From Adhaeribacter pallidiroseus (GTDB lineage: Bacteria > Bacteroidota > Bacteroidia > Cytophagales > Hymenobacteraceae): a stretch of 64,000 bases of DNA. A program made the position numbers and the translations under genes. How positions within the stretch are numbered: position 1 is the stretch's first letter; each line of letters starts with the position of its first letter. Shown here piece by piece: positions 1 through 64,000 of the stretch. Location of the stretch: contig NZ_QASA01000001.1 of the NCBI RefSeq assembly GCF_003340495.1, forward strand, positions 3,224,001 through 3,288,000, read 5' to 3'. Below the pieces are notes generated by a model that did no database searches, was not told the origin of the DNA, and saw nothing but the letters and a program-made list of their open reading frames with translations.

Positions 1-1429
1 GGGTATTTTAGTAGGTTTAATTATTTTTTATGAATATTTTGAATACATGCTGGCCCAGCACCAGCTTATTATCGATTTCTTCTACGATCCTTTTCTTGGA
101 TTAACCTGCCTTTTTGTGGCTATTTATACCTTAATTTCTTTATTGGTAGCTATTTTTAACTTACCTACTTCTTCGGTGTTTGAACAAAAACGCGAAGATT
201 TATTGAATTTTCAGCGCTTGAGCCAATCCATTCAACAAGGCGAAGACGAACCCCAGGTTTACAATTTAATGTTTCATAGTGCCATGAATGCCTCCGGAGC
301 TGATGCCGCCTGGTTAGAAATAATAAACGAGGCCAGTCAATCCAGTATTATAGAGGCAGAGAATGTAGATGAAACAGTAGTTACCCAAATCCGGCAAGTG
401 CTCGATAAGTATCAGGTAAGCAGTGTGGAGTATGTTAATAATAACCTGGATCACAACGCAGGATTTAAAGCGCTGCAATTGCCTTGGCGCTCGTTAAACG
501 TGATACCTTTAAAATCACAAAAACGCACTTACGGCACTTTATACTTACTCAAAGACATTGAACAAGGCTTCGACCGGGAAAGCATTAACGTTATTCGCAC
601 GTTTACTAGTCAAACCATTCTTACCATCGAAAACCTACGGCTAGTGGCGGAGTCACTGCAAAATGAACGCTACAAAGAAGAACTGAAGATTGCCTCATCG
701 GTGCAGGAAAGTTTAATTCCTAAAACCTTCCCGAGTGATAGTTGGTTCGAGATTAGTTGTTACAGTCAAGCGGCCCGAGAGGTAGGTGGCGATTTTTACG
801 ATTTCCTGCAGCTGAATGAAGACCGGATTGCTATTATTATTGGCGATGTATCAGGTAAAGGTATTTCGGCTGCTTTTCACATGGCCCAGATGAAAGGTAT
901 TTTCCATGGGCTGATGCAAGACGATTTGCAGCCCGTGGAATTTATGGTGAAAGCCAACAATGCCCTGACCCATTGTTTAGAACGCACTTCGTTTATTACC
1001 GCGGCTTTATACATTATTGATTATAAGTTAAAAGGTTTTTTCTTCGCCCGGGCTGGTCATTGCCACACCTTGTATTATAACTCCATGACCGAAGAAACGT
1101 TTTATTTTAATACCGAAGGGTTAGGGTTAGGCATTATCCGCGACAAGTCGTACAGCAAACGCATTCATAACATGCACTACGATTATAATCCCGGTGATGT
1201 CATGGTTATTTATACCGATGGCATTGTGGAAGCCCGCAGTGCTAACCAAGACGAATACGGCGAAGAACGTTTACGCGAGATGCTCAGTAAACACTACCAT
1301 TTAGAAGCCAACGATATTAAAGACGCTATTATAAACGATTTAAATAACTTCAGCAGCGAAATAATCCACGACGACCAAACGCTAATCGTGATTAAATTTA
1401 GAAATGATCAACCAAATTTAGCCTTGTGA
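1..1429 (+). CDS. SpoIIE/PP2C-type serine phosphatase with GAF-like region (RsbU-like), 5' partial
   Basis: The gene is probably an anti-anti-sigma phosphatase that dephosphorylates the STAS protein encoded just downstream. The reading frame is open from base 2, so the ATG at 47 is not necessarily the start and the N-terminus, probably more membrane segments, lies outside the window. Counting from ATG 47, there is a hydrophobic segment at about residues 14-40, a GAF-like region at about 60-195, and a PP2C/SpoIIE domain at about 225-455. The metal-site motifs GGDFYDF (about 247), GDVSGKG (about 265), YTDG (about 388) and DDQT (about 441) are all present, so the enzyme should be active. The stop is 8 bp before the STAS gene, which indicates one operon. 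The input sensed by the missing N-terminus is unknown. Confidence 0.9.
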   Translation, partial: GILVGLIIFYEYFEYMLAQHQLIIDFFYDPFLGLTCLFVAIYTLISLLVAIFNLPTSSVFEQKREDLLNFQRLSQSIQQGEDEPQVYNLMFHSAMNASGADAAWLEIINEASQSSIIEAENVDETVVTQIRQVLDKYQVSSVEYVNNNLDHNAGFKALQLPWRSLNVIPLKSQKRTYGTLYLLKDIEQGFDRESINVIRTFTSQTILTIENLRLVAESLQNERYKEELKIASSVQESLIPKTFPSDSWFEISCYSQAAREVGGDFYDFLQLNEDRIAIIIGDVSGKGISAAFHMAQMKGIFHGLMQDDLQPVEFMVKANNALTHCLERTSFITAALYIIDYKLKGFFFARAGHCHTLYYNSMTEETFYFNTEGLGLGIIRDKSYSKRIHNMHYDYNPGDVMVIYTDGIVEARSANQDEYGEERLREMLSKHYHLEANDIKDAIINDLNNFSSEIIHDDQTLIVIKFRNDQPNLAL

Positions 1430-1437
1430 CGTAATAA

Positions 1438-1782
1438 ATGGCAATGAAAATAACACACGAAATCAAAGACCAAACGATCACCATCCGCCTGAATGGTGAA
1501 CTGGATGCCAGCTCCTCTGTCTTGCTGGATGAAGAATTATCTAAACCAGAAATCATGTTATTTAAAAAAATTCTGGTAGACTGCGATCGACTCAATTATA
1601 TCTCCTCGGCAGGTTTAGGTGTATTTATTTCGCACCTCCAACGTTTTGAAGACGCCCAGATTAAATTAATCTTTTTTAACATGCAGGATAAAGTTAAAAA
1701 CGTATTCGAAATACTGGGTCTGGACTTGCTCATGACGATAGTCTCTTCTTACGACGAAGCTATGACGATTGCTAATGAATAA
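1438..1782 (+). CDS. STAS-domain anti-sigma factor antagonist (RsbV/SpoIIAA-like)
   Basis: This 114-residue protein is a single STAS domain. It shows the usual order: LNGELDASS near residue 20, then the switch segment SSAGLGVFI near residue 57, where a conserved Ser is the expected phosphorylation site. In partner-switching systems the kinase (next gene) phosphorylates this Ser and the phosphatase (previous gene) removes the phosphate. The unphosphorylated form binds the kinase. The phosphatase, STAS and kinase order is complete, but no cognate sigma factor lies in view, so the final target could be a sigma factor or another effector. The 3' end overlaps the next start by 8 bp. Confidence 0.92.
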   Translation: MAMKITHEIKDQTITIRLNGELDASSSVLLDEELSKPEIMLFKKILVDCDRLNYISSAGLGVFISHLQRFEDAQIKLIFFNMQDKVKNVFEILGLDLLMTIVSSYDEAMTIANE

Positions 1783-2185
1783 CTCCATTCGGATTAGCTG
1801 CGACCTCACCAATTTAATTGAAGTTAGAAATTTCGTTCGGGAATTTCTAATGCCGTATGCCCTTACGGAAAATGAAGTTAACCTGATTGTGTTTGCCGTG
1901 GATGAGATAAGTGCGAACTTAATTATCCACGCTAACCAAAAGGATAATAGTAAATACATTTATTTAACCATTACTAAAGAGCAAAACAGTTTTATCTTTG
2001 AACTTTCTGACCAAGGCGTATTTTTTGATGGCAATACCCTGGATGATCCCAACTTGAAGCATATTATTCAGATTGGGCAAAAAGGAGGCATTGGATTAGC
2101 TATGGTAAAACGTATCGTGGATAAATTGGAATTTACTACCAACGATAAAGGCATGAATATCTGTCGCATCCAAGTAACTATTTAA
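1775..2185 (+). CDS. Anti-sigma regulatory factor, HATPase_c serine kinase (RsbW/SpoIIAB-like)
   Basis: This 136-residue GHKL ATPase has an N-box-like segment DEISANLIIH at about residues 48-57 and a glycine box GGIGLAMV near 106-113. These are typical of RsbW-like kinases that phosphorylate STAS proteins. The frame also opens at a TTG at 1769, but ATG 1775 gives a natural start and an 8-bp overlap with the STAS gene, suggesting translational coupling. With the two preceding genes it makes a full partner-switching set. The partner held or released by this kinase is not identifiable here. Confidence 0.88.
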   Translation: MNNSIRISCDLTNLIEVRNFVREFLMPYALTENEVNLIVFAVDEISANLIIHANQKDNSKYIYLTITKEQNSFIFELSDQGVFFDGNTLDDPNLKHIIQIGQKGGIGLAMVKRIVDKLEFTTNDKGMNICRIQVTI

Positions 2186-2482
2186 TTGAATCTAACACTA
2201 AAATAGTTATAAATTCCTTGCATAAGTTTGCGCACGTGTTTCTCCAGCTACCTTTACCGGATAACTTTTTGCCTGCACAAAAATCTTTCTTACGGTAACC
2301 TGCACTTTAATCAGTACTTCTTATCATTGTCCATATACCAAAAATTGATACAACCTCGTTTTTGCTAAAAAACCAGGTAATAAGATTATTGCTTGCAAAT
2401 CTGCGAGTAAAAATTTGTAAATTGCTTGGCGAAAGTCCTATGATAGCAGCACAGTTGCACTAGCCGTTTGTTTGAATTTTTT

Positions 2483-4771
2483 ATGCACAGAAACCTTTTT
2501 CTTATTGGTGGTACTCTTTTATTCCTTTTTGGATGCAACGCTTCCAAAACCCCGGATAACCAAGAACCAGTACTTTTTACGGTAGCAGGCAAGCCGGTAA
2601 CTACCACCGAATTTAACTATGTTTACAATAAGAATAACAGTCAACCGGATAATGGAGCCGCTAAAGGCAGTGTACAGGAGTACCTGGAACTGTACACCAA
2701 TTTTAAATTAAAAGTTACTGAAGCCGAGAAACGCGGGTTAGATACAACCGCGGCTTTCCGGAAAGAATTAGAAGGCTATAAAGAGCAGCTTGCCCAACCC
2801 TACCTAACCGAAAAAAATGTAACCGACCAGCTCATAAAAGAAGCTTACGAACGCATGAAAAAAGAGGTGAATGCCTCGCACATTCTCGTAAACGTAGCGG
2901 CTGATGCGGAACCCAAAGATACCTTAGCTGCCTACAATAAAGTAGTAGCCCTGCGGCGTCGGGTAGAGGCCGGCGAAAATTTTAACGAGTTAGCCCGCGC
3001 GGAATCGGACGATCCATCGGCTAAAGAAAATAGTGGTAATTTAGGTTTTTTCACGGCATTGCAAATGTTATATCCATTTGAAAAAGCAGCCTACAATACC
3101 GAAGCCGGCCAATTATCTAATCCTGTCCGGACCCGCTTTGGGTACCATTTAATCAAGATAAATGAAGTACGGCCGGCTCAGGGCGAAATTAAAGTAGCGC
3201 ATATTATGGTACGCGCTACTCCTGGTATTCCCAAAGCGGACTCGGTAGTAGCCAAGAAGAAAATAGACGCTATTTACAATCGGCTTACCCGAAAAGAAAA
3301 CTGGGATAAACTTACCGCGCAATTCTCAGAAGATGCTAGTTCTTCCACGAAAGGCGGTGAATTACCCTGGTTTGGCACGGGTCGCATGCTGCCTTCTTTT
3401 GAGGAAGCCGCTTTTAAATTAACTAATGTTGGCGATGTATCTAAGCCAGTGCAAACTCCTTACGGTTGGCATATCATAAAATTAATTGAGCGCCGCGGCT
3501 TGCCGGCTTACGAAGAAATGGAGCCTTACCTGCGCAGTAAAGTAGCTAAAGACTCCCGCTCCGAATTAAATAAATCGGCTTTTCTAAAGAGAATTAAGCA
3601 AGAAAATAACTTTCAGGAAACAAAAGCCGCCAAAGACTTTGCTTTGAGTAAAGCTACCGATGCCTTAAAGGAGGGCAGTTGGCAATATACCGGCGCTGAC
3701 AAAGAAATGAATCAAACTCTTTTTTTGCTTCAGGACCGGCCGTTTACGGTAAAGGATTTTTTTGCTTACGTCCAACAAAATCAAAAAGGCACTACTAATC
3801 CCACCTCTCCTACGCATTTAATGAATGTGCTATACGATAATTATGTAACAGCTAGCCTATTGAACTATGAACGGGAGCACCTGGAAGCGAAATACGTGGA
3901 TTACCGCATGTTAGTAAACGAATACCGCGACGGCATTTTGCTGTTTCAGTTAATGGATGAAAAAGTATGGTCTAAAGCCATTCAGGATACGGTTGGTTTA
4001 CAAACCTTTTTTAAAAATAACAAAGAAAATTATAAATGGGATACCCGGGCCGATGCTATAATAATTAGTGCTGCCAACAAAGATATTTTAACTCAAGCCC
4101 AGCAGATGCTTACTGCTGGTAAATACGAATTAAGTAAATTACGTCCGGAGCCTTTGTTGTTTCCGGCGGGAAAGGAAGTTATTACTCCCACCATGACCAA
4201 TCAACTAAACGAAGTTTACGATCGGTTATCCAGTGATCCGTCGCTTACCCTCCAGCTTACCGGTAACGCCGACAGCAAAGAAAGTACCGGCAAAAATGCT
4301 GGTCTGGCTAATAAAAGAGCGCAGCAAGTAGCCGCTTTTCTTACCGGCAAAGGCATTACAGCTAATCGCCTGACTATTACTGCTAATAAGCCTAAAGCAG
4401 TAGCTACTGCTAATCGTAATGTAACCTTTACCTTATTTACCAGTGACCTGAAAGGGATAGAAGAAGCACTAAATACCTCTAACCCTTTAGACGTTCAGGT
4501 GCAAAATAAACGTTTTCAGAAAGGCGAAAACAAGATACTGGATGAAATTACCTGGCAGGAAGGCACCTATAACCTGGATAAAGATGGACGGGCTATTTAT
4601 ATTAAAATAAATAAAATTTTACCTCCTGGTTATAAAACCCTGAACGAAGTGCGTGGCTTAGCCACTTCCGATTATCAATCCTACTTGGAGAAGGAATGGC
4701 TGAAAGAGTTGCGCCAAAAGTACCCCGTAGAAGTAAATGCAGCTGAAGTACAAAAACTTACTCAAAAATAA
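2483..4771 (+). CDS. Peptidyl-prolyl cis-trans isomerase lipoprotein, two parvulin domains plus embedded OmpA-like module
   Basis: The product is a periplasm-facing lipoprotein foldase. I start it at ATG 2483, not the in-frame TTG at 2468, because that gives a good lipoprotein signal peptide ending in LFGC (Cys near residue 18). Two rotamase (parvulin) domains follow at about residues 130-230 and 240-340, each with the SSxxGG/LGFF and FGYH or YGWH signatures. Unusually, residues about 570-650 look like an OmpA C-terminal peptidoglycan-binding domain: LTGNADS, then an Asn and a KRAQQVAAFL segment. This would tether the foldase to the cell wall. It is followed by the SurA-like gene, and the pair probably serves outer membrane protein maturation. 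Confidence 0.88.
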   Translation: MHRNLFLIGGTLLFLFGCNASKTPDNQEPVLFTVAGKPVTTTEFNYVYNKNNSQPDNGAAKGSVQEYLELYTNFKLKVTEAEKRGLDTTAAFRKELEGYKEQLAQPYLTEKNVTDQLIKEAYERMKKEVNASHILVNVAADAEPKDTLAAYNKVVALRRRVEAGENFNELARAESDDPSAKENSGNLGFFTALQMLYPFEKAAYNTEAGQLSNPVRTRFGYHLIKINEVRPAQGEIKVAHIMVRATPGIPKADSVVAKKKIDAIYNRLTRKENWDKLTAQFSEDASSSTKGGELPWFGTGRMLPSFEEAAFKLTNVGDVSKPVQTPYGWHIIKLIERRGLPAYEEMEPYLRSKVAKDSRSELNKSAFLKRIKQENNFQETKAAKDFALSKATDALKEGSWQYTGADKEMNQTLFLLQDRPFTVKDFFAYVQQNQKGTTNPTSPTHLMNVLYDNYVTASLLNYEREHLEAKYVDYRMLVNEYRDGILLFQLMDEKVWSKAIQDTVGLQTFFKNNKENYKWDTRADAIIISAANKDILTQAQQMLTAGKYELSKLRPEPLLFPAGKEVITPTMTNQLNEVYDRLSSDPSLTLQLTGNADSKESTGKNAGLANKRAQQVAAFLTGKGITANRLTITANKPKAVATANRNVTFTLFTSDLKGIEEALNTSNPLDVQVQNKRFQKGENKILDEITWQEGTYNLDKDGRAIYIKINKILPPGYKTLNEVRGLATSDYQSYLEKEWLKELRQKYPVEVNAAEVQKLTQK

Positions 4772-4940
4772 ATTTGTTAATACCCGCTCAGATAGAAGCG
4801 CGCCATACTGGTTGCGCTTTTATTTTGTTCAATTAAACCGTACCTTTGCCGGAAACGCATTAAACATAAAATTTATCTTAAACTTATACGTTAGCGTTTT
4901 TGCAGGCAACGCTTGCACCAGATTTAACATCTCATAATTC

Positions 4941-6314
4941 ATGAACTATATTTTTAAAATTAGCTTTTTAGCCAAACTTTTACCTATTGTAGGTTTATGT
5001 CTGGGTTTGGCTACTTCCGGGCAGGCACAACAACGTACCGCTAAAGCCATTGATGGAATAATTATAAAAGTAGACAATCAAATTATTCTACGGTCGGAGT
5101 TGGAAACGGCTTTAGCTCAAGTGGCGAGCGAAGGGCAGCCCATTACTCCGGAATTGCGTTGCAATATATTGCGTTCGCTGTTAACGAACAGCTTAATGCT
5201 GGCCCGCGCCGAGATAGACTCCGTAGTAGTAGAAGAAGATCAGGTAAACAGTGAACTCGATCGTCGCATGGCTTACTTTGTGCAGCAGATTGGCAGCGAA
5301 GAAAAGCTGGAAGAATATTATAACAAAAGCCTACGGCAACTAAAAGACGATTTGCGTCGGCAGGTAAAAGACCAATTAGTATTGCAGAAAATGCAGTCGG
5401 AGTTAACCGAGAAAATTACGGTAACACCGAACGAAGTAAAAAAATATTTTAATCAGATTCCAAAAGACAGTTTACCTTATTTTTCTACGGAAGTAGAAAT
5501 CGGACAAATTGTAAAATTGGCCCAAATTGATAAAAAAGAAAAAGATAAAGTACGGGCACGATTAGAAGAAATTAAAAAACGTATTCAAAACGGCGAAGAC
5601 TTTGCTACTTTAGCTAAAGAATTTTCGGAAGATCCGGTATCCGCAAAAGATGGGGGTAACTTAGGTTTTTTTAAGAAAAAAGAACTGGTACCCGAATACG
5701 AAGCGGCTTCGCTTAAGCTAGAACCCGGACAATTATCGGATGTAATTGAGTCGCAATTTGGTTTTCACTTAATTCAGTTAATTGAGCGGAGAGGCGAGCA
5801 ATATAATACGCGTCATATTTTGTTAAAGCCTGGTTCTACTGATCTGGATATGGAGCAAACAGCCCAAGAATTAGAAAAAATTCGCAACCGAATACTTGCT
5901 GACAGTATTTCTTTTGCCAAAGCCGCCAAAGATTTATCAGATGATGCGGCTACCAAAAATAACGGCGGCTTATTACCTAATCCGCAAGACGGTAGTACTT
6001 ATATTCCGCTGGACAAAGTTGATCCGGGTATATTCTTTACCATTGATACCATGAAAGTAGGTAGTATAACCAAACCGCTGCCTTACCGTACCGAAGATGG
6101 GAAACAAGCCATGCGGATTCTTTATCTGAAATCGAATTTGGCCCCTCATCAGGCCAACTTAAAAGACGATTATCAGAAGATTTCGGCCGCCACACTAAAC
6201 GAAAAACGGCAAAAAGCTATGAATACCTGGTTTAATAAAAACAAAAGTACCGTATTTATCGATATAGATCCGGAGTTTGATGCCTGTAATATTCTGCAAT
6301 CGATAAACAACTAA
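4941..6314 (+). CDS. SurA-like periplasmic peptidyl-prolyl isomerase/chaperone
   Basis: The protein has 457 residues with a Sec signal peptide ending near TSGQAQQ (about residue 30), an N-terminal SurA-type chaperone region at about 35-165, and two parvulin domains at about 170-280 and 290-410. The first has the complete FSEDPVSAKDGGNLGFF motif. The second is more degraded. SurA proteins escort unfolded porins to the BAM complex. It lies about 170 bp after the other isomerase gene and 8 bp before moxR, on the same strand. I keep the generic name because Bacteroidota often carry several SurA/PpiC paralogues. Confidence 0.88.
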   Translation: MNYIFKISFLAKLLPIVGLCLGLATSGQAQQRTAKAIDGIIIKVDNQIILRSELETALAQVASEGQPITPELRCNILRSLLTNSLMLARAEIDSVVVEEDQVNSELDRRMAYFVQQIGSEEKLEEYYNKSLRQLKDDLRRQVKDQLVLQKMQSELTEKITVTPNEVKKYFNQIPKDSLPYFSTEVEIGQIVKLAQIDKKEKDKVRARLEEIKKRIQNGEDFATLAKEFSEDPVSAKDGGNLGFFKKKELVPEYEAASLKLEPGQLSDVIESQFGFHLIQLIERRGEQYNTRHILLKPGSTDLDMEQTAQELEKIRNRILADSISFAKAAKDLSDDAATKNNGGLLPNPQDGSTYIPLDKVDPGIFFTIDTMKVGSITKPLPYRTEDGKQAMRILYLKSNLAPHQANLKDDYQKISAATLNEKRQKAMNTWFNKNKSTVFIDIDPEFDACNILQSINN

Positions 6315-6322
6315 GGTTCTTC

Positions 6323-7288
6323 ATGAAGCAATTCTCTTCCGATAAAGAAGCGGCCGATGCGTTGGCCCAAGCCTACAAAAATTTAACTAGCGAAATTTCA
6401 AAAGTAATTATTGGTCAGGATGAGGTAGTACGTTTAGTATTAACCGCCGTGTTTAGCCAGGGGCATTGTTTGCTCGTGGGAGTACCCGGTTTAGCCAAAA
6501 CCTTGCTGATCCAAACCATTGCTTCTTCCCTGGATTTGTCGTTTAACCGCATCCAGTTTACTCCCGACTTAATGCCATCAGATATTGTGGGTTCCGAAAC
6601 CATGGATCAAAGTCGCAATTTCCAATTTGTAAAAGGTCCGATTTTCGCCAACATTATTCTGGCTGACGAAATTAATCGCACGCCGCCCAAGACCCAAGCC
6701 GCTTTGCTGGAGTCGATGCAGGAGTATTCGGTAACCGTGGCGGGCCAAAAATACGAGTTGAACCGGCCATTTTTTGTGTTAGCAACGCAAAACCCGATAG
6801 AACAAGAAGGTACGTATCCTTTACCGGAAGCCCAGCTCGATCGGTTTATGTTTAACATTTTGCTGGATTACCCGAGTTTTGCGTCGGAGCTGCAAATTGT
6901 AAAAAATACTACTTCCGATGTGAGTTATCGTTTGCCCACTGTATTGCACGCCGACGAAATTACGGCTTTCCAGCACTTAGTACGCCGGGTACCGGTGGTT
7001 GATAATGTAGTAGAATACGCGGTAAAACTAGTGCACCAAACCCGGCCCAATACCGCTATGGGTACCGCGCAAGCTTCGCAATATTTAGAATGGGGAGCCG
7101 GTCCTCGGGCCTCGCAGCATTTAATTGTCGGAGCTAAATGTAATGCCTTGCTGAACGGTAAATATTCTCCGGATATTGAAGATGTGCAAGCCGTAGCCTT
7201 ACCCATTTTACGGCACCGCATTGTTCGTAACTTTAAAGCAGAAGCAGAAGGTATAAGTGTAGAAAAAATTATTCAAGATCTGTTGTAG
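6323..7288 (+). CDS. MoxR-family AAA+ ATPase
   Basis: This 321-residue AAA+ ATPase has Walker A GVPGLAKT near residue 53 and Walker B ILADEINR near 113, with sensor residues in LATQNPIEQEGTYPLPEAQLDRF, a signature of the MoxR group. MoxR ATPases act as chaperones that activate or insert metal cofactors in partner proteins, often ones with VWA domains. Here the usual DUF58/VWA partner genes are absent. It follows the SurA-like gene by 8 bp and is followed by a strong terminator, so it is the last gene of the foldase operon. Confidence 0.92.
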   Translation: MKQFSSDKEAADALAQAYKNLTSEISKVIIGQDEVVRLVLTAVFSQGHCLLVGVPGLAKTLLIQTIASSLDLSFNRIQFTPDLMPSDIVGSETMDQSRNFQFVKGPIFANIILADEINRTPPKTQAALLESMQEYSVTVAGQKYELNRPFFVLATQNPIEQEGTYPLPEAQLDRFMFNILLDYPSFASELQIVKNTTSDVSYRLPTVLHADEITAFQHLVRRVPVVDNVVEYAVKLVHQTRPNTAMGTAQASQYLEWGAGPRASQHLIVGAKCNALLNGKYSPDIEDVQAVALPILRHRIVRNFKAEAEGISVEKIIQDLL

Positions 7289-7320
7289 CCTGAAACCTGA
7301 ACTATAATTTTAAAAATTTA

Positions 7321-7348
7321 AAAGCCTGGTAGTTTTACCAGGCTTTTT
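7321..7348 (+). terminator. Intrinsic terminator after moxR
   Basis: A perfect 10-bp stem (AAGCCTGGTA, 7322-7331, with TACCAGGCTT, 7336-7345) and 4-nt loop are followed by T residues. It closes the isomerase-moxR transcription unit. Confidence 0.85.
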
Positions 7349-7384
7349 AGTTTACTCGACTTTCTCAAATACATATTCTTTTTT

Positions 7385-8754
7385 ATGGATGAAACTACAG
7401 ATGAAATACTTAAGAATACGCCTCCAATAACTACATTTCCTGTTTTAATGGATGAAGTTAATCAACCCATTCTGATTTATAAGGGTGGCTTTCAGTTGAA
7501 ACATGGAGATAAAATTATTTCAGTAATTGGAAAAGTTTTTATGATTGGTTTCCAACACTCGGATCAAAGTTTTCAGGTAAAGCAACAAATACCTCTATCT
7601 TTGAAATATTCCCTTTATTTGATAAACCTGGCAAATCAGAATTAATTATTGATGGATTATCATTTGGGGATGTTTCTATCACAGGTGCAGAAGATTGGCC
7701 GGATGGTACAAGCTTAGAAGGTTCTATTCCTTATGCAATCAAAGGAGATAGTTCTATTTTAGTTACAAAGGTAAGATTTGGCATACCCAATTTGAGAAAT
7801 TTTAATGGAGGAAGTCAAACAAAAGAATTCTTTGAAGAGAGTGATCGTATAAGTTCCACCAGATTAACCTTCGAAAATGATGAATATCTCATTAATATTG
7901 ATAAAAGACGTAATTATGAAGAACAAAGAAAAAATTTAAAAAATAAAGGTGGATTTTTTCTTCTTTACTCAGGTGAACTTACTAAGAAAAAAGGTCCCAT
8001 AAATCTGAAAGAACTTAAAGATGTATTTCGCTGCTTTTCAAACTTCTTATGGTTTTTAAATGGTAGAAGATGCTCACCTCTATTTATTCAAGGCATTGTT
8101 CAAGATAATACAGTTTGGACTGATTACAGCAGGAATCTAGTTGACCAATATAAATACATTATTACTTGGCCTAAGAGATATTCTATTGAAGGTCTTAATA
8201 AACTTTGGCAGCACTTTAGTAATGATTGGAAAAATGAAAATGATAGGAATTTCTTCATCAGTGCAATCCATTGGTACATAGAGTCTAATTCTAATTCAGG
8301 ATTTGCAGAAGGAGCAATCATAATGGCTCAAACTGCTTTAGAATTAATCTACAACTATCTTATAATTGAAAAGAAAAAGTTATTAAAAGGGAAAGATGCT
8401 GCAAGTATTTTAGCATCTAATAAAATTCGGCTATTATTATCCCTTTTAAATATAGACTTTGAAATACCAAGTGCGTTTTTACACCTTCAATCAATCGCAA
8501 AAAGATTAGAAGCAGAAGATGCTCCTGATGTATTTGTTAAAATAAGGAATGCAATCGTTCATTCACAAGAGGTTAAAAGAAAGGAGTTAACTAATATGCA
8601 CGATGAAGTAAAACATGAGGCTTTACAACTTGCTTTATGGTATATTGAACTTTCACTCTTATATATTTTAAAATTTGATGGGAAGTATTTCAACAGAACT
8701 TTGGTTGATTATTCTGCAATAGAATCGGATGAAGTCTTTGTACCTTGGAAATGA
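7385..8754 (+). pseudogene. ApeA-like HEPN-domain protein, interrupted by a -1 frameshift
   Basis: Two open frames belong together. The first (7385-7645) starts MDETTDEIL. The second is open from 7513 to 8754 and in its upstream part reads naturally (for example FEIFPLF and IPYAIKGDSS), so the TTG at 7792 is not a real start. Adding one T to the run at 7570-7573 would join them at about residue 63. The N-terminal half is beta-rich and resembles the ApeA N-terminal domain. The C-terminal half is helical and ends with IRNAIVHSQ, an R-x4-H motif typical of HEPN ribonucleases. ApeA-type proteins act in abortive phage defence, and that role is inferred here. The gene is visibly more AT-rich than its neighbours, which fits acquisition. 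It could be a pseudogene or a consensus error. Confidence 0.68.
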
Positions 8755-8776
8755 GTAGCTTTATATTACTACCGGC

Positions 8777-9532
8777 ATGAAACCCGTTAAGAACTTGTTT
8801 TCTGCACAGGCGAAGGAATACAAACAATTCCGGCCAACTTACCCTGTTGCTTTGTACCAGCGGATATACCAAGAAGTACTTTTCAAAGAACACGCCTGGG
8901 ATTGTGGTACCGGTAATGGGCAAGTGGCAAAAGAATTAGCTAAAATTTTTAAAAAAGTAGCTGCTACTGACATAAGCCAATCCCAAATAGCGCAAGCAGA
9001 GCACCAGGACAATATTACTTATACTGTAAGCCGTGCCGAGCAAACTAACTTTGCTTCTGAAACATTCGATTCAATTACCGTAGCCCAAGCTATTCATTGG
9101 TTTGATTTTGAGTTATTTTACCAGGAAGTAGCCCGGGTAAGTAAACCTGACGCCTTATTAGCAATATGGGGATATGGTTTAATTCAGTTTAACGAAGCAA
9201 CAATAAATACCATAATTAGACACTTTTATAAAGAAATTACCGGACCTTACTGGGACACCGAACGGCATTATATTGATGAAGCTTACCAAACCATACCGTT
9301 CCCATTTCCGGAAATCCAGATCAAGGAAAGATTTTATATAAACCGAGATTTTACTTTGTCGGAGCTAGCCGGTTATCTAAATACGTGGTCGAGCATTCAG
9401 AAATACAAGCTGGTAAATCATTTAAATCCTGTAAATGAGCTTTTAACTTCTTTGCAACCCTACTGGCAGGAAAATAAATCGCAAACTGCGACTTTTCCTC
9501 TGTTTCTGCGTTTAGGAAGAATTAAAAAGTAG
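8777..9532 (+). CDS. Class I SAM-dependent methyltransferase
   Basis: The 251-residue protein has the Rossmann-type SAM-binding motif DCGTGNGQVA at about residues 36-45, an acidic end of strand 2 (ATDIS), and a conserved AQAIHWFD segment near 110. This matches the Methyltransf_11 family, related to trans-aconitate and ubiquinone-type methyltransferases. The substrate is not predictable. It starts 23 bp after the HEPN gene but has codon use like the core genome, so it may simply be the flank of an inserted gene. No terminator is evident after it. Confidence 0.85.
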   Translation: MKPVKNLFSAQAKEYKQFRPTYPVALYQRIYQEVLFKEHAWDCGTGNGQVAKELAKIFKKVAATDISQSQIAQAEHQDNITYTVSRAEQTNFASETFDSITVAQAIHWFDFELFYQEVARVSKPDALLAIWGYGLIQFNEATINTIIRHFYKEITGPYWDTERHYIDEAYQTIPFPFPEIQIKERFYINRDFTLSELAGYLNTWSSIQKYKLVNHLNPVNELLTSLQPYWQENKSQTATFPLFLRLGRIKK

Positions 9533-9658
9533 CTGAGCTCCTACTTTATGTTTCTGTTTTATAATCAAAAAGACAAAAGTAAAAGCCTGTTACTTCAGAC
9601 TGAATCCTTAAATTTACTTTCCTGATCAAAAACAAAGTCTATAACCAGCATTAATTCT

Positions 9659-10093
9659 ATGGAAGCCCCTGCCCTTTTTGCCCGTTTTGAAGAAAACTTA
9701 AATACCATACTCACTATTCTGGAATCGAATAAAGTGGATATCAGCCGTACTCCTTTTGAATCCGTGATACCGCTGGAAGTTACTCGCCTCTGTGAAATAC
9801 TAAATACCGCCGGCGAGCATTTTGCTATTACCGGCAATGGGCAACAAACAATATTTAACTTTCGGCAACAATACATGCAGCATAGCCAAAGTGCCGCCGA
9901 AGCTATGGCTAAAATTTTGAATGATAAAAAATCGTACATGAAAACCCCGGAAGGTTCTCTTTTAACGAAAGAATTACTCATTCGCCGCCTGGAGTATTTT
10001 AACGAAATGGCCCGTACTTTTAATATTATGATTACGCAACAGCAGTTAGGCAGTCCATTACAATACAGCTCTCAAGCATTGCTAAAAAAATAA
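9659..10093 (+). CDS. Conserved-looking helical protein of unknown function
   Basis: This 144-residue protein is not one I recognise. It has no signal peptide, membrane segment or cysteine cluster. The composition is that of a soluble, mainly helical protein (for example RFEENLNTILTILESNKVDIS near the N-terminus and KELLIRRLEYFNEMARTF near residue 110). The start at ATG 9659 is the first in frame, and a strong terminator follows 20 bp after the stop, which supports a real gene. Codon use resembles neighbouring core genes. Confidence 0.65.
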   Translation: MEAPALFARFEENLNTILTILESNKVDISRTPFESVIPLEVTRLCEILNTAGEHFAITGNGQQTIFNFRQQYMQHSQSAAEAMAKILNDKKSYMKTPEGSLLTKELLIRRLEYFNEMARTFNIMITQQQLGSPLQYSSQALLKK

Positions 10094-10112
10094 AATTTTT
10101 AAAAATTTACTT

Positions 10113-10144
10113 AAAAGCCTGGCTTACCTGAGCCGGGCTTTTTT
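10113..10144 (+). terminator. Intrinsic terminator
   Basis: An 11-bp stem with one G-T wobble (10114-10124 with 10131-10141) and a 6-nt loop is followed by a T run. It ends the unit of the unknown gene at 9659-10093. Confidence 0.85.
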
Positions 10145-10228
10145 GATTTATAGTTATCGTGCTCTATTTTGCTTTATAAATAAAAAGCGCACATTACTTT
10201 TAAAATTATTTCATCAGCTCCATTTGTC

Positions 10229-10816
10229 ATGAACTTCCCCATCCCCACTGAGTTGCGTACGGAAAGGCTGCTACTTCGGCGTTACGCGGCCTCTGATGCT
10301 TATGACTTTCTGCAACTTCTTTTAAAAAACCAAGCTCGCTTATCACTTGCTTTTCCCGGCAGAGTGGCTATGACCCAGAAATCAGAAAATGCCGAATACT
10401 TTATCCGGCAAATGCGAGCCGACTGGCAGTCAAAAAAAGTGTATGAATTTGGTATTTGGCTACAGGATAGAGAGCAGTATATCGGGGACATCGCTCTTAA
10501 AAATATCGAAAAAAGAGTACCAAAAGGAGAAATAGGATATTACCTGGATGCCGCTGCCGAAGGGCAAGGTTTGGCTGGCGAAGCACTACGGGCGGTAATC
10601 AATTTCGGCTTCGACAACCTGGCGCTAAATAAATTATTCATCAAAATGCCCATTCAAAATCAACGTAGTTACCATTTAGCCGAGCGTTGCGGATTTACCC
10701 GGGAAGGTTTATTGCGGCAAGACTTTCGGTCGGATGAGAAAACCGGTTTAGTGGATGTTTATTACTACGGAATGACGCGCACCGATTATGAGATGCGCGA
10801 ACAAGCAAAAATTTAA
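10229..10816 (+). CDS. GNAT N-acetyltransferase, RimJ/RimL type
   Basis: The 195-residue protein has the RimJ/RimL pattern: an N-terminal TERLLLRRY segment, GDIALKNIEK near residue 90, the acetyl-CoA loop region AEGQGLAGEALRAVINFGFDNL near 110-130, and the closing NQRSYHLAERCGFTREGLLRQ. Such enzymes acetylate N-terminal amino groups of ribosomal proteins or small molecules, and the substrate here is unknown. It converges on the tsf gene, with a shared bidirectional terminator between them. Confidence 0.9.
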   Translation: MNFPIPTELRTERLLLRRYAASDAYDFLQLLLKNQARLSLAFPGRVAMTQKSENAEYFIRQMRADWQSKKVYEFGIWLQDREQYIGDIALKNIEKRVPKGEIGYYLDAAAEGQGLAGEALRAVINFGFDNLALNKLFIKMPIQNQRSYHLAERCGFTREGLLRQDFRSDEKTGLVDVYYYGMTRTDYEMREQAKI

Positions 10817-10883
10817 AAAAACTTAGTTCCAGTCTTATATTTTCTGGAAATAAAAGGCTGTTGTATACAAAAGCGTTAAAAAC

Positions 10884-10914
10884 AAAAAAGCCTTCTGAGA
10901 TCTCAGAAGGCTTT
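10884..10914. terminator. Bidirectional terminator between GNAT gene and tsf
   Basis: A perfect palindrome (10887-10900 with 10901-10914, core CTTCTGAGATCTCAGAAG) has an A run on its left and T-rich sequence on its right. The A run gives a U tract for minus-strand transcripts, so it mainly ends tsf. Confidence 0.85.
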
Positions 10915-10934
10915 GCATTTTTACAATTAAAAAA

Positions 10935-11771
10935 TTAAGCACCAATTGCTACACGCTTAAATTCACTAACGGTTAAACCTTTACTGGTTTTATCCAGCAG
11001 TTGTGCAATCGTTAAGGAAGAATCTTTTACAAATTCCTGGTTTAATAAAGTGCTGTCTTTGTAGAATTTATTCAGTTTACCTTGAGCAATTTTTTCCAGC
11101 ATCGCTTCTGGTTTCCCTTCGGCACGAGCTTGCTCTTTGCCAATTTCAATTTCGCGGGCAACGGTAGCCGCATCCACGCCGTCTTTATCTAAAGCAATGG
11201 GCTTCATAGCGGCAATTTGCATCGCTACGTCTTTACCCACCTCGGTTACATCGGTGCCGTTGGTGTTTTTTAAGCCAACTAATACGCCTAATTTGCCATT
11301 CGAATGGTTATAAGCCACTACTTTATCAGCAGTTACGGTTTCGTAAGTTACTACGTCTAACTTCTCACCAATTTTACCCATTAAGTCGGTAATATGGTCT
11401 TGCAACGAACGGCCATCTGCTTGTGAACTAGCTAATAATTCTTCTTTTGAAGTAGCATTGGTTGTTACAGCCGCTTCCAGAATAGCTTTAGCCAAGGTTT
11501 GGAAATCCGCTACTTTAGATACCGGCTCGGTCTCGCAAGCTAACGCGATTACTTTGCCCGTAGTGCCATCGGCACTTACTTGAGTTAAAACAACGCCTTC
11601 GGAGGTAACATTGTCGGCCCGTTTGCTGGCAATTTTCTGACCTGCTTTCCGGAGAATATCTTTAGCCGTTTCAAAATCGCCATTTGCTTCGGTAAGTGCT
11701 TTTTTGCAATCCATCATACCGGCGCCGGTTTCCTGGCGAAGTCTGTTAACATCTTGTGCTGTAATAGCCAT
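10935..11771 (-). CDS. tsf: Elongation factor Ts
   Basis: The 278-residue product is EF-Ts, which exchanges GDP for GTP on EF-Tu. The N-terminal UBA-like segment ITAQDVNRLRQETGAGMMDCKKAL and the TDF-like element KADNV/SEGVV are clear, and the dimerisation core follows at about residues 60-265. Length is normal for the family. It is the last gene of the rplM-rpsI-rpsB-tsf block. It is separated from rpsB by a heptad array (11779-11855) and a terminator hairpin (11862-11902), so part of its expression may come from readthrough or from its own promoter. Confidence 0.97.
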   Translation of the reverse strand: MAITAQDVNRLRQETGAGMMDCKKALTEANGDFETAKDILRKAGQKIASKRADNVTSEGVVLTQVSADGTTGKVIALACETEPVSKVADFQTLAKAILEAAVTTNATSKEELLASSQADGRSLQDHITDLMGKIGEKLDVVTYETVTADKVVAYNHSNGKLGVLVGLKNTNGTDVTEVGKDVAMQIAAMKPIALDKDGVDAATVAREIEIGKEQARAEGKPEAMLEKIAQGKLNKFYKDSTLLNQEFVKDSSLTIAQLLDKTSKGLTVSEFKRVAIGA

Positions 11772-11778
11772 TTTATTT

Positions 11779-11855
11779 AGTTATGAGTTAAGAGTTATGA
11801 GTTAAAAGTTACATGTTAGGAGATATCTGTTGTCTAACATCTAACGTCCAATTAA
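11779..11855. repeat. Eleven-unit degenerate heptad array upstream of tsf
   Basis: Eleven consecutive 7-bp units run without a break. The first five are near AGTTATG or AGTTAAG. The later ones drift to TGTTAGG, AGATATC, TGTTGTC, TAACATC and TAACGTC. The array begins 8 bp upstream of the tsf start codon and so lies in its 5' leader. It belongs to the same family as the arrays at 48731-48814 and in the cys locus. Confidence 0.8.
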
Positions 11856-11861
11856 ATATTT

Positions 11862-11902
11862 AAAAAAAACTGAACATCAGAGTTTTAAATCTAATGTTCA
11901 GT
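11862..11902 (-). terminator. Intrinsic terminator between rpsB and tsf
   Basis: Read on the minus strand, a 13-bp stem with one wobble pair (11890-11902 with 11869-11881) is followed directly by eight T residues. It lies 27 bp after the rpsB stop and could reduce transcription into tsf. Confidence 0.75.
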
Positions 11903-11928
11903 TATAATAAGGCATTCTAAAGATTAGA

Positions 11929-12690
11929 TTATTCGGCAGCTACTTTTTCTGCTACACCTTCTTCTTCCGTCCGTTTTCTTTCGGTTTCTTCTTTATCTAC
12001 TTTTCTTTCGGATAAACCGTCCTCAATTGCTTTACCAATAACACCTACGATTAAAGCAATTGATTTGGAGGCATCATCGTTAGCCGGAATTGGAAAATCT
12101 ACTAACTCGGGGTTAGAGTTAGTATCTACAATCGCAAATACCGGTAAATTTAACTTTTGCGCTTCTTTAATTGCAATGTGTTCCCGCTTTACGTCCACTA
12201 CAAACAAAGCTGCCGGTAACCGGGATAAATCGGCTATACCACCCAATACGCGGCCTAATTTCTCACGCTCGCGCGAAACCATTAAACGCTCGCGTTTCGC
12301 CAAGTTGGCGTAAGAAACATTGTCTTTGATCATTTTATCAATGGTAGACATTTTCTTCAACGACTTGCGTACAGTAGCAAAGTTGGTTAACATACCACCT
12401 AACCACCGGTCGGTTACATAAGGCATTTTCAGGCGTTTTGCTTCTTCCGAAACAATATCCTGCGCCTGCTTTTTAGTAGCCACAAACATAATTTTGCGAC
12501 CAGATTTAGCAATCTGACGGATAGCCGCGGCGGCTTCGTCGATAGATGCTACGGTTTTATTTAAATCAATAATATGGATACCGTTCTTTTCCATGAAAAT
12601 ATACGGTGCCATTTTTGGATCCCATTTCCGGGTAAGGTGGCCAAAGTGCACACCAGCATCCAACAAATCTTTATAATTAACGCTTGCCAT
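11929..12690 (-). CDS. rpsB: 30S ribosomal protein S2
   Basis: The 253-residue protein starts with the typical [24 protein letters not shown] and contains [19 protein letters not shown] near residue 120 and the [23 protein letters not shown] block near 195. The Lys/Glu-rich tail is a common S2 extension. S2 joins the small subunit late and binds near S1. It follows rpsI by 21 bp. Confidence 0.98.
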
Positions 12691-12711
12691 TTTGTGAATA
12701 CACCTTTAAGA

Positions 12712-13098
12712 TTATCTTTTAGAGAACTGGAATGACTTTCTCGCTTTTGCTCTACCAAACTTCTTGCGTTCCACCATGCGCGGGTCGCGGGTAAGGAAGC
12801 CTTCTTTCTTCAAGCCCGGACGGTTATCCGCTGTTTCCAAAACTAAAGCTTTGGCAATTGCCAAACGAATAGCTTCGGCCTGGCCACTTACGCCACCACC
12901 TTTAACATTTGCTTTTACGTCGTATTTACCAGTCTGATTCAGCGCCTGGAACGGTTGATTGATGATAGTCTGCAGTACTTCACTTGGAAAGTACGCTTTT
13001 ATATCTCTATCGTTAATAGTGATATTCCCTTGCCCGGCCGTGATATAAACACGTGCCACCGAGGTTTTTCTTCTACCAGATGTATTGAGAACTTCCAT
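12712..13098 (-). CDS. rpsI: 30S ribosomal protein S9
   Basis: The protein has 128 residues, the family length. The N-terminal [14 protein letters not shown], the central [19 protein letters not shown] and the basic C-terminus [24 protein letters not shown], whose tail reaches the decoding centre, are diagnostic. It starts 14 bp after rplM, the usual L13-S9 pair. Confidence 0.98.
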
Positions 13099-13112
13099 TA
13101 ATTAGTATATAG

Positions 13113-13559
13113 TTAAGATATTTTTACTTGTTTTGATTGTTGCGCTTCGTGCGGATGCTCGGCTCCGTCGTAAACAAACAAATTACGGAACTGTTCCCGG
13201 CCTAAACGGGTACGCGGCAACATACCCCGTACCGCTCTTTCTACCACTTTGGCTGGCGACTTTGCTTTTAACTCCCGAACCGTGGTTTGTTTCTGACCAC
13301 CTGGGTAGCCGGAGTGCGTTACATACACTTTGTTGTCTAATTTTTTACCGGTTACCCGCAATTTTTCCGCGTTAATAACAATTACGTTATCGCCGCAATC
13401 GGCATTTGGGGTAAAGGAAGGCTTATTCTTGCCTCTTAAAATGTTAGCGATTTGGCTGCATACGCGGCCTAGTGTGGCGTCTCCGGCGTCTATCACTACC
13501 CAACCTTTGTTAGCGGTCGCTTTATTAACTGATAGCGTCTTATAACTTAAATGATCCAT
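13113..13559 (-). CDS. rplM: 50S ribosomal protein L13
   Basis: The start is placed at ATG 13559, giving 148 residues beginning MDHLSYKTLSVNKATANKGW. A longer frame opens at 13625, but it would include the promoter's downstream region and adds residues unlike any L13. Family signatures are VIDAGDATLGRVCSQIANILRGK, DNVIVINAEKLRVTGKK and the MLPRTRLGREQFRNL block near the C-terminus. It is the first gene of the block, driven by the promoter at 13623-13654. Confidence 0.97.
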   Translation of the reverse strand: MDHLSYKTLSVNKATANKGWVVIDAGDATLGRVCSQIANILRGKNKPSFTPNADCGDNVIVINAEKLRVTGKKLDNKVYVTHSGYPGGQKQTTVRELKAKSPAKVVERAVRGMLPRTRLGREQFRNLFVYDGAEHPHEAQQSKQVKIS

Positions 13560-14002
13560 TGGTGTGCTTTTAAAGCGATTAGTTAAATATTTATTTATCT
13601 TCCTGTTTCCAGAAAATGAGCACAAAGATAGATGTATTAGTTAGCAAATGCAAACTAAATTGTTATTTCTCTGATTGTAACCTAATTAACCTACTTAGTA
13701 TTTTAAGAGTATAGCAGCAAATTCGGGTAAACCAGAATAGATGGGATTGATTGCATGCTGATTAGCAGGAAGGTATTGGGCAAAGAAATCTTCCGCCGTG
13801 AACTTTATTGTAGCTTAATGGAAATTTTTTAAAAATTTGTCGCTTTTCCTAAATAAAACACTTTATTACAATAACAAAATACTTTAGTAACACATGAAAT
13901 AAATTAGCTGTACGGAATAGATGAATTTGCTAAATTTTTATTAAAAAAGTAACTGAATTTAAAGACTTAACTTGTATTGATTCGAACTTTAATTTGTTAA
14001 AA
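13560..14002. other. Intergenic region holding the rplM promoter
   Basis: About 440 bp lie between rplM and the GNAT gene. The part next to rplM contains the promoter described separately. The rest (about 13660-14002) is AT-rich, with a palindromic word around 13822-13838 (TTTTTTAAAAATTT), and shows no ORF, tRNA or obvious hairpin. Confidence 0.6.
13623..13654 (-). promoter_or_regulatory. Bacteroidota-type promoter of the rplM-rpsI-rpsB-tsf block
   Basis: On the minus strand a -33 TTTG (13651-13654) is followed by a 20-nt spacer and a -7 element TATCTTTG (13623-13630), matching TTTG-N19/20-TAnnTTTG. The expected start is near 13616, giving a leader of about 57 nt before the rplM ATG. Confidence 0.7.
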
Positions 14003-14683
14003 TTAAGTAGAAATTACTTCCAGCAATTCTTCAATTAATTCCCGATTAATATAATTAATAGCAGCGTATTTTTCATAATACATAGCCTGGATGAGAGCAG
14101 CCGGATTGGTAGCTTCAAAGGTTACTCCTTCATCGCCGGGGCGGAACATCACTTGCATCGGAACGGCTGTATCCCCATTAATAGGCGGTTGAAAATATTT
14201 GTAAGGCAAAATAGTGCCGCCGTTTTGTTGAAAAAAGTTTACTTTACGGGAATAAATTTGAGCTTCCTCGGCACTATCATTTGCATTAGCCGTTATTTCC
14301 CAAACAAAACCAACCGATAAATAGCCTTTTTCTTTTAATATAACAGCGCCAGTTTGGTAGATGTAATCAAAAAATAAAGAACCGATTTGCTTATTGCGTG
14401 CTTCTGCATCAATGGCCAAATAAACCAGAAAAACGGCCGAAGGATTAGTAAGCAAATGCACGGTAGCCATGCCAATAGTTTTTACTTTATTGGATACCCG
14501 AAAAGCTAAACCAACCCCTTGATCCAGGCTGTCCAGTATAGCTTGTGGTGGTTCTTGTTCTTCGGTTGCAAAATTTTGATAATAAAGGTTCCACCAGTTG
14601 GTATCAGCAATTAATAGTTTAGAATCTTGAATGCATTCAAAGCAAACGGGTTGCTCCGGCACTTCATTAAAATCTAACGACAT
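14003..14683 (-). CDS. GNAT-like acetyltransferase, substrate unknown
   Basis: The protein has 226 residues. The centre has a GNAT-like fold pattern: IGMATVHLLTNPSAVFLVYLAIDAEARNKQIGSLFFDYI at about residues 70-115 fits beta4, the acetyl-CoA loop and the following helix. The N-terminal 45 residues and the C-terminal 80 residues are specific to this group. No partner genes suggest a substrate. The start ATG at 14683 is the first in frame after a long non-coding region. Confidence 0.65.
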   Translation of the reverse strand: MSLDFNEVPEQPVCFECIQDSKLLIADTNWWNLYYQNFATEEQEPPQAILDSLDQGVGLAFRVSNKVKTIGMATVHLLTNPSAVFLVYLAIDAEARNKQIGSLFFDYIYQTGAVILKEKGYLSVGFVWEITANANDSAEEAQIYSRKVNFFQQNGGTILPYKYFQPPINGDTAVPMQVMFRPGDEGVTFEATNPAALIQAMYYEKYAAINYINRELIEELLEVIST

Positions 14684-15046
14684 ACATTAGTAGTTGGTAA
14701 GTAGCTTATGTTTGGCTCGGAGTTAGTAATTAAATATAATTTTAGAATGCTGTTTACCTATACTGACTAATTAACAGCCACACCGGTTGCATCCAACTGC
14801 ATATATTCATTAACAAGATTTAAAACACACAACAACCAACAGGGACGAGAGCAATGATACTGAAGCAAATATAATTAAATGCGCGGTGTAAGTAAATACC
14901 TAATTTTAAGTATTTTCAAAACCACAAAATTAGATACTATTTGCAGAGCTAAATTATTTACGAATTATAATTTTTTAAGATACACCCCAAGTAAAAATAC
15001 TTCTTAAACAAAAAGATACTTAATGCGATAAGATGTTATTTTAAAT
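14684..15046. other. AT-rich intergenic region, nothing identified
   Basis: About 360 bp lie between two minus-strand genes. A lone -7-like TATATTTG (minus strand, 14866-14873) lacks a convincing -33 element at the right distance. I see no ORF, repeat array or hairpin terminator. Confidence 0.5.
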
Positions 15047-15829
15047 TTATGACTTATAAATTGCCGGTCTTTTTTCGGCTAAATATTTCCAGTAACGAGC
15101 CGGAATATGCCGCAGATGCAGCTTTTTATTTTTCCGTTCTGCAATATTTACACTATTAAAATAGGTTTGCCACAGATCCTGGTAAACGGTTTCGTATTGG
15201 TCTAGCAAAGTTGCAGGTAACTGACCGCTCCTATTAATGGGCACTTGTTCTAATTGCACATAAACGGCAGTACGCAAATTATAATAAATTCCGTATTTGC
15301 GTTTTATATCATAGATAAGCCAGCGCTGGTCGGCGTAGCGGAGCGTGAAATGTTTTACAATTAGAGGCAAGACATTAAAATCTGGTTCTATAGCGGCATA
15401 AAATAAATCATCGCTTGTTTTTTGAAAACGCACAAAGGCTTCCATGCGGTGCGATTCCCGGAAAACTTGTTTGGTAATTTGCGCTATTTGGCGTACACAA
15501 TCAGCCGCGAAATTTTCTTCAATATTTACTGTATTATCAAAAGCTAACTTGATGTAGTTGTAAATGGTTATCTCTACATTAGGTAATTCCGATAAGAAAG
15601 CTTTGAATAACTGTACGCCCGAGGCTGGCGAAATTTTGCGGAGTAATCCTTGCCACACCCGATCTGCTTTGTCTTGATCGGTACAGACAAAAATGGATGT
15701 AGCAAATAAGCTAGGCTGTAAAATAAGTTGTTCTTTAAAGATTTTATCTGGCCAGGCTTTCCGCTCGTATATTTCAAAAATCACGCTCAACAAACCCTCG
15801 AAAGAACCATCGTACGTGTAGTGATACAT
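15047..15829 (-). CDS. TIGR03915-type (DUF4130) putative DNA repair/metabolism protein
   Basis: The 260-residue protein matches my memory of the DUF4130 family. It begins YHYTYDGSFEGLLSVIFEIYERK and has a conserved centre HRMEAFVRFQKTSDDLFYAAIEPDFNVLPLI at about residues 145-175, then ERFADQRWLIYD-like RYADQRWLIYD near 185. The family is named for its link to a radical-SAM partner (TIGR03916), which is encoded upstream here, and in other bacteria it can be fused to a uracil-DNA glycosylase domain. Function is inferred as DNA modification or repair; chemistry is unknown. No glycosylase domain is attached in this copy. Confidence 0.85.
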   Translation of the reverse strand: MYHYTYDGSFEGLLSVIFEIYERKAWPDKIFKEQLILQPSLFATSIFVCTDQDKADRVWQGLLRKISPASGVQLFKAFLSELPNVEITIYNYIKLAFDNTVNIEENFAADCVRQIAQITKQVFRESHRMEAFVRFQKTSDDLFYAAIEPDFNVLPLIVKHFTLRYADQRWLIYDIKRKYGIYYNLRTAVYVQLEQVPINRSGQLPATLLDQYETVYQDLWQTYFNSVNIAERKNKKLHLRHIPARYWKYLAEKRPAIYKS

Positions 15830-15891
15830 ACCAGTGTTTTTTAAACTAGGCAGAAGTGCAGTGTTGGTTTTTTAAAAATTTATTTAAAAAA

Positions 15892-16080
15892 TTAGATGTA
15901 TTGGTAAAACAAAGTTTGTGATTCACCGGTAGTGGACGGGGTTGTATGGCGCATCCGGGTTTTGCGCTTCTCATTTAAATATTGCAGGTGTACTACCAGT
16001 AAACTAAGCTTGCAGTGGCAAGATACCGGGGCTACTTTGGTATTATAATTTTTTTGAGACAGATTAGTGGTGTTTTTCAT
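15892..16080 (-). CDS. Possible small protein between the DNA-repair pair
   Basis: A 62-residue frame starts at ATG 16080, about 50 bp after the radical-SAM gene, in the same direction and in the 299-bp gap before the DUF4130 gene. It carries CHCK and a basic segment NEKRKTRMRH but no recognisable domain. Position in the presumed operon is the only support. Confidence 0.3.
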   Translation of the reverse strand: MKNTTNLSQKNYNTKVAPVSCHCKLSLLVVHLQYLNEKRKTRMRHTTPSTTGESQTLFYQYI

Positions 16081-16128
16081 AATATTTACTTGATTAAGTG
16101 GTTTAGTAGGTAAAACTTATTGCAGTAA

Positions 16129-17394
16129 TTAGCTGGCAGCTCCGAACAAACTAAGCTGTTGCTTTATTAGGCTATTGCGGACAGAGCCTTCCCCAAACAG
16201 AATTCGGCGCCGAATGACATCTTCAGTGTACGTTTTAGCATCTGGACTTTTGCCGTTACAGGTAATAAAATACCGGGCGCGCTTCAACACCACGCCAATT
16301 TTTAATAAATGGTCAGCCGTAAGCGTAGCAAACCGGCGCGCCATTATAATTTTCTTCGCTGACTTTACCCCGATACCCGGCACGCGCAAGATCATTTCGT
16401 AATCGGCCGTGTTTATTTCAACCGGAAAAAAGTGCATGTTTCGTAATGCCCAGGACAGTTTAGGATCAATTTCTAAGTCCAGGTTAGGATAAAAGTCTGA
16501 TACTATTTCGCTTACCCCAAAACCGTAGAACCGCATCAGCCAGTCGGCCTGGTAAATGCGGTTTTCGCGCATTAAAGGCGGCACGTTTATACCGGCAAGC
16601 CGACTATCCTGGCTTACCGGCACGTAACCGGAATAATACACCCGCTTGAGCTGGTACTTGCCGTACAGTTGGTCAGAGAGTTGTAAGATTTGCTGGTCGT
16701 TTTCGGCGGAAGCTCCCACAATAAGTTGCGTACTCTGGCCGGCTGGGGCAAAAGCAACGGCATTTTTAAAAATTTTGCGTTCTTCTTTGCTGGCAATTAG
16801 TTCCTGGCTAATCGCCGACATGGGTTTTATAATCTGCGCGTAATTTTTTTCGGGAGCCAAATGTTTTAAGCTTAGCTCCGTGGGCAACTCAATATTTACA
16901 CTGAGCCGGTCGGCGTACAAACCGGCTTCCCGGATTAAATCTTCGCTGGCTCCCGGGATGGTTTTCAGATGAATGTAGCCATTAAATTTATGTTCCTGGC
17001 GCAGCTTCTTCGCAATCCGGATTAAGCGCTCCATGGTATAATCCGAATTTTTAAAAATTCCAGAGCTTAGAAATAAACCTTCGATGTAATTGCGGCGGTA
17101 AAAATTAATCGTCAGGTTTACTACTTCGTCAATCGTAAAAGCAGCCCGTTGAATATCATTACTGCGGCGGGTTACACAATACGCGCAATCGAAAATGCAA
17201 TAGTTAGTCAATAAAATTTTAAGCAAAGAAACACAGCGGCCATCTTCGGTGTAGGAATGGCAAATTCCCATGCCTTCGGCGTTGCCTAAACCTTTGTTAT
17301 GGTTTTTCCGCTTTCCACCACTTGAAGAACAAGAAACATCGTATTTGGCGGCATCCGCTAATATTTTTAGCTTATCTTTAACTTTGTCGTTCAT
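16129..17394 (-). CDS. TIGR03916-type radical SAM protein, putative DNA modification/repair
   Basis: The 421-residue protein has a radical-SAM cluster motif CxxxCxxC (CIFDCAYC, about residue 68) after a Cys-containing N-terminal stretch with GICHSYTEDGRC, another possible cluster-binding element. The TIM-barrel region runs to about 290. At about 320-345 there is a helix-hairpin-helix segment (EINTADYEMILRVPGIGVKSAKKI), which points to DNA binding. The pairing with a DUF4130 gene is the known context of this family. Role is inferred and substrate unknown. The codons near 16765 and 17047 include the AT palindrome TTTTTAAAAATT. Confidence 0.88.
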   Translation of the reverse strand: MNDKVKDKLKILADAAKYDVSCSSSGGKRKNHNKGLGNAEGMGICHSYTEDGRCVSLLKILLTNYCIFDCAYCVTRRSNDIQRAAFTIDEVVNLTINFYRRNYIEGLFLSSGIFKNSDYTMERLIRIAKKLRQEHKFNGYIHLKTIPGASEDLIREAGLYADRLSVNIELPTELSLKHLAPEKNYAQIIKPMSAISQELIASKEERKIFKNAVAFAPAGQSTQLIVGASAENDQQILQLSDQLYGKYQLKRVYYSGYVPVSQDSRLAGINVPPLMRENRIYQADWLMRFYGFGVSEIVSDFYPNLDLEIDPKLSWALRNMHFFPVEINTADYEMILRVPGIGVKSAKKIIMARRFATLTADHLLKIGVVLKRARYFITCNGKSPDAKTYTEDVIRRRILFGEGSVRNSLIKQQLSLFGAAS

Positions 17395-17635
17395 ACTGGT
17401 CTTTTACTGGTACTAAAATATACCTATTTTAATTACAAAACCAATATATTTAGTAAAATGTTTAAAAAATTAGCAAAATAATAAATATACAATGCTTAAA
17501 GCAATACCGCTAGGAAAGCAATAATTTCGTCCCTATTAGGTTTAAATAGTAGATATAATTATTTTGTATTAAATTGAAATCGGTCTTATATCTGTAAGTA
17601 AAGACTGCCTATTTAAGATGTGACTTTATACCTTT

Positions 17636-19525
17636 ATGGTATTACTAGATTATTTTTGGAAACGGTTTTTGTTGTTTGCACTGGTAGTTTTTCTGTTTAC
17701 AGCACCAGTTTACAGCCAACAAACGAAACCCAACCCTGATTCTTTAAAAAAAACTTCGGAGGCGGATACCACGCGTAAAAAGCTTGATTCTGATAAAATA
17801 TTGCAGGATATAAAAGCTTATTCGAAGCGTAAAACTATCATAGGCCGCTTAATGAAAGCCGTTTTTCGGTTTGACCGGAAACCAGAACCAGTAGGCGTAA
17901 ATGCCGAGGTGCTGAACAACCAATACCGCAAGCACGGTTATAAAATTGTCAGGCGCATCTACATTAAAAACTTAGATGCTTTTGGTTATTCCATAACCGA
18001 TACCTTACGGGTGCCCGTAAACTTTCTGGAAAAGGCCGGCAACTCGGTGCACATTAAAACGCACCAGGGCCGTATCCGAAACAAGTTGCTGTTTAAACCC
18101 GGTGAGCCGCTTGACCCCTTAGACCTAAGCGAATCAGAGCGTTTGCTGCGCCAAACGGATTATATTCTGGATGCCCGGGTAACGGTAAATGAACAAACCT
18201 CCACCCGCGACAGCGTAGATATTGTAGTGATTACCAAAGATATTTTTTCTATCAGCGCAGGCGGTTCGTACAATGCCGGAGGAGGATCCGGGCGAGTAGT
18301 ATTACGCGATATTAATTTTATCGGCAGTGGTCACCAAATTCGCAACGTGTATCGCTTTGGCTTAGACTCGGCGCAACAATCGTATGAATATACAGGTAGT
18401 TACCGGGTTGAAAATATTTATAAAACCTTTATCAGTAGCGAGTTAATTTACCGCGACGAAGTGAATTACAAACAAAAAGGGGCTAGCCTGCAACGGGATT
18501 TCTTCTCCATTAACACGAAATACGCCGGCGCCATAGCCTTAAACTGGTACAATATTCCTACTTATGTTCGGTTAACGGATACTACCGGCAGCCGGCAAAA
18601 TGTATCGTTCTCTACCCAGGATTACTGGATTGGTAAATCTTTCCGGTTTAAATCGTACAATTTAGGCCAAGAAAACCGCGCGCGTATTGTTACATCGGGC
18701 CGTGTTATTATTACCCACTATCCTACTCCACCTACCGATGAGTACCAAAGCAATACCTTTTACCTGGCCGGCATAGGCTATACTTACCGTAAATATTATA
18801 AAGACAAGTACTTGTTTGGTTTTGGCCGTACCGAGGATATTCCGGCGGGTAACTTGCTGGCGTTTACCTATGGCTTTGAGAACGGAAATAAATACAACCG
18901 GCGGTATGTAGATATTAAAGCCGGCTTTGGCAAGTACAACCGGGAGTTTGGGTACTTAAACGTTACCGGTGAGTTTGATACCTACATTCGGGATAAAAAG
19001 TGGGAACAAGGCGAACTAGCAACCGAAGTGTTATATTTTACTAAGTTATATCATTGGGATAACTGGCAGATACGGCATTTTTTTTGGAACCGGGCTTCGT
19101 ATGGCATAAACCGCAAATACGGCGAAAACATATTAAATGTAAATAAATTTGAAGGCATCCGGGGCTTTAGCTCCGACGAACGGGGCACCCGAAAATTTGT
19201 TATAAATTACGAAAACAACTTGTACACGCCTTTCTCTTTTATTGGTTTCCGGTTCGCGATTGTGGCCTTTGCCGATTTTGCCTGGTTATCTACGGGCAAC
19301 AGCAGTAATCCTTTTAGTAATAGACCCTTGCAAGGTTATGGCATTGGTTTTCGGTTCCACAACGAATACACCACCTTTAATACCATTCAGATTTCGCTGG
19401 GCTTTTATCCGCAAGGGCCCACTACCATTAAAACTTATCCTTCTACCCGACCTTATTACGAGTTCAACGATTTTATTTATTCCCGCCCGATTACTTCTAT
19501 TTTCGGCGACGGCATTTATCGGTAA
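17636..19525 (+). CDS. BamA/TamA-like outer membrane beta-barrel protein
   Basis: The 629-residue protein has a Sec signal peptide ending near PVYSQQ (about residue 30) and a POTRA-like periplasmic segment at about 90-205, including KPGEPLDPLDLSESERLLRQTDYILDARV. A C-terminal barrel from about 210 contains alternating aromatic strands and an IRGF motif near 512, close to the VRGF barrel-lumen motif of the Omp85 family. This makes it an Omp85-superfamily member, probably for protein or lipid insertion, but shorter than canonical BamA (one or two POTRA domains). It is single, with a divergent radical-SAM gene upstream and a repeat-filled gap downstream. Confidence 0.75.
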   Translation: MVLLDYFWKRFLLFALVVFLFTAPVYSQQTKPNPDSLKKTSEADTTRKKLDSDKILQDIKAYSKRKTIIGRLMKAVFRFDRKPEPVGVNAEVLNNQYRKHGYKIVRRIYIKNLDAFGYSITDTLRVPVNFLEKAGNSVHIKTHQGRIRNKLLFKPGEPLDPLDLSESERLLRQTDYILDARVTVNEQTSTRDSVDIVVITKDIFSISAGGSYNAGGGSGRVVLRDINFIGSGHQIRNVYRFGLDSAQQSYEYTGSYRVENIYKTFISSELIYRDEVNYKQKGASLQRDFFSINTKYAGAIALNWYNIPTYVRLTDTTGSRQNVSFSTQDYWIGKSFRFKSYNLGQENRARIVTSGRVIITHYPTPPTDEYQSNTFYLAGIGYTYRKYYKDKYLFGFGRTEDIPAGNLLAFTYGFENGNKYNRRYVDIKAGFGKYNREFGYLNVTGEFDTYIRDKKWEQGELATEVLYFTKLYHWDNWQIRHFFWNRASYGINRKYGENILNVNKFEGIRGFSSDERGTRKFVINYENNLYTPFSFIGFRFAIVAFADFAWLSTGNSSNPFSNRPLQGYGIGFRFHNEYTTFNTIQISLGFYPQGPTTIKTYPSTRPYYEFNDFIYSRPITSIFGDGIYR

Positions 19526-19527
19526 AT

Positions 19528-19623
19528 GGTTGAATGGTTAGATTGCTGGATTGCTGGATTGTTGAATGGTTCAATTGTTAGATTATTGAATTGTTAGATT
19601 GTTGAATGGTTCAGTTGCTAGTT
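19528..19623. repeat. Twelve-unit degenerate octad array (left arm)
   Basis: Twelve uninterrupted 8-bp units start 2 bp after the preceding stop codon. Typical units are GGTTGAAT, TGCTGGAT and TGTTAGAT, so the pattern is roughly KGYTNRAT. Every unit keeps register although few are identical. Together with the opposed array at 19765-19820 it could form a long imperfect hairpin. Confidence 0.85.
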
Positions 19624-19764
19624 TCAGAAACGTTTAAATTTTCCGCCAGAATAGCAAAAGCCGTGCAGAAAGGCATTAATCAGATGTTCATTGCATGCCA
19701 GTAGGCTACAGCTCACCAGTAGTAAGCAAAGAGACTAAGTTTTTCCCAGCCATTTAAGAATAAA

Positions 19765-19820
19765 ACAATCCAGCAATTCAACACTTTAGCACTCCAGCAA
19801 TTCAACAATTCAACAATTTT
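19765..19820. repeat. Seven-unit degenerate octad array (right arm)
   Basis: Seven 8-bp units such as ACAATCCA, GCAATTCA and ACAATTCA are the reverse complement type of the array at 19528-19623, from which they are separated by about 140 bp with no ORF. It ends 47 bp before the ECF sigma start. Confidence 0.82.
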
Positions 19821-19867
19821 TTAAAAAACGTGTAATGTTTCGCGGCCTGCCTCGTCTTTGTTTTTGA

Positions 19868-20380
19868 ATGGATTTACAAACGTTTAAACAGAAAGTTTTA
19901 CCCACCAAGGACAAGCTTTTCCGGCTGGCAAAATCAATGCTGCGCCACCACGAAGAAGCCGAAGATGCCTTACAGGAAGTCTTTCTGAAACTGTGGACCA
20001 ATCAGCACAAACTGGAAGCTTGCAAAAGTGTAGAAGCATTTGCCATGACGGTAACTAAAAATTTGTGCCTGGATAAGTTAAAAGTAAAAGCGCCCAAGCA
20101 CCTGGCCGATGTAACGGAGTTGGAGATTGCCTCCGGCTCCCACTCGCCGCATGTTAGTTACGAGTTGAGTAACAGTGCCGAGGTGATGCGCCGCTTAGTA
20201 GACGAGTTACCCGAACAACAAAGATTGATCTTGCATTTACGTGATGTGGAAGGATACTCCTTCGAAGAAATAGAACAAATTACGCAATTATCGCTCAACA
20301 CTATCCGGGTTAATTTATCGAGAGCCCGCAAATTAGTACGCGACCGTTATTTAAAAATTGAAAATTATGAAGTGGGATAA
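19868..20380 (+). CDS. ECF-type RNA polymerase sigma factor
   Basis: The 170-residue protein has sigma region 2 (FRLAKSMLRHHEEAEDALQEVFLKLW, about 18-43) and region 4 (LPEQQRLILHLRDVEGYSFEEIEQITQLSLNTIRVNLSRARKLVRDRY, about 115-163), with no extra domains. The next gene overlaps its 3' end by 14 bp and encodes a membrane protein with an anti-sigma-like N-terminus, so the two form a regulator pair. The two DUF4097 genes after that are likely members of the same operon and perhaps targets. Confidence 0.93.
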   Translation: MDLQTFKQKVLPTKDKLFRLAKSMLRHHEEAEDALQEVFLKLWTNQHKLEACKSVEAFAMTVTKNLCLDKLKVKAPKHLADVTELEIASGSHSPHVSYELSNSAEVMRRLVDELPEQQRLILHLRDVEGYSFEEIEQITQLSLNTIRVNLSRARKLVRDRYLKIENYEVG

Positions 20381-21137
20381 TATAGAAGTGCTGCTGGATC
20401 GCTATTACGAAGCCGAAACTACCCTGGAGGAAGAAAATTACCTACGCCAGTATTTTAACCAAGCCGAGGTACCACCCAGCTTAAAAGCAGCCCAAGACTA
20501 TTTTAAATTTAGGGAGGCCCAACGCCACGAAAAACTGACCGGCTATACCCACGACGAGTGGTTATTTTCCCAAATAGAAGAACCCAAAATACGGCGGTTT
20601 TTCTTACGGCCCGATTCTTTTTCTATGCTGTTGCAAGTAGCTGCCAGTATAGCCTTACTAATTATTGGTTTTTGGTGGGGCAACCGGAACACATTTGTTA
20701 ACACTGCCCAGCCGGAAGTAGCGGCTCTGCGTCAGGAAATACAAGAATTTAAAAAAGTATTGTCGCCCAAGTCTGCGGAAAGTGCAACGGCCTCGGAGCG
20801 TTTGCTGGTGGTTCGGCGGGAAGTAACGAAAGCGCCGGCCGATAAAGAAGTAGCGCAAATTTTAATCAACGCCATGAACTTCGACCCGAACGTAAATGTG
20901 CGCCTGGCCGCTTGCGAATCTTTATTTCAGTACCGGCAATTGCCCATGGTGCGCGAAGCTTATATCCAGTCGTTACAAATACAAACCGACCCGAATGTGC
21001 AAGCCATGCTGATTGATATTCTGGTGGCTTTAAAAGAAAAACAAGCAATAGATCAGGTAAAGAAATTAACGCAAAAACCGAATCTGCAACCTACCATTAA
21101 ACTAAAAGCCCAACAAGCCATCGGCATCCTGATTTAA
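20367..21137 (+). CDS. Membrane-anchored anti-sigma-like protein with HEAT repeats
   Basis: I start it at ATG 20367 (256 residues), not the in-frame TTG 20358. The N-terminal 60 residues (LLDRYYEAETTLEEENYLRQYF) resemble the cytoplasmic part of Bacteroidota anti-sigma factors. A single membrane segment lies at about 89-107 (LLQVAASIALLIIGFWWG). The part after the membrane includes a short coiled coil and, at about 150-250, HEAT-like repeats with NVNVRLAACESLFQY and NVQAMLIDILVAL. It probably holds the preceding sigma factor at the membrane and senses an envelope signal. Confidence 0.78.
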   Translation: MKWDNIEVLLDRYYEAETTLEEENYLRQYFNQAEVPPSLKAAQDYFKFREAQRHEKLTGYTHDEWLFSQIEEPKIRRFFLRPDSFSMLLQVAASIALLIIGFWWGNRNTFVNTAQPEVAALRQEIQEFKKVLSPKSAESATASERLLVVRREVTKAPADKEVAQILINAMNFDPNVNVRLAACESLFQYRQLPMVREAYIQSLQIQTDPNVQAMLIDILVALKEKQAIDQVKKLTQKPNLQPTIKLKAQQAIGILI

Positions 21138-21230
21138 AAAAGTTGGCTACTTGGTACCAGTTTAGCGCAGCAATTTTAATACAGGTTTTTATTAATAATC
21201 CTTATTATACCCTATTTTTTAAATTTAATC

Positions 21231-22142
21231 ATGAAAAAGATATTCTTCTGTATTGCTCTAAGCACGTTTCTTACTCACCCAGACTGGGCCCAAGAGGCTG
21301 GGAGCAAACTAATTATAAACAATGACACCGGGCTTACCCTGGCCATTAACGCTGATTCTGGTTCTGCTGCCAACTTCCTTCTGGAACCGGAAAAAGAAAT
21401 TAACGACGACCATCCCGGCGAACGCCGCGAATATAAAACTAAGCTGGGTAACAGTGCCGAGAACCAAGTACGCTTAATAATGGCCAGCAGCGAAGTAAAA
21501 ATTATTGGCCATAATTCCGACGAGGTAATTATAGAAACGAACAACTACCAGGCACCACCCGCCCGAGCCCAGGGCCTGAAACCACTGTATAATGGCGCCG
21601 AAGATAATACCGGTATTGGTTTATCGGTAAAGCGCGAAGGAAACACCTTGACCATTGTGAAAGCGCAAAAAAATCAAGGCAAATACGTGATTCGGGTTCC
21701 CAAAAAAGTATCGGTAGCTTATACCGAAGCTAACTGGAATGGCGGCGATTTTGAATTATCGGATGTGGAAGGCGAAATAGAACTAAAACTCAATAATTCC
21801 CGGGCCGAACTCACGAATGTGGCCGGACCTATCGTGGCTAATAGTACCAACGGCGGCATACAGGTAAAATTTAAAAACGTGAACCAGCAAAAGCCCTCGT
21901 CTATTTCGGTGGTAAACGGCGAAATCGATATTTCTTTACCCGCTGCTACCAAAGCTAACTGGAATCTGCGCTCGATCAACGGCGAAGTTTACACCGATTT
22001 TGATATGGCTTTACCTAAAGATAAAACTGATTTGCAAAAAATTGCCGGCAGCAATAATGTAAAAGGTAAAACAAATGGGGGCGGCGTAGAAATGAACGTG
22101 TACACCATTAACAGCGATATTTTTATTCGCAAAAGCAAATAA
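21231..22142 (+). CDS. Exported DUF4097-like beta-repeat protein
   Basis: The 303-residue protein has a signal peptide ending near PDWAQ (residue 21). The rest is made of short beta-strand repeats of the DUF4097 kind, with segments such as VEGEIELKLNNSRAELTNVAGPIVANSTNGGIQVKF and VNGEIDISLP at about 180-250 that suggest a right-handed beta-solenoid. Family function is unknown (sometimes called putative adhesin). It is followed after 26 bp by a shorter paralogue, and both lie downstream of the ECF sigma/anti-sigma pair. Confidence 0.75.
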   Translation: MKKIFFCIALSTFLTHPDWAQEAGSKLIINNDTGLTLAINADSGSAANFLLEPEKEINDDHPGERREYKTKLGNSAENQVRLIMASSEVKIIGHNSDEVIIETNNYQAPPARAQGLKPLYNGAEDNTGIGLSVKREGNTLTIVKAQKNQGKYVIRVPKKVSVAYTEANWNGGDFELSDVEGEIELKLNNSRAELTNVAGPIVANSTNGGIQVKFKNVNQQKPSSISVVNGEIDISLPAATKANWNLRSINGEVYTDFDMALPKDKTDLQKIAGSNNVKGKTNGGGVEMNVYTINSDIFIRKSK

Positions 22143-22168
22143 CCTAGCGCACCTCTCAATCAAAACTC

Positions 22169-22873
22169 ATGAAAAAATTATTGCTTTTCGTACTGAGTAG
22201 CTACTTTCTAGTAATAACAGCGTTAGCACAGCAAGTAGTCGAAAAAACGTTGCCGGTAGCCCCTCATCAAAAGATAGACCTGCAATTAAAATTTGGCGAT
22301 GCTATTAAAGTTACCGCCTGGGACCGCAAAGAAGTATACATTAAAGTTACGTACAACATTAATTCCGGGCGGCTGAACAATGCTTTAAAATTAAATTTCA
22401 CTTCTGAAACCGAAGGACCAAGGGTAACCGTTGACCTGGATCAAGACTTATTAAAAGGTGGTAAAGCCGAAGATTGCCCCGATAGCTATAATAAGGGCAA
22501 TCATTATTACAATAACGTCCAGCAATACTTTACCTGCACCCAAATTGATTATGAAATAAAAGTACCCCGCGAGGGCAACTTGGTCGTAAACACCATTAAC
22601 GGCAACATAGAGCTCCGCGAATTCACGGGATCAGTAAACGCTAAATCTATTAGTGGTTTCGTAGATATGAGTTGGCCGGGTAAAAAAGGCGCAACCGTTG
22701 CGCTCAAAACCATAACCGGCGAGGTATATTCTAACCTGGATATTGATTTTACCAACAAGCAAAAAGAAATACCGATGGTAGGCTACCAATTAAAAGGCAA
22801 TATAAATGGCGGTGGCACCGAAGTTAAGTTAGAAACAATCAGCAATAACGTTTACTTCCGGAAGAAAGAATAA
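22169..22873 (+). CDS. Exported DUF4097-like beta-repeat protein, paralogue
   Basis: The 234-residue protein has a signal peptide ending near ALAQQ (residue 21) and the same repeat type as the previous gene: INGNIELREFTGSVNAKSISGFVDMSWP and a C-terminal NINGGGTEVKLETISNNVYFRK, almost the same closing motif as its neighbour. A four-Cys arrangement is hinted at by DCPDSYNKG and FTCTQ. It ends the ECF sigma operon, closed by a strong terminator at 22930-22961. Confidence 0.75.
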   Translation: MKKLLLFVLSSYFLVITALAQQVVEKTLPVAPHQKIDLQLKFGDAIKVTAWDRKEVYIKVTYNINSGRLNNALKLNFTSETEGPRVTVDLDQDLLKGGKAEDCPDSYNKGNHYYNNVQQYFTCTQIDYEIKVPREGNLVVNTINGNIELREFTGSVNAKSISGFVDMSWPGKKGATVALKTITGEVYSNLDIDFTNKQKEIPMVGYQLKGNINGGGTEVKLETISNNVYFRKKE

Positions 22874-22929
22874 CCTGTTATACCAGATCGTTTTCGCAAA
22901 TAAATCCAGCTCCTTCTGTCTATTTTTTT

Positions 22930-22961
22930 AAAAAGCAACCTCTCACCGGGTTGCTTTTTTA
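22930..22961 (+). terminator. Intrinsic terminator of the ECF sigma operon
   Basis: An 11-bp stem (AAAAAGCAACC, 22930-22940, with GGTTGCTTTTT, 22949-22959) with an 8-nt loop ends in a T run. Confidence 0.87.
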
Positions 22962-23169
22962 GTTTTTAATAGTGTTAAAATCTTATAAACCTTCGTTTAA
23001 ATACCAGAAATTGCTTTTCTACTTTTTAAATAATTTTTATAAATATTTTTTTGCAGCAAGCAATCCAGCTACAAAGCTATTCCGTAGATGCTCTTTACAT
23101 CCCACTAATAATCAAATGATTATTTAATCCTCTACTTTTCTTAACAACTATTAAACTTAAACAAATCCT

Positions 23170-25590
23170 ATGAAAATGTTTACCAAGTCTGGCCTGCTGA
23201 AATCCGGGCTGGTAGTGGCGGCAGTAGCCTCCCTATCCGTGTTTGCCACCCGCTACAATTACTTGGAATCTTCCAGTCACCGGGAAGCTCCCATAATTGC
23301 CAATGACCCCTTGGCCGATAATACCGACGTGTATGCTTTCCGTAACCCCCGGAACAAGAACAATATGGTAATTATCGCAAACTACGTTCCCTTTCAGCAT
23401 CCGCACGGCGCTCCCAACTTTTATAGCTTCGGAGAAAATATTGCATACGATATTCACATTAAAAACGACGCTACCAAGAAAGAAGACGATATTTTGTACC
23501 GGTTTGAATTTAAAATAACGAATGAAGACCCCACCACGCACTTTTACATCCGCTTAGGCAAGCAAAATCAGAAAAACACCTATACCTGTAAGAAAAGTAC
23601 TGATGGGGGTAAAACTTTTACTACTATCATCAGCAATGGCGTGGTGCCGCCTTATAATGTAGGCCCGCGAAGCATCCAAAGTGCAGTTGGTTTAAACAGC
23701 GACTACGACAAACTGATGCAAGGCGCGATTATGACCGCCAGTACCGGTGAAAAAGTCTTCTGCGGACCGGTAGATGATCCGTTTTTTGTAGATATTGGAG
23801 GCATTGAAGATTTAGGTAACGTTCGGTCGAACAAACCGGTTGACGGCTTAAAAAGACTGAATGTACACAGCATTGCATTGGATATTCCGATCGAAATGCT
23901 AAATAAAGAACACCAGAAAGTAAGCCAGGCCTGGAGCATTCTGGATCCAGATTTTATTATTGGCGTTTGGGCCTCGGCTAGCCGACGTAAAATTATGGTA
24001 CGCGAAAGCAATGGTAAAATCAAACACGAGGGCGAATACGTACAGGTTTCGCGTTTAGGCATGCCGCTCACTAACGAAGTAATTATTCCGATTGGTAAAA
24101 AAGACGAATGGAATAGTGTTTCGTCTAATAAAGATTCAAAAGATTTTGAGCAATACTTTACTAACCCGGAACTGGCATTATACATGGATGATTCTAAATT
24201 CGGGAAAGCTGTGCCGGGTTTAGCGCCTTTGCGCATTCAAACTAAATCGTTGGGTAAGTATGACTTCCGGAATGGGGCTGATGGCTTGTATTCTTTGTTA
24301 GGCAATCCAGCTACTAAAGGTACCGCCCTGGACACCAAATTATTCGGGAATTATTTACTCCGCGATAACGAACCCCGCTCCGTAGATTTACTACCAATTT
24401 TTATGACAGGGGTGCCAAACCTACCCCCCTACCAACTAGCTACTGGTAAAAAAGACGGTAACCCTTTGGCCGCTGGTAAACCATTTATCAATAACTTTTT
24501 GCCTACTTTCGGCGATATGTTGCGGGTAAATATGTCTACTCCGGTTACTACCCGCGAATCGCCGGACTTTAGCAGTTTAGGTTTGGTGCAAGCCGCTGTG
24601 CTAGGTTTAACCGATCCGCGGTATAATAAAACCAAGTTTGTTCAGTTTATTCCGAACATGGACGGCTTCCCGAACGGACGTCGTTTAGAAGATGATGTAG
24701 TGCGCATTGAATTACAAGCAGTTAGCGGCGTTGTGCTGGCGGCAATAGGTTTAGGCTACGACGATTATGACGTAAAAGCAGGGGCCGGAACCATCGGCGA
24801 TGTAGAACAACAACATAATAGCGATCCGATTTTGATTACACCACCCGCCGGTACCATTATAACGGATATTCGTTCGGCCACATTTGGTACGGGTAAAGGC
24901 AGTAGTTACGATAATTTTAAATTTGATGCCAGTTGCCAAGCCGATGTTACCGATATTGTGAGAACTTTTTACGCGGCCCGTCTAACAGACTTTGAACCTA
25001 ACTACCAAATTCCGGTAAACCGCAATGTTTTAGGTAATCCGTGTCCGGGTTCCGAAAAAAGTTTGCTGGTTTTAGCAGATTACCGCACGCCGGCTAGCTT
25101 GGCTACTAAAAATTTAGTGAATGTTTTAACCTTTACTACTGGAGTTGAGAAAAATGATGCTCCGTTGCCCGGCGCGTTTCCTTTTGAAGCCAGACCTTGG
25201 AACGGATTCCTTGATGGCGGCCATGGTAATGACAATGGTAGCGGTAATATTGACCCTAGCGCTAGTTCCAGCATGGCTCCTTTTCAAGCACCAGCCAGCA
25301 TGAATTTAGCTGCTCCTGATGTAATGCTGAAACAAATGGAAAGCTTTCCAAATCCTTCACAGGATCAAACTACTTTCCGTTACCATATTGTGCAGCCAGC
25401 TAATGTTAGCTTACATATTTACGATGCTAATGGCAACTTAATAGCTACTCCGGTTAACAAGGAACCAAGAGCTGCGGGCACGTACGAAGTAGCGGTAAAC
25501 GTAAGTAAGTACAAGGGCGGTATTTATTACGCCCGCGTAGTAAACGGAACTAAATCCGACCAAACTTTAAAATTTGTTGTTACTAAATAA
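23170..25590 (+). CDS. DUF4331 family secreted protein with type IX sorting domain
   Basis: The 806-residue protein begins with a signal-like hydrophobic segment (about 10-28) and then the DUF4331 opening SSHREAPIIANDPLADNTDVYAF at about 35-57. A C-terminal domain at about 720-806 starts SFPNPSQDQTTFRY and ends GGIYYARVVNG..LKFVVTK, a classic type A sorting signal of the type IX secretion system, so the protein should be exported to the cell surface. DUF4331 function is unknown. It is followed by a TPR gene, a pairing I recall from other Bacteroidota. Confidence 0.9.
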   Translation: MKMFTKSGLLKSGLVVAAVASLSVFATRYNYLESSSHREAPIIANDPLADNTDVYAFRNPRNKNNMVIIANYVPFQHPHGAPNFYSFGENIAYDIHIKNDATKKEDDILYRFEFKITNEDPTTHFYIRLGKQNQKNTYTCKKSTDGGKTFTTIISNGVVPPYNVGPRSIQSAVGLNSDYDKLMQGAIMTASTGEKVFCGPVDDPFFVDIGGIEDLGNVRSNKPVDGLKRLNVHSIALDIPIEMLNKEHQKVSQAWSILDPDFIIGVWASASRRKIMVRESNGKIKHEGEYVQVSRLGMPLTNEVIIPIGKKDEWNSVSSNKDSKDFEQYFTNPELALYMDDSKFGKAVPGLAPLRIQTKSLGKYDFRNGADGLYSLLGNPATKGTALDTKLFGNYLLRDNEPRSVDLLPIFMTGVPNLPPYQLATGKKDGNPLAAGKPFINNFLPTFGDMLRVNMSTPVTTRESPDFSSLGLVQAAVLGLTDPRYNKTKFVQFIPNMDGFPNGRRLEDDVVRIELQAVSGVVLAAIGLGYDDYDVKAGAGTIGDVEQQHNSDPILITPPAGTIITDIRSATFGTGKGSSYDNFKFDASCQADVTDIVRTFYAARLTDFEPNYQIPVNRNVLGNPCPGSEKSLLVLADYRTPASLATKNLVNVLTFTTGVEKNDAPLPGAFPFEARPWNGFLDGGHGNDNGSGNIDPSASSSMAPFQAPASMNLAAPDVMLKQMESFPNPSQDQTTFRYHIVQPANVSLHIYDANGNLIATPVNKEPRAAGTYEVAVNVSKYKGGIYYARVVNGTKSDQTLKFVVTK

Positions 25591-25607
25591 GCCTGGTTAT
25601 TCACAGG

Positions 25608-25636
25608 AAAGGCCAGGTAAAATACCTGGCCTTTCT
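25608..25636 (+). terminator. Hairpin terminator after the DUF4331 gene
   Basis: A perfect 12-bp stem (AAAGGCCAGGTA, 25608-25619, with TACCTGGCCTTT, 25623-25634) has a 3-nt loop. The T tract is short, so it may leak into the TPR gene 33 bp later. Confidence 0.7.
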
Positions 25637-25668
25637 AACTAGCTCATAAACCCTTTTGATATTAATTT

Positions 25669-27009
25669 ATGAAAAAAAACTACTTCTACCTCGCGGCTCT
25701 ATCGGTAATGTTGGTGGCAGGCTATGTATTTTACCAGAAGTATCAGAACGTTTCGGATCCTACTCCCCCGCTTCGCGAACGGCAAGGGCCTATTTCTACT
25801 ACCAGCGAATGGATCAATACGAAAGCGGCCATTCAGGGATTACAGCGTAAGCTGCGCGAAAAACCCGGTGATTTAAAAAGTAAACTATTATTAGGCTTAG
25901 CCTATATGCAGGAAGCTCGCGTAACTGGCGAACACCCTTATTATTATCCGGCTGCCCTTGGCTTAATTCAGGACGTTTTAGACCACGAATCTCAAGATCA
26001 GGTATTAATATATGAAGCTACCGTAGCCAAAGCAACCATTCAGCTTTCGCTCCACCAGTTTGACGAAGCCTTAGAAACTGGTAAAGAAGCACTAAAAATT
26101 AATGATCACGGGGCTGCGGTTTATGGCGTGCTATGTGATGCTAACGTGGAACTAGGTCATTACGAAGAAGCTATTACCATGGCCGATAAAATGGCTTCTT
26201 TACGACCAGATTTAAAGTCGTACTCGCGGGTATCGTACCTCCGCGAAATCCACGGCGATATGCCCGGCGCTATTGAAGCCATGGCATTGGCCGTAGCTGC
26301 CGGTTTTCCGGGCTTAGAACAAACCGCTTGGGCCACGGTAACATTAGGCAGTTTATACGAAAAAACCGGTGATTTAAAAAATGCGGCTGTGCAATTTAAC
26401 AAAGCAATACAATTCTCGCCTAATTACGCTTTTGCCATCAGCGGCTTGGGCCGCTTAGCTGTAAAAAACAAAGACTATAAAACAGCGGAACAATTATTTA
26501 CGCAAGCCGCCAACATTATCCCGGAATTTTCATTTCAGGAAGAGTTGGTTCGGTTGTACCAGCAGCAGGGTAAAACGGCTAAAGCCCAAGCTACCATGGT
26601 GGATTTATTAAATGGCCTGGAAGAAGATCAGGAAGCGGGCCACGTAGTAGACCTGGAGCTAGCTAACATTTACTTGGAGCTAGGTAAAAATCCCAATAAA
26701 GCGCTGGAATATGCCTTAAACGAATACAAAAGAAGACCCGATAACATTGATGTGTGCAAAGCACTGGCCGCTATTTATTACCAAAAACAAGATTACGCCA
26801 CAGCTGCCACTTACTTAAAAAAGGCAAAGCGCACCAATAGCCAGGATGCCGGCCTGGTTTGCCTCGATGGTTTGGTTAAGTTTCGTTTAGGCGATCAGGC
26901 AAACGGGACTACTCTCATTCAAAAATCATTCACGATTAACCCGTACCAAAATACCTTGTGCAGCGCTGAAGCCAAAAATTTAGTTAATAAAGCGCTATCC
27001 AAACTCTAA
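25669..27009 (+). CDS. Tetratricopeptide repeat protein, membrane-anchored or periplasmic
   Basis: The 446-residue protein has an N-terminal hydrophobic anchor at about 5-22 and then TPR units from about 60 to the end. Examples are ALGLIQDVLDHES, YGVLCDANVELGHYEEAITMADKMASLRPD, TLGSLYEKTGDLKNAAVQFNKAIQFSPNYAFAISGLGRLAVKNKDYKTAEQLF and ALAAIYYQKQDYATAATYLKKAKR. It probably scaffolds partners in the periplasm. It lies 78 bp after the DUF4331 gene with a leaky-looking terminator between, so the two are probably co-expressed. Confidence 0.88.
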   Translation: MKKNYFYLAALSVMLVAGYVFYQKYQNVSDPTPPLRERQGPISTTSEWINTKAAIQGLQRKLREKPGDLKSKLLLGLAYMQEARVTGEHPYYYPAALGLIQDVLDHESQDQVLIYEATVAKATIQLSLHQFDEALETGKEALKINDHGAAVYGVLCDANVELGHYEEAITMADKMASLRPDLKSYSRVSYLREIHGDMPGAIEAMALAVAAGFPGLEQTAWATVTLGSLYEKTGDLKNAAVQFNKAIQFSPNYAFAISGLGRLAVKNKDYKTAEQLFTQAANIIPEFSFQEELVRLYQQQGKTAKAQATMVDLLNGLEEDQEAGHVVDLELANIYLELGKNPNKALEYALNEYKRRPDNIDVCKALAAIYYQKQDYATAATYLKKAKRTNSQDAGLVCLDGLVKFRLGDQANGTTLIQKSFTINPYQNTLCSAEAKNLVNKALSKL

Positions 27010-27364
27010 AAAAGCTTTTCCGAAATTTAAAAATTTAAAAAATCTATGTTTTTTTAAATTTTTAGGCAAGTTCCGGTTTGGCTTTTCAACACAACGTTTA
27101 TTTTTCTGTTTTTCCTATCATCGCACTAGTTACCATAAACAGCACCTAATCTTTGTAAGTAAAAGAGCTATTTCATTTATAAATTATTTACCAAATCAAG
27201 GAGTAACGTTCTCTTTTGCGCGGCTTATTCCGGTACAAAACCGCTAACCGGCAAACTAGCTCTTTGCGTTATAGTACTGGCACGTAAGATTTGGCAGAAC
27301 CAACATTTAAAATAATTCCCCAATAAAAATCACCTTTTAAAGTTTACGGATTTAATTTTTAAAA
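27010..27364. other. Intergenic region with AT-only hairpin
   Basis: About 355 bp. An AT-only stem (27031-27042 with 27049-27061) lies soon after the TPR stop and may help termination. The rest shows no ORF or clear promoter. Confidence 0.45.
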
Positions 27365-27763
27365 ATGTTTAAATCGTTTCTAGTTGGTTTCCTGTTGTTC
27401 AACTATTGCTTAGTAGTAGTTGTAACCAATATTGCCACTGTGAACGCCGTTAAATATACCCATGTTTATAGCGCTGTAAAACCCTATGTGCATGCTCCGG
27501 ATTGCCAACAACGGTTTTATTTACAATTTGATTGTTTTGATACCTGCAACAACACGGCGCAACTAGATACCCCAACTACTCCCAGTAGTGCTTATTTGCT
27601 TTTATCAACGATCGGCCTTGATTTTCATTTTGCCTGGCCGGAACCGGCAAATGATCTGATTAGTATCCAGTCTCTTCTATTGTTGCCTGCCACTACTCAG
27701 GCTCCGGTAGCAGGTTTTGCTTCTCTTATTGATCCTCCTCCGCTCGGGTTTATTACTGCTTAA
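27365..27763 (+). CDS. Small exported protein upstream of a TonB receptor, unknown function
   Basis: This 132-residue protein has an N-terminal hydrophobic signal (about 3-22), a central Cys cluster (DCQQRFYLQFDCFDTCNN, about 51-68) and a Pro-rich end (IDPPPLGFITA). In Bacteroidota, small secreted proteins with Cys and Pro motifs often precede heavy-metal-type TonB receptors. The layout is similar here, but I cannot assign a named family. It ends about 90 bp before the receptor gene. Confidence 0.6.
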   Translation: MFKSFLVGFLLFNYCLVVVVTNIATVNAVKYTHVYSAVKPYVHAPDCQQRFYLQFDCFDTCNNTAQLDTPTTPSSAYLLLSTIGLDFHFAWPEPANDLISIQSLLLLPATTQAPVAGFASLIDPPPLGFITA

Positions 27764-27854
27764 TGACGCTTTGTACCGCGTGGTACTTATTAAATCGTTT
27801 TAAACCAAAACAGGCAAGCCTCCTTATGCGCCTGCCGGATTAAAAAAGAACCAA

Positions 27855-30179
27855 ATGCAAGACTTTTATATAATAATAGCTTTGTTAAAGGCAAGGAAAT
27901 ACCGGCTAACCAATATTTTTTTAAAAATTAGTCTTTGCTGTTTATTTGTATGCTTTACCTTGTCGGCTACCGCCCATAAAATATCTATTAAGGGCGTAGT
28001 TTATGGCAAAAACACCAACACCCCTTTATCAGGGGCTACTGTTAAGTTACTCCATACGCCTAAAGTTTCTACTACCGATAATTTTGGCGTGTACATTTTC
28101 ACCGATCTGGCCGATGGCCCGTATGAACTACAAATTTCTTACTTGGGCTACGAACAAAGCCGGGCGAGCGTAGAAGTAAACCAAGCCGCCCCGGCCAAAG
28201 TAGTGACGCACCTGGCAACCGGCAACTTACAGCTTTCCGAAGTAGCGGTTTCGGCGGCTCAAGATAAACCTTTAAACATTATTAGCGCCGTGGATTTGCA
28301 AATGCGGCCTATTCAGAACTCCCAGGAAATCTTGCGCTTTATTCCGGGCCTGGTAATGGCGCAGCACGCCGGCGGTGGTAAAGCCGAACAAATTTTTCTA
28401 CGGGGTTTTGATATTGATCATGGCACGGATATTAACCTCACTGCCGATGGTATGCCGGTAAACATGGTATCGCACGCGCACGGGCAAGGTTATTCCGACT
28501 TGCATTTTTTAATTCCCGAAACCATACAAGCCGTGGATTTTGGCAAAGGGCCCTACCAAGCCAATAAAGGCAACTTTGCTACCGCCGGTTACGCCGATTT
28601 CCGGACCCGCACGGCTCTGGATCGAAACAGCATAAAACTAGAAGCCGGCCGTTTTGATAATTACCGGGCCGTGGGTATGTTTAATTTACTCGGACCAGCG
28701 GCGCGACAAAATCATCAGAACGCTTACGTTGCCGCGGAGTATCTATTCAGTAACGGTTATTTTGATTTACCGCAAAACCTGGATCGCCTGAATATTTTCG
28801 GTCGTTATCAAGGCATTATCAACGATAAAACCATTATTAATGCTTCCCTTTCGGCATTTCGGAGTAATTGGGGCGCTTCGGGGCAAATACCGGAACGGGC
28901 CGTGTCGCAAGGCCTCATCAGCCGTTTTGGCGCGATCGATAGCAGCGAAGGTGGCAATACGGCCCGGTACAATGCTACCATTTCCCTCGAAAAGATGCTG
29001 GCCCACGAAGCGGTGCTAAAAAACCAGGTATACCTCATAAAATACGATTTTAATTTATATTCTAATTTTACCTTATTCCTGAACGACCCGGTAAACGGCG
29101 ACGAAATCCGGCAACGCGAGAACCGTACCATTTACGGCTACCAGGGCAGTTACGAAAAAGAACTTACGTTACTGGGCAAACCGCTCCGGAGCGATATTGG
29201 CATTGGCTTGCGCTACGACGATGTGAATGGGTCCGAGTTAAGCCGCACGCGTAACCGGGCCTTTGTAGCACCGGCGCAACTCGGCAACACTAACGAAGCC
29301 AATGCTTTTGCCTACTGGAGTGAAACCTGGGAGCTTTCGCCTCGCTTGTCTGTAAATGCTGCGCTGCGCTTCGACCAGTTTTATTTTAAATACCGGAATT
29401 TACTACCAACCGATACGCTGGCAGCCGTTCTTAAAGCCAAACGAAACCGCCTCAGCCCCAAACTGAATATTTCTTACGCCTTATCTCCCACAGTACAGGT
29501 ATATCTGAATACCGGCCAAGGATTTCACTCCAACGATACCCGGGTATCGGTGTTGCCTAATGCTCGCGAAATCTTACCCAAAGCCACCGGCACCGACCTG
29601 GGAGTAACATTAAAACCAACCAATCGATTATTTGTAAACGCAGCGCTTTGGTTCCTGGATTTAGAACAAGAATTAGTGTACGTTGGCGATGAAGGCATTG
29701 TGGAACCGTCCGGCAAAACCCGGCGTTACGGATTAGACTTTTCGGCTCGTTACCAGTTTACAGATAACTTATTTGGTGACGCCGACGTGAATCTGGCCAA
29801 ACCCCGCGCCCGCGACACCGAAGCTGGGGCTTATTATATTCCTTTAGCGCCTACTGCTACCAGTACCGGCGGTTTTACTTACCAATCACCCAATAAATTC
29901 CGGGGCAGTTTGCGCTACCGCTACGTAGGCGACCGCTCTGCCAACGAAGATTACAGCTTAACCGCCGATGGCTATTTCTTACTCGATGCGGTAGCCGCGT
30001 ACACCTTTAAAAAACTGGAATTTAAGCTTAGCGCCGAAAACCTGCTGAACCAGGAATGGAAAGAAGCCCAGTTCGAAACCGAGTCGCGGTTGCGTGGCGA
30101 AGCGGAAGGTTTAACGGAAATTAATTTCACCCCCGGTACGCCATTTTTTATTAAGGCGGGTATTACGTATAATTTTTAA
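27855..30179 (+). CDS. TonB-dependent outer membrane receptor with carboxypeptidase-like N-terminal domain
   Basis: The 774-residue protein has a signal segment (about 20-42), a carboxypeptidase-regulatory-like domain (about 47-125: IKGVVYGKNTNTPLSGATVKL, DGPYELQISYLGYE), a plug domain (about 130-260) and a beta-barrel ending in a terminal Phe (GITYNF). The plug holds FDIDHGTDINLTADGMPVNMVSHAHGQGYSDLHF, a His- and Asp-rich stretch that could fit a metal chelate substrate, though the ligand is not known. It ends at a bidirectional terminator shared with the converging cupin gene. Confidence 0.9.
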   Translation: MQDFYIIIALLKARKYRLTNIFLKISLCCLFVCFTLSATAHKISIKGVVYGKNTNTPLSGATVKLLHTPKVSTTDNFGVYIFTDLADGPYELQISYLGYEQSRASVEVNQAAPAKVVTHLATGNLQLSEVAVSAAQDKPLNIISAVDLQMRPIQNSQEILRFIPGLVMAQHAGGGKAEQIFLRGFDIDHGTDINLTADGMPVNMVSHAHGQGYSDLHFLIPETIQAVDFGKGPYQANKGNFATAGYADFRTRTALDRNSIKLEAGRFDNYRAVGMFNLLGPAARQNHQNAYVAAEYLFSNGYFDLPQNLDRLNIFGRYQGIINDKTIINASLSAFRSNWGASGQIPERAVSQGLISRFGAIDSSEGGNTARYNATISLEKMLAHEAVLKNQVYLIKYDFNLYSNFTLFLNDPVNGDEIRQRENRTIYGYQGSYEKELTLLGKPLRSDIGIGLRYDDVNGSELSRTRNRAFVAPAQLGNTNEANAFAYWSETWELSPRLSVNAALRFDQFYFKYRNLLPTDTLAAVLKAKRNRLSPKLNISYALSPTVQVYLNTGQGFHSNDTRVSVLPNAREILPKATGTDLGVTLKPTNRLFVNAALWFLDLEQELVYVGDEGIVEPSGKTRRYGLDFSARYQFTDNLFGDADVNLAKPRARDTEAGAYYIPLAPTATSTGGFTYQSPNKFRGSLRYRYVGDRSANEDYSLTADGYFLLDAVAAYTFKKLEFKLSAENLLNQEWKEAQFETESRLRGEAEGLTEINFTPGTPFFIKAGITYNF

Positions 30180-30366
30180 AAAATTAATCAACATACTCGT
30201 ATTTTCTAAAACTCTGGTAAAAAGAACCTGATTTCAGCTATTTATTAAAAAAAAACAGCTAATGATCCGGCTGATAAAACACCAAACGCGTTGCTTATCA
30301 AAATTTAGCAAGTAGCGCAGAGATTTAAACTTAGTTAATAGAAACTTTTTAGCAGCTTTCTAAATG

Positions 30367-30410
30367 AAAAAACCTGGCCGGTTAGAAGATAATAACCGGC
30401 TAGGTTTTTT
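30367..30410. terminator. Bidirectional terminator between TonB receptor and cupin gene
   Basis: An 18-bp stem with one mismatch (30367-30384 with 30393-30410) has A and T runs at its ends, so it works in both directions between converging genes. Confidence 0.85.
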
Positions 30411-30435
30411 CATTTATTAAATAAGAACTTTATTG

Positions 30436-31209
30436 TTACCGGAAGTATTTCTCCAAAGCTTTATCCTCGCCTTTCCATTGCGCAATTTTGGCCAGGGCAT
30501 TCACTAATGGTTCCTGAATAAACCCGGGAACGTCGGGTAAGTAGGTGCCGCTGTAACCCAAAAGTAAGGCCATGTGCCACGGATTTTTAGTAAGAGGTCC
30601 GTTAAACTGACCGTCGTTGGCCAAGCCATAAGCAATCCGGATACTTTTTTCCAGGCCGCCCGCCGGCGATACTTTTACCCGTAAAAGCATGGTGGAATTG
30701 GTAGGATTTAAAAAATAATGCATTTCGCCTCTTCTGGCGGTGGCACTTTGGCCTTCGTTTACCCGGAATTCTTTTTTACCCTGCCCTACTTGCGCCTGGC
30801 CTTTGAGAACCGTAAAAGTCTCATCAAAATTTTTGTGGTAATGCCACTCATTGCCGCCATGGGGTTCTACTTCAACTTGAATCAACTCATAGGCGCCGTT
30901 CGTCTCGGCCCCGGTTTTCAGGAACGTGGACTGGTAGTTTCCGCCGCTGTTGTAAACGGTCCGGTCCGGGCGATTACCCACACTTAAATCTAAAGGCCGC
31001 AGGAATAGCGCAAAACCAGTGATAGCTAAAAACAGGAAAACACCTAAAAATACGGGCAAGCCTACCAAGGTATACAACAGCTTGATAACTAAAGGGTAAG
31101 AGTCTTTCCAGATACGAAATACCGCCGTGGGGTAAAAGACCAAAGAAGTATATTTCCAGGCCCGGGAGTTGATTACTGTTGGTGTGGATGCAGGTTGTAT
31201 GTTGTTCAT
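30436..31209 (-). CDS. Cupin-domain membrane protein
   Basis: The 257-residue protein has two near hydrophobic stretches at about 22-32 and 42-68 and then a cupin domain at about 90-190 (NEWHYHKNFDETFTVLKGQAQVGQGKKEF, followed by GEMHYFLNPTNS), with the expected metal-binding His and Glu residues. The remaining C-terminal part has no clear family. It lies back to back with the AraC-type regulator at 31289, 79 bp apart, which suggests that the regulator controls it. Confidence 0.78.
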   Translation of the reverse strand: MNNIQPASTPTVINSRAWKYTSLVFYPTAVFRIWKDSYPLVIKLLYTLVGLPVFLGVFLFLAITGFALFLRPLDLSVGNRPDRTVYNSGGNYQSTFLKTGAETNGAYELIQVEVEPHGGNEWHYHKNFDETFTVLKGQAQVGQGKKEFRVNEGQSATARRGEMHYFLNPTNSTMLLRVKVSPAGGLEKSIRIAYGLANDGQFNGPLTKNPWHMALLLGYSGTYLPDVPGFIQEPLVNALAKIAQWKGEDKALEKYFR

Positions 31210-31288
31210 AAGTTTGGTTATTTTTAGACAAATTTGTACCTTAAAACGTTGGGATGGCTAGGGGTAAACGGATTTTGATTGTGGCAAA

Positions 31289-32299
31289 ATGGATAAAATT
31301 GAAAATCACAACTGGAGTGAGGTTTTCAGCGATATTTCTTACCAGGAAGTATTTCGCAACGATCGCTACGTAGAAGCCGTAGCGCATTTTAAAGAACCTA
31401 ATCTGGCGAATGCCCAAATTACGACCATTCAAACGCCCGGGATAGAGTTGATACAAGCCAACTTTACCACGGCGCGCAAACTGGTGCTGGTAGATCCGGA
31501 AAGTACCGAAAAAATTAGTTCTTCTTTTATTTTAAGCGGCGATGTAGAGTCGCAGTTTGCTTTAAACAAAAACCCCGTGGTGCATTGGGTAAATACACAT
31601 GGCTTTCAATACACGCCCGATTTTCAAGGCCGGCACATTATTCACAACCACAAGCTGCAAGCCTTTTCCCTGAATTACGATAACGCTTATTTTAAAAGCT
31701 TGGCCCAATCATCGGGCATGCCCTACCTCGATAAGGTTCTGGATTGCATGGAACGCGGCGAAACCTTGTTAGTTTCGCCGGGGGAGTTGGTCATGCAACC
31801 CCGCATGGCCGAGTTACTCCACGCCATGGTCCAATGTAAATTTCAGGGCCTGACGAAATACTTGTTTATCGAGGCCAAAATTTTAGAATTATTGGCCCTC
31901 CAAATGGAGCAGCTCAACACCAAAACCAACACCAGAGTAGAGTGGAGCCGCGCCGACCAGGAGCGCTTAAAAGCGGTGCACGACTTTATTAACCAGTCTT
32001 ACCTGGAGCCATTAACTTTAGCGGGTTTGTGTTATCAGTTTGGCCTGAATGAATTTAAATTAAAAAAAGGCTACAAGCATTTTTTTGGCACTACGGTTTT
32101 TGGTCATATTCACCGGTTACGCTTACAAGCAGCGCAACAGTTACTCGCTACCGGGCAAATGAATGTTTCCGAAGTTTCCTTTCACTTAGGCTACAACAAC
32201 ATCAGCAGTTTTTCCGAAGCCTTTAAAAAACATTATGGCTACCTACCCGGGAAACTTAGTTTGCAACGAACCAGTCTTTCCGCATCCTATACATTTTAA
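31289..32299 (+). CDS. AraC-family transcriptional regulator (PchR-like)
   Basis: The 336-residue protein has an N-terminal sensor region of about 215 residues and a C-terminal double helix-turn-helix at about 230-325 (LTLAGLCYQFGLNEFKLKKGYKHFFGTTVFGHIHRLRLQAAQQLL, then VSEVSFHLGYNNISSFSEAFKKHYGYLPGKL). This build matches siderophore-type PchR regulators of the AraC family, but the effector is unknown. The divergent cupin gene is the natural target candidate. Confidence 0.88.
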   Translation: MDKIENHNWSEVFSDISYQEVFRNDRYVEAVAHFKEPNLANAQITTIQTPGIELIQANFTTARKLVLVDPESTEKISSSFILSGDVESQFALNKNPVVHWVNTHGFQYTPDFQGRHIIHNHKLQAFSLNYDNAYFKSLAQSSGMPYLDKVLDCMERGETLLVSPGELVMQPRMAELLHAMVQCKFQGLTKYLFIEAKILELLALQMEQLNTKTNTRVEWSRADQERLKAVHDFINQSYLEPLTLAGLCYQFGLNEFKLKKGYKHFFGTTVFGHIHRLRLQAAQQLLATGQMNVSEVSFHLGYNNISSFSEAFKKHYGYLPGKLSLQRTSLSASYTF

Positions 32300-32557
32300 T
32301 TTTTTTAAAAATCTTTCATCATCCGCAAATTACCAAGGCTTAATGGAGTTGTAATTTCAATCTTTCCTTACAGTTCCTAATCCACTAGGTTTTGCCTGTA
32401 TCGTTTACTTTTTATAATTAAACAGCCTACACCCTTACTTCCGACAATAATGGCCGTAGAAACCTATTAATGCCGGTGTTCTAAGTAGCTTAAAACAATT
32501 AAAAGGAGATAGGCGGTTAAATAGCGAACAGGGTAGCTGGTTATAAAGCGTTTTACG

Positions 32558-32565
32558 TACTTTTG
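32558..32565 (+). promoter_or_regulatory. Candidate -7 element (TACTTTTG) for the CvfB-like gene
   Basis: TACTTTTG matches TAnnTTTG and lies 29 bp before the start codon at 32595. No good TTTG is present 19-20 bp upstream, so only half the promoter consensus is met. Confidence 0.35.
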
Positions 32566-32594
32566 ATTTATAATAATTTATTAGTGTAGCTAAC

Positions 32595-33437
32595 ATGGTA
32601 GCCATTGGCGATTACAACATACTCGAAATAGCAAAAGAAGTAGATTTTGGCGTTTACCTGGACTCGGAAGACGGAGAAATTCTGCTGCCCACCAAATACG
32701 TACCCGAAGAGGCCCGAGTGGGCGACCGGTTACGCGTTTTTATATACCGCGACTCCGAAGACCGCATGATTGCCACCACCCTGGAACCAAAAGCCAAAGT
32801 AGGCGATTTTGCCGCGCTTCCGGTAAAAGATACTAACCAATACGGCGCTTTTCTGGAATGGGGACTGGAAAAAGACTTGTTTGTACCTTTCCAAAACCAA
32901 CGCGACAAGATGCAAGCCGGCCGACGCTACGTGGTATATGTTTACCTCGACGATAGTTCGGACCGCATTGTAGCTACCGCTAAATACGAAAAATTTTTAA
33001 AAAAAGAAGTAACTGACCTCACGGAAGGACAAGAAGTAAACTTGCTCGTTGCCGGAATATCCGATCTGGGTTTTAAGGTTATCATCCATAACCAATACCT
33101 GGGCATGCTCTACAAAAACGAGGTATTCCGGGATTTATCTATTGGCGAACAAACCCAAGGTTACATTAAAAAAATCCGGGAAGACCAAAAAATAGATGTA
33201 TCCTTACAACGTCCGGGCTTTGGCGAAGTAAAAGATGCCGCCCAAATTATTATGGATAAACTGCAAACCAACAATGGTTCCCTGCCCTTATCGGATAATT
33301 CCCAACCCGACGAAATTTACCAGACCCTGGGCATGAGTAAAAAAACATTTAAAAAAGCGATTGGGACCTTATACCGCCAAGGTCATATTTTGCTGCAGGA
33401 GCAAGGTATTTCGTTGAGCAGCCAAGTGGAAGAATAG
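32595..33437 (+). CDS. S1-domain RNA-binding protein, CvfB/YitL family
   Basis: The 280-residue protein begins with two S1-like OB-folds (DYNILEIAKEVDFGVYLDSEDGEILLPTKYVPE, about 6-60, and FAALPVKDTNQYGAFLEWGLEKDLFVPFQNQ, about 73-105), a third at about 145-205, and a winged-helix C-terminus (YQTLGMSKKTFKKAIGTLYRQGHILL, about 240-270). This order is that of CvfB. The family binds RNA and affects virulence gene expression in Gram-positive bacteria; the role here is unknown. It ends at a strong bidirectional terminator. Confidence 0.9.
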   Translation: MVAIGDYNILEIAKEVDFGVYLDSEDGEILLPTKYVPEEARVGDRLRVFIYRDSEDRMIATTLEPKAKVGDFAALPVKDTNQYGAFLEWGLEKDLFVPFQNQRDKMQAGRRYVVYVYLDDSSDRIVATAKYEKFLKKEVTDLTEGQEVNLLVAGISDLGFKVIIHNQYLGMLYKNEVFRDLSIGEQTQGYIKKIREDQKIDVSLQRPGFGEVKDAAQIIMDKLQTNNGSLPLSDNSQPDEIYQTLGMSKKTFKKAIGTLYRQGHILLQEQGISLSSQVEE

Positions 33438-33572
33438 TTGTAAACGCGTTAAATATTTAATTTTAAAGAAAAGCCATAGCCTAAAAACCACCGGCACCAA
33501 TACCCGGACTTAGAACGATAAAGGTTTAGATTTTAAAATTACTTTAAATACATCACTCTCTACTAATAACTA

Positions 33573-33617
33573 AAAGGCGAACCCGGTTAAAAGCAATTTT
33601 TAACCGGGTTCGCCTTT
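33573..33617. terminator. Bidirectional terminator, 20-bp stem
   Basis: A perfect 20-bp stem (33573-33592 with 33598-33617) with a 5-nt loop has A-rich and T-rich ends. It separates the converging CvfB-like gene and the lipoprotein gene at 33637. Confidence 0.88.
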
Positions 33618-33636
33618 AATCCATACGGCCTTTTTA

Positions 33637-34500
33637 CTACATTACTACCGGTACAACCAGGTACTCAAAATCATCGGAAGAAATTAAGCTGTTGTCAGAA
33701 GCCTTCATAATTTTGCGATTGGTTACATATCCTTTTTGATCGAAGGCATACTTATATTTCCGGTATGCTTGGGTTAAATTATTGTTTACCACTTTTATAT
33801 TACGCGTTCTCATGGGTAAATGCTTGCTGAAACTACCAAAAATAGCGGGATAGAAATCCAGATTTTCTATTTCGGCGTTAAAATGGTATTTGTCTATTTT
33901 TGGCGAGGGAAAATCGGTATTCGTGTACCAATAATCGTTAATAATCTTTATACCGCCAGGCACATGGTGATAGGTAATATTTACAATATCGCCACTCGAA
34001 TTGTAATTAAAAGTCGTTGTCTCCTTTATGTTAGGATCGGGGTTGTAAATCTTCTTTAATTTACCGGTACTGCTATTGTATTCAAAACCATGAATTTCGG
34101 TTTTTACTACGGCTCCGTTTAGGGCATAAAGGGTGGTGAGTGATTTTATGGCTTTGTTACTGGAGTTTAAAGAATAAACTACTTTTTTATTAAGCTTACC
34201 CCCGATATACCTTTTAGACGACAAATACATGCTATTGTTTTCGGTGTACCAATCGTATTGTACATAAGTGTTAGGCGTCATTTTATATTTTTGCAAATGA
34301 TGATCAACATCGTACTCCAGGGTAGCGCTGTTTTGCTTAATAAGGTAATGTTGCAAATACACCAGGTTATCTAAGTCGGCATCGACGGTGGTTTGTGCTT
34401 TGGCAGGTTTAGGTTTAACTTCTTCCTGCTCGCAGGAAAATAAACCCAAAAGAACCGTAAAAAGAAATGCACCAACAATAGATTTACTAAAATTTTTCAT
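33637..34500 (-). CDS. Putative lipoprotein of unknown function
   Basis: The 287-residue protein has a lipoprotein signal with a lipobox at LLGLFSC (Cys about 23). The mature part has YD-like beta repeats (for example FEYNSSTGKLKKIYNPD, TTFNYNSSGDIVNITYHH, YKYAFDQKGYVTNRKI), similar to DUF4595-type Bacteroidota lipoproteins, but I cannot fix the family. It stands alone next to a decayed region. Confidence 0.75.
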   Translation of the reverse strand: MKNFSKSIVGAFLFTVLLGLFSCEQEEVKPKPAKAQTTVDADLDNLVYLQHYLIKQNSATLEYDVDHHLQKYKMTPNTYVQYDWYTENNSMYLSSKRYIGGKLNKKVVYSLNSSNKAIKSLTTLYALNGAVVKTEIHGFEYNSSTGKLKKIYNPDPNIKETTTFNYNSSGDIVNITYHHVPGGIKIINDYWYTNTDFPSPKIDKYHFNAEIENLDFYPAIFGSFSKHLPMRTRNIKVVNNNLTQAYRKYKYAFDQKGYVTNRKIMKASDNSLISSDDFEYLVVPVVM

Positions 34501-35135
34501 TGTGTTTTTAATTTTTAAAAATTAAATAATTGTTTAAAGGTTTTAGGTTGATAAATTTTTGGGGTTGTTACTAGTTTTAAATCGGGTACTTAATACGCCT
34601 CATGAACCTACCTATTCTAAGGGTCGTTAAGAGCAGATTATCTTATAAGGCTGTAATTTTAAAGGTTCAGATGCAGATTGGTTAACCGGATTGCTTTGAA
34701 CGCTGCAAAACTAATAAGGCAAGCTCGTGGCTAGTTAACACGCCTGTAACAAATGCTGTAACAAATGTAACAAAGCCCAAAATAGCCTCATAAACAGGCT
34801 TTTATGGTTTTTAGTAGCCTGTTACGAATGATTTTTTAAATTTTTATAAAATTTACCCGACGGAACGAATCTTTTTCTTAAGGGGATTTAACCTGGAATG
34901 AAGAACTAGTGAAAAGTCTATCTTCAACCTAGCGGAAATAGAAAAATTTAAAAATTATGATTAAGGAATAACCGGCTAAGAATTGAAATTATTCTTAAGT
35001 TTCGGAAGGTCTGGGGGATGGTGTTACCCGAAGGTGCAGGTTTTTTTAATTTTTAAAGTATCCGTTTAGTTTAAAACAGACATCGGAGGATTTTGAAATT
35101 AATCGAGTTTTTAGAAAAGCAATTATTAAGGAGCG
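34501..35135. other. Non-coding region with TGTAACA-type short repeats
   Basis: About 635 bp without a convincing ORF. At 34744-34775 a short direct repeat of the form CTGTAACAAATG occurs twice, followed by a third TGTAACA. The region borders the broken genes at 35136-36695 and looks like decayed DNA. Confidence 0.5.
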
Positions 35136-35800
35136 CTACCCTAGCACTGCTTTACATAAGCATTGTTTTAATTCGTGGTAGGTATTGCCAACGCAGTTTA
35201 AAGCAAAGGCCTTACTAATTTGATTATTAACCGAATCTAAAAATTTTATTGCTTTAAAATTACACTCCAGCGATTCTTTAAATTTTTTTTGATTTTGCAG
35301 CATCACTCCCAAGTAACTAAAAATAAGCCCCTGGCCTTCTATATCATTTCTTTTTTCAGCAATTTTTAAACTCTTGTAATAATATTCCAACGCTTTGGTG
35401 TAGTTGCCGGTATCTTCATAAATGATGGCTAAGTTTCCGTAACCTGTTCCAATTCCCTTCTCATCATCTGCCTGAATGTAATACTTTAAAGCAGTTTCAA
35501 AATTAATCTGCGCCTCTTTATTCTGGTTAAATTTATAAAAGTAATTACCTAAACAAGTGTAACTCGATCCAATGCCTTTTTATAATTTAACTTTTCGGCT
35601 AAGGCCAAACCCTGTTGAGCCAAGGATTTACTTTTTTCAAAATCGTTGGTCCAGTTGCGGTATAAACCCGATAATTTATTTAAAATGTTTACCCGGTTAG
35701 TATCCGCGGGGGTTTTTACCAGTACTTTTTTGAGGCTATCTATTTTACTGAAAGCTATTGCCATCGCCAGTTTCGTGGCTGGAACCTGCCTGACTGCCAA
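35136..35800 (-). pseudogene. TPR-domain gene remnant, frameshifted and truncated
   Basis: Two minus-strand frames join into one TPR run. The 5' part reads SKIDSLKKVLVKTPADTNRVNILNKLSGLYRNW and continues to AEKLNYKK, then shifts frame. Adding one A at the A5 run (plus-strand 35577-35581) gives KKGIGSSYTCLGNYFYKF and on through GYGNLAIIYEDTGNYTKAL, stopping at 35136. The pattern is the sensory N-terminus of a Bacteroidota TPR kinase or LuxR-type regulator. Neither a signal peptide nor the output domain is present, so both ends are lost. Its 5' end overlaps the tail-fibre-like fragment in another frame. Confidence 0.7.
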
Positions 35801-36038
35801 AGAAGGTGTTAAAGTGCCCCGTTTTATTAATTTGACCGCTCAAAGTGCCGAAAAAGGCATTGTGATAACCCGATGTGTTTGCGCCTCCAGAGAAATAACC
35901 GACAAAGGTGTTGAAATTACCAGTGGTTACCTTGCCAGCGTCTTTACCGGCGTAGTAGTTATTGTGTTGGCCGAAAGAGGTATGATTAGATAGAAGGATA
36001 GCTATAAGAGCGCTACCCAAAAGTTTTATGGTTTTCAT
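35745..36038 (-). pseudogene. N-terminal fragment of a tail-fibre-like repeat protein
   Basis: The 97-residue frame has a complete signal peptide (MKTIKLLGSALIAILLSNHTSFGQ) and then about three units of the kind NTFVGYFSGGANTSGYHNAFFGTLSG and HFNTFFGSQAGSSHETG. These repeats occur in long exported proteins with tail-fibre or peptidase-type C-termini. Here the protein stops right where TPR coding begins in another frame, which looks like a deletion junction. It may be expressed as a short exported peptide, but is probably not functional. Confidence 0.6.
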
Positions 36039-36071
36039 AAGATAAATGGATTGATCGTTAGAAAGTAAATA

Positions 36072-36182
36072 TTATTGTTGTTTTAATTGCGCGTCCGCTG
36101 TTTCAAGTTGTTGCACGCGCTTGTTCTTGGCATGATTTAAATAAGGTGTCTGGCCTAGGCCTAATTTAAAAAACTGCATCAT
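36072..36182 (-). pseudogene. Possible remnant of a coiled-coil C-terminus
   Basis: A 36-residue frame ends with NKRVQQLETADAQLKQQ, like the coiled-coil tail of tail-fibre-type surface proteins. It lies upstream of the repeat fragment on the same strand, so it cannot simply be its own C-terminus. Too short to be sure. Confidence 0.25.
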
Positions 36183-36278
36183 AAGCGTAGACCCGGATAA
36201 CCTGATCGAGGATTTTAAATACCTGACCTACATACTGCTTTATAAAACTTTTGCTGCGCTCAGGATTAACTCCGGTTG

Positions 36279-36695
36279 CTACTTACGAACGGCCCAAATA
36301 TCTTCGTCGTAGTTCGCCGAACCAGAAGCCTCGTAGTGAATTTGCAAACTGTCGCCGGCCAAATTACCCGTGCCTTTTAAGGTTAGTTCAAAGTTGTTTT
36401 CTTTAAAAGTCTGGGCAGGAATGGTTAAGTTATTTCCCGATGCCGTGGCATTAATGGGCACGTACATAAAACCGCCGAAGTTGTGAATGATAAACTGATT
36501 ACCTTCTTTCTTCTCAATAGTCAGGGTGTACGTGTCGTTGTTGCTGTCTTCGGAAACAAATTTACCCGCAAAGGCGCCGACTGGCATTACTTCGTCTTTG
36601 TCGTTTTTACAGGCTGGTAAGAACGTACCCGAAATTAACATGTAAAATACTACGGATTTGATTACTTAATTTTTTAAAAAGTTAATTGTTTTCAT
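36279..36695 (-). pseudogene. Small lipoprotein gene with a nonsense codon inside the signal peptide
   Basis: ATG 36695 opens MKTINFLKN, then a TAA, then in the same frame VIKSVVFYMLISGTFLPACKND and a further 110 residues to the stop at 36279. Read through, the start makes a normal lipoprotein signal with lipobox LPAC. The internal ATG at 36641 would leave a signal too short and without basic residues. So a single substitution (for example Tyr codon to TAA) probably inactivated the gene. The mature part (DTYTLTIEKKEGNQFIIHNFGG, then an all-beta segment) resembles small Bacteroidota lipocalin-like lipoproteins, but I do not assign a family. Confidence 0.6.
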
Positions 36696-37580
36696 GGGGG
36701 ATGAAGGTTTTAAATGGATGGATTAATTAGCGATAGAATAAGGTTTTACTAAATGGATGAATACTGTTGTAATAGGTTTGAGAGTAAATAAGAAGTCCTG
36801 CTTGCAAGTATTTTTAAGACGGCACAAAGGTAAAGCCCGGTTTATGTTCCTGGTTAACACTTTTGTAACAGAATGTGCCAGAATTGTAACATTCTGCTAT
36901 AACCCGGCAAAAACATTAAAAAATAACAATACGGGATGTTCAAGAGATATTAGAAGTACCCGTTTAAGTAGTAAAATGGCCGCGTATTAAAAAACAAGCA
37001 TCCAGATAAATCCTTAACCGGCAACCATTTAAGTTATTGATTACCAAGGGCGCATTTAACTAAAACAGAAAACAAGTATAATTAGATGTTTAGTTGTTCG
37101 AGTGTTTTCAGGCTGACAAGCCAACTTAAAGGTCTAAAATATTTATGGAGCTAATTTTAAAGCCAGCTTTTTTAGGTTCAAATAATATTTGTACTTTTCC
37201 GGCTTATGTTACAATAGTGTAAAAGAATGTTACACCTGTTATAAACAACACAGGAGCCTTAGCACCATTAAAAGAATATAATTTGTACAAAGCTGCTTTT
37301 TACCAGTAAAACCTTTAATCAATAAAACAAGCCAGTTGAAAATTTAAAAATGAAAGGTAGATGCAGTACTTAATAGCCTAAGCAGTAGTTTTTGAAGACG
37401 GACCCCAAATACTGGCATTTGGTAACCTGGTATTTTAAAATTTTTTAAATTTTAACCAATGGTTTAGAGAAATGGATCTTTCACCCTAAATTGTTTCGTA
37501 AGGTATAGATCAAGAAAACACTGGTATATTAGTAACATTTTTTGCGCCATCCCGAATACGCATTCAAACCATTGCATCGC
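36696..37580. other. Long non-coding region with scattered TGTAACA/TGTTACA words
   Basis: About 885 bp between the broken lipoprotein gene and the oxidoreductase gene. It has short frames only, none with protein-like composition. The words TGTAACA or TGTTACA recur at about 36874, 36893, 37206 and 37228, in two cases close together in inverse form. No promoter consensus was found. Confidence 0.5.
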
Positions 37581-38276
37581 ATGCTTTCTACTGCTCCTAA
37601 AACTGCTATTATTGCCGGGGCCACGGGCCTGGTAGGTAGCCATTGCCTTAATTTGTTGCTCCAAAGTAACCGGTACCGGAAAGTAATTTCAATTGGCCGG
37701 AAGCTTTTGCCTTTGGAACATCCTAAACTGGAACAGAAGCAGGTGGACTTTGCTATTCTGGAAAGCTATACCCACAGTTTAATCGCCGACGATATTTTCT
37801 GCTGCCTGGGTACCACCATAAAAAAAGCTGGTTCCCAAGAAAAGTTTTACCAAGTAGATTATACGTACGTGGTTAAACTAGCAACCATTACGGCGGCTAA
37901 TTTTGCTTCCCAGTTTTTGGTGGTATCGGCGCTGGGGGCCGATGCTAATTCCCGGATTTTCTACAACCAGGTAAAAGGCAAAATGGAAACTGCTATTAAA
38001 CCGCTTTCTTTTTTAGGGGTGCATATTTTTCAACCTTCGCTCTTACTGGGGCAGCGCTCCGAAAAACGCTTAGGAGAGCAGGTGGCCCAGGTAATTGCCA
38101 AAGCCTTACCTTTTGTATTTATTGGTCCGTTGCGTTCGTACAAGCCCATTGCCGCGCGCAGTGTAGCCCAAGCCATGCTGTACGCCGCCGCACAAGATGG
38201 CGCGGGGATCAGTATTTATCCTAATTCCCGGATTGCCACTACTGCGCAACTAGCCGAGAGTACCGCTGGGCAATAA
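37581..38276 (+). CDS. NAD(P)-binding Rossmann oxidoreductase, HTATIP2-like
   Basis: I use ATG 37581 (231 residues, MLSTAPKTAIIAGATGLVGSH) rather than the TTG at 37542, because the GATGLVG nucleotide-binding motif then sits close to the N-terminus, as in the family. The middle has DDIFCCLGTTIKKAGSQEKFYQVDYTYV and the active-site-like region VSALGADANSRIFYNQVKGKME, as in the atypical short-chain dehydrogenases related to HTATIP2/CC3. The substrate is unknown. It stands alone. Confidence 0.85.
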   Translation: MLSTAPKTAIIAGATGLVGSHCLNLLLQSNRYRKVISIGRKLLPLEHPKLEQKQVDFAILESYTHSLIADDIFCCLGTTIKKAGSQEKFYQVDYTYVVKLATITAANFASQFLVVSALGADANSRIFYNQVKGKMETAIKPLSFLGVHIFQPSLLLGQRSEKRLGEQVAQVIAKALPFVFIGPLRSYKPIAARSVAQAMLYAAAQDGAGISIYPNSRIATTAQLAESTAGQ

Positions 38277-38446
38277 ATTTTAAATTTTTTCGGCCTACTG
38301 CTCTAATCCGTTTCCTAACTAAGCTCTTCAGGAGTACTTCAACCTGTTTTCCGGAACAGAATTACATGATATTTGTGTAAAGCCCCGGTAAATGGTTAAC
38401 CAATCCTATAGGCTGTACGTACCTCCGGCAAGAAACTGTTATTGGT

Positions 38447-39241
38447 ATGTCCGCATCGGCTCAGAAAAAACTATCCGCTACTTTTCCTCGTTCGGCCCGC
38501 TACGACCTTCAGTGGGTACGGGAGCATTCAATGGGTGAAAACGTTTTATTTAATTTAGAAAGCCTTACTTCTTTAATAGCGTTACAACCCGGCATGCGCG
38601 TTTTGGATTTAGGCTGCGGCAAAGCTATTAGTTCTATCTTCCTGGCTAAGGAATATGGTGTACAAGTATGGGCCGTAGACGAAGCAATCTCTCCTACCGA
38701 AAACCTGGCACGGGTGCAGGAAGCAGGCCAAACAGAAAAGGTTTTTCCGCTGCAAGGCAACGCCCGTGAGCTGGCTTTTCCGGAAGAATACTTTGACGCC
38801 GTTATGGTAGTGGATTCGTATACCTACTTTGGTACCGATGAAAAATACCTGCCCTATATTTGCAAGTTTATTAAACCAGGCGGTTATTTAGCCATTGCGG
38901 ATGTTTGCTTTACCCGCGAAATTACCACATTGCAGGAAGTACCTGCTTTTCTCCGGAAAGACTTTCAAAACTACTGGTACTTTATTCATGCTATTGCTTG
39001 GTGGCAGCAGCTCTGGGAGAAAACGGGTTTAGTAGAAATAAAAACCGCCGAAATCTTACCGGCCGCTAATCTAATTCGCCAGGAATACATCGGGGATTTT
39101 AAAGATAAAAAGTTTAAAGACCCATTCGCCCGCGCTCTGGCTGCCGATACCAACGAACTTATTTCTTTCTTCCGACTGATTGCCCGCCGCACCGAAAAGA
39201 ACGCTTATCTCCAAACATATAAGCCTAAGCATAAAGGTTAA
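38447..39241 (+). CDS. SAM-dependent methyltransferase
   Basis: The 264-residue protein has the SAM motif VLDLGCGKAISS at about residues 47-58, an acidic strand-2 end (VWAVDEA), and motif II VMVVDSYTYFG near 120. The helix after the core has WYFIHAIAWWQQLWEKTG, typical of the class I cyclopropane or UbiE-like fold. The substrate is unknown, and no neighbour suggests it. Starts at ATG 38447, preceded by a 170-bp gap. Confidence 0.85.
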   Translation: MSASAQKKLSATFPRSARYDLQWVREHSMGENVLFNLESLTSLIALQPGMRVLDLGCGKAISSIFLAKEYGVQVWAVDEAISPTENLARVQEAGQTEKVFPLQGNARELAFPEEYFDAVMVVDSYTYFGTDEKYLPYICKFIKPGGYLAIADVCFTREITTLQEVPAFLRKDFQNYWYFIHAIAWWQQLWEKTGLVEIKTAEILPAANLIRQEYIGDFKDKKFKDPFARALAADTNELISFFRLIARRTEKNAYLQTYKPKHKG

Positions 39242-39503
39242 GTACCGCACAAATAACCTCTAAATCCAATAATGGTATAATTTGTGTTACAAAAATAGCT
39301 GGTAGGAGTTTTCTTTGAGATCATCCAATTCGTGAAATCGGGCATTTGTTCTCCTGATAATGATTAATCTTTTTTGTATTTCTGCTTTGCCTTGAAAAAG
39401 CCGTTGAGCCGGCTAAATCTAAGCTACTCACTGCCTATACTTGTTGTTTTATTACCTAAAAAATTAAAAATTTTTAAAAATTACCCGTTCAGAAGCAGCT
39501 CTT

Positions 39504-40178
39504 ATGGTTAAAATTGCTATAGTGGATGATAATCTATTGTTGCGCAAAAACTTAGAACTGCGCTTACAGTCTTACCCCGATTTAGAGGTGCAATCGTTTA
39601 GCAGTGGCTTGCAGTTTTTAGAGGAAATTCAAAAAGTAACGCCGGATAATTTGCCCGAAGTAGTCTTAATGGACATTCAGATGCGCTCGTTAGATGGAAT
39701 AGAAACTACTTACCAAGCCAAAGTTAAATTTCCGGGTATCGAATTTATTATGCTTACCGTTTCCGACGACGATGATACTATTTTTAGGGCGATACAAGCC
39801 GGGGCCAGTGGCTATTTATTAAAAGAAGAACCCGCTTCGGTTATTGTGCAAGCTATTTTGGGCACCAAAACCGGCGAAGCTTACATGTCGCCGGTAATTG
39901 CTAAGAAAGCCTTAAACCTGTTACGAGCGCAAAGCCCTAACCCGATACCAACTGGAACTACCCTGCCCGAGCCGCTTCCGGATAATTTATCAAAGCGGGA
40001 AATAGAGATTCTGGAGTTGCTTACTACCGGTAACAGTTCCCAAACCATCTCCGAAAAATTATTCATTAGCACCTATACCGTACAAACACACATCAAAAAT
40101 ATTTATCAGAAACTGCATGTTAATACCAAATGGGCCGCGGCTAAATTGGCCACCGATCATAAGTGGTTTAGTAAGTAA
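39504..40178 (+). CDS. NarL/FixJ-family response regulator
   Basis: The 224-residue protein has a receiver domain at about 1-120, with acidic residues in VDDN (about 8-11), phosphoacceptor Asp in VVLMDIQM (about 55) and the Lys in LLKEEPAS (about 108). A LuxR-type helix-turn-helix follows at about 155-215 (LSKREIEILELLTTGNSSQTISEKLFISTYTVQTHIKNIYQKL). The sensor kinase gene at 40839 lies 660 bp downstream on the same strand and has the matching HisKA_3 type, so they are the likely cognate pair. Confidence 0.92.
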   Translation: MVKIAIVDDNLLLRKNLELRLQSYPDLEVQSFSSGLQFLEEIQKVTPDNLPEVVLMDIQMRSLDGIETTYQAKVKFPGIEFIMLTVSDDDDTIFRAIQAGASGYLLKEEPASVIVQAILGTKTGEAYMSPVIAKKALNLLRAQSPNPIPTGTTLPEPLPDNLSKREIEILELLTTGNSSQTISEKLFISTYTVQTHIKNIYQKLHVNTKWAAAKLATDHKWFSK

Positions 40179-40838
40179 ACCTCTTTAAAATAGTATTAAA
40201 TTAAAAATATTTAAAAATCAAAACCGGAACGTATGGGTAATTGCGTACGCCAACTTTATTGCCACAGCACATAAGCTATTAAGCTAAGGCACCCGCCGCT
40301 TGTAACGGAGATGAGCCAGCATATTTGCTAAGACGGGAAAATGCAAAATTTCTTATTGCTTTTTTTAGAATTATACGTATGCACTGCATTTCTGCTATCT
40401 TCTCTATTAAATGGTTGGTTAACAAGTTCACTCAATAAAATATTCTTCCTTGGGCATTTGCATCCGTTTGCCCTATTTTTTAAAAATTTATTGATTAGGG
40501 GTAACAATCTCTTGATAACTGGTATCTAATTAGCAAGGCCGGATAAGCCTAGCTGTTTATGTTTATCCGGCCTGCTGAGAAAACATGAAAAAGCTTTCTA
40601 TTTCGGGTAAAAGCACTACCGGCCGGCGAACGCAACCATCTTATAAATAATAATTATCCGAAAGTGCCAGTAAGTCACCGAAGTTTAAATGCTTTATTTA
40701 TTACCAAAGTCTTGTTGCTACTGTTATTTTAAACTAACTAATTTATAATCATGCTTTTCATTATTTAAATCTAGGTGTAAGATTATACTGGTATAAAAAA
40801 TTAAACTCCCACTCCCTTGGTAAAACTTTTACCCGCGC
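40179..40838. other. Intergenic region between response regulator and sensor kinase
   Basis: About 660 bp. A 62-residue frame at 40341-40529 is hydrophobic but has no other support. A hairpin (40536-40546 with 40563-40573, core GGCCGGATAA) is the only clear structure and lacks a U tract. Confidence 0.5.
40534..40575. terminator. Possible hairpin structure without U tract
   Basis: An 11-bp perfect stem (AGGCCGGATAA with TTATCCGGCCT) and 16-nt loop. No T run follows on either side, so it could be a processing or pausing structure instead of a terminator. Confidence 0.4.
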
Positions 40839-43800
40839 ATGCTAGCTTTCACTCGATTTATAGGTATCGTAATCATTTGTTTTTTTAATTTCCAGGCCTG
40901 GGCGCAGCACGTCTATCGCAATTACTTAAACGAAGAAGGCTCCAGCAATGCTACCATTTATCATGTGCTGCCCGATTCAAAAGGATTTATCTGGTTTGGC
41001 ACCGAATACGGCGTTATTCGATTTGATGGCAAAAATTATTTGAAGCTTACCGTGAGCGATGGGCTTTCGGATAATGAAGTGTTGAAAATTCAGGAAGACT
41101 CGAAAGGCAGAATTTGGTTTTTAACTTTTAACGGCCGCTTATCTTATTATTACAACGGAAAAATTTTTAACGAAGATAATAACCCGGTTCTAAAAAAAGC
41201 CGGCGCCCTGGCTACTTTAAATTCGTTCTACGAAGACCAGTCCGGCAACCTTTGGTTTAGCGGGTATTATAATCAAATTTTAAAAATTTCGCCTACTAAC
41301 CAAGTGCAAAAGTTTGATTTGGGTAATCAAAAGAGAATTCCTGAAATTGGAAAAGGCACCTTTTTTTATGAAGATAAAAGCGGCGAGTTATTAATCGTTA
41401 GCGCCAAAAACTTTTACACTTTCCGTTCTAATTACGAGATAAAACCGCGTTTTTTTAAATTTAAAATTCAAGGCCTAAAAACTTATTACAGCAACAAACC
41501 TAATTATCTGCTTTTTTTATCAAAGGCCGGTTTAGTTGAGATGCAGGATACGGTACAACGCCTGCTCATCCCCGCCAATCAATTACCAACCCTTACGCAG
41601 CTCAACACTATTTTCGTAGATAAAAACCAGTCGCTGTGGCTCAACAGTTTAGGGGATGGAGTATACCAGATTAAAAATTTCAGAACTAACCCGGAGCCCT
41701 ACCAGCATTTTTTGTCCGGTAAAATCATTACTTGGATAGACCAGGACAAAGAAAACAACTTGTGGTTTACATCGGCGGAAGAAGGAGTTTATATGTTACC
41801 CGGCAATCACTTGGAATTTAGCTCTTTTTCGTATACCCAAAAAGAAGGACTAACCTCCAATAATATCTTTTCCATTACAAAAGATCGTAAAAATCACATC
41901 TGGTTAGGTTTAGGCAACGGCCTCATTAATCAAATTACTCCTACGGGCATAAAAAAGTATAACATAAATTTTAGAAAAGCTCCTTACAACCGGGTTCTAG
42001 ATTTATTTGTGGATAACAAAAATGTTATTTGGGGTGCCACCGACATGGGGGCGGCTAAGTTAGTACCTCGCAAAAAAGGGAAATATCGGGTGCATAACAT
42101 GCTTTACCATAATGATGCGCGCCCCTACGCAGTAAAATCTATTGCCCAGGCTCCTTCCGGGAAAATGACTTTTGTACATGCCGCTGGCATTGAAGCTTTC
42201 AGGAAAACAATTGATCCTAAAAACCCATATTGGGTAGCACCCATTGCCGGCGTTACTAGAAACCGCACGTATACGCATTTTTACGATCATGCCGGCACTT
42301 TATGGTTTGCTAATTTAAACGGTTTGCAAAAGTATATTAACCCCGGTACAATTATAAACTACGGCATTAATCATTCTTTATTATCCCGCCGGATTACCGA
42401 TATTTCGGAAATGCCGGACGGCAGCCTCGTACTGGCTACTTATGGTTATGGATTAATTGTTTTTAATAAAGATCGGATTACGCATCATATCACCAAAAAA
42501 AATGGCTTAGCCGAAGATATTTGCAAAAAAATATTTGTGCGGGGTAGTACCGTTTGGGTAGCTACAACTACCGGTTTAAGCAAAATAGTTTTTAAAAATG
42601 GGGCTATCGCCGAAACCCGGAACTATTACAGTACCGATGGCTTATTATCTAACGGCATTAATGATATTTACGCCGATGCCCAAGGCGTGTACATTGCTAC
42701 ATCTAAGGGCTTAAGTATTTTAAAAGATCGTAACCAGCAGATGCTTACCACGCCTCCACCGGTATATATAACGCAGGTAATAGCGGGCAAAAAAGATGTT
42801 ACCGGAATAACTGGTAGTAAACTGAATCATCGGCAAAACCGCTTTATTTTTAATTTTATTGCTATCACCTACCAAGATCCCGAAAACGTAAATTACGAGT
42901 ATCGTTTACACGGCGTTAACAGCAGCTGGATTACTACCGCCAATAATACCGTAGAGTTTTCGTCTTTAGCTCCCGGCAAGTACGTGTTTGAAGTAAAAGC
43001 GAAAAAGCGAAACAGCCATTGGAGTAAACCCATCCGCTTTTCTTTTACTGTTGCGCCTCCATTTTGGCAAACCTGGTGGTTTATTGCTGTTGCTATTGTA
43101 GGTGTTTTGGGCACGGTATTTTTAATTAGCTGGTACTTTCTGCAGCAAAAATTAAAAGCAAAGATTCGTCAGCTCGAAACGGAGCATAAAATTCAATTGG
43201 AACGCGAGCGCATTGCCCGGGATTTACATGACAACGTTGGTTCTCACCTAACTTACATTGTGAACCGGCTCGACGATTCTCCCCATTTTGCCCAAGCGCC
43301 GGAGCAACTAAATCAAATGGAACAATTACGCGATTTTACGCGGCAAACTATTACGCAGCTCCGCGAAACAATCTGGGCCATCCGGAAAGAGAATGTAGCG
43401 GTTGGGGAGTTAAACGCTAAACTGCAAAAATTACTGTGGCAAATGGTACCGCCCAACGGACCACTAACGTACCAGTTTAAATCTTCGGCCAATGAGACTA
43501 TTTTACTTACCTCGGTACAAACGCTGAATATTTTCCGAATTGCCCAGGAAGCCCTCACGAATATTCTCAAGCACAGCCGCGCTACTTTTGTTACGGTTTA
43601 CGTGAGCACCGTGGCGGATAAATATTTACAATTACTTTTACAAGATAACGGCATTGGCTTTGAACCATCCGGAGTAAATCTGGCAGATCACTATGGTTTA
43701 ACCAACATGCACGAAAGAGCCGCCGAGTTAAAAACCACGCTGGAAGTGAAATCTGAAAAAGGAAAAGGTACACAAGTAATTTTGCTGGTAAACCTCACCG

Positions 43801-43868
43801 ATGCTGCCCCACCTGCGGCGGCTCCACTTACTATTCAGAGCACGCCGGTACATACTCATACACTTTGA
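40839..43868 (+). CDS. Propeller-type (two-component regulator propeller) sensor histidine kinase, HisKA_3
   Basis: The 1009-residue protein has a signal peptide (about 1-22), two seven-bladed regulator propellers of repeats such as DSKGFIWFGTEYGVIRFDG and DRKNHIWLGLGNGLI at about 30-640, and a Y_Y_Y domain near 650-735. One membrane helix lies at about 745-768, then a HisKA_3 phosphoacceptor (RERIARDLHDNVGSHLTYI, His about 797), and a HATPase domain to about 990 with DNGIGF and GLTNMHERA. It lacks an attached receiver domain, unlike many SusR-type hybrids, so it needs a separate response regulator, the gene at 39504. Confidence 0.92.
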   Translation: MLAFTRFIGIVIICFFNFQAWAQHVYRNYLNEEGSSNATIYHVLPDSKGFIWFGTEYGVIRFDGKNYLKLTVSDGLSDNEVLKIQEDSKGRIWFLTFNGRLSYYYNGKIFNEDNNPVLKKAGALATLNSFYEDQSGNLWFSGYYNQILKISPTNQVQKFDLGNQKRIPEIGKGTFFYEDKSGELLIVSAKNFYTFRSNYEIKPRFFKFKIQGLKTYYSNKPNYLLFLSKAGLVEMQDTVQRLLIPANQLPTLTQLNTIFVDKNQSLWLNSLGDGVYQIKNFRTNPEPYQHFLSGKIITWIDQDKENNLWFTSAEEGVYMLPGNHLEFSSFSYTQKEGLTSNNIFSITKDRKNHIWLGLGNGLINQITPTGIKKYNINFRKAPYNRVLDLFVDNKNVIWGATDMGAAKLVPRKKGKYRVHNMLYHNDARPYAVKSIAQAPSGKMTFVHAAGIEAFRKTIDPKNPYWVAPIAGVTRNRTYTHFYDHAGTLWFANLNGLQKYINPGTIINYGINHSLLSRRITDISEMPDGSLVLATYGYGLIVFNKDRITHHITKKNGLAEDICKKIFVRGSTVWVATTTGLSKIVFKNGAIAETRNYYSTDGLLSNGINDIYADAQGVYIATSKGLSILKDRNQQMLTTPPPVYITQVIAGKKDVTGITGSKLNHRQNRFIFNFIAITYQDPENVNYEYRLHGVNSSWITTANNTVEFSSLAPGKYVFEVKAKKRNSHWSKPIRFSFTVAPPFWQTWWFIAVAIVGVLGTVFLISWYFLQQKLKAKIRQLETEHKIQLERERIARDLHDNVGSHLTYIVNRLDDSPHFAQAPEQLNQMEQLRDFTRQTITQLRETIWAIRKENVAVGELNAKLQKLLWQMVPPNGPLTYQFKSSANETILLTSVQTLNIFRIAQEALTNILKHSRATFVTVYVSTVADKYLQLLLQDNGIGFEPSGVNLADHYGLTNMHERAAELKTTLEVKSEKGKGTQVILLVNLTDAAPPAAAPLTIQSTPVHTHTL

Positions 43869-43908
43869 AATTTTAAAAATTTCTTAATTAGTGGAAGCTG
43901 ATTTTAAA

Positions 43909-44874
43909 TTATTGGGTTTCCTCCATCACCGGAATACCTACGTGGAGCAAAGCATCTCCCTGGTTCACAACAGTCATGTTATTTAATCCGATGATGTAGC
44001 CGGTATACGGACTTTTCAAGCGTAATTCCATATCGCCGTAAGGATCGGCCAGGCTGCCATACACTTCGTCTTTTTTTAGAAATTGGCCTATGCTAACCCG
44101 CGTGCGAAATATGCCGGAAACCTTGGCCCGGATCCAGTTGGATTTTTGACAAACAATGGGTTTTACGGGCAATTTGCTCATGGTATTGGCTTGCAGGTTA
44201 AGTTTCTCCATTACTCGCAGGGTACCCTTAATGGCCATTTTAATACCGGTTTCATCTAAGCGCAGCGACTCGCCCGATTCGTACACGATAATGTACTTAC
44301 CCCGCTGAAAAGCTTCCTTCCGCAAAGATTTAGCCCGTAAAGCAGCATTTAAGATAAAAGGCGCCCCAAACGCCTCTGCCAGCCGCTGGTTTTCGGGATA
44401 TTCTGTTAAACACCGGATTTGCGGATAGTTGGTGCGGCTGGCCCCGCCCGTATGAAAATCAATACCGTAATCGATGTACGGCAGAATTTCCTGGGTAAAG
44501 CGGTGAGCCACCCGGCTGGCCAGAGAACCCGTTTTACTACCCGGGAAACTCCGGTTTACGTCTTTGCCATCGGGTACTTCGCGCGAAAAATTTAAAAAAC
44601 CGTAAATATTTAAAATCGGAATGGCAATAATGGTTCCGCGTTGCGGATACAACATTTTCCCCCGGATCATGCGCCGGATGGTTTCGATGCCGTTTACTTC
44701 GTCGCCGTGCATACCCGCCATTAACAATAATACCGGACCGTCTTCCAGGGCCCGGTACACATAAACCGGAATGTCAATGATAGTACCGCTAGGTAAACGG
44801 GAAACTAAAAGCCGGGTTTGTACATTCTGACCCGGTAAAATAACCTGGCCGTTTATCGCGATTTCTTTGGGCAT
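43909..44874 (-). CDS. AstE/AspA-like zinc carboxypeptidase (succinylglutamate desuccinylase/aspartoacylase family)
   Basis: The 321-residue M14-type hydrolase has the zinc motif HGDE in LMAGMHGDEVNGIE (about 52-65), an Arg-containing DVNRSFPGS segment near 105, the third ligand in IDFHTGG (about 138) and a later Glu in YESGESLR. A C-terminal beta-barrel-like extension from about 240 has GIFRTRVSIGQFLKKDEVYGSLADPYG. It shares a base with the RimK-like gene upstream (stop/start overlap at 44874), so they are translationally coupled. A role in trimming the Glu-type product of the RimK-like ligase is my inference. Confidence 0.85.
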   Translation of the reverse strand: MPKEIAINGQVILPGQNVQTRLLVSRLPSGTIIDIPVYVYRALEDGPVLLLMAGMHGDEVNGIETIRRMIRGKMLYPQRGTIIAIPILNIYGFLNFSREVPDGKDVNRSFPGSKTGSLASRVAHRFTQEILPYIDYGIDFHTGGASRTNYPQIRCLTEYPENQRLAEAFGAPFILNAALRAKSLRKEAFQRGKYIIVYESGESLRLDETGIKMAIKGTLRVMEKLNLQANTMSKLPVKPIVCQKSNWIRAKVSGIFRTRVSIGQFLKKDEVYGSLADPYGDMELRLKSPYTGYIIGLNNMTVVNQGDALLHVGIPVMEETQ

Positions 44875-45788
44875 TATTCTTTAATTATCTTGGAAGCCCG
44901 CTTTTCTTTTTTCTGCTCCACCAAGTTCGCGGTATATTCTATTATTTTACTGGCAATATCGGTTTTAGTGGTTTTTTCGATTCCTTCCAGGCCCGGTGAG
45001 GAATTTACTTCGAGAATCAAGGGGCCTCTTTCGGATTGCAGCATATCTACCCCCGCAATGGCTAAATCCAGCACTTTAGCGGCTTGCAAAGCAGCGGCCT
45101 TTTCGGCCCGACTAAGTTTAATTAATTGCCCGGTACCACCCCGGTGCAGGTTCGACCGGAACTCCCCTTCTTTGCCCTGGCGTTTCATAGCGCCAACTAC
45201 TTCGCCGTTAACTACAAACGCCCGGATATCGGCGCCTTTCGATTCCGAAATAAATTCCTGGACAATAATGCGGGCTTTTAAGTTATGAAAGGCTTCAATC
45301 ACCGACTCGGCGGCTTTATCAGTTTCGGCCAGCACCACGCCTAAACCTTGGGTTCCTTCCAGTAATTTAATTACCAACGGGGCGCCGCCCACCTGGGCAA
45401 TCAACTGGGTAACGTCTTTGGAGTAATTGGTAAAGGCTGTTTTGGGCATACCTAAACCTTCGCGCGATAATATTTGCATGCAGCGCAGCTTATCCCGCGA
45501 CCGCACTATGGCCTGAGAATTTACGGCGCTTTTTACTTTCATCATTTCAAACTGCCGGACTACTGCTGTACCGTAAAACGTAACCGAGGCCCCAATTCGC
45601 GGAATAATGGCATCCACATCGGTTAACTTAACGCCTCTGTAGATAATGGCCGGTTGCCCGGCTTCAATCACTAAATCGCATTTTAAATGGTCCAGTACTA
45701 CTACTTCGTGCCCCCGCTGCTGCCCGGCCTCTACTAACCGTTTGGTAGAATAGAGCTTGGCGTTGCGGGATAAAATGGCTATTTTCAT
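44874..45788 (-). CDS. rimK: RimK-family ATP-grasp alpha-L-glutamate ligase
   Basis: The 304-residue ATP-grasp enzyme has the RimK opening [40 protein letters not shown] near 85, DKLRCMQIL near 120, the ATP-grasp segment [17 protein letters not shown] near 155, [16 protein letters not shown] near 190 and metal site [16 protein letters not shown] near 268. RimK adds glutamates to the C-terminus of ribosomal protein S6. Here it is the middle gene of three that overlap by 4 bp and 1 bp. Confidence 0.92.
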
Positions 45789-46258
45789 ATTTTTTTATTT
45801 TGCTGCTTTCTAAGTTTTGCTTTTGCGGATAGATTTTTATGAGCCACATCCACCATAAAATTTTTCCGGATGGCGGCCCGGCCAATTAAAACCGGGTATT
45901 TCATATCGCTGCGGTCAGATAGCGAAAAATCCGCTTCTATTATTTTATTAAATAATTGGATTTGGGTCCGGATAACGTAGCGTTCCTGCACGTCGCCAAA
46001 AGAACTTTTAATATCGCGTTGAGTAAACTGGTCGAATTCAAAAATTTTCTGGTGGTACAAGGGGTGCGATGGATCTAACAAGTTAAAACGAATAACGGGC
46101 CGGCCGTCCGGCAAAGTAACTTCCCGAATAGCTGTACAATGAATGGCCGAAGTATAGGCACCGGTATCTATTTTGGCTTCTATGTCAAATAAGCCCAGAG
46201 CCGGAAAATCAATCAGCTCCCGCCGGCCAATTATTTTTTTCTTCTTTTTTACTGGCAT
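45785..46258 (-). CDS. RimB-like retropepsin/ATP-dependent zinc protease (PF05618 type)
   Basis: The 157-residue protein begins with a basic patch ([14 protein letters not shown]) and then the family signature [20 protein letters not shown], whose DTG is the aspartic-protease-like site (about 30-34). The C-terminal [18 protein letters not shown] is the second conserved block. In Pseudomonas, RimB is a retropepsin-like protease that acts on RimK-modified S6, so the gene pair is a writer and eraser. It overlaps rimK by 4 bp (ATGA). Confidence 0.85.
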
Positions 46259-46452
46259 ACTCGTGCTGGTTAAACAATTACCTGGCGCCTTGTTCTGATC
46301 AAACTTGATTTTTTTACCCCGTTTACCGCTTCTAGTACGTAAAAGTAGTTACCAGGCGCTTTTTAACGTAAAAATATTTAAACGGCCTTGCTAACATTTG
46401 TGGCGTATTCAGCCGTATAAACTGGTATTGAGACTGCTACCAACCAAGCCTT

Positions 46453-46968
46453 ATGAAAAAATATATTTTATTTATCGCCTTATTAGTACCTGTATTGCCC
46501 GCAGGCTCTAAACCCGTAGAATTATTAACGAACCAATCCGCCGCCCGGGGGACTGCTACCGTGGCCGAACTGGCCAACGTGGTTTTTACGGCTGTCCAAA
46601 GCAACGACTTTGAACAGTTACCCTTGTACGTACCCACCGATACGGAACTGAGTAACTTAAAGAAAAAATCGTCGGAGGATTTACAAGCCGTGCTGCAAGA
46701 TTTAACGGCCGAGGAAGTAACGGCTACCCTTCGGGAAGCTTTTAACACCGTTATTCAGGAAGGAATTGATAAAACTTTAAACTTAACGGAACTTACCTTG
46801 GGCGATGTGCGGGAAGGAAAAGCCAGTCCTAAAAATAAAGTCTTAATTCCGGTAACGGCCATACTTACTACCCGCGCCGACCAAGTGCTGCCTTTACAGT
46901 TCGAAGCTTTAAAAATTAACGGCCGGTATTTTTTGTTTCAACGCCTGGAATGGCAAGCCGGCAACTAA
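46453..46968 (+). CDS. Exported protein of unknown function
   Basis: The 171-residue protein has a signal peptide ending near LPAGSKP (about residue 19). The rest has helical segments (TVAELANVVFTAVQSNDFEQL, LQDLTAEEVTATLREAFNTVIQEG) and ends with two beta-like segments (VLIPVTAILTTRADQVLPLQFEALKINGRYFLFQRLEW), the pattern of a small periplasmic NTF2-like domain. I do not recognise the family. Confidence 0.65.
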   Translation: MKKYILFIALLVPVLPAGSKPVELLTNQSAARGTATVAELANVVFTAVQSNDFEQLPLYVPTDTELSNLKKKSSEDLQAVLQDLTAEEVTATLREAFNTVIQEGIDKTLNLTELTLGDVREGKASPKNKVLIPVTAILTTRADQVLPLQFEALKINGRYFLFQRLEWQAGN

Positions 46969-46998
46969 AATTTACTTTATTTTGCCTTACCCAGCCGG

Positions 46999-47097
46999 CA
47001 CTTAGTTCAGGGTCTTGTACAAGTTGTACCGTATTACTCCAGCGGTTAATAGCTCTTTTTACAATCACTTAGTTCAGAGTCCTTTATAAGTTGTACC
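46999..47097. repeat. Imperfect 32-bp direct repeat
   Basis: Two copies (46999-47030 and 47066-47097) start CACTTAGTTCAG and end AAGTTGTACC. They differ at a few positions inside and lie 67 bp apart in the gap before the DUF4184 gene. Confidence 0.75.
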
Positions 47098-47144
47098 CGC
47101 AACTTCTTAAATTTAATGGATTAGGCCACCGATATTTCTTGTAA

Positions 47145-47894
47145 ATGCCATTTACTTTCGCACACCCCGCTATTGTGTTGCCGGGTGTTTATTTACCCCC
47201 ACAATGGGTATCATTAACCGGATTAGTTGCCGGGAGCCTGGCTCCGGATTTCGAGTATTTTCTGCGATGGCAGGTTTTAAGCCAATACAGCCATACTCTT
47301 CCGGGAATTTTCTGGTTAGATTTACCCCTTGCTTTAGGTATAGCAATGGTTTATCATTTGTTAATAAAAAAGACTTTGCTCGAGAATTTACCTTTGTATT
47401 TAAAGGGCAAGTTATTCAAATTTAAAAATTTCAACTGGGTTACTTATTTTCAAGAACATTTCCTGGTGGTACTGCTATCAAGTTTAGCAGGAATATTATC
47501 GCATATCGGGTGGGATAGCTTTACTCACCCGCATGGTTTTATGGTAAAGCAAATTACCTTTTTATCTAACCCAATTACGGTAAATCAAATCAGCATTCCG
47601 GTATATAAGTTATTACAACACGGCAGTTCCCTGCTTGGTCTCCTGCTAATCGGATTAACTATCAACAAACTTCCGGTTCATAAAACTTTAAAAAACCCGC
47701 ATCAGGTAAGCTATTGGCTAACAGTAACTTTTTTCATTTGCCTGTTTATCGGCATGCGGTTTTTATTTGGCCTGGAGTTTAAGCAGTACGGGAACGTAGT
47801 GGTCACGGTAATTTCGGCGGGGTTGCTGAGTTTGAGTATTACCCCGTTTTTTTTAAATCAAGTTCTACCGAAAAACATTCCTGATAACTATTAA
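47145..47894 (+). CDS. DUF4184 family membrane protein
   Basis: The 249-residue protein opens with PFTFAHPAIVLP and SLAPDFEYFLRW, the typical metal-binding-like start of the family, then SHTLPGIFWLDLPLAL. At about 115-135 it has SLAGILSHIGWDSFTHPHG. About six hydrophobic helices are visible. The pattern recalls metal-dependent membrane hydrolases of the YdjM type, but the function is unknown. It converges with the hydrolase gene at 47922. Confidence 0.85.
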   Translation: MPFTFAHPAIVLPGVYLPPQWVSLTGLVAGSLAPDFEYFLRWQVLSQYSHTLPGIFWLDLPLALGIAMVYHLLIKKTLLENLPLYLKGKLFKFKNFNWVTYFQEHFLVVLLSSLAGILSHIGWDSFTHPHGFMVKQITFLSNPITVNQISIPVYKLLQHGSSLLGLLLIGLTINKLPVHKTLKNPHQVSYWLTVTFFICLFIGMRFLFGLEFKQYGNVVVTVISAGLLSLSITPFFLNQVLPKNIPDNY

Positions 47895-47921
47895 CCAAAT
47901 TCAGCACAAAGCCGTGATTTT

Positions 47922-48725
47922 TTACGAAAACATACCCGGATGGCGGCGTAAATAGGTTGCTACTTCGTGCAGCAGAAAGGTATGGCCGGTTTTTAAAATA
48001 ATAAGCTCGCTGTTGGTAATAGAACGGGCAAAAACCTGCAACCGCTGGCCCGAAATTACCTGATCGTACTCGCCTAAAAACAAGGTAAACTTTATATTTT
48101 GGCTATTCAGGAGTTTTACAATTTTCCGGATGTCAAAAGTAAGCGCCCGGAAACCAACCCAGCTTTTGTAAACCCGCAGGCGCTTTTGGGTACTATTCAT
48201 TTGCCAGGCGGCAAACTTAATTAGGCCCGGATCTACGAGCCTTTTATTATCCAGCCAATTAATAAATTTAAAAAAACGGGCGGGCCGCACCACCGTGCGT
48301 TTAAACAAACCCTGCAACCAGCCCGGATAAGTGGCCACACTGTACCAAAAACTCGTACTAATGCCATCCGGAGCCACTAACAAAACCTGGTTTATTTTTT
48401 CCGGAAAAGCTTCCAGCAGGGTAAGCGCAAATTTGCCGCCCATGCTAAAGGCCATTAAGGAAAAACGGCTGATTTGTTGTTCATCTAATAATTTTTGAAT
48501 GAGCTTAGCCAAAAACTCTTTTTGCAAAGGCGTGTCTTTTTTGTGCAGCACACTTTGCCCGTGAAAAAATAAATCGAAAGCCACTATTTTAACGTGCGGT
48601 AAAACGCCGGCAATGTTGTAAAAATGCGTATGATCTTGCCCATACCCATGAAAAGCCAGCACTACTTGCTCGCCGCTACCATAAACCTTATAATGCAAAC
48701 GCGACCGACCTTCCTGAACAAACAC
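47922..48725 (-). CDS. Alpha/beta hydrolase
   Basis: The protein has an oxyanion motif LAFHGYGQDHTHF near residue 22, nucleophile motif MAFSMGGKFAL near 88 and a late GHTF His. I place the start at GTG 48725 (about 267 residues). The frame runs on to an ATG at 48806, but the extra residues are a translation of the heptad array at 48731-48814 and do not belong to the hydrolase fold. Substrate unknown. It ends 28 bp from the converging DUF4184 gene. Confidence 0.8.
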   Translation of the reverse strand: MFVQEGRSRLHYKVYGSGEQVVLAFHGYGQDHTHFYNIAGVLPHVKIVAFDLFFHGQSVLHKKDTPLQKEFLAKLIQKLLDEQQISRFSLMAFSMGGKFALTLLEAFPEKINQVLLVAPDGISTSFWYSVATYPGWLQGLFKRTVVRPARFFKFINWLDNKRLVDPGLIKFAAWQMNSTQKRLRVYKSWVGFRALTFDIRKIVKLLNSQNIKFTLFLGEYDQVISGQRLQVFARSITNSELIILKTGHTFLLHEVATYLRRHPGMFS

Positions 48726-48730
48726 GGGAT

Positions 48731-48814
48731 ATGAGTTATGAGTTATGAATTTTGAGTTTTGTATTTTACCATTACTCGGATCCGTGGTCTGTGGACCATC
48801 GACCATGGACTACT
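48731..48814. repeat. Twelve-unit degenerate heptad array, two unit families in register
   Basis: The array runs from ATGAGTT, ATGAGTT, ATGAATT units through intermediate units to GTCTGTG, GACCATC and GACCATG units without losing the 7-bp register. It lies in the 5' leader of the alpha/beta hydrolase gene and reaches the end of the DUF502 gene (stop at 48815). Confidence 0.8.
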
Positions 48815-49357
48815 TCACAGTTTGGCTACCCCACCGGAAACAATAAACTTCATCACCTCGGAGCTGGGAAGTTCTAAATACGTTAGATTATCGCGGTGCA
48901 CAAACCATAATTCGCCCGAAAAATTATACGAATCCGGAAAGTAAACCGCTACTTTATCTTCTTGATTTATGCTGGTCAGGTTATCGTGGGTTACAAAGCC
49001 CATCCGGAACGTTTCGGGCAGGCTGTTCATCTTTACCAGCACCGGCTTGTTAAACTTTTGGTTATCGCCCACAAAGGCATTAAATAAATCTTTAATGGAA
49101 GAATAGATAATACTCACGAGAGGTACGCGGGTAAGTAAGCGCTCGGAGATAACCAGAAAAGGCCGTACTAAGAAAGAAGAGCTGATAAAACCTACCAGCG
49201 TAACCAGCACCAGCATTACCGCAATCCCTAAACCCGGAATTCCCAGGTCAAAGAAATGATCCAGCCAGGTAACAAAAGCCAGAATAATATAAATAGTAAT
49301 GCTAATGGGCGCCAGAATGAGAAACCCATTGAGGAAGTAACGAAGTAAGCGTTTCAT
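48815..49357 (-). CDS. DUF502 family membrane protein
   Basis: I start it at ATG 49357 (180 residues, MKRLLRYFLNGFLILAPISITI), since the earlier start at 49399 is a TTG and adds residues outside the family. Two membrane segments lie at about 8-28 and 45-65. The signature VPLVSIIYSSIKDLFNAF near 77 and a long soluble C-terminal part with RMGFVTHD and VAVYFPDSYNFSG fit DUF502. Function unknown. Confidence 0.88.
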   Translation of the reverse strand: MKRLLRYFLNGFLILAPISITIYIILAFVTWLDHFFDLGIPGLGIAVMLVLVTLVGFISSSFLVRPFLVISERLLTRVPLVSIIYSSIKDLFNAFVGDNQKFNKPVLVKMNSLPETFRMGFVTHDNLTSINQEDKVAVYFPDSYNFSGELWFVHRDNLTYLELPSSEVMKFIVSGGVAKL

Positions 49358-49441
49358 CGAATTAGCGGTTCGGGAAGGTAAAGCAAAAGGTTTTACCAAT
49401 AAACGTACCAGCCAGGAAACTATCTCAAAACGCGGTTCGGT

Positions 49442-50313
49442 TTACCTTAGATTTTTAATTTTTTCGGCTACCTGCTGCATGAGCCACATAGGAGTGGAAG
49501 TAGCCCCGCAAATACCCACCGAGTTTACGCCTTCAAACCAACTTATGTTTAGTTCATCGGCATTTTCCACGAAATAGCTTCGGGCATTATTCGCCTGGCA
49601 CACCGCGTAAAGAGCCTTGCCGTTGGAGCTTTTTTACCACTCACGAAAATAATAACGTCGTGCTCGGCGGCAAATTTAGTTAACTGCGGTTCGCGGTTTG
49701 ATACTTGCCGGCAAATGCTATCGTTGGCGTCGAAGTTTTCGAGGCTGCCCCCGGCTTGCGCAATTTGCTGTTCAATACTGGCTTTAATGTGGTAAAATCC
49801 TTTGGTGCTTTTGGTAGTCTGGCTAAACAAAGTTACCGGGCGGGTAAAATCAATCTTGTTTAAATCAGCCTCGGAGGTTACTACAATGGCTTCGTTTTGC
49901 GTTTGCCCGGCAATACCAATTACCTCCGCGTGGCCGTGCTGGCCGTAGATTACAATTTGGCCGTTGTAACTTTTAGTACTATCAAAAGCGTGTTTTACCC
50001 GGTTTTGCAATTTTAAAACTACCGGGCAAGAAGCATCAATTAATTCCAGGTTGTTTTCTAAAGCAATTTTGTAGGTTTCGGGCGGCTCGCCGTGGGCCCG
50101 GATTAAAACTTTGCTATCCTGCAATTCTTTTAACTGTTCCCGATCAATAATGCGCAAACCTTTGGCGTAAAGCCGCTGCACTTCCATGCTGTTATGCACG
50201 ATATCGCCCAAACAATACAATTCAGCTGATTCTTCCATTTCGTCCTCGGCCATTTGTATGGCGAATTCTACTCCAAAGCAATATCCTGAATTTTTATCGA
50301 TGGCTATAGTCAT
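49442..50313 (-). CDS. ispH: 4-hydroxy-3-methylbut-2-enyl diphosphate reductase, apparent frameshift
   Basis: IspH is the last enzyme of the non-mevalonate isoprenoid pathway. I start at ATG 50313 (MTIAIDKNSGYCFGVEF); the frame opens 69 bp earlier but with residues not seen in IspH. The frame is lost after IIFVSGKK near residue 226: the A6 run (plus strand T6, 49630-49635) lacks one base. With one A added it reads SGKKSSNGKALYAVCQ and continues to GVNSVGICGATSTPMWLMQ and a stop at 49442, about 290 residues in all. The third cluster Cys (ICGA, about 267) lies beyond the break. IspH is normally essential, so a consensus error is likely, not a real mutation. Confidence 0.85.
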
Positions 50314-50518
50314 TGTGCTTGTGTTAAATAGTTGTTCTGCCAAAATTGCGGGTATTTTGTTACATTCCTCAGCATACAACAATTAATCCATATTAATTCC
50401 AATAAGTATTGGTGCGGTATGGTTAAATTACTTGTAAATCTACCGAAATTTTAAAAAATTTTGCTTTTTAGAAGACTTCTTTACAAAAATTTAAAAATTG
50501 CTTATTTAATCAAGGGGT

Positions 50519-51223
50519 TTACTCTTTTGGCACCGAAAACTCCTGGCTGCATAATCTTTCGGCTACTTTGCGCAATACAAAATCTACCTGTTCGTCGATG
50601 GTGATGTACGAGGTGTCGAGCAAAGCTGCGTCTGGTGCCTGGATTAAAGGGCTTTCCTTGCGGGTAGAATCAATCAGGTCGCGTTTTTTTAAATTTTCCA
50701 CGATTGTATTTAAAGGTACCAATTCGTTTTTTTCGAGTAGTTCCTGTTGGCGGCGTTTGGCCCGGGTTTCTACGTCGGCCGTCATAAAAATTTTTACTTC
50801 GGCATCCGGAAATACGGCCGTACCAATGTCGCGGCCATCCATTACTACGCCCCGGCGCTTGCCCATTTTTTGCTGTTGGTGCACCAGAGCATGGCGTACC
50901 TCCGGAATAACACTCACCTCACTTACCTTATCCGAGATGTACATTTTCCGGATTTCGTCTTCTACGTTTAAACCATTTAAAAAAACTTCGTTGCGCTGGG
51001 TTTTGGGGTTGCGTTCAAACGTAATGTGAATGTGATCAAGGGCTTGTTGAATTTTTTTGGGATTTGTAAAATCAACGTAGTTCTGCAGAAAATACAAAGT
51101 TACGGCCCGGTACATGGCCCCCGTATCAATGTAGGCGTATCCCATTTCTTTGGCTACTAACTTGGCCGTGGTACTTTTTCCGCAGGAAGAATGCCCGTCG
51201 ATGGCAATAACAATTTTTTTCAT
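50519..51223 (-). CDS. cmk: Cytidylate kinase
   Basis: The 234-residue enzyme phosphorylates CMP and dCMP. It has the P-loop IDGHSSCGKSTTAK (about 8-21), the CMP-site segment YIDTGAMYRAVTLY (about 31-44), VVMDGRDIGTAVFPDAEVKIFM near 125 and the lid Arg residues TRAKRRQQEL near 153. A 52-codon lipoprotein-like gene ends 18 bp upstream on the same strand. Confidence 0.96.
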   Translation of the reverse strand: MKKIVIAIDGHSSCGKSTTAKLVAKEMGYAYIDTGAMYRAVTLYFLQNYVDFTNPKKIQQALDHIHITFERNPKTQRNEVFLNGLNVEDEIRKMYISDKVSEVSVIPEVRHALVHQQQKMGKRRGVVMDGRDIGTAVFPDAEVKIFMTADVETRAKRRQQELLEKNELVPLNTIVENLKKRDLIDSTRKESPLIQAPDAALLDTSYITIDEQVDFVLRKVAERLCSQEFSVPKE

Positions 51224-51241
51224 AAGAACCTGGTTGCGTGC

Positions 51242-51400
51242 CTAACAATCTTTCTTCGGACAAGGAAGCGATTTACCAGGCTTATGACTGCGTTTAAAGG
51301 CTTTGGTTTTTTTCTGTTGAGGCGTTTGGCGCGTACAAGCCGTTTGGGTACCGGCCAGCAAACATCCCAGAATCGCGAAACTTAAAATTATCTTTCTCAA
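51242..51400 (-). CDS. Small putative lipoprotein upstream of cmk (TTG start)
   Basis: A 52-residue frame starts at TTG 51400: [18 protein letters not shown], then [11 protein letters not shown] and a basic tail ending PCPKKDC. It has the shape of a lipoprotein signal (charged start, hydrophobic core, Cys near 15 or 23) with a short basic mature part. A -7-like TATATTTG lies at 51419-51426, 19 bp before the start, so it would open the cmk unit. No ATG is available in frame. It is below usual annotation size cutoffs. Confidence 0.5.
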
Positions 51401-51418
51401 AGCTGCAAAAATTTCGTG

Positions 51419-51426
51419 CAAATATA
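51419..51426 (-). promoter_or_regulatory. Candidate -7 element (TATATTTG) before the small lipoprotein gene and cmk
   Basis: TATATTTG matches TAnnTTTG on the minus strand. No TTTG at the expected distance upstream was seen, so it is only half a promoter. Confidence 0.35.
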
Positions 51427-51483
51427 ACGTTAATTGTACTTACGATTCGTAGTATACGTAAATTAATCGGAACCAGCTTAACT

Positions 51484-53133
51484 ATGTCATACCGGGAGTT
51501 TAAAGTCAGCGGCCAAATTGTAGACGTCATTCATAAACAGATTTTCAGCGGCACTATTGTGGTAATTAACGGCAAAATCGCCCACGTTACCCCGGAACCC
51601 GTCGCAAGTCAGCAGTACATTTTACCCGGTTTTATTGATGCGCACGTGCACATCGAAAGCTCCATGCTGGTACCCAGCGAGTTTGCCCGCCTGGCGGTGC
51701 CGCACGGTACGGTAGCTACGGTGTCAGACCCGCACGAAATTGCGAATGTACTGGGCCTAGCCGGGGTGGAATACATGATTGAAAACGGGCAGAAGGTACC
51801 GTTTAAATTTTACTTTGGCGCTCCCTCCTGCGTACCCGCCACTATCTTTGAAACGGCAGGAGCCGAAGTTACCCCCGAAGATATTGAAGATTTATTTCAG
51901 CGCCCGGAAGTTAAATACCTGGCCGAAATGATGAACTGGCCCGGCGTGTTAAACCAGGACCCGCTGGTAATGCAAAAAATTACCCTGGCTCAAAAATTTG
52001 GTCGACCAATTGACGGACACGCGCCCGGGCTGCGGGCCGAACAAGCCCGACAATATGCGGCTGCCGGCATCAGCACCGACCACGAATGTTTTACCGCCGA
52101 AGAAGCCCGCGATAAACTAGCTGCCGGCATGAAAATTTTGATCCGGGAAGGCAGCGCCGCCAAAAACTTTGAAGCCTTGATAGACTTATTGCCCGAGTTC
52201 CCCGGCGAGATCATGTTCTGCTCCGACGACAAACACCCGAATGATTTGGTTGAAGGACATATTAACCAGTTAGTAAAAAGAGCTTTAACCCGCGGTATCG
52301 ATGTATTTGATGTACTACAGGCGGCTTGCGTGAACCCGGTTCGCCACTATGGTCTGGAAGTAGGCTTACTGCGCGAAAATGATCCGGCCGATTTCATTAT
52401 TCTGGATACGCTTGCCCCGGATTTTAAAGTTCTGGAAACGTTTATAGCGGGCCAACAAGTAGCCGAACGTGGCGTTACCTTACTGGAGTACCGCGCCAGC
52501 GTCTCCCCCAACAATTTTAATACGCACGCAAAATCGCCCACCGATTTTCATTTTACCATGCCTGGTCCGGGTTTGCTAAACGTAATAGAAGCCCACGATG
52601 GACAGTTAATAACCAAACGCATTACGGCTCCGGCTTTGCTGACCCAAGAGAACAATGCCATTGCCGACGTAGCCAACGATATTTTAAAAATTGCGGTGGT
52701 AAACCGCTACCACAACGAGCCACCCGCCATTGGTTTTATTAAAAATTTTAATTTAAAAAGCGGCGCTATTGCTTCTTCGGTGGCGCACGACTCGCATAAT
52801 ATTATAGTAGTGGGTACCGACGACGTAAGTATTTGCAAAGCCGTAAACTTATTAATTGAGGTGCAAGGCGGTATTGTGGCGGTAAACGGCGGTGATATAA
52901 AATTACTTCCGTTGCCGGTAGCCGGTATTATGTCCGCGGATAACGGGTACGAAGTGGCGCTGGCTTACTCTGATCTGGATGCCATGAGCAAAGCCATGGG
53001 CAGTACCTTGAAGTCGCCATTTATGACTTTATCGTTTATGGCCCTATTGGTTATTCCGGAACTAAAATTAAGCGATCAAGGCTTGTTCGACGGCAATAAT
53101 TTTACATTTACCCCGGTGGTGATCCCACAGTAA
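51484..53133 (+). CDS. ade: Adenine deaminase
   Basis: The 549-residue amidohydrolase turns adenine into hypoxanthine in purine salvage. It shows the metal-binding [15 protein letters not shown] (about 48-62), [19 protein letters not shown] near 76-94, DGHAPGL near 178, [12 protein letters not shown] near 198 and [16 protein letters not shown] near 248, followed by the C-terminal ade domain with [15 protein letters not shown]. All expected blocks are present and length is normal. It is divergent from cmk. Confidence 0.95.
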
Positions 53134-53313
53134 GCACCCGGACCTTACAGCTAATTACTTTTTAATCTCTCAGCAAATTCAAGTTTAGGGTTATTGGCAA
53201 TAATTTTGTAAATTCTGAATCTAACAAGGATATATAAAATTTTACCTTTTCATTTTTCACCGGTCTAGCGTGCGTTCAACGTAGCTGATCAACCCCGGTA
53301 AATAGTTGCGCCA

Positions 53314-54180
53314 ATGGATTTTCTAATTACACCGTTGCTCTTGGTTTTCGCAGGTTTATTGGTAAGTGCTTTTGGTACGCTGGTTGGCTTTGGCGGCGGG
53401 GTGTTTATGGTTCCGCTTTTAATTATTTTTTTTGGATACCCGATTGAGCAAGCCATTGGTAGCTCCATGTCGGCGATGGTACCGGCGGCTTTAATTGCGT
53501 CTTTTTTTAACTACCGCGAAAAAAATATTGATTACCTGGTAGCTTCGCTTATTCAGTTTCCGGCCATGGGCGGTACGGTGCTGGGGGCATTTCTGGTTAC
53601 TTTTCTGCCGGTTTTAGAATTGCAGTTTACCTTTGCCTTTTTTGTAATTGTAGTGGGATTTTATTTACTAGGCACTCCTCAAAATCCGCCTAAATCATTA
53701 CGCCATACCGGCATGATGTACCAATTAAGCCACTTGCCTACTTCTTTTATCCGGAAAAATCACCAGAAGCATTTGGCTTATCGCTTAAACGGCAGTTTAG
53801 TGGTATTTTTTGGCTTTTTAACCGGCACCATTGCGGGCTTGTTTGGCATTGGGGGCGGATTTCTGCAAACACCTGCCATGATCAAAATCTTCCGGATGCC
53901 GGTTAAAATTGCGACTTCTACCTCGTTGTTTATTTTACTGATTACCAGCATTACCGGGTTTACCACGCATTACTGGTTAGGGCACGTTATCTGGGATAAA
54001 AGCTTACCGCTCATGCTGGGTTTTGCATTGGGTGCCACGCTCGGCCAATCTTCAAAAAAAATGGAATCCCGTTTACCCCGCATGGATTATCTAATCGGGA
54101 TGGGTTTATTTCTGGCCGGCATGACTTTGATTATCAATATCATTATGAAAGCCGGGGTACTTTTTAAAATTTCGTTCTGA
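53314..54180 (+). CDS. Sulfite exporter TauE/SafE family membrane protein
   Basis: The 288-residue protein has about eight hydrophobic segments and the family's paired motifs: GFGGGVFMVPLLIIFFGYPIEQAIGSSM near 25-52 and GLFGIGGGFLQTPAMIKIFRMPVKIATSTSLF near 168-200. The family exports sulfite or related organosulfur anions. The cys cluster starts about 1.3 kb away but is not in the same unit. A -7-like TAATTTTG lies at 53201-53208. Confidence 0.9.
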   Translation: MDFLITPLLLVFAGLLVSAFGTLVGFGGGVFMVPLLIIFFGYPIEQAIGSSMSAMVPAALIASFFNYREKNIDYLVASLIQFPAMGGTVLGAFLVTFLPVLELQFTFAFFVIVVGFYLLGTPQNPPKSLRHTGMMYQLSHLPTSFIRKNHQKHLAYRLNGSLVVFFGFLTGTIAGLFGIGGGFLQTPAMIKIFRMPVKIATSTSLFILLITSITGFTTHYWLGHVIWDKSLPLMLGFALGATLGQSSKKMESRLPRMDYLIGMGLFLAGMTLIINIIMKAGVLFKISF

Positions 54181-54190
54181 GTTTTTAAAT

Positions 54191-55123
54191 CTACTTTTTT
54201 TGCAGAGCCGGAGTTGGTATTACCGAACCAGAAGTAACTCGCTCCTTTTTAGCGTTAGCCTGAAGAATTAAAATAACCGCTGGTAAAATAAGCAAACCAG
54301 CAAATAACATTTGCATGGTTACCGGTTCGTTCGCAAAAAACCAACCCAGCAATACGGCTACTAACGGGTTTACAAAAGCATAAGTAGCCACGCGGCTCGG
54401 TGGGGCTACCCGAATAAGCCAGCTGTATGACGAAAAACCGATTAACGAACCAAACACCACCAGGTAGCAAAACGCCAGAATGGATTTCGTGGAAAAAGCC
54501 GCAAAGTTTAAATCGGTGTACTCGCCTATTAAAAAACCAACGATTACCTGCAATACGCCCCCCGTAAGCATTTGCACTGCCGAAGACATAATAGGAGCTG
54601 CCACGTTTTTACCCCGGGCCGCGTACAATGAACCAAAAGCCCAGGATACGGTACCCACCACAATGATCAACATACTTAATACATCCATGTTGCCCTGCCC
54701 TAATAAGTTATCGGGCCCGATTAACACCAGAACACCCGCTAAACCTAAAATTAAGCCCAAAACAGTTCTAATATCCGGTTTGGGTTTCCCGAAAAATAAA
54801 TACCCTAGCAAAGTAATCCATAAGGGCACCGTAGCAATTAACAAAGCCGCCATACTCGAGGGCACCGCTTGTTCGGCCCAGGCTACTCCCCCATTACCAA
54901 TTAATACCAGCAAAACCCCGATAATTGCGCTGCTTTTAAATTGCCGGGCAGTGGGCCGAGCGACACCTTGGAGGCGGGCATACAAAAATAAAATTAAACC
55001 CGCCAGTAAAAACCGGAATCCCGACATAAACAAAGGCGGCATGGTTTCAATGGTAAACCGGATGCCGAGGAAGGTAGATCCCCAGATAAGGTAAATAGCC
55101 GCAAAAGCCAGGTAAATTTTCAA
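54191..55123 (-). CDS. EamA-family (DMT) transporter
   Basis: The 310-residue protein has ten predicted membrane helices in two EamA halves, including IYLIWGSTFLGIRFTIETMPPLFMSGFRFLLAG near the start, and VGTVSWAFGSLYA and SWLIRVAPPSRVATYAFVNPLVAVLLGWFF in the second half. These are the usual DMT signatures. Transports an unknown metabolite. It converges on the TauE/SafE gene with only 10 bp between. Confidence 0.9.
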   Translation of the reverse strand: MKIYLAFAAIYLIWGSTFLGIRFTIETMPPLFMSGFRFLLAGLILFLYARLQGVARPTARQFKSSAIIGVLLVLIGNGGVAWAEQAVPSSMAALLIATVPLWITLLGYLFFGKPKPDIRTVLGLILGLAGVLVLIGPDNLLGQGNMDVLSMLIIVVGTVSWAFGSLYAARGKNVAAPIMSSAVQMLTGGVLQVIVGFLIGEYTDLNFAAFSTKSILAFCYLVVFGSLIGFSSYSWLIRVAPPSRVATYAFVNPLVAVLLGWFFANEPVTMQMLFAGLLILPAVILILQANAKKERVTSGSVIPTPALQKK

Positions 55124-55426
55124 ACGCGAGGGGGTACAGGAGAACTCATAACAAGAAAGAATTATTAGATTGACTAGAACATATGTTTACTAACAGAAGC
55201 AGCTCTGGGAATTAAAGAAATTGCGTTGCAAACCGGGAGCAAAGGGCACCAAATAAAATTAAAACTACAATCCCCGAATGTAGGGATTTTCTTCAGGAAG
55301 AAGGAAGCCGGAGAATAAAGTCTGAAAATTTAGAAAAATGACAATTTGCCCTGCTGAAAAATTAGTAATAGTGAGATTTATCCATTAAAAGCCATTTTCT
55401 ATGAATAATGGATAGCTTTTAAACTA
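55124..55426. other. Intergenic region, no gene seen
   Basis: About 300 bp between the EamA gene start and the terminator of the cys operon. It is AT-rich, without ORF or clear promoter. Confidence 0.5.
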
Positions 55427-55455
55427 AAAATGCTGCCCGGAAAAGGCAGCATTTT
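55427..55455 (-). terminator. Terminator of the cys operon
   Basis: An 11-bp perfect stem (AAAATGCTGCC with GGCAGCATTTT) with a 7-nt loop. On the minus strand it is followed by a T-rich stretch. It lies just after the epimerase gene, the last gene of the operon. Confidence 0.82.
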
Positions 55456-55476
55456 AAATACTTACTTTTCTTTATT

Positions 55477-56415
55477 TTATTTATAAAAACCGCTGGGCAC
55501 GAATGCAAAATGGTGGCTAAACGCAATTAACTCTTCCGCAATGGTTTTGGGCCGGTACGTGGAAATCGCTTCCAGGCGGCTATCCGGATTTAAAAATAAG
55601 GTTCGCGATTTCCGGTCCTGTAAGATAAACAGCATCTCCAGGTCCGGGTAAATTTCCTTCATGGTATCGGCCAGTTCATTCACGCTCAAGTTTTTATCTA
55701 CCAGGTTATAAGTACCCGATGCTAATTCATGGGTAAGTATGTTGGCTAAATCCTGACTTACTTTTTGAATATGCACGAAGGCCCGTTGTTGTTTGCCACT
55801 CCCTTGCACCGTAATGCGGTTGGTATAATGCGCATCAAACATAAACTTATTAATCACCGAATCGAAGCGCAGACTACGGCTGTAACCATACACGTTACCG
55901 CACCGGATAATGTAGGTTTGCAAGCGGTCCGATAAACGAGCTATCATTTTTTCGCCGTTGTGTTTCGATAAACCATAATACGTACGCGGTTGCGGCTCGG
56001 TATTTTCGTCCATGGGCACACTCGCATCGCCGTACACCGAGGCCGAGCTCAAGTAAATCACTTTTTTTACTGGGCTTTGCTCTAAAGCATAACTTAATTC
56101 GGCGGTGCCCCAATGGTTTACCTGTTCAAACAAATGCGGGTCGTCGTTCGAGAAGGTAGTCAGTACTTTGGCCGCTAAATGGTAAACTACATCTACCTCG
56201 TTAATGACCTTGCGCAGTTTGTACGAATCCAGAATATCGCCCATGATAAACCGCACCCGGTGGTCGGGCAAATGGTTGCGACCGATAAATAAATTAAAAT
56301 TTTTGCGGCTTAAGTTATCGTAGATAATTACTTCTTGTACTTCCGGGTTTTTTAAAAGTTCGTGCGTTAATTCGGTGCCGATGTAGCCGGCACCGCCAGT
56401 AAGGAGTATTTTCAT
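55477..56415 (-). CDS. NAD-dependent epimerase/dehydratase (extended SDR)
   Basis: The 312-residue extended short-chain dehydrogenase has GGAGYIG (7-13), the VYHLAAK block near 77, the catalytic Ser region SSASVYGD near 123 and the YGLSK active-site Tyr-Lys near 148, so it should be active. The family acts mostly on nucleotide sugars. It lies 3 bp after the APS/PAPS reductase gene and before the operon terminator, so it is co-transcribed with cysteine genes although nothing in its sequence points to sulfur. It may be a passenger or have an unrecognised role. Confidence 0.88.
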   Translation of the reverse strand: MKILLTGGAGYIGTELTHELLKNPEVQEVIIYDNLSRKNFNLFIGRNHLPDHRVRFIMGDILDSYKLRKVINEVDVVYHLAAKVLTTFSNDDPHLFEQVNHWGTAELSYALEQSPVKKVIYLSSASVYGDASVPMDENTEPQPRTYYGLSKHNGEKMIARLSDRLQTYIIRCGNVYGYSRSLRFDSVINKFMFDAHYTNRITVQGSGKQQRAFVHIQKVSQDLANILTHELASGTYNLVDKNLSVNELADTMKEIYPDLEMLFILQDRKSRTLFLNPDSRLEAISTYRPKTIAEELIAFSHHFAFVPSGFYK

Positions 56416-56418
56416 GTT

Positions 56419-57096
56419 TTATTTGGCGATTAATTGCGTGTGTAAACCGCATTCGGTTTTGTTCATACCAAACCAGCGGCCGTTGCGGTCGTCGAGTAAA
56501 GCATCAACGTCTATTTTGCGGGTGCAAGGCTCGCAACCAATGCTCACGTATCCTTCGCCTTCGAGCGGATGCTTAGGTAATTTATGTAACCGGATGTAGT
56601 CGTATACCATTTTGCTGGTCCAGCCCAGCATCGGGTGGTAGCGCAACACACCGTTAGGCGCTTTTTCTTCGCGCTTCATTTGCGCCCGTACTTTGCTCTG
56701 GTCGCCGCGTACCCCACTGATCCATACATCGTTGCTGGCCAGAATTGGTTCTAAAGGCTGAATTTTGTTTAAATAGCAGCAATAATCCGGGTCGGAGGTA
56801 AAGAGCAAACGGCCGTTAGCATCACGTTGCTGGTATTTTGGCACCGCCGAAAACAAATCGGTAATGTTTAAGCCCAGCAAATCTTTTACCTGTTGCCGGA
56901 ACTCCAGGGTTTCCGGAAAATGGTAACCCGTATTTAAAAAATAAATAGGAATTTCGGACGCCACCTGGCTGATAATGTGCAATAAAGGCATGCTGTTCGT
57001 CTGTAACGACGAAGAAGCAAATATCTTTAAACCGCGTGCTTTATAAGCATCTAAATCCTGACGGATATCTTCGGTTAATTGTTCAAACTCGGTCAT
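56419..57096 (-). CDS. cysH: Adenylylsulfate/phosphoadenylylsulfate reductase
   Basis: The 225-residue protein has the PAPS-reductase fold with IYFLNTGYHFPETLEF (about 50-65). It carries the two Cys pairs of the iron-sulfur type, CC in DYCCYLN (about 105) and CxxC in GCEPCTR (about 190), which mark an APS-reductase-like enzyme with a 4Fe-4S cluster. The catalytic Cys is in KTECGLH near the C-terminus. It reduces activated sulfate to sulfite for cysteine synthesis. The 166 bp before it hold octad arrays and the stop of the previous gene. Confidence 0.94.
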   Translation of the reverse strand: MTEFEQLTEDIRQDLDAYKARGLKIFASSSLQTNSMPLLHIISQVASEIPIYFLNTGYHFPETLEFRQQVKDLLGLNITDLFSAVPKYQQRDANGRLLFTSDPDYCCYLNKIQPLEPILASNDVWISGVRGDQSKVRAQMKREEKAPNGVLRYHPMLGWTSKMVYDYIRLHKLPKHPLEGEGYVSIGCEPCTRKIDVDALLDDRNGRWFGMNKTECGLHTQLIAK

Positions 57097-57114
57097 TTTT
57101 TAAAAATAATGGAT

Positions 57115-57178
57115 TGTTGGATTGTTAAATGGTTAGAAGGTTGAAAAGTTGGAAGGTTGAAATGCTGAATTGTTAATA
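57115..57178. repeat. Eight-unit degenerate octad array in the cys operon (left arm)
   Basis: Eight 8-bp units such as TGTTGGAT, GGTTAGAA and GGTTGAAA follow one another in register between the MoeZ-like gene and cysH. They are opposed to the array at 57203-57263 and may pair with it. Confidence 0.82.
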
Positions 57179-57202
57179 GGTATACATGTTTCAATCAATT
57201 AA

Positions 57203-57263
57203 AACTTTCCAACCTTTTAACCTTGCAACTTTCTAACCATTATTTAACCTGTAACCTGTAACT
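57203..57263. repeat. Octad-then-heptad array (right arm) at the end of the MoeZ-like gene
   Basis: Five 8-bp units (AACTTTCC, AACCTTTT type) are followed by three 7-bp units (TTTAACC, TGTAACC, TGTAACT), so the period changes within one array. The last unit touches the stop codon of the MoeZ-like gene. Confidence 0.8.
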
Positions 57264-58405
57264 TAGTATTTAGCCATAGTGGGATCAATTTCGTTGGCCC
57301 AGGCCAGAATGCCACCTTTTAGGTTATACAGATTTTTAAAACCGTATTTCTTCTCTAGAGCTGCAATTGCTTTCGCGCTCCGAACCCCGGAACGGCAATG
57401 CAAAACTACGTTTTTATCGGAAGCAATTTTATCAATAGCAGTTTCTACTTCAGCCAGCGGTATTAATTCGCCGTGTAAGTTCGCAATTTCGTATTCGTAA
57501 GGCTCGCGCACGTCAATCAACTGGAAATCGGTGTGGTTTTCCTGCCATTCGTGCAAATCACTTACCGAAATTTCTTTTACTTTTTCCTTTTCGTCTTCGT
57601 CATCGGCACCAATACCGCAGAAGAATTCGTAGTCAATCAGTTCAGTTATGGGTTTGTTGTCCGGATCTTTGTGCACTTTTAATACCCGGGTTTCGAATAC
57701 GGCGGCATCAAATAAGAATAACCTGCCGGATAATGGCTCACCTACGCCGGTTAAAACTTTAATAACTTCGTTGGCTTGCAAAGAACCAATTATACCGGGC
57801 AACACGCCCAATACGCCTCCTTCGGCGCAACTCGGCACTAAGCCGGGCGGCGGTGGAGTCGGGAATAAATCGCGGTAATTAGGCCCGGTTTTACCTTCGG
57901 CATCGGTGTAGTTAAATACCGAAACTTGCCCTTCGAAGCGGAAAATAGAACCGTACACGTTGGGTTTGTTTAAAATAACGCAGGCATCGTTTACCAAATA
58001 GCGGGTCGGAAAATTATCGGTACCGTCGGCTACTAAATCATAGTCCCGGATAATATCCAGCGCATTTTCGGAAGTTAACCGTTCGTTGTGCACGATAAAG
58101 TTTACGTGCGGGTTTAAAGCCGCCAAACGATCTTTCGCCGCTTCTACTTTCGGGCGGCCCACATCGGCTACACTAAATAAAACCTGGCGCTGCAAGTTGC
58201 TATCGTCTACCACGTCGAAGTCCAGGATACCAATAGTACCCACGCCGGCCGCGGTTAAATACAACAACAAAGGGCTGCCTAAACCCCCGGTGCCCACTAC
58301 CAAAACTTTGGCAGCTTTTAAACGGCGCTGACCTTCAATATTAAATTCCGGTATTATCAAATGGCGGCTGTACCGCTCTAATTCTTGTTTATTAAAAGTT
58401 ACCAT
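57263..58405 (-). CDS. MoeZ-like ThiF/E1 adenylyltransferase with C-terminal rhodanese domain
   Basis: The 380-residue protein activates and sulfurates a ubiquitin-like sulfur carrier. The E1 part (about 1-265) has the ATP site VVGTGGLGSPLLLYL, the metal site DVVDDSNLQRQ and the Cys segment PSCAEGGVLGVLPG. It reads NYRDLFP where classical MoeB has the zinc CYRC, the form I recall from mycobacterial MoeZ. The rhodanese part (about 285-378) has active-site Cys in VLHCRSGVRS. MoeZ is the enzyme that thiocarboxylates CysO in mycobacteria, and a CysO-like gene lies upstream here. Confidence 0.9.
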   Translation of the reverse strand: MVTFNKQELERYSRHLIIPEFNIEGQRRLKAAKVLVVGTGGLGSPLLLYLTAAGVGTIGILDFDVVDDSNLQRQVLFSVADVGRPKVEAAKDRLAALNPHVNFIVHNERLTSENALDIIRDYDLVADGTDNFPTRYLVNDACVILNKPNVYGSIFRFEGQVSVFNYTDAEGKTGPNYRDLFPTPPPPGLVPSCAEGGVLGVLPGIIGSLQANEVIKVLTGVGEPLSGRLFLFDAAVFETRVLKVHKDPDNKPITELIDYEFFCGIGADDEDEKEKVKEISVSDLHEWQENHTDFQLIDVREPYEYEIANLHGELIPLAEVETAIDKIASDKNVVLHCRSGVRSAKAIAALEKKYGFKNLYNLKGGILAWANEIDPTMAKY

Positions 58406-58500
58406 TTTAGTAGGTATTAACTTTTTAAGTATAATTAACCAGATTACTCTGGCATTTTTTAAATTTTAATCTTGAGGGGATGCTTGTAAATCAGCAAAAT

Positions 58501-58779
58501 TTACTTGCTACCACCGGCAATGGCCGGGATAATACTGATCACGGAGTTTTCCTGCACAGCGGTTTGCTCGTTTTGTAAGGCCTTAATGTCCTCGTCGCCG
58601 AGGTATAAGCGCACAAACTTACGCACCTGCCCCGCATCGTCGAAAATATGTTTTTTTATTTCCGGGTGCGTCTCTGCTAAACTTTGCAGACTTTCCAACA
58701 CGTTAGAGCCGTTGGTTTCAATGGTGGCCTGGTTGCCGGTAAACTTCCGGAGGGGCGTAGGAATGATAATTTTTGCCAT
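58501..58779 (-). CDS. MoaD/ThiS-family ubiquitin-like sulfur carrier, CysO-like, with C-terminal GG-SK
   Basis: The 92-residue protein starts MAKIIIPTPLRKFTGNQATIE and ends AIAGGSK. Sulfur carriers of this family must end in Gly-Gly to be adenylated and thiocarboxylated. Here two further residues (Ser-Lys) follow the GG and would need removal. The JAMM protease gene immediately upstream (1 bp gap) could do this. Together with MoeZ-like and CysM-like enzymes it should form a CysO-type cysteine pathway. Confidence 0.88.
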   Translation of the reverse strand: MAKIIIPTPLRKFTGNQATIETNGSNVLESLQSLAETHPEIKKHIFDDAGQVRKFVRLYLGDEDIKALQNEQTAVQENSVISIIPAIAGGSK

Positions 58780-58780
58780 T

Positions 58781-59218
58781 TTAGTTATGGTGAATAAAAT
58801 TTTGGTTTTGTAAAATAGATTCTTCTTCGAACTGATTCGCCTCGTTTAACTGCCACGAAGTTAAGTCAGCTACTTTGCCCTCTCTAACTGACACAATAAT
58901 GTAAGAGAAATACGGCACGGCCTGGTTTAAATCGTGCTCCGATGGCCGGGCTGGATGATCGGGATGAGAGTGATACACTCCTAATAAACTAGTGTTGTTC
59001 TCCAGCGCATATTTTTCGGCTCGCATGTAATCAACCGGAGAAATCTCGAAACGGCGGCGTTTATCGCCATTTTTGCTGTTAATTACCGGCACGGTTTCCT
59101 GCACCAATCGTACCTCGGTTTCGTGGCCGTACAAAAAACCGCAGCATTCATCCGGATAAATCTCGGTGGCGTGTTCCTGAATCAGGCGCTGGGCGGTTTC
59201 GGTGAGTTGTAATTTCAT
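58781..59218 (-). CDS. Mec-like JAMM zinc metalloprotease (M67)
   Basis: The 145-residue protein has the JAMM zinc motif HSHPDHPARPSEHD (HxH-x7-SxxD; about residues 82-95) with an upstream catalytic Glu in YPDECCGFLYG near 21-31. Mec proteases release cysteine from the CysO carrier in mycobacteria. The gene is between the CysM-like gene and the carrier gene, matching mec-cysO-cysM. It could also trim the SK tail of the carrier. Confidence 0.9.
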   Translation of the reverse strand: MKLQLTETAQRLIQEHATEIYPDECCGFLYGHETEVRLVQETVPVINSKNGDKRRRFEISPVDYMRAEKYALENNTSLLGVYHSHPDHPARPSEHDLNQAVPYFSYIIVSVREGKVADLTSWQLNEANQFEEESILQNQNFIHHN

Positions 59219-59276
59219 TTATGTAAAAACTGTGTTTTTTTAAATTTTTAACCAGAGCGTAATCAAAGTCTAAAGT

Positions 59277-60209
59277 CTAAAACAGCGACTTTAATACTTC
59301 GGCGTATTTTTCGGCATTGTCCGGGAAAACCGTTACGATTACTCCTTCTTCGATGCTATCGGCCACTTTAATGGCACCCGCTAAATTAGCGGCGGCCGAA
59401 GGACTAATTAACAATCCTTCTTTTTGCGCAACTTTCTGAATTAAGTCGAAAGCCTCGTAGGTATCAATCGCCAGATTTTGATTAGCAATAGTAGCATCGT
59501 AAATCTTCGGAACCCGCGCGGTTTCCAGGTGCTTCCACCCTTCCAGACCGTGCATGGCGGCATCGGGTTGCAACGATATTAATTCGATTTCTGGATTTAA
59601 CTCTTTCAGCTTGCGGCTAGTGCCGGTAAACGTACCCGTAGTGCCTAAACCGGCCACAAAGTGGGTAATCTCCCCTTTGGTTTGCCGGAAAATTTCGTTA
59701 GCCGTGGTATGGTAATGGGCTTGCCAGTTACTTTGGTTACCGTATTGATCGGCGTAGAAATACCGGTCCGGGTAATCAGAATATAACTGTTTGGCAATTT
59801 CCTGCGCTTCGTCTGTGGAGCCGAAACGGGAAGTATACACGATGTTAGCGCCGAAAGCTTTTAGTAAGGTTTTCCGTTCTTCGGAAGCATTTTCGGGTAA
59901 GCAAATAGTAACCGGAATTTGTATGGCAGCGCCAATAGCGGCGTAGGCAATGGCCGTATTACCGCTCGAAGCATCCAGTAAAGATTGACCGGGTTGTAAT
60001 TGGCCGCTTTTCACCGCATCCTGAATAATCCGGAAAGCTGGCCGGGCTTTCACGCTGCCGCCTAGTTGTTGCCACTCTAGTTTCGCGTAAATTTTAACGC
60101 CCGGTTTGCTGTAAGCCCGGGTAATCGGGAACAAAGGCGTATTGCCTATAAAAGAACTTAAAGTACTTAGTTGCTCTTGTAAATCTTGCGTTTCGGCGGT
60201 GAGTAACAT
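59277..60209 (-). CDS. cysM: Cysteine synthase, CysM-like PLP enzyme
   Basis: The 310-residue PLP enzyme has the Lys site GGSVKARPA (about 50-58), the substrate Ser loop DASSGNTAIAY (about 80-90) and the phosphate-binding GLGTTGTFTG (about 186-195). Length fits CysM. It converts an activated serine and either sulfide or a sulfur-carrier thiocarboxylate to cysteine. Given the MoeZ/CysO/Mec neighbours I favour the carrier-dependent version. It is the first structural gene after the double attenuator, 38 bp past the second terminator. The TAG stop overlaps a short heptad-like tract (about 59266-59282). Confidence 0.93.
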   Translation of the reverse strand: MLLTAETQDLQEQLSTLSSFIGNTPLFPITRAYSKPGVKIYAKLEWQQLGGSVKARPAFRIIQDAVKSGQLQPGQSLLDASSGNTAIAYAAIGAAIQIPVTICLPENASEERKTLLKAFGANIVYTSRFGSTDEAQEIAKQLYSDYPDRYFYADQYGNQSNWQAHYHTTANEIFRQTKGEITHFVAGLGTTGTFTGTSRKLKELNPEIELISLQPDAAMHGLEGWKHLETARVPKIYDATIANQNLAIDTYEAFDLIQKVAQKEGLLISPSAAANLAGAIKVADSIEEGVIVTVFPDNAEKYAEVLKSLF

Positions 60210-60246
60210 ATTTTAAAAATTTAAGTCAGAAGAATTATTTAAAAAA

Positions 60247-60286
60247 AGAAATAAAAAAAGCCTTTCCGGGAGTCCAAGAAAGGCTT
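60247..60286 (-). terminator. Attenuator terminator 2, before cysM
   Basis: On the minus strand the 9-bp stem AAGCCTTTC (60278-60286) with GAAAGGCTT (60258-60266) is followed by seven T residues. Its 5' arm lies in 60278-60290, which can instead pair with the end of leader 2 (60322-60334). Confidence 0.88.
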
Positions 60287-60307
60287 GATGATAGACGTAT
60301 GTACAAA

Positions 60308-60394
60308 TTAACACGCAGCCGCATCAAGGCTTCCCCGGGGGCAAGCACAGCAACAGCAACACGCCGCATAGTTAATTATAAATTGTCCGTTCAT
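60308..60394 (-). CDS. Cysteine-rich leader peptide 2
   Basis: A 28-codon ORF starts at ATG 60394 (MNGQFIINYAA), then has five Cys codons in a row, Ala, another Cys, and ends PRGSLDAAAC. Seven of 28 codons are Cys, which is extreme for any protein. A longer frame upstream is open but would run backwards through terminator 1, so the short ORF is preferred. Stalling on the Cys run when charged tRNA-Cys is low would leave 60322-60334 free to pair with the terminator arm at 60278-60290 and stop termination. Confidence 0.85.
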   Translation of the reverse strand: MNGQFIINYAACCCCCACPRGSLDAAAC

Positions 60395-60417
60395 TTTAAT
60401 TTCTTTTAGTACATAAA

Positions 60418-60451
60418 CAAAAAAAGCCTTCCCAAGTTTCGGAAAGGCTTT
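60418..60451 (-). terminator. Attenuator terminator 1, between leaders 1 and 2
   Basis: On the minus strand the stem AAAGCCTTTCC (60441-60451) pairs with GGGAAGGCTTT (60423-60433), 11 bp with one wobble, followed by a T run of seven. Its 5' arm (60439-60450) is also complementary over 12 bp to the end of leader 1 (60487-60498). Confidence 0.88.
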
Positions 60452-60474
60452 TATATTCTTGCTTTTTTTAATTT

Positions 60475-60573
60475 TTATAAAACAGCAAACCTTTCCGAGA
60501 GTGTAAACGCCGCGCAACAGCAACCTGCCAGCGCATTGTTAACAACCGAAAAAGTATTATTTGCTTTCATCAT
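60475..60573 (-). CDS. Cysteine-rich leader peptide 1
   Basis: A 32-codon ORF starts at ATG 60573 (a second ATG follows at once), reads MMKANNTFSVVNNALAG, then three Cys codons in a row, and ends AAFTLSERFAVL. The start lies about 10 nt after the predicted transcription start, so the mRNA is nearly leaderless. Codons after the Cys run (60487-60498) can pair with the 5' arm of terminator 1. A ribosome stalled at Cys would leave that segment free and block termination, while a ribosome reaching the stop would cover part of it. Confidence 0.83.
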   Translation of the reverse strand: MMKANNTFSVVNNALAGCCCAAFTLSERFAVL

Positions 60574-60588
60574 TTATTTTAATTGCGG

Positions 60589-60619
60589 CAAAGGTAAAAA
60601 ACAAAACCAAAGCACCAAA
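60589..60619 (-). promoter_or_regulatory. Promoter of the cys attenuator operon
   Basis: On the minus strand a -33 TTTG (60616-60619), a 19-nt spacer and a -7 element TACCTTTG (60589-60596) form a full match to the Bacteroidota promoter consensus. The start is expected near 60583, about 10 nt before leader 1. Confidence 0.78.
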
Positions 60620-60659
60620 TTATTTACACAAAATTAATGCCGTAACTATACGGCTATTT

Positions 60660-61439
60660 TTACTGCCAAGCGGTGCATAAAAAGCTGCCATTCAGCAAAG
60701 AAGGTTTATTGTACGTAAACGGCTCGCCATCTGGTCCGGTTACTTTGCCACCCGCTTGCGCCAAAATGGCGTGTCCGGCCGCCGTATCCCATTCCATGGT
60801 AGGTCCATGCCGGAAATACAGTTGCGCCTTCCCTTCCGCGATTAAACAAAACTTTAAAGAAGATCCAACACGAATTTCATCAGCAACTGAAAACTGGTTT
60901 AAAAAGGCTATTTCTTCAGGAGCACCATGCGAACGGCTTTTTACCGCTATTAATGTATCCGTTTTTCCAATTACTGCCAGCTTTACCGATTCCTGATTAC
61001 CTTTTACTTTATAAGCTCCGTTCTGCCCATCGGTAAAGTAAAGCTCGTCGGTAACGGGGGCATAAATAACTCCGGCTACCGGAGTAGTTCCTACTATCAA
61101 AGCAATATTTACCGTGAATTCGCCATTGCGGCTGATGAACTCTTTGGTACCATCCAGGGGGTCTACGCACCAATACAAAGGCCAGGCTTGCCGCTCTTCG
61201 TAGGGCACCATTTTTCCTTCTTCAGATAAAACAGGCACATTGGGGGTCAAAACTGCCAATCTGACCGAAATTAAATCATTCGCGGCTTGGTCGGCCTGCG
61301 TGAGTGGTGATTGATCGCTTTTTAAAGTTATCAGGGTAAAACTAGCGGGCTGATTATAAATTTGCATGATAGCCTCACCGGCCTTTTTAGCTATTAGTAA
61401 CAATTCGGGCATTAAAGCAGAAACATCAATGGCAGCCAT
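60660..61439 (-). CDS. cysQ: 3'(2'),5'-bisphosphate nucleotidase CysQ
   Basis: CysQ hydrolyses PAP made by PAPS reductase to AMP, which supports sulfate assimilation. I start it at ATG 61439 (MAAIDVSALMPELLL, 259 residues) because the upstream TTG 61466 lies inside the promoter. It has the inositol-phosphatase fold with DQSPLTQADQAAND (about 44-57), LSEEGK near 74, metal site VDPLDGTKEF (about 93-102) and WDTAAGHAILAQAGG near 212. It shares the strand with the attenuator operon, but is separated from it by the operon's own promoter. Confidence 0.95.
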   Translation of the reverse strand: MAAIDVSALMPELLLIAKKAGEAIMQIYNQPASFTLITLKSDQSPLTQADQAANDLISVRLAVLTPNVPVLSEEGKMVPYEERQAWPLYWCVDPLDGTKEFISRNGEFTVNIALIVGTTPVAGVIYAPVTDELYFTDGQNGAYKVKGNQESVKLAVIGKTDTLIAVKSRSHGAPEEIAFLNQFSVADEIRVGSSLKFCLIAEGKAQLYFRHGPTMEWDTAAGHAILAQAGGKVTGPDGEPFTYNKPSLLNGSFLCTAWQ

Positions 61440-61463
61440 AAATCTGATTTTTAAAAATTTAGG

Positions 61464-61494
61464 CAAAAGTAAACGGATTTAAGCGGCAGCCAAG
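61464..61494 (-). promoter_or_regulatory. Promoter of cysQ
   Basis: On the minus strand CTTG (61491-61494), a 19-nt spacer and TACTTTTG (61464-61471) match the Bacteroidota consensus with one difference in the -33 box. The start would be near 61458, about 19 nt before ATG 61439. Confidence 0.65.
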
Positions 61495-61678
61495 CTTCGT
61501 TAATTTAAAATTAAGCCCAGGAGTGTTTCATCGGATTTACAGAATGTAAATTTTTAAAAACCGGATATTTACCCCTCGCCTATTAATCCTGCAAACAGCT
61601 AAATTTTCAAGTTCTTAATTATTTTAAACATGTTACCGAAATACCGCTTAATTTAGCCGCGAATTTTTCAGGAAATAT

Positions 61679-62287
61679 ATGGCAGAAAATATTCACCCGA
61701 TTTTTGACTCAACGCTCACCCGGGCCAGCAAAGAAGAACTGCTGCGCCAACGGGCTATAGTTGTTTGGATGGTGGGCTTGTCCGGTTCGGGTAAAAGTAC
61801 TTTGGCGAAAGGGTTGGAACTTGCCCTGCACCAGCGCGGGCACCTCACCCAACTACTCGACGGCGATAATTTGCGCAGCGGCATTAATAATAATTTAGGT
61901 TTTAGCGATGCCGACCGTTTAGAAAATATTCGCCGGTCCGCCGAAACAGCCAAGTTGTTTTTAAATGCCGGTTTAGTAACCATTTGTTCACTTATCAGCC
62001 CCACCGCCGAAATCCGGAATATGGCAAAAAACATTATCGGCGAAGCTGACTTTTACGAAGTGTACATCAACGCGCCTTTTGAAGTTTGCGCGCAACGCGA
62101 TGTAAAAGGTTTGTACAAAAAAGCGCTGAATGGCGAGATCAAGAATTTTACTGGCCTGGATGCACCCTTTGAAGAACCCCAAAACCCTGACCTGGAGATT
62201 CGTACCGACCAGGAAGACTACGCGGTTAGCTTGCAAAAGCTTTTGGATGCTATTGTACCCCGCATTACCTTTGCCGCTTTAGGTTAA
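61679..62287 (+). CDS. cysC: Adenylylsulfate kinase
   Basis: The 202-residue enzyme phosphorylates APS to PAPS. It has the P-loop GLSGSGKSTLAKGLE (about 33-47), the APS-site LLDGDNLRSGINNNLGFSDADRLENIRR near 60-87, and ICSLISPTAE near 103. Start ATG 61679. It is divergent from cysQ across a 239-bp gap in which I found no clear promoter. With CysC present and a CysH of the iron-sulfur type, either APS or PAPS could be the reductase substrate. Confidence 0.95.
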   Translation: MAENIHPIFDSTLTRASKEELLRQRAIVVWMVGLSGSGKSTLAKGLELALHQRGHLTQLLDGDNLRSGINNNLGFSDADRLENIRRSAETAKLFLNAGLVTICSLISPTAEIRNMAKNIIGEADFYEVYINAPFEVCAQRDVKGLYKKALNGEIKNFTGLDAPFEEPQNPDLEIRTDQEDYAVSLQKLLDAIVPRITFAALG

Positions 62288-62342
62288 GTTTTAAGGTTAG
62301 AAAGTTGAAAGGTTATAATGTTAGAAGGTTTTAAGGTTGGGA
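62288..62342. repeat. Degenerate octad array after cysC (left arm)
   Basis: After the cysC stop a 7-bp piece and six 8-bp units (GGTTAGAA, AGTTGAAA, GGTTATAA type) run in register. They are opposed to the array at 62375-62446. Confidence 0.78.
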
Positions 62343-62374
62343 AATTAAAAATTTAAAAAATCAGCTAAGATTAT

Positions 62375-62487
62375 GCTTTCAACCATTATTGCAATCAACA
62401 GTTCAACTCTTAAGCAATTCAGCACTTAAACAATTCAACAATAAAATAAAACTATGGTCCGTCGACCATGGACTATGGACTAAATTA
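62375..62487. repeat. Octad array followed by heptad units before cysD
   Basis: Nine 8-bp units (for example GCAATCAA, CAATTCAG, CAATTCAA; 62375-62446) are followed by five 7-bp units (TATGGTC, CGTCGAC, CATGGAC, TATGGAC, TAAATTA; 62453-62487). The heptads supply an in-frame ATG at 62468, 21 bp before the natural cysD start. Confidence 0.82.
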
Positions 62488-62488
62488 C

Positions 62489-63394
62489 ATGTATTCCTAT
62501 AAACTTAGTTATCTAAAGCAACTCGAAGCCGAATCTATATTTTTGATTCGGGAAGCCGTGGCGCAATTTGAAAATCCGGTATTGCTGTTCTCCGGTGGCA
62601 AAGACTCTATTGTAATGGCGCATTTGGCCCGCAAAGCTTTCTGGCCCAGTAAGTTGCCCTTCCCGATGTTGCACGTGGATACCGGCCACAACTTTCCCGA
62701 AACGATTGAATTCCGGGATTACCTGGTAAATAAAATTGGGGCCCGCCTGATTGTGCGTACCGTGCAGGAATCCATTGATAATGGTTTGGCCCAGGAAGAA
62801 AAAGGCCCGAACCCCAGCCGCAACGGTTTGCAAACCATAACGCTGCTCAGCGCCATCGAAGAATTTAAGTTTGATGCTGCTTTTGGGGGTGCCCGCCGCG
62901 ACGAAGAAAAAGCCCGTGCCAAAGAACGGTTCTTTTCGCACCGCGACGAATTTGGTCAGTGGGACCCCAAAAATCAACGCCCCGAGTTGTGGCATTTATA
63001 CAACGGCCGTAAAAACGTGGGCGAACATTTCCGGGTGTTCCCGCTCAGTAACTGGACCGAACTGGATATCTGGCAGTACATTGCTTCCGAAAATTTAGAA
63101 ATTCCGAGCATCTACTTCTCGCACCAGCGCGAAATTGTAAACCGCCAGGGCGTTTTATTGGCTAAATCGGAATATATTTCTTTGTTAAAGAATGAACAGT
63201 ACGAAGAACAAACCGTTCGTTTCCGGACCGTCGGCGACATGACATGTACGGGAGCGGTTTTTTCGCCGGCCAATACCATTGAAGACATTATTGCCGAAGT
63301 AGCCGCCGCCCGGGTTACCGAACGCGCCGCTCGCGCCGACGACCAGCGTTCGGAAGCGGCCATGGAAGACCGCAAAAAACAAGGCTATTTTTAA
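62489..63394 (+). CDS. cysD: Sulfate adenylyltransferase subunit 2
   Basis: CysD is the ATP-pyrophosphatase subunit of ATP sulfurylase. I start it at ATG 62489 (MYSYKLSYLKQLEAESI), since the earlier ATG 62468 comes from a heptad array. It has the PP-loop LFSGGKDSIVM (about 35-45), HVDTGHNFPETIEFRD near 61-76, and AFGGARRDEEKARAKERFFS near 133-152. Length 301 residues, normal. CysN follows 197 bp downstream, with repeat arrays in the gap. Confidence 0.96.
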   Translation: MYSYKLSYLKQLEAESIFLIREAVAQFENPVLLFSGGKDSIVMAHLARKAFWPSKLPFPMLHVDTGHNFPETIEFRDYLVNKIGARLIVRTVQESIDNGLAQEEKGPNPSRNGLQTITLLSAIEEFKFDAAFGGARRDEEKARAKERFFSHRDEFGQWDPKNQRPELWHLYNGRKNVGEHFRVFPLSNWTELDIWQYIASENLEIPSIYFSHQREIVNRQGVLLAKSEYISLLKNEQYEEQTVRFRTVGDMTCTGAVFSPANTIEDIIAEVAAARVTERAARADDQRSEAAMEDRKKQGYF

Positions 63395-63397
63395 TAG

Positions 63398-63585
63398 TAG
63401 TCCAGGGTCAATAGACTATAGTTTAGATTTTTTAAATTTAAAAAAGTTTAACGGTAATTGCTGAATAGTTAATTGGTTAGCTTAGTAAATTCTTTTTAAC
63501 CTTCCAACTTTTAACCTTTCAACTTTCCAACCTTTAAACTTTCTAACCCTTAAACTTGCAACTTGTAACCTGCAACTTGCAACCC
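63398..63585. repeat. Heptad and octad arrays between cysD and cysN
   Basis: Four 7-bp units (TAGTCCA, GGGTCAA, TAGACTA, TAGTTTA) start 3 bp after the cysD stop. At 63493-63585, repeated AAC-ended units step by 8 bp (with one step of 7) and then by 7 bp to the end, 6 bp before the cysN ATG. The middle (about 63426-63492) is less regular. Confidence 0.75.
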
Positions 63586-63591
63586 ATTAAA

Positions 63592-64000
63592 ATGGAAATA
63601 AAAGAACAAAAACGCGAAGCTGATTTGCTGCGCTTTATAACCTGCGGCAGCGTAGATGATGGCAAAAGTACCCTCATCGGCCGTTTGCTGTACGATACCA
63701 AAACCATTTTTGAAGACCAGCTTCAAAACATTGAGCGCACCAGCCAGATGCGCGGCGAAGAGTACGTAAACCTGGCGCTGCTCACCGACGGCCTGCGCGC
63801 CGAACGGGAACAAGGCATTACCATTGATGTGGCCTACCGGTACTTCGCGACGCCCAGACGCAAATTTATCATGGCCGATACGCCGGGCCACATCCAATAT
63901 ACTCGTAACATGGTTACCGGCGCTTCCACAGCTAACTTAGCCGTAGTTCTGGTAGATGCCCGCAAAGGCGTTATCGAGCAAACCTGCCGCCATACGTTTA
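63592..64000 (+). CDS. cysN: Sulfate adenylyltransferase subunit 1, 3' partial
   Basis: CysN is the GTPase subunit of ATP sulfurylase. It starts at ATG 63592 and is cut by the window end after 136 codons. It shows the P-loop [17 protein letters not shown] (about 18-34), switch I region [13 protein letters not shown] near 80 and G3 [13 protein letters not shown] near 92. If fused to a kinase domain, as in CysNC, this cannot be seen here, but the separate cysC makes that unlikely. Confidence 0.95.

Follow-up and report, generated by a model that had tools for sequence, protein, structure and literature searches.

The trp- and his-type attenuators of E. coli are built upon codons for the product amino acid, an antiterminator located after those codons and an intrinsic terminator, the last two being mutually exclusive. 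The same elements are found in the leader region described here, which lies before a cysteine synthesis operon in the window (the whole 64-kb stretch of DNA analysed). The region fulfils three criteria for a trp-type attenuator, having a leader ORF rich in codons for the amino acid that the operon makes, an intrinsic terminator before the first gene and a conserved antiterminator that excludes it. It differs from the E. coli systems in the amino acid, in having two units in series and in the absence of a clear 1:2 hairpin from unit 1.

The predicted element uORFC-8-2, located upstream of cysS in Rhodobacterales, comprises a Cys-codon leader and a terminator and is ascribed to ribosome-mediated attenuation (PMC8632094). 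It has two Cys codons in a single unit and is reported only for cysS in Rhodobacterales (PMC8632094), whereas the Bacteroidota leaders have runs of 3–8 Cys before cysM and other sulfur genes, and do not meet the criterion of lying before cysS in Rhodobacterales. As the earlier note had stated, poly-Cys short ORFs also precede the cys operons of mycobacteria, where no conserved terminator hairpin was found (Seliverstov 2005, PMC1262725). A poly-Cys ORF before a cysteine operon is common to the mycobacteria and the window, but the type found in the window has an intrinsic terminator and an antiterminator that co-vary. The mycobacterial leaders are reportedly leaderless ORFs, going by the title of a 2020 study by Canestrari.

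The leader of Salmonella mgtCBR contains two ORFs, each an attenuator, with ATP and proline as the signals, an arrangement that its authors call singular (PMC3641672). There the signals are different and intrinsic terminators are lacking, whereas in the window both ORFs carry Cys runs, from which a shared signal is inferred, and both are followed by intrinsic terminators. Duplication in series before amino-acid genes is also seen in double T-boxes and tandem riboswitches, where both copies are regulators of the same kind (PMC9413887, PMC7583486). These regulators bind tRNA or ligand directly; none was found in the window, in which no Rfam covariance model matched at its gathering score and only sub-threshold noise was seen. 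Within the same phylum, main-text passages of a study of Flavobacterium psychrophilum suggest leader-peptide attenuation upstream of amino-acid operons; the general mechanism is the same, and those passages name neither a cysteine case nor tandem units (PMC9723704). The earlier note knew of no description in Bacteroidota, and the open-access literature likewise yielded neither a Bacteroidota cysteine attenuator nor a serial pair of leader-peptide attenuators for one amino acid, an absence that is only weak evidence. We consider it highly probable that cysM-mec-cysO-moeZ-cysH is preceded in this region by a series of two trp-type transcription attenuators, each of them ribosome-mediated and reading Cys codons.

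Anatomy of the leader region and its operon

The leader region is located on the minus strand between the end of cysQ (60660) and the start of cysM (60209), and passes in order through a promoter, leader ORF 1, terminator 1, leader ORF 2 and terminator 2. Both poly-Cys leader ORFs and both terminators were found at the bases given in the earlier note when the sequence was re-read. The promoter, inferred from sequence (60589–60619, minus strand), has TTTG at 60619–60616, followed after 19 nt by TACCTTTG at 60596–60589. The Bacteroidota promoter consensus is of this TTTG type, and the whole arrangement is conserved in three relatives of the same genus. The ‘consensus promoter’ of the earlier note is thus upheld as a genus-conserved match of Bacteroidota type but not as a sigma-70-like one; a sigma-70 scan, uninformative here, gave no promoter upstream of leader ORF 1.

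Leader ORF 1 (60475–60573, minus strand) encodes the peptide MMKANNTFSVVNNALAGCCCAAFTLSERFAVL followed by a stop codon, with three consecutive Cys codons at 60522–60514. Its predicted start is likelier to be the second ATG (60570), since an alignment shows this to be conserved across the three genus relatives. After the Cys codons comes the antiterminator segment, region 2 (60487–60498, minus strand), which is conserved in the genus and can pair with 60439–60450 through 12 bp including one G–U, exactly as the earlier note described. Terminator 1 (60414–60452, minus strand) has its stem at 60452–60422, with a U-rich tail at 60421–60414 after it, and its 5′ arm is region 3. The strand then continues as leader ORF 2 (60308–60394, minus strand; peptide MNGQFIINYAACCCCCACPRGSLDAAAC, then stop), whose Cys codons form a CCCCC-A-C pattern, with five consecutive codons at 60361–60347 and single codons at 60343–60341 and 60313–60311. 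Region 2 of unit 2 (60322–60338, minus strand) pairs with 60274–60290. The seven plus five pairs around one C·C mismatch that had been claimed are exact, and the helix extends further, to 9 + 7 pairs. Terminator 2 (60250–60286, minus strand) has its stem at 60286–60258, again followed by a U-rich tail, at 60257–60250. In the folding predictions unit 2 has a 1:2 hairpin and unit 1 has none. Elsewhere in the window there is only one other, weak case of a Cys-cluster ORF with a terminator (24765–24881, minus strand).

The operon that follows lies on the same strand. Its first gene encodes a cysM-like cysteine synthase of the PALP family (59277–60209; PF00291, E 1.7e-66). The best NCBIfam model for the product is TIGR01138 cysM at 295.6 bits, under the equivalog cut-off of 394.2, and the name cysM rests on homology and context. 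It is followed by genes for a mec-like JAB/JAMM peptidase (58781–59218; PF14464, E 4.8e-25), a cysO-like small sulfur carrier of the ThiS family (58501–58779; PF02597, E 6.1e-12), a moeZ/moeB-like adenylyltransferase with a rhodanese domain (57263–58405; PF00899 and PF00581) and a cysH-like (P)APS reductase (56419–57096; PF01507, with NF002537 above its cut-off). Actinobacteria have a CysO-dependent cysteine pathway with the same set of genes. On the other side of the leader region lies cysQ and then, divergently, cysC- and cysD-like ORFs, the last two identified by inspection. Within the sampled family, close orthologues of the window CysM (59277–60209) are restricted to a handful of genomes from its genus, and the other genomes that match offer only relatives at ∼36–39% identity.

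Conservation and co-variation of the units

Among 200 sampled genomes of the family, close CysM orthologues (94–97% identical) occur in only three others, all of the same genus. Both units are present in each of these. Every genome of the genus (4/4) has kept the Cys codons, segment 2 and the terminator of both units, around which the sequence in large part drifts. A further scan, using one genome per species, added 80 loci, mainly from Cytophagales, Saprospiraceae, Chitinophagales and Flavobacteriales, with five of Fodinibius type (Balneolota). Altogether 84 cysM loci were compared, the window included, nearly all from Bacteroidota. One of these loci (L112) lies in a MAG labelled Gammaproteobacteria, and has a Bacteroidota-like cysM with the same attenuator; this may be a mis-binned contig or a transfer.

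A poly-Cys leader ORF with an intrinsic terminator is present in 72 of the 84 loci, which contain 95 units in total, and the search upstream of cysM proposed in the earlier note is answered positively. Combinations of a Cys-cluster ORF and a terminator occur eight times in 1.15 Mb of background strand from the compared loci (0.0028 per 400 nt), from which ∼0.2 loci would be expected. As predicted from these loci, the Cys-leader system is widespread in Bacteroidota, mostly as single units, and is not peculiar to this genome. In 30/72 loci a TAnnTTTG motif occurs no more than 120 nt before the first leader ORF, where mononucleotide shuffles would give 6.6.

The 12 loci without a unit include two where the contig ends too early (L067 and L099), three with cysM as an internal gene of a longer operon (L111, L119 and L129), two where the unit is absent (L074 and L122) and the five of the Fodinibius group. 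In this last group (L107, L109, L113, L118 and L120) a poly-Cys ORF does precede cysM, with its stop codon directly after the Cys run. No convincing intrinsic terminator follows the poly-Cys ORF at any of these five loci; an apparent weak one in L118 was judged spurious and excluded from the counts. Several of them have, after the ORF, an inverted repeat whose loop is rich in pyrimidines, and the mechanism is perhaps Rho-dependent or translational.

The residue forming the run in 82 upstream regions is most often Cys (56), and next Leu (19); TGY repeats read in an overlapping frame can produce runs of Leu. Both Cys codons are in use in the leaders (391 TGT and 143 TGC). Runs range from 3 to 8 Cys, non-contiguous Cys is also present, and, the run itself excepted, the leader peptides have no sequence conservation before or after it.

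The antiterminator provides an independent test, because units were picked by leader and terminator alone. Pairing of the post-Cys segment with the 5′ arm of the terminator has a mean energy of −14.6 kcal/mol, compared with −7.9 when the segment is shuffled. Taking one unit per locus, the native duplex averages −14.5 kcal/mol and falls to −10.5 when arms are permuted between loci, with 0/2000 draws as good. Many arms are CCTTTC-like, but the 32 units with other arms give the same result (−13.9 native against −9.2 permuted, with −10.9 the best of 5000 permutations). Examples include CCTCACC with GGTGAGG (L091 and L110), CCATTCC with GGAATGG (L102) and CCTTTTCGAG with CTCGAAAAG (L071). In an alignment of 87 units, 76.5% of cells in the antiterminator helix are paired, with 60 double changes against 28.8 in shuffles; for the terminator helix the corresponding values are 95.7%, 108 and 21.3. 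Both helices lose support on sliding by one column. Relatedness of the sequences inflates the significance drawn from shuffles, and the sliding and locus-permutation controls weigh most. On this alignment region 3 co-varies with both of its partners, as a true switch requires. Had related genomes failed to conserve the Cys runs or the alternative pairing, the earlier note would have been refuted; across the 95 units of the 72 loci the Cys runs, the terminators and the antiterminator pairing are all preserved, with co-variation.

The tandem layout recurs beyond the window, with 23 tandem loci in total (20 if the window's genus is taken as one) and 49 single; the cultured relative Flexithrix dorotheae has one unit. 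A −7-like motif is present in only 1/23 of the gaps between tandem units, because of which we think that both units are probably carried on one predicted transcript. On a quick CysM tree the single or tandem state changes at least 10 times, and the window's genus is recovered with support as a tandem clade, the loci nearest to it being single; the tree cannot separate gain by duplication from loss. Of 17 pairs with runs of unequal length, 16 have the longer Cys run in the second leader (sign test p = 0.0003, an optimistic value since the loci are related), and three further pairs are equal. This recurrent order of short then long runs constitutes a specific and unexplained design rule. At two loci, L055 (∼3914–3980) and L065 (∼3875–3930), a single poly-Cys leader is followed by two serial terminator hairpins, another way in which the stop is doubled.

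The predicted switch and alternative explanations

In the proposed mechanism the ribosome would reach the stop codon of the leader when Cys-tRNA(Cys) is plentiful, and there would hinder the post-Cys segment. The terminator would then form and RNA polymerase would halt. When Cys-tRNA(Cys) is scarce the ribosome would stall on the Cys run, leaving the segment free to pair with the 5′ arm of the terminator, and the polymerase would read on. It would face the same test at both units in turn. The anatomy, the conservation and the co-variation of the competing helices are observed, as is a predicted switch on modelled ribosome positions. Translation of the leaders, charged tRNA-Cys as the signal and multiplication of the two readthrough probabilities are inferred, in the absence of expression, ribosome or term-seq data.

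Region 2 starts a median of 27 nt past the first Cys codon, and since the distance is at least 12 nt in 95/95 units it should stay free when a ribosome is stalled on Cys. With the ribosome at the stop codon a simple footprint covers at least 40% of region 2 in 62/95 units and leaves it wholly uncovered in 20/95; in unit 1 of the window region 2 merely abuts the footprint. Folding was calculated with the ribosome treated as a block, and nearest-neighbour energies leave out kinetics and tertiary structure. Within these limits the median probability of upstream pairing of the 5′ arm is 0.86 with the ribosome stalled, 0.15 with it at the stop codon, and 0.48 when stalled with a shuffled spacer. 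The antiterminator is predicted with a Cys-stalled ribosome in 91/95 units, and a switch in 81/95. In the window the probability falls from 0.87 to 0 in unit 1 and from 0.92 to 0 in unit 2 on moving from stall to stop. At equilibrium the full-length unit 1 RNA is predicted to favour the terminator even with a stalled ribosome, so the decision must fall during transcription, with the antiterminator forming first, as in trp.

It might be argued that only one unit regulates, most likely the second with its five Cys codons, the first being a weak copy or one in decay, and that no functional series exists. Single units do outnumber tandem ones (49 against 23 loci), unit 1 has just three Cys codons, and in L036 the stem of terminator 1 is weakened (−11.3 kcal/mol). 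Yet the Cys codons, segment 2 and terminator of both units are kept across the genus despite the drift around them, tandem loci outside the genus likewise have both units intact, and in the window the antiterminator match of unit 1 (−18.7, z −5.1) exceeds that of unit 2. We regard regulation by one unit alone as unlikely. The possibility that the leader is an arrest peptide or a metal- or thiol-sensing peptide, in which the nascent poly-Cys chain stalls the ribosome in response to zinc, copper or oxidant in place of empty A-site codons, draws on runs of up to eight Cys and on the 1-Cys-type peroxiredoxin gene that follows the leader in several relatives. Arrest peptides usually require specific residues. 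The flanks of the Cys run are unconserved, however, its length varies from 3 to 8 with non-contiguous Cys, and the genes regulated are those of cysteine synthesis, leaving such a peptide very unlikely.

An explanation that was already disfavoured, and is now scarcely tenable, would see in the hairpins nothing but the terminators that end cysQ, and in the Cys runs chance or by-products of TGY repeats. The end of cysQ is indeed just upstream (60660), and TGY runs occur at 45 other places in the window's genome. Those examined revealed no further unit, being mostly within or antisense to genes or without the layout; moreover, the promoter sits between cysQ and the leaders, and the units are conserved and co-vary across loci. 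It is very likely that the leaders are genuine cysteine attenuators, arranged here in series; that they respond to cysteine, and that the second unit brings a benefit, is inferred. Wide conservation of this switch in Bacteroidota means that these bacteria probably make their cysteine enzymes only when ribosomes lack charged cysteine tRNA, again with the response to cysteine inferred. They would thereby gain a directly testable cysteine sensor without a protein regulator, located before core sulfur-assimilation genes in many lineages. The natural pairs of single and tandem leaders allow one to ask what a second attenuator copy adds, be it range, steepness or a second threshold.

Units before other genes

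In the window's own genome the cysM operon alone scores clearly. The covariance model R1 gives 61 and 56.5 bits for the two window units, and background terminators of the same genome reach at most 39 bits. The tally of R1 matches (259/291 genomes at E ≤ 0.001) consists mostly of ordinary terminators and was set aside; matches were read singly only where the score was high, and six of these (L159, L162, L164, L165, L167 and L169) are plain terminators. A class-wide exact pattern was too strict, missing even the window's own units, and its near-empty result was discarded.

In five loci (L083, L096, L104, L116 and L133) the units are followed by a 1-Cys-type peroxiredoxin gene and then cysM, a gene order that links cysteine supply with peroxide defence. 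Units precede a NIR_SIR sulfite/nitrite reductase-like gene in three more (L130, L132 and L152), in tandem in L152. On the reverse strand of L163, two Cys-rich leaders in tandem (∼1293–1368 and ∼1457–1550 of the reverse complement) lie before a gene with a TonB-dependent receptor plug domain, which suggests a transporter controlled by cysteine or sulfur. A broader proposal is a Bacteroidota-wide regulon of cysM/cysO, sulfite reductase, peroxiredoxin and TonB receptor genes, in which attenuators for the same amino acid are repeatedly placed in series, with short then long Cys runs, so that the response to tRNA-Cys charging would be sharper or have two thresholds; we regard the case for and against it as evenly balanced. 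Leaders of mixed Cys and Trp content (such as RCACWFWCCMC and CACWFWCCPC), with terminators, lie before sulfite/nitrite reductase-like genes in L153, L154, L166 and L172, and may sense two amino acids.
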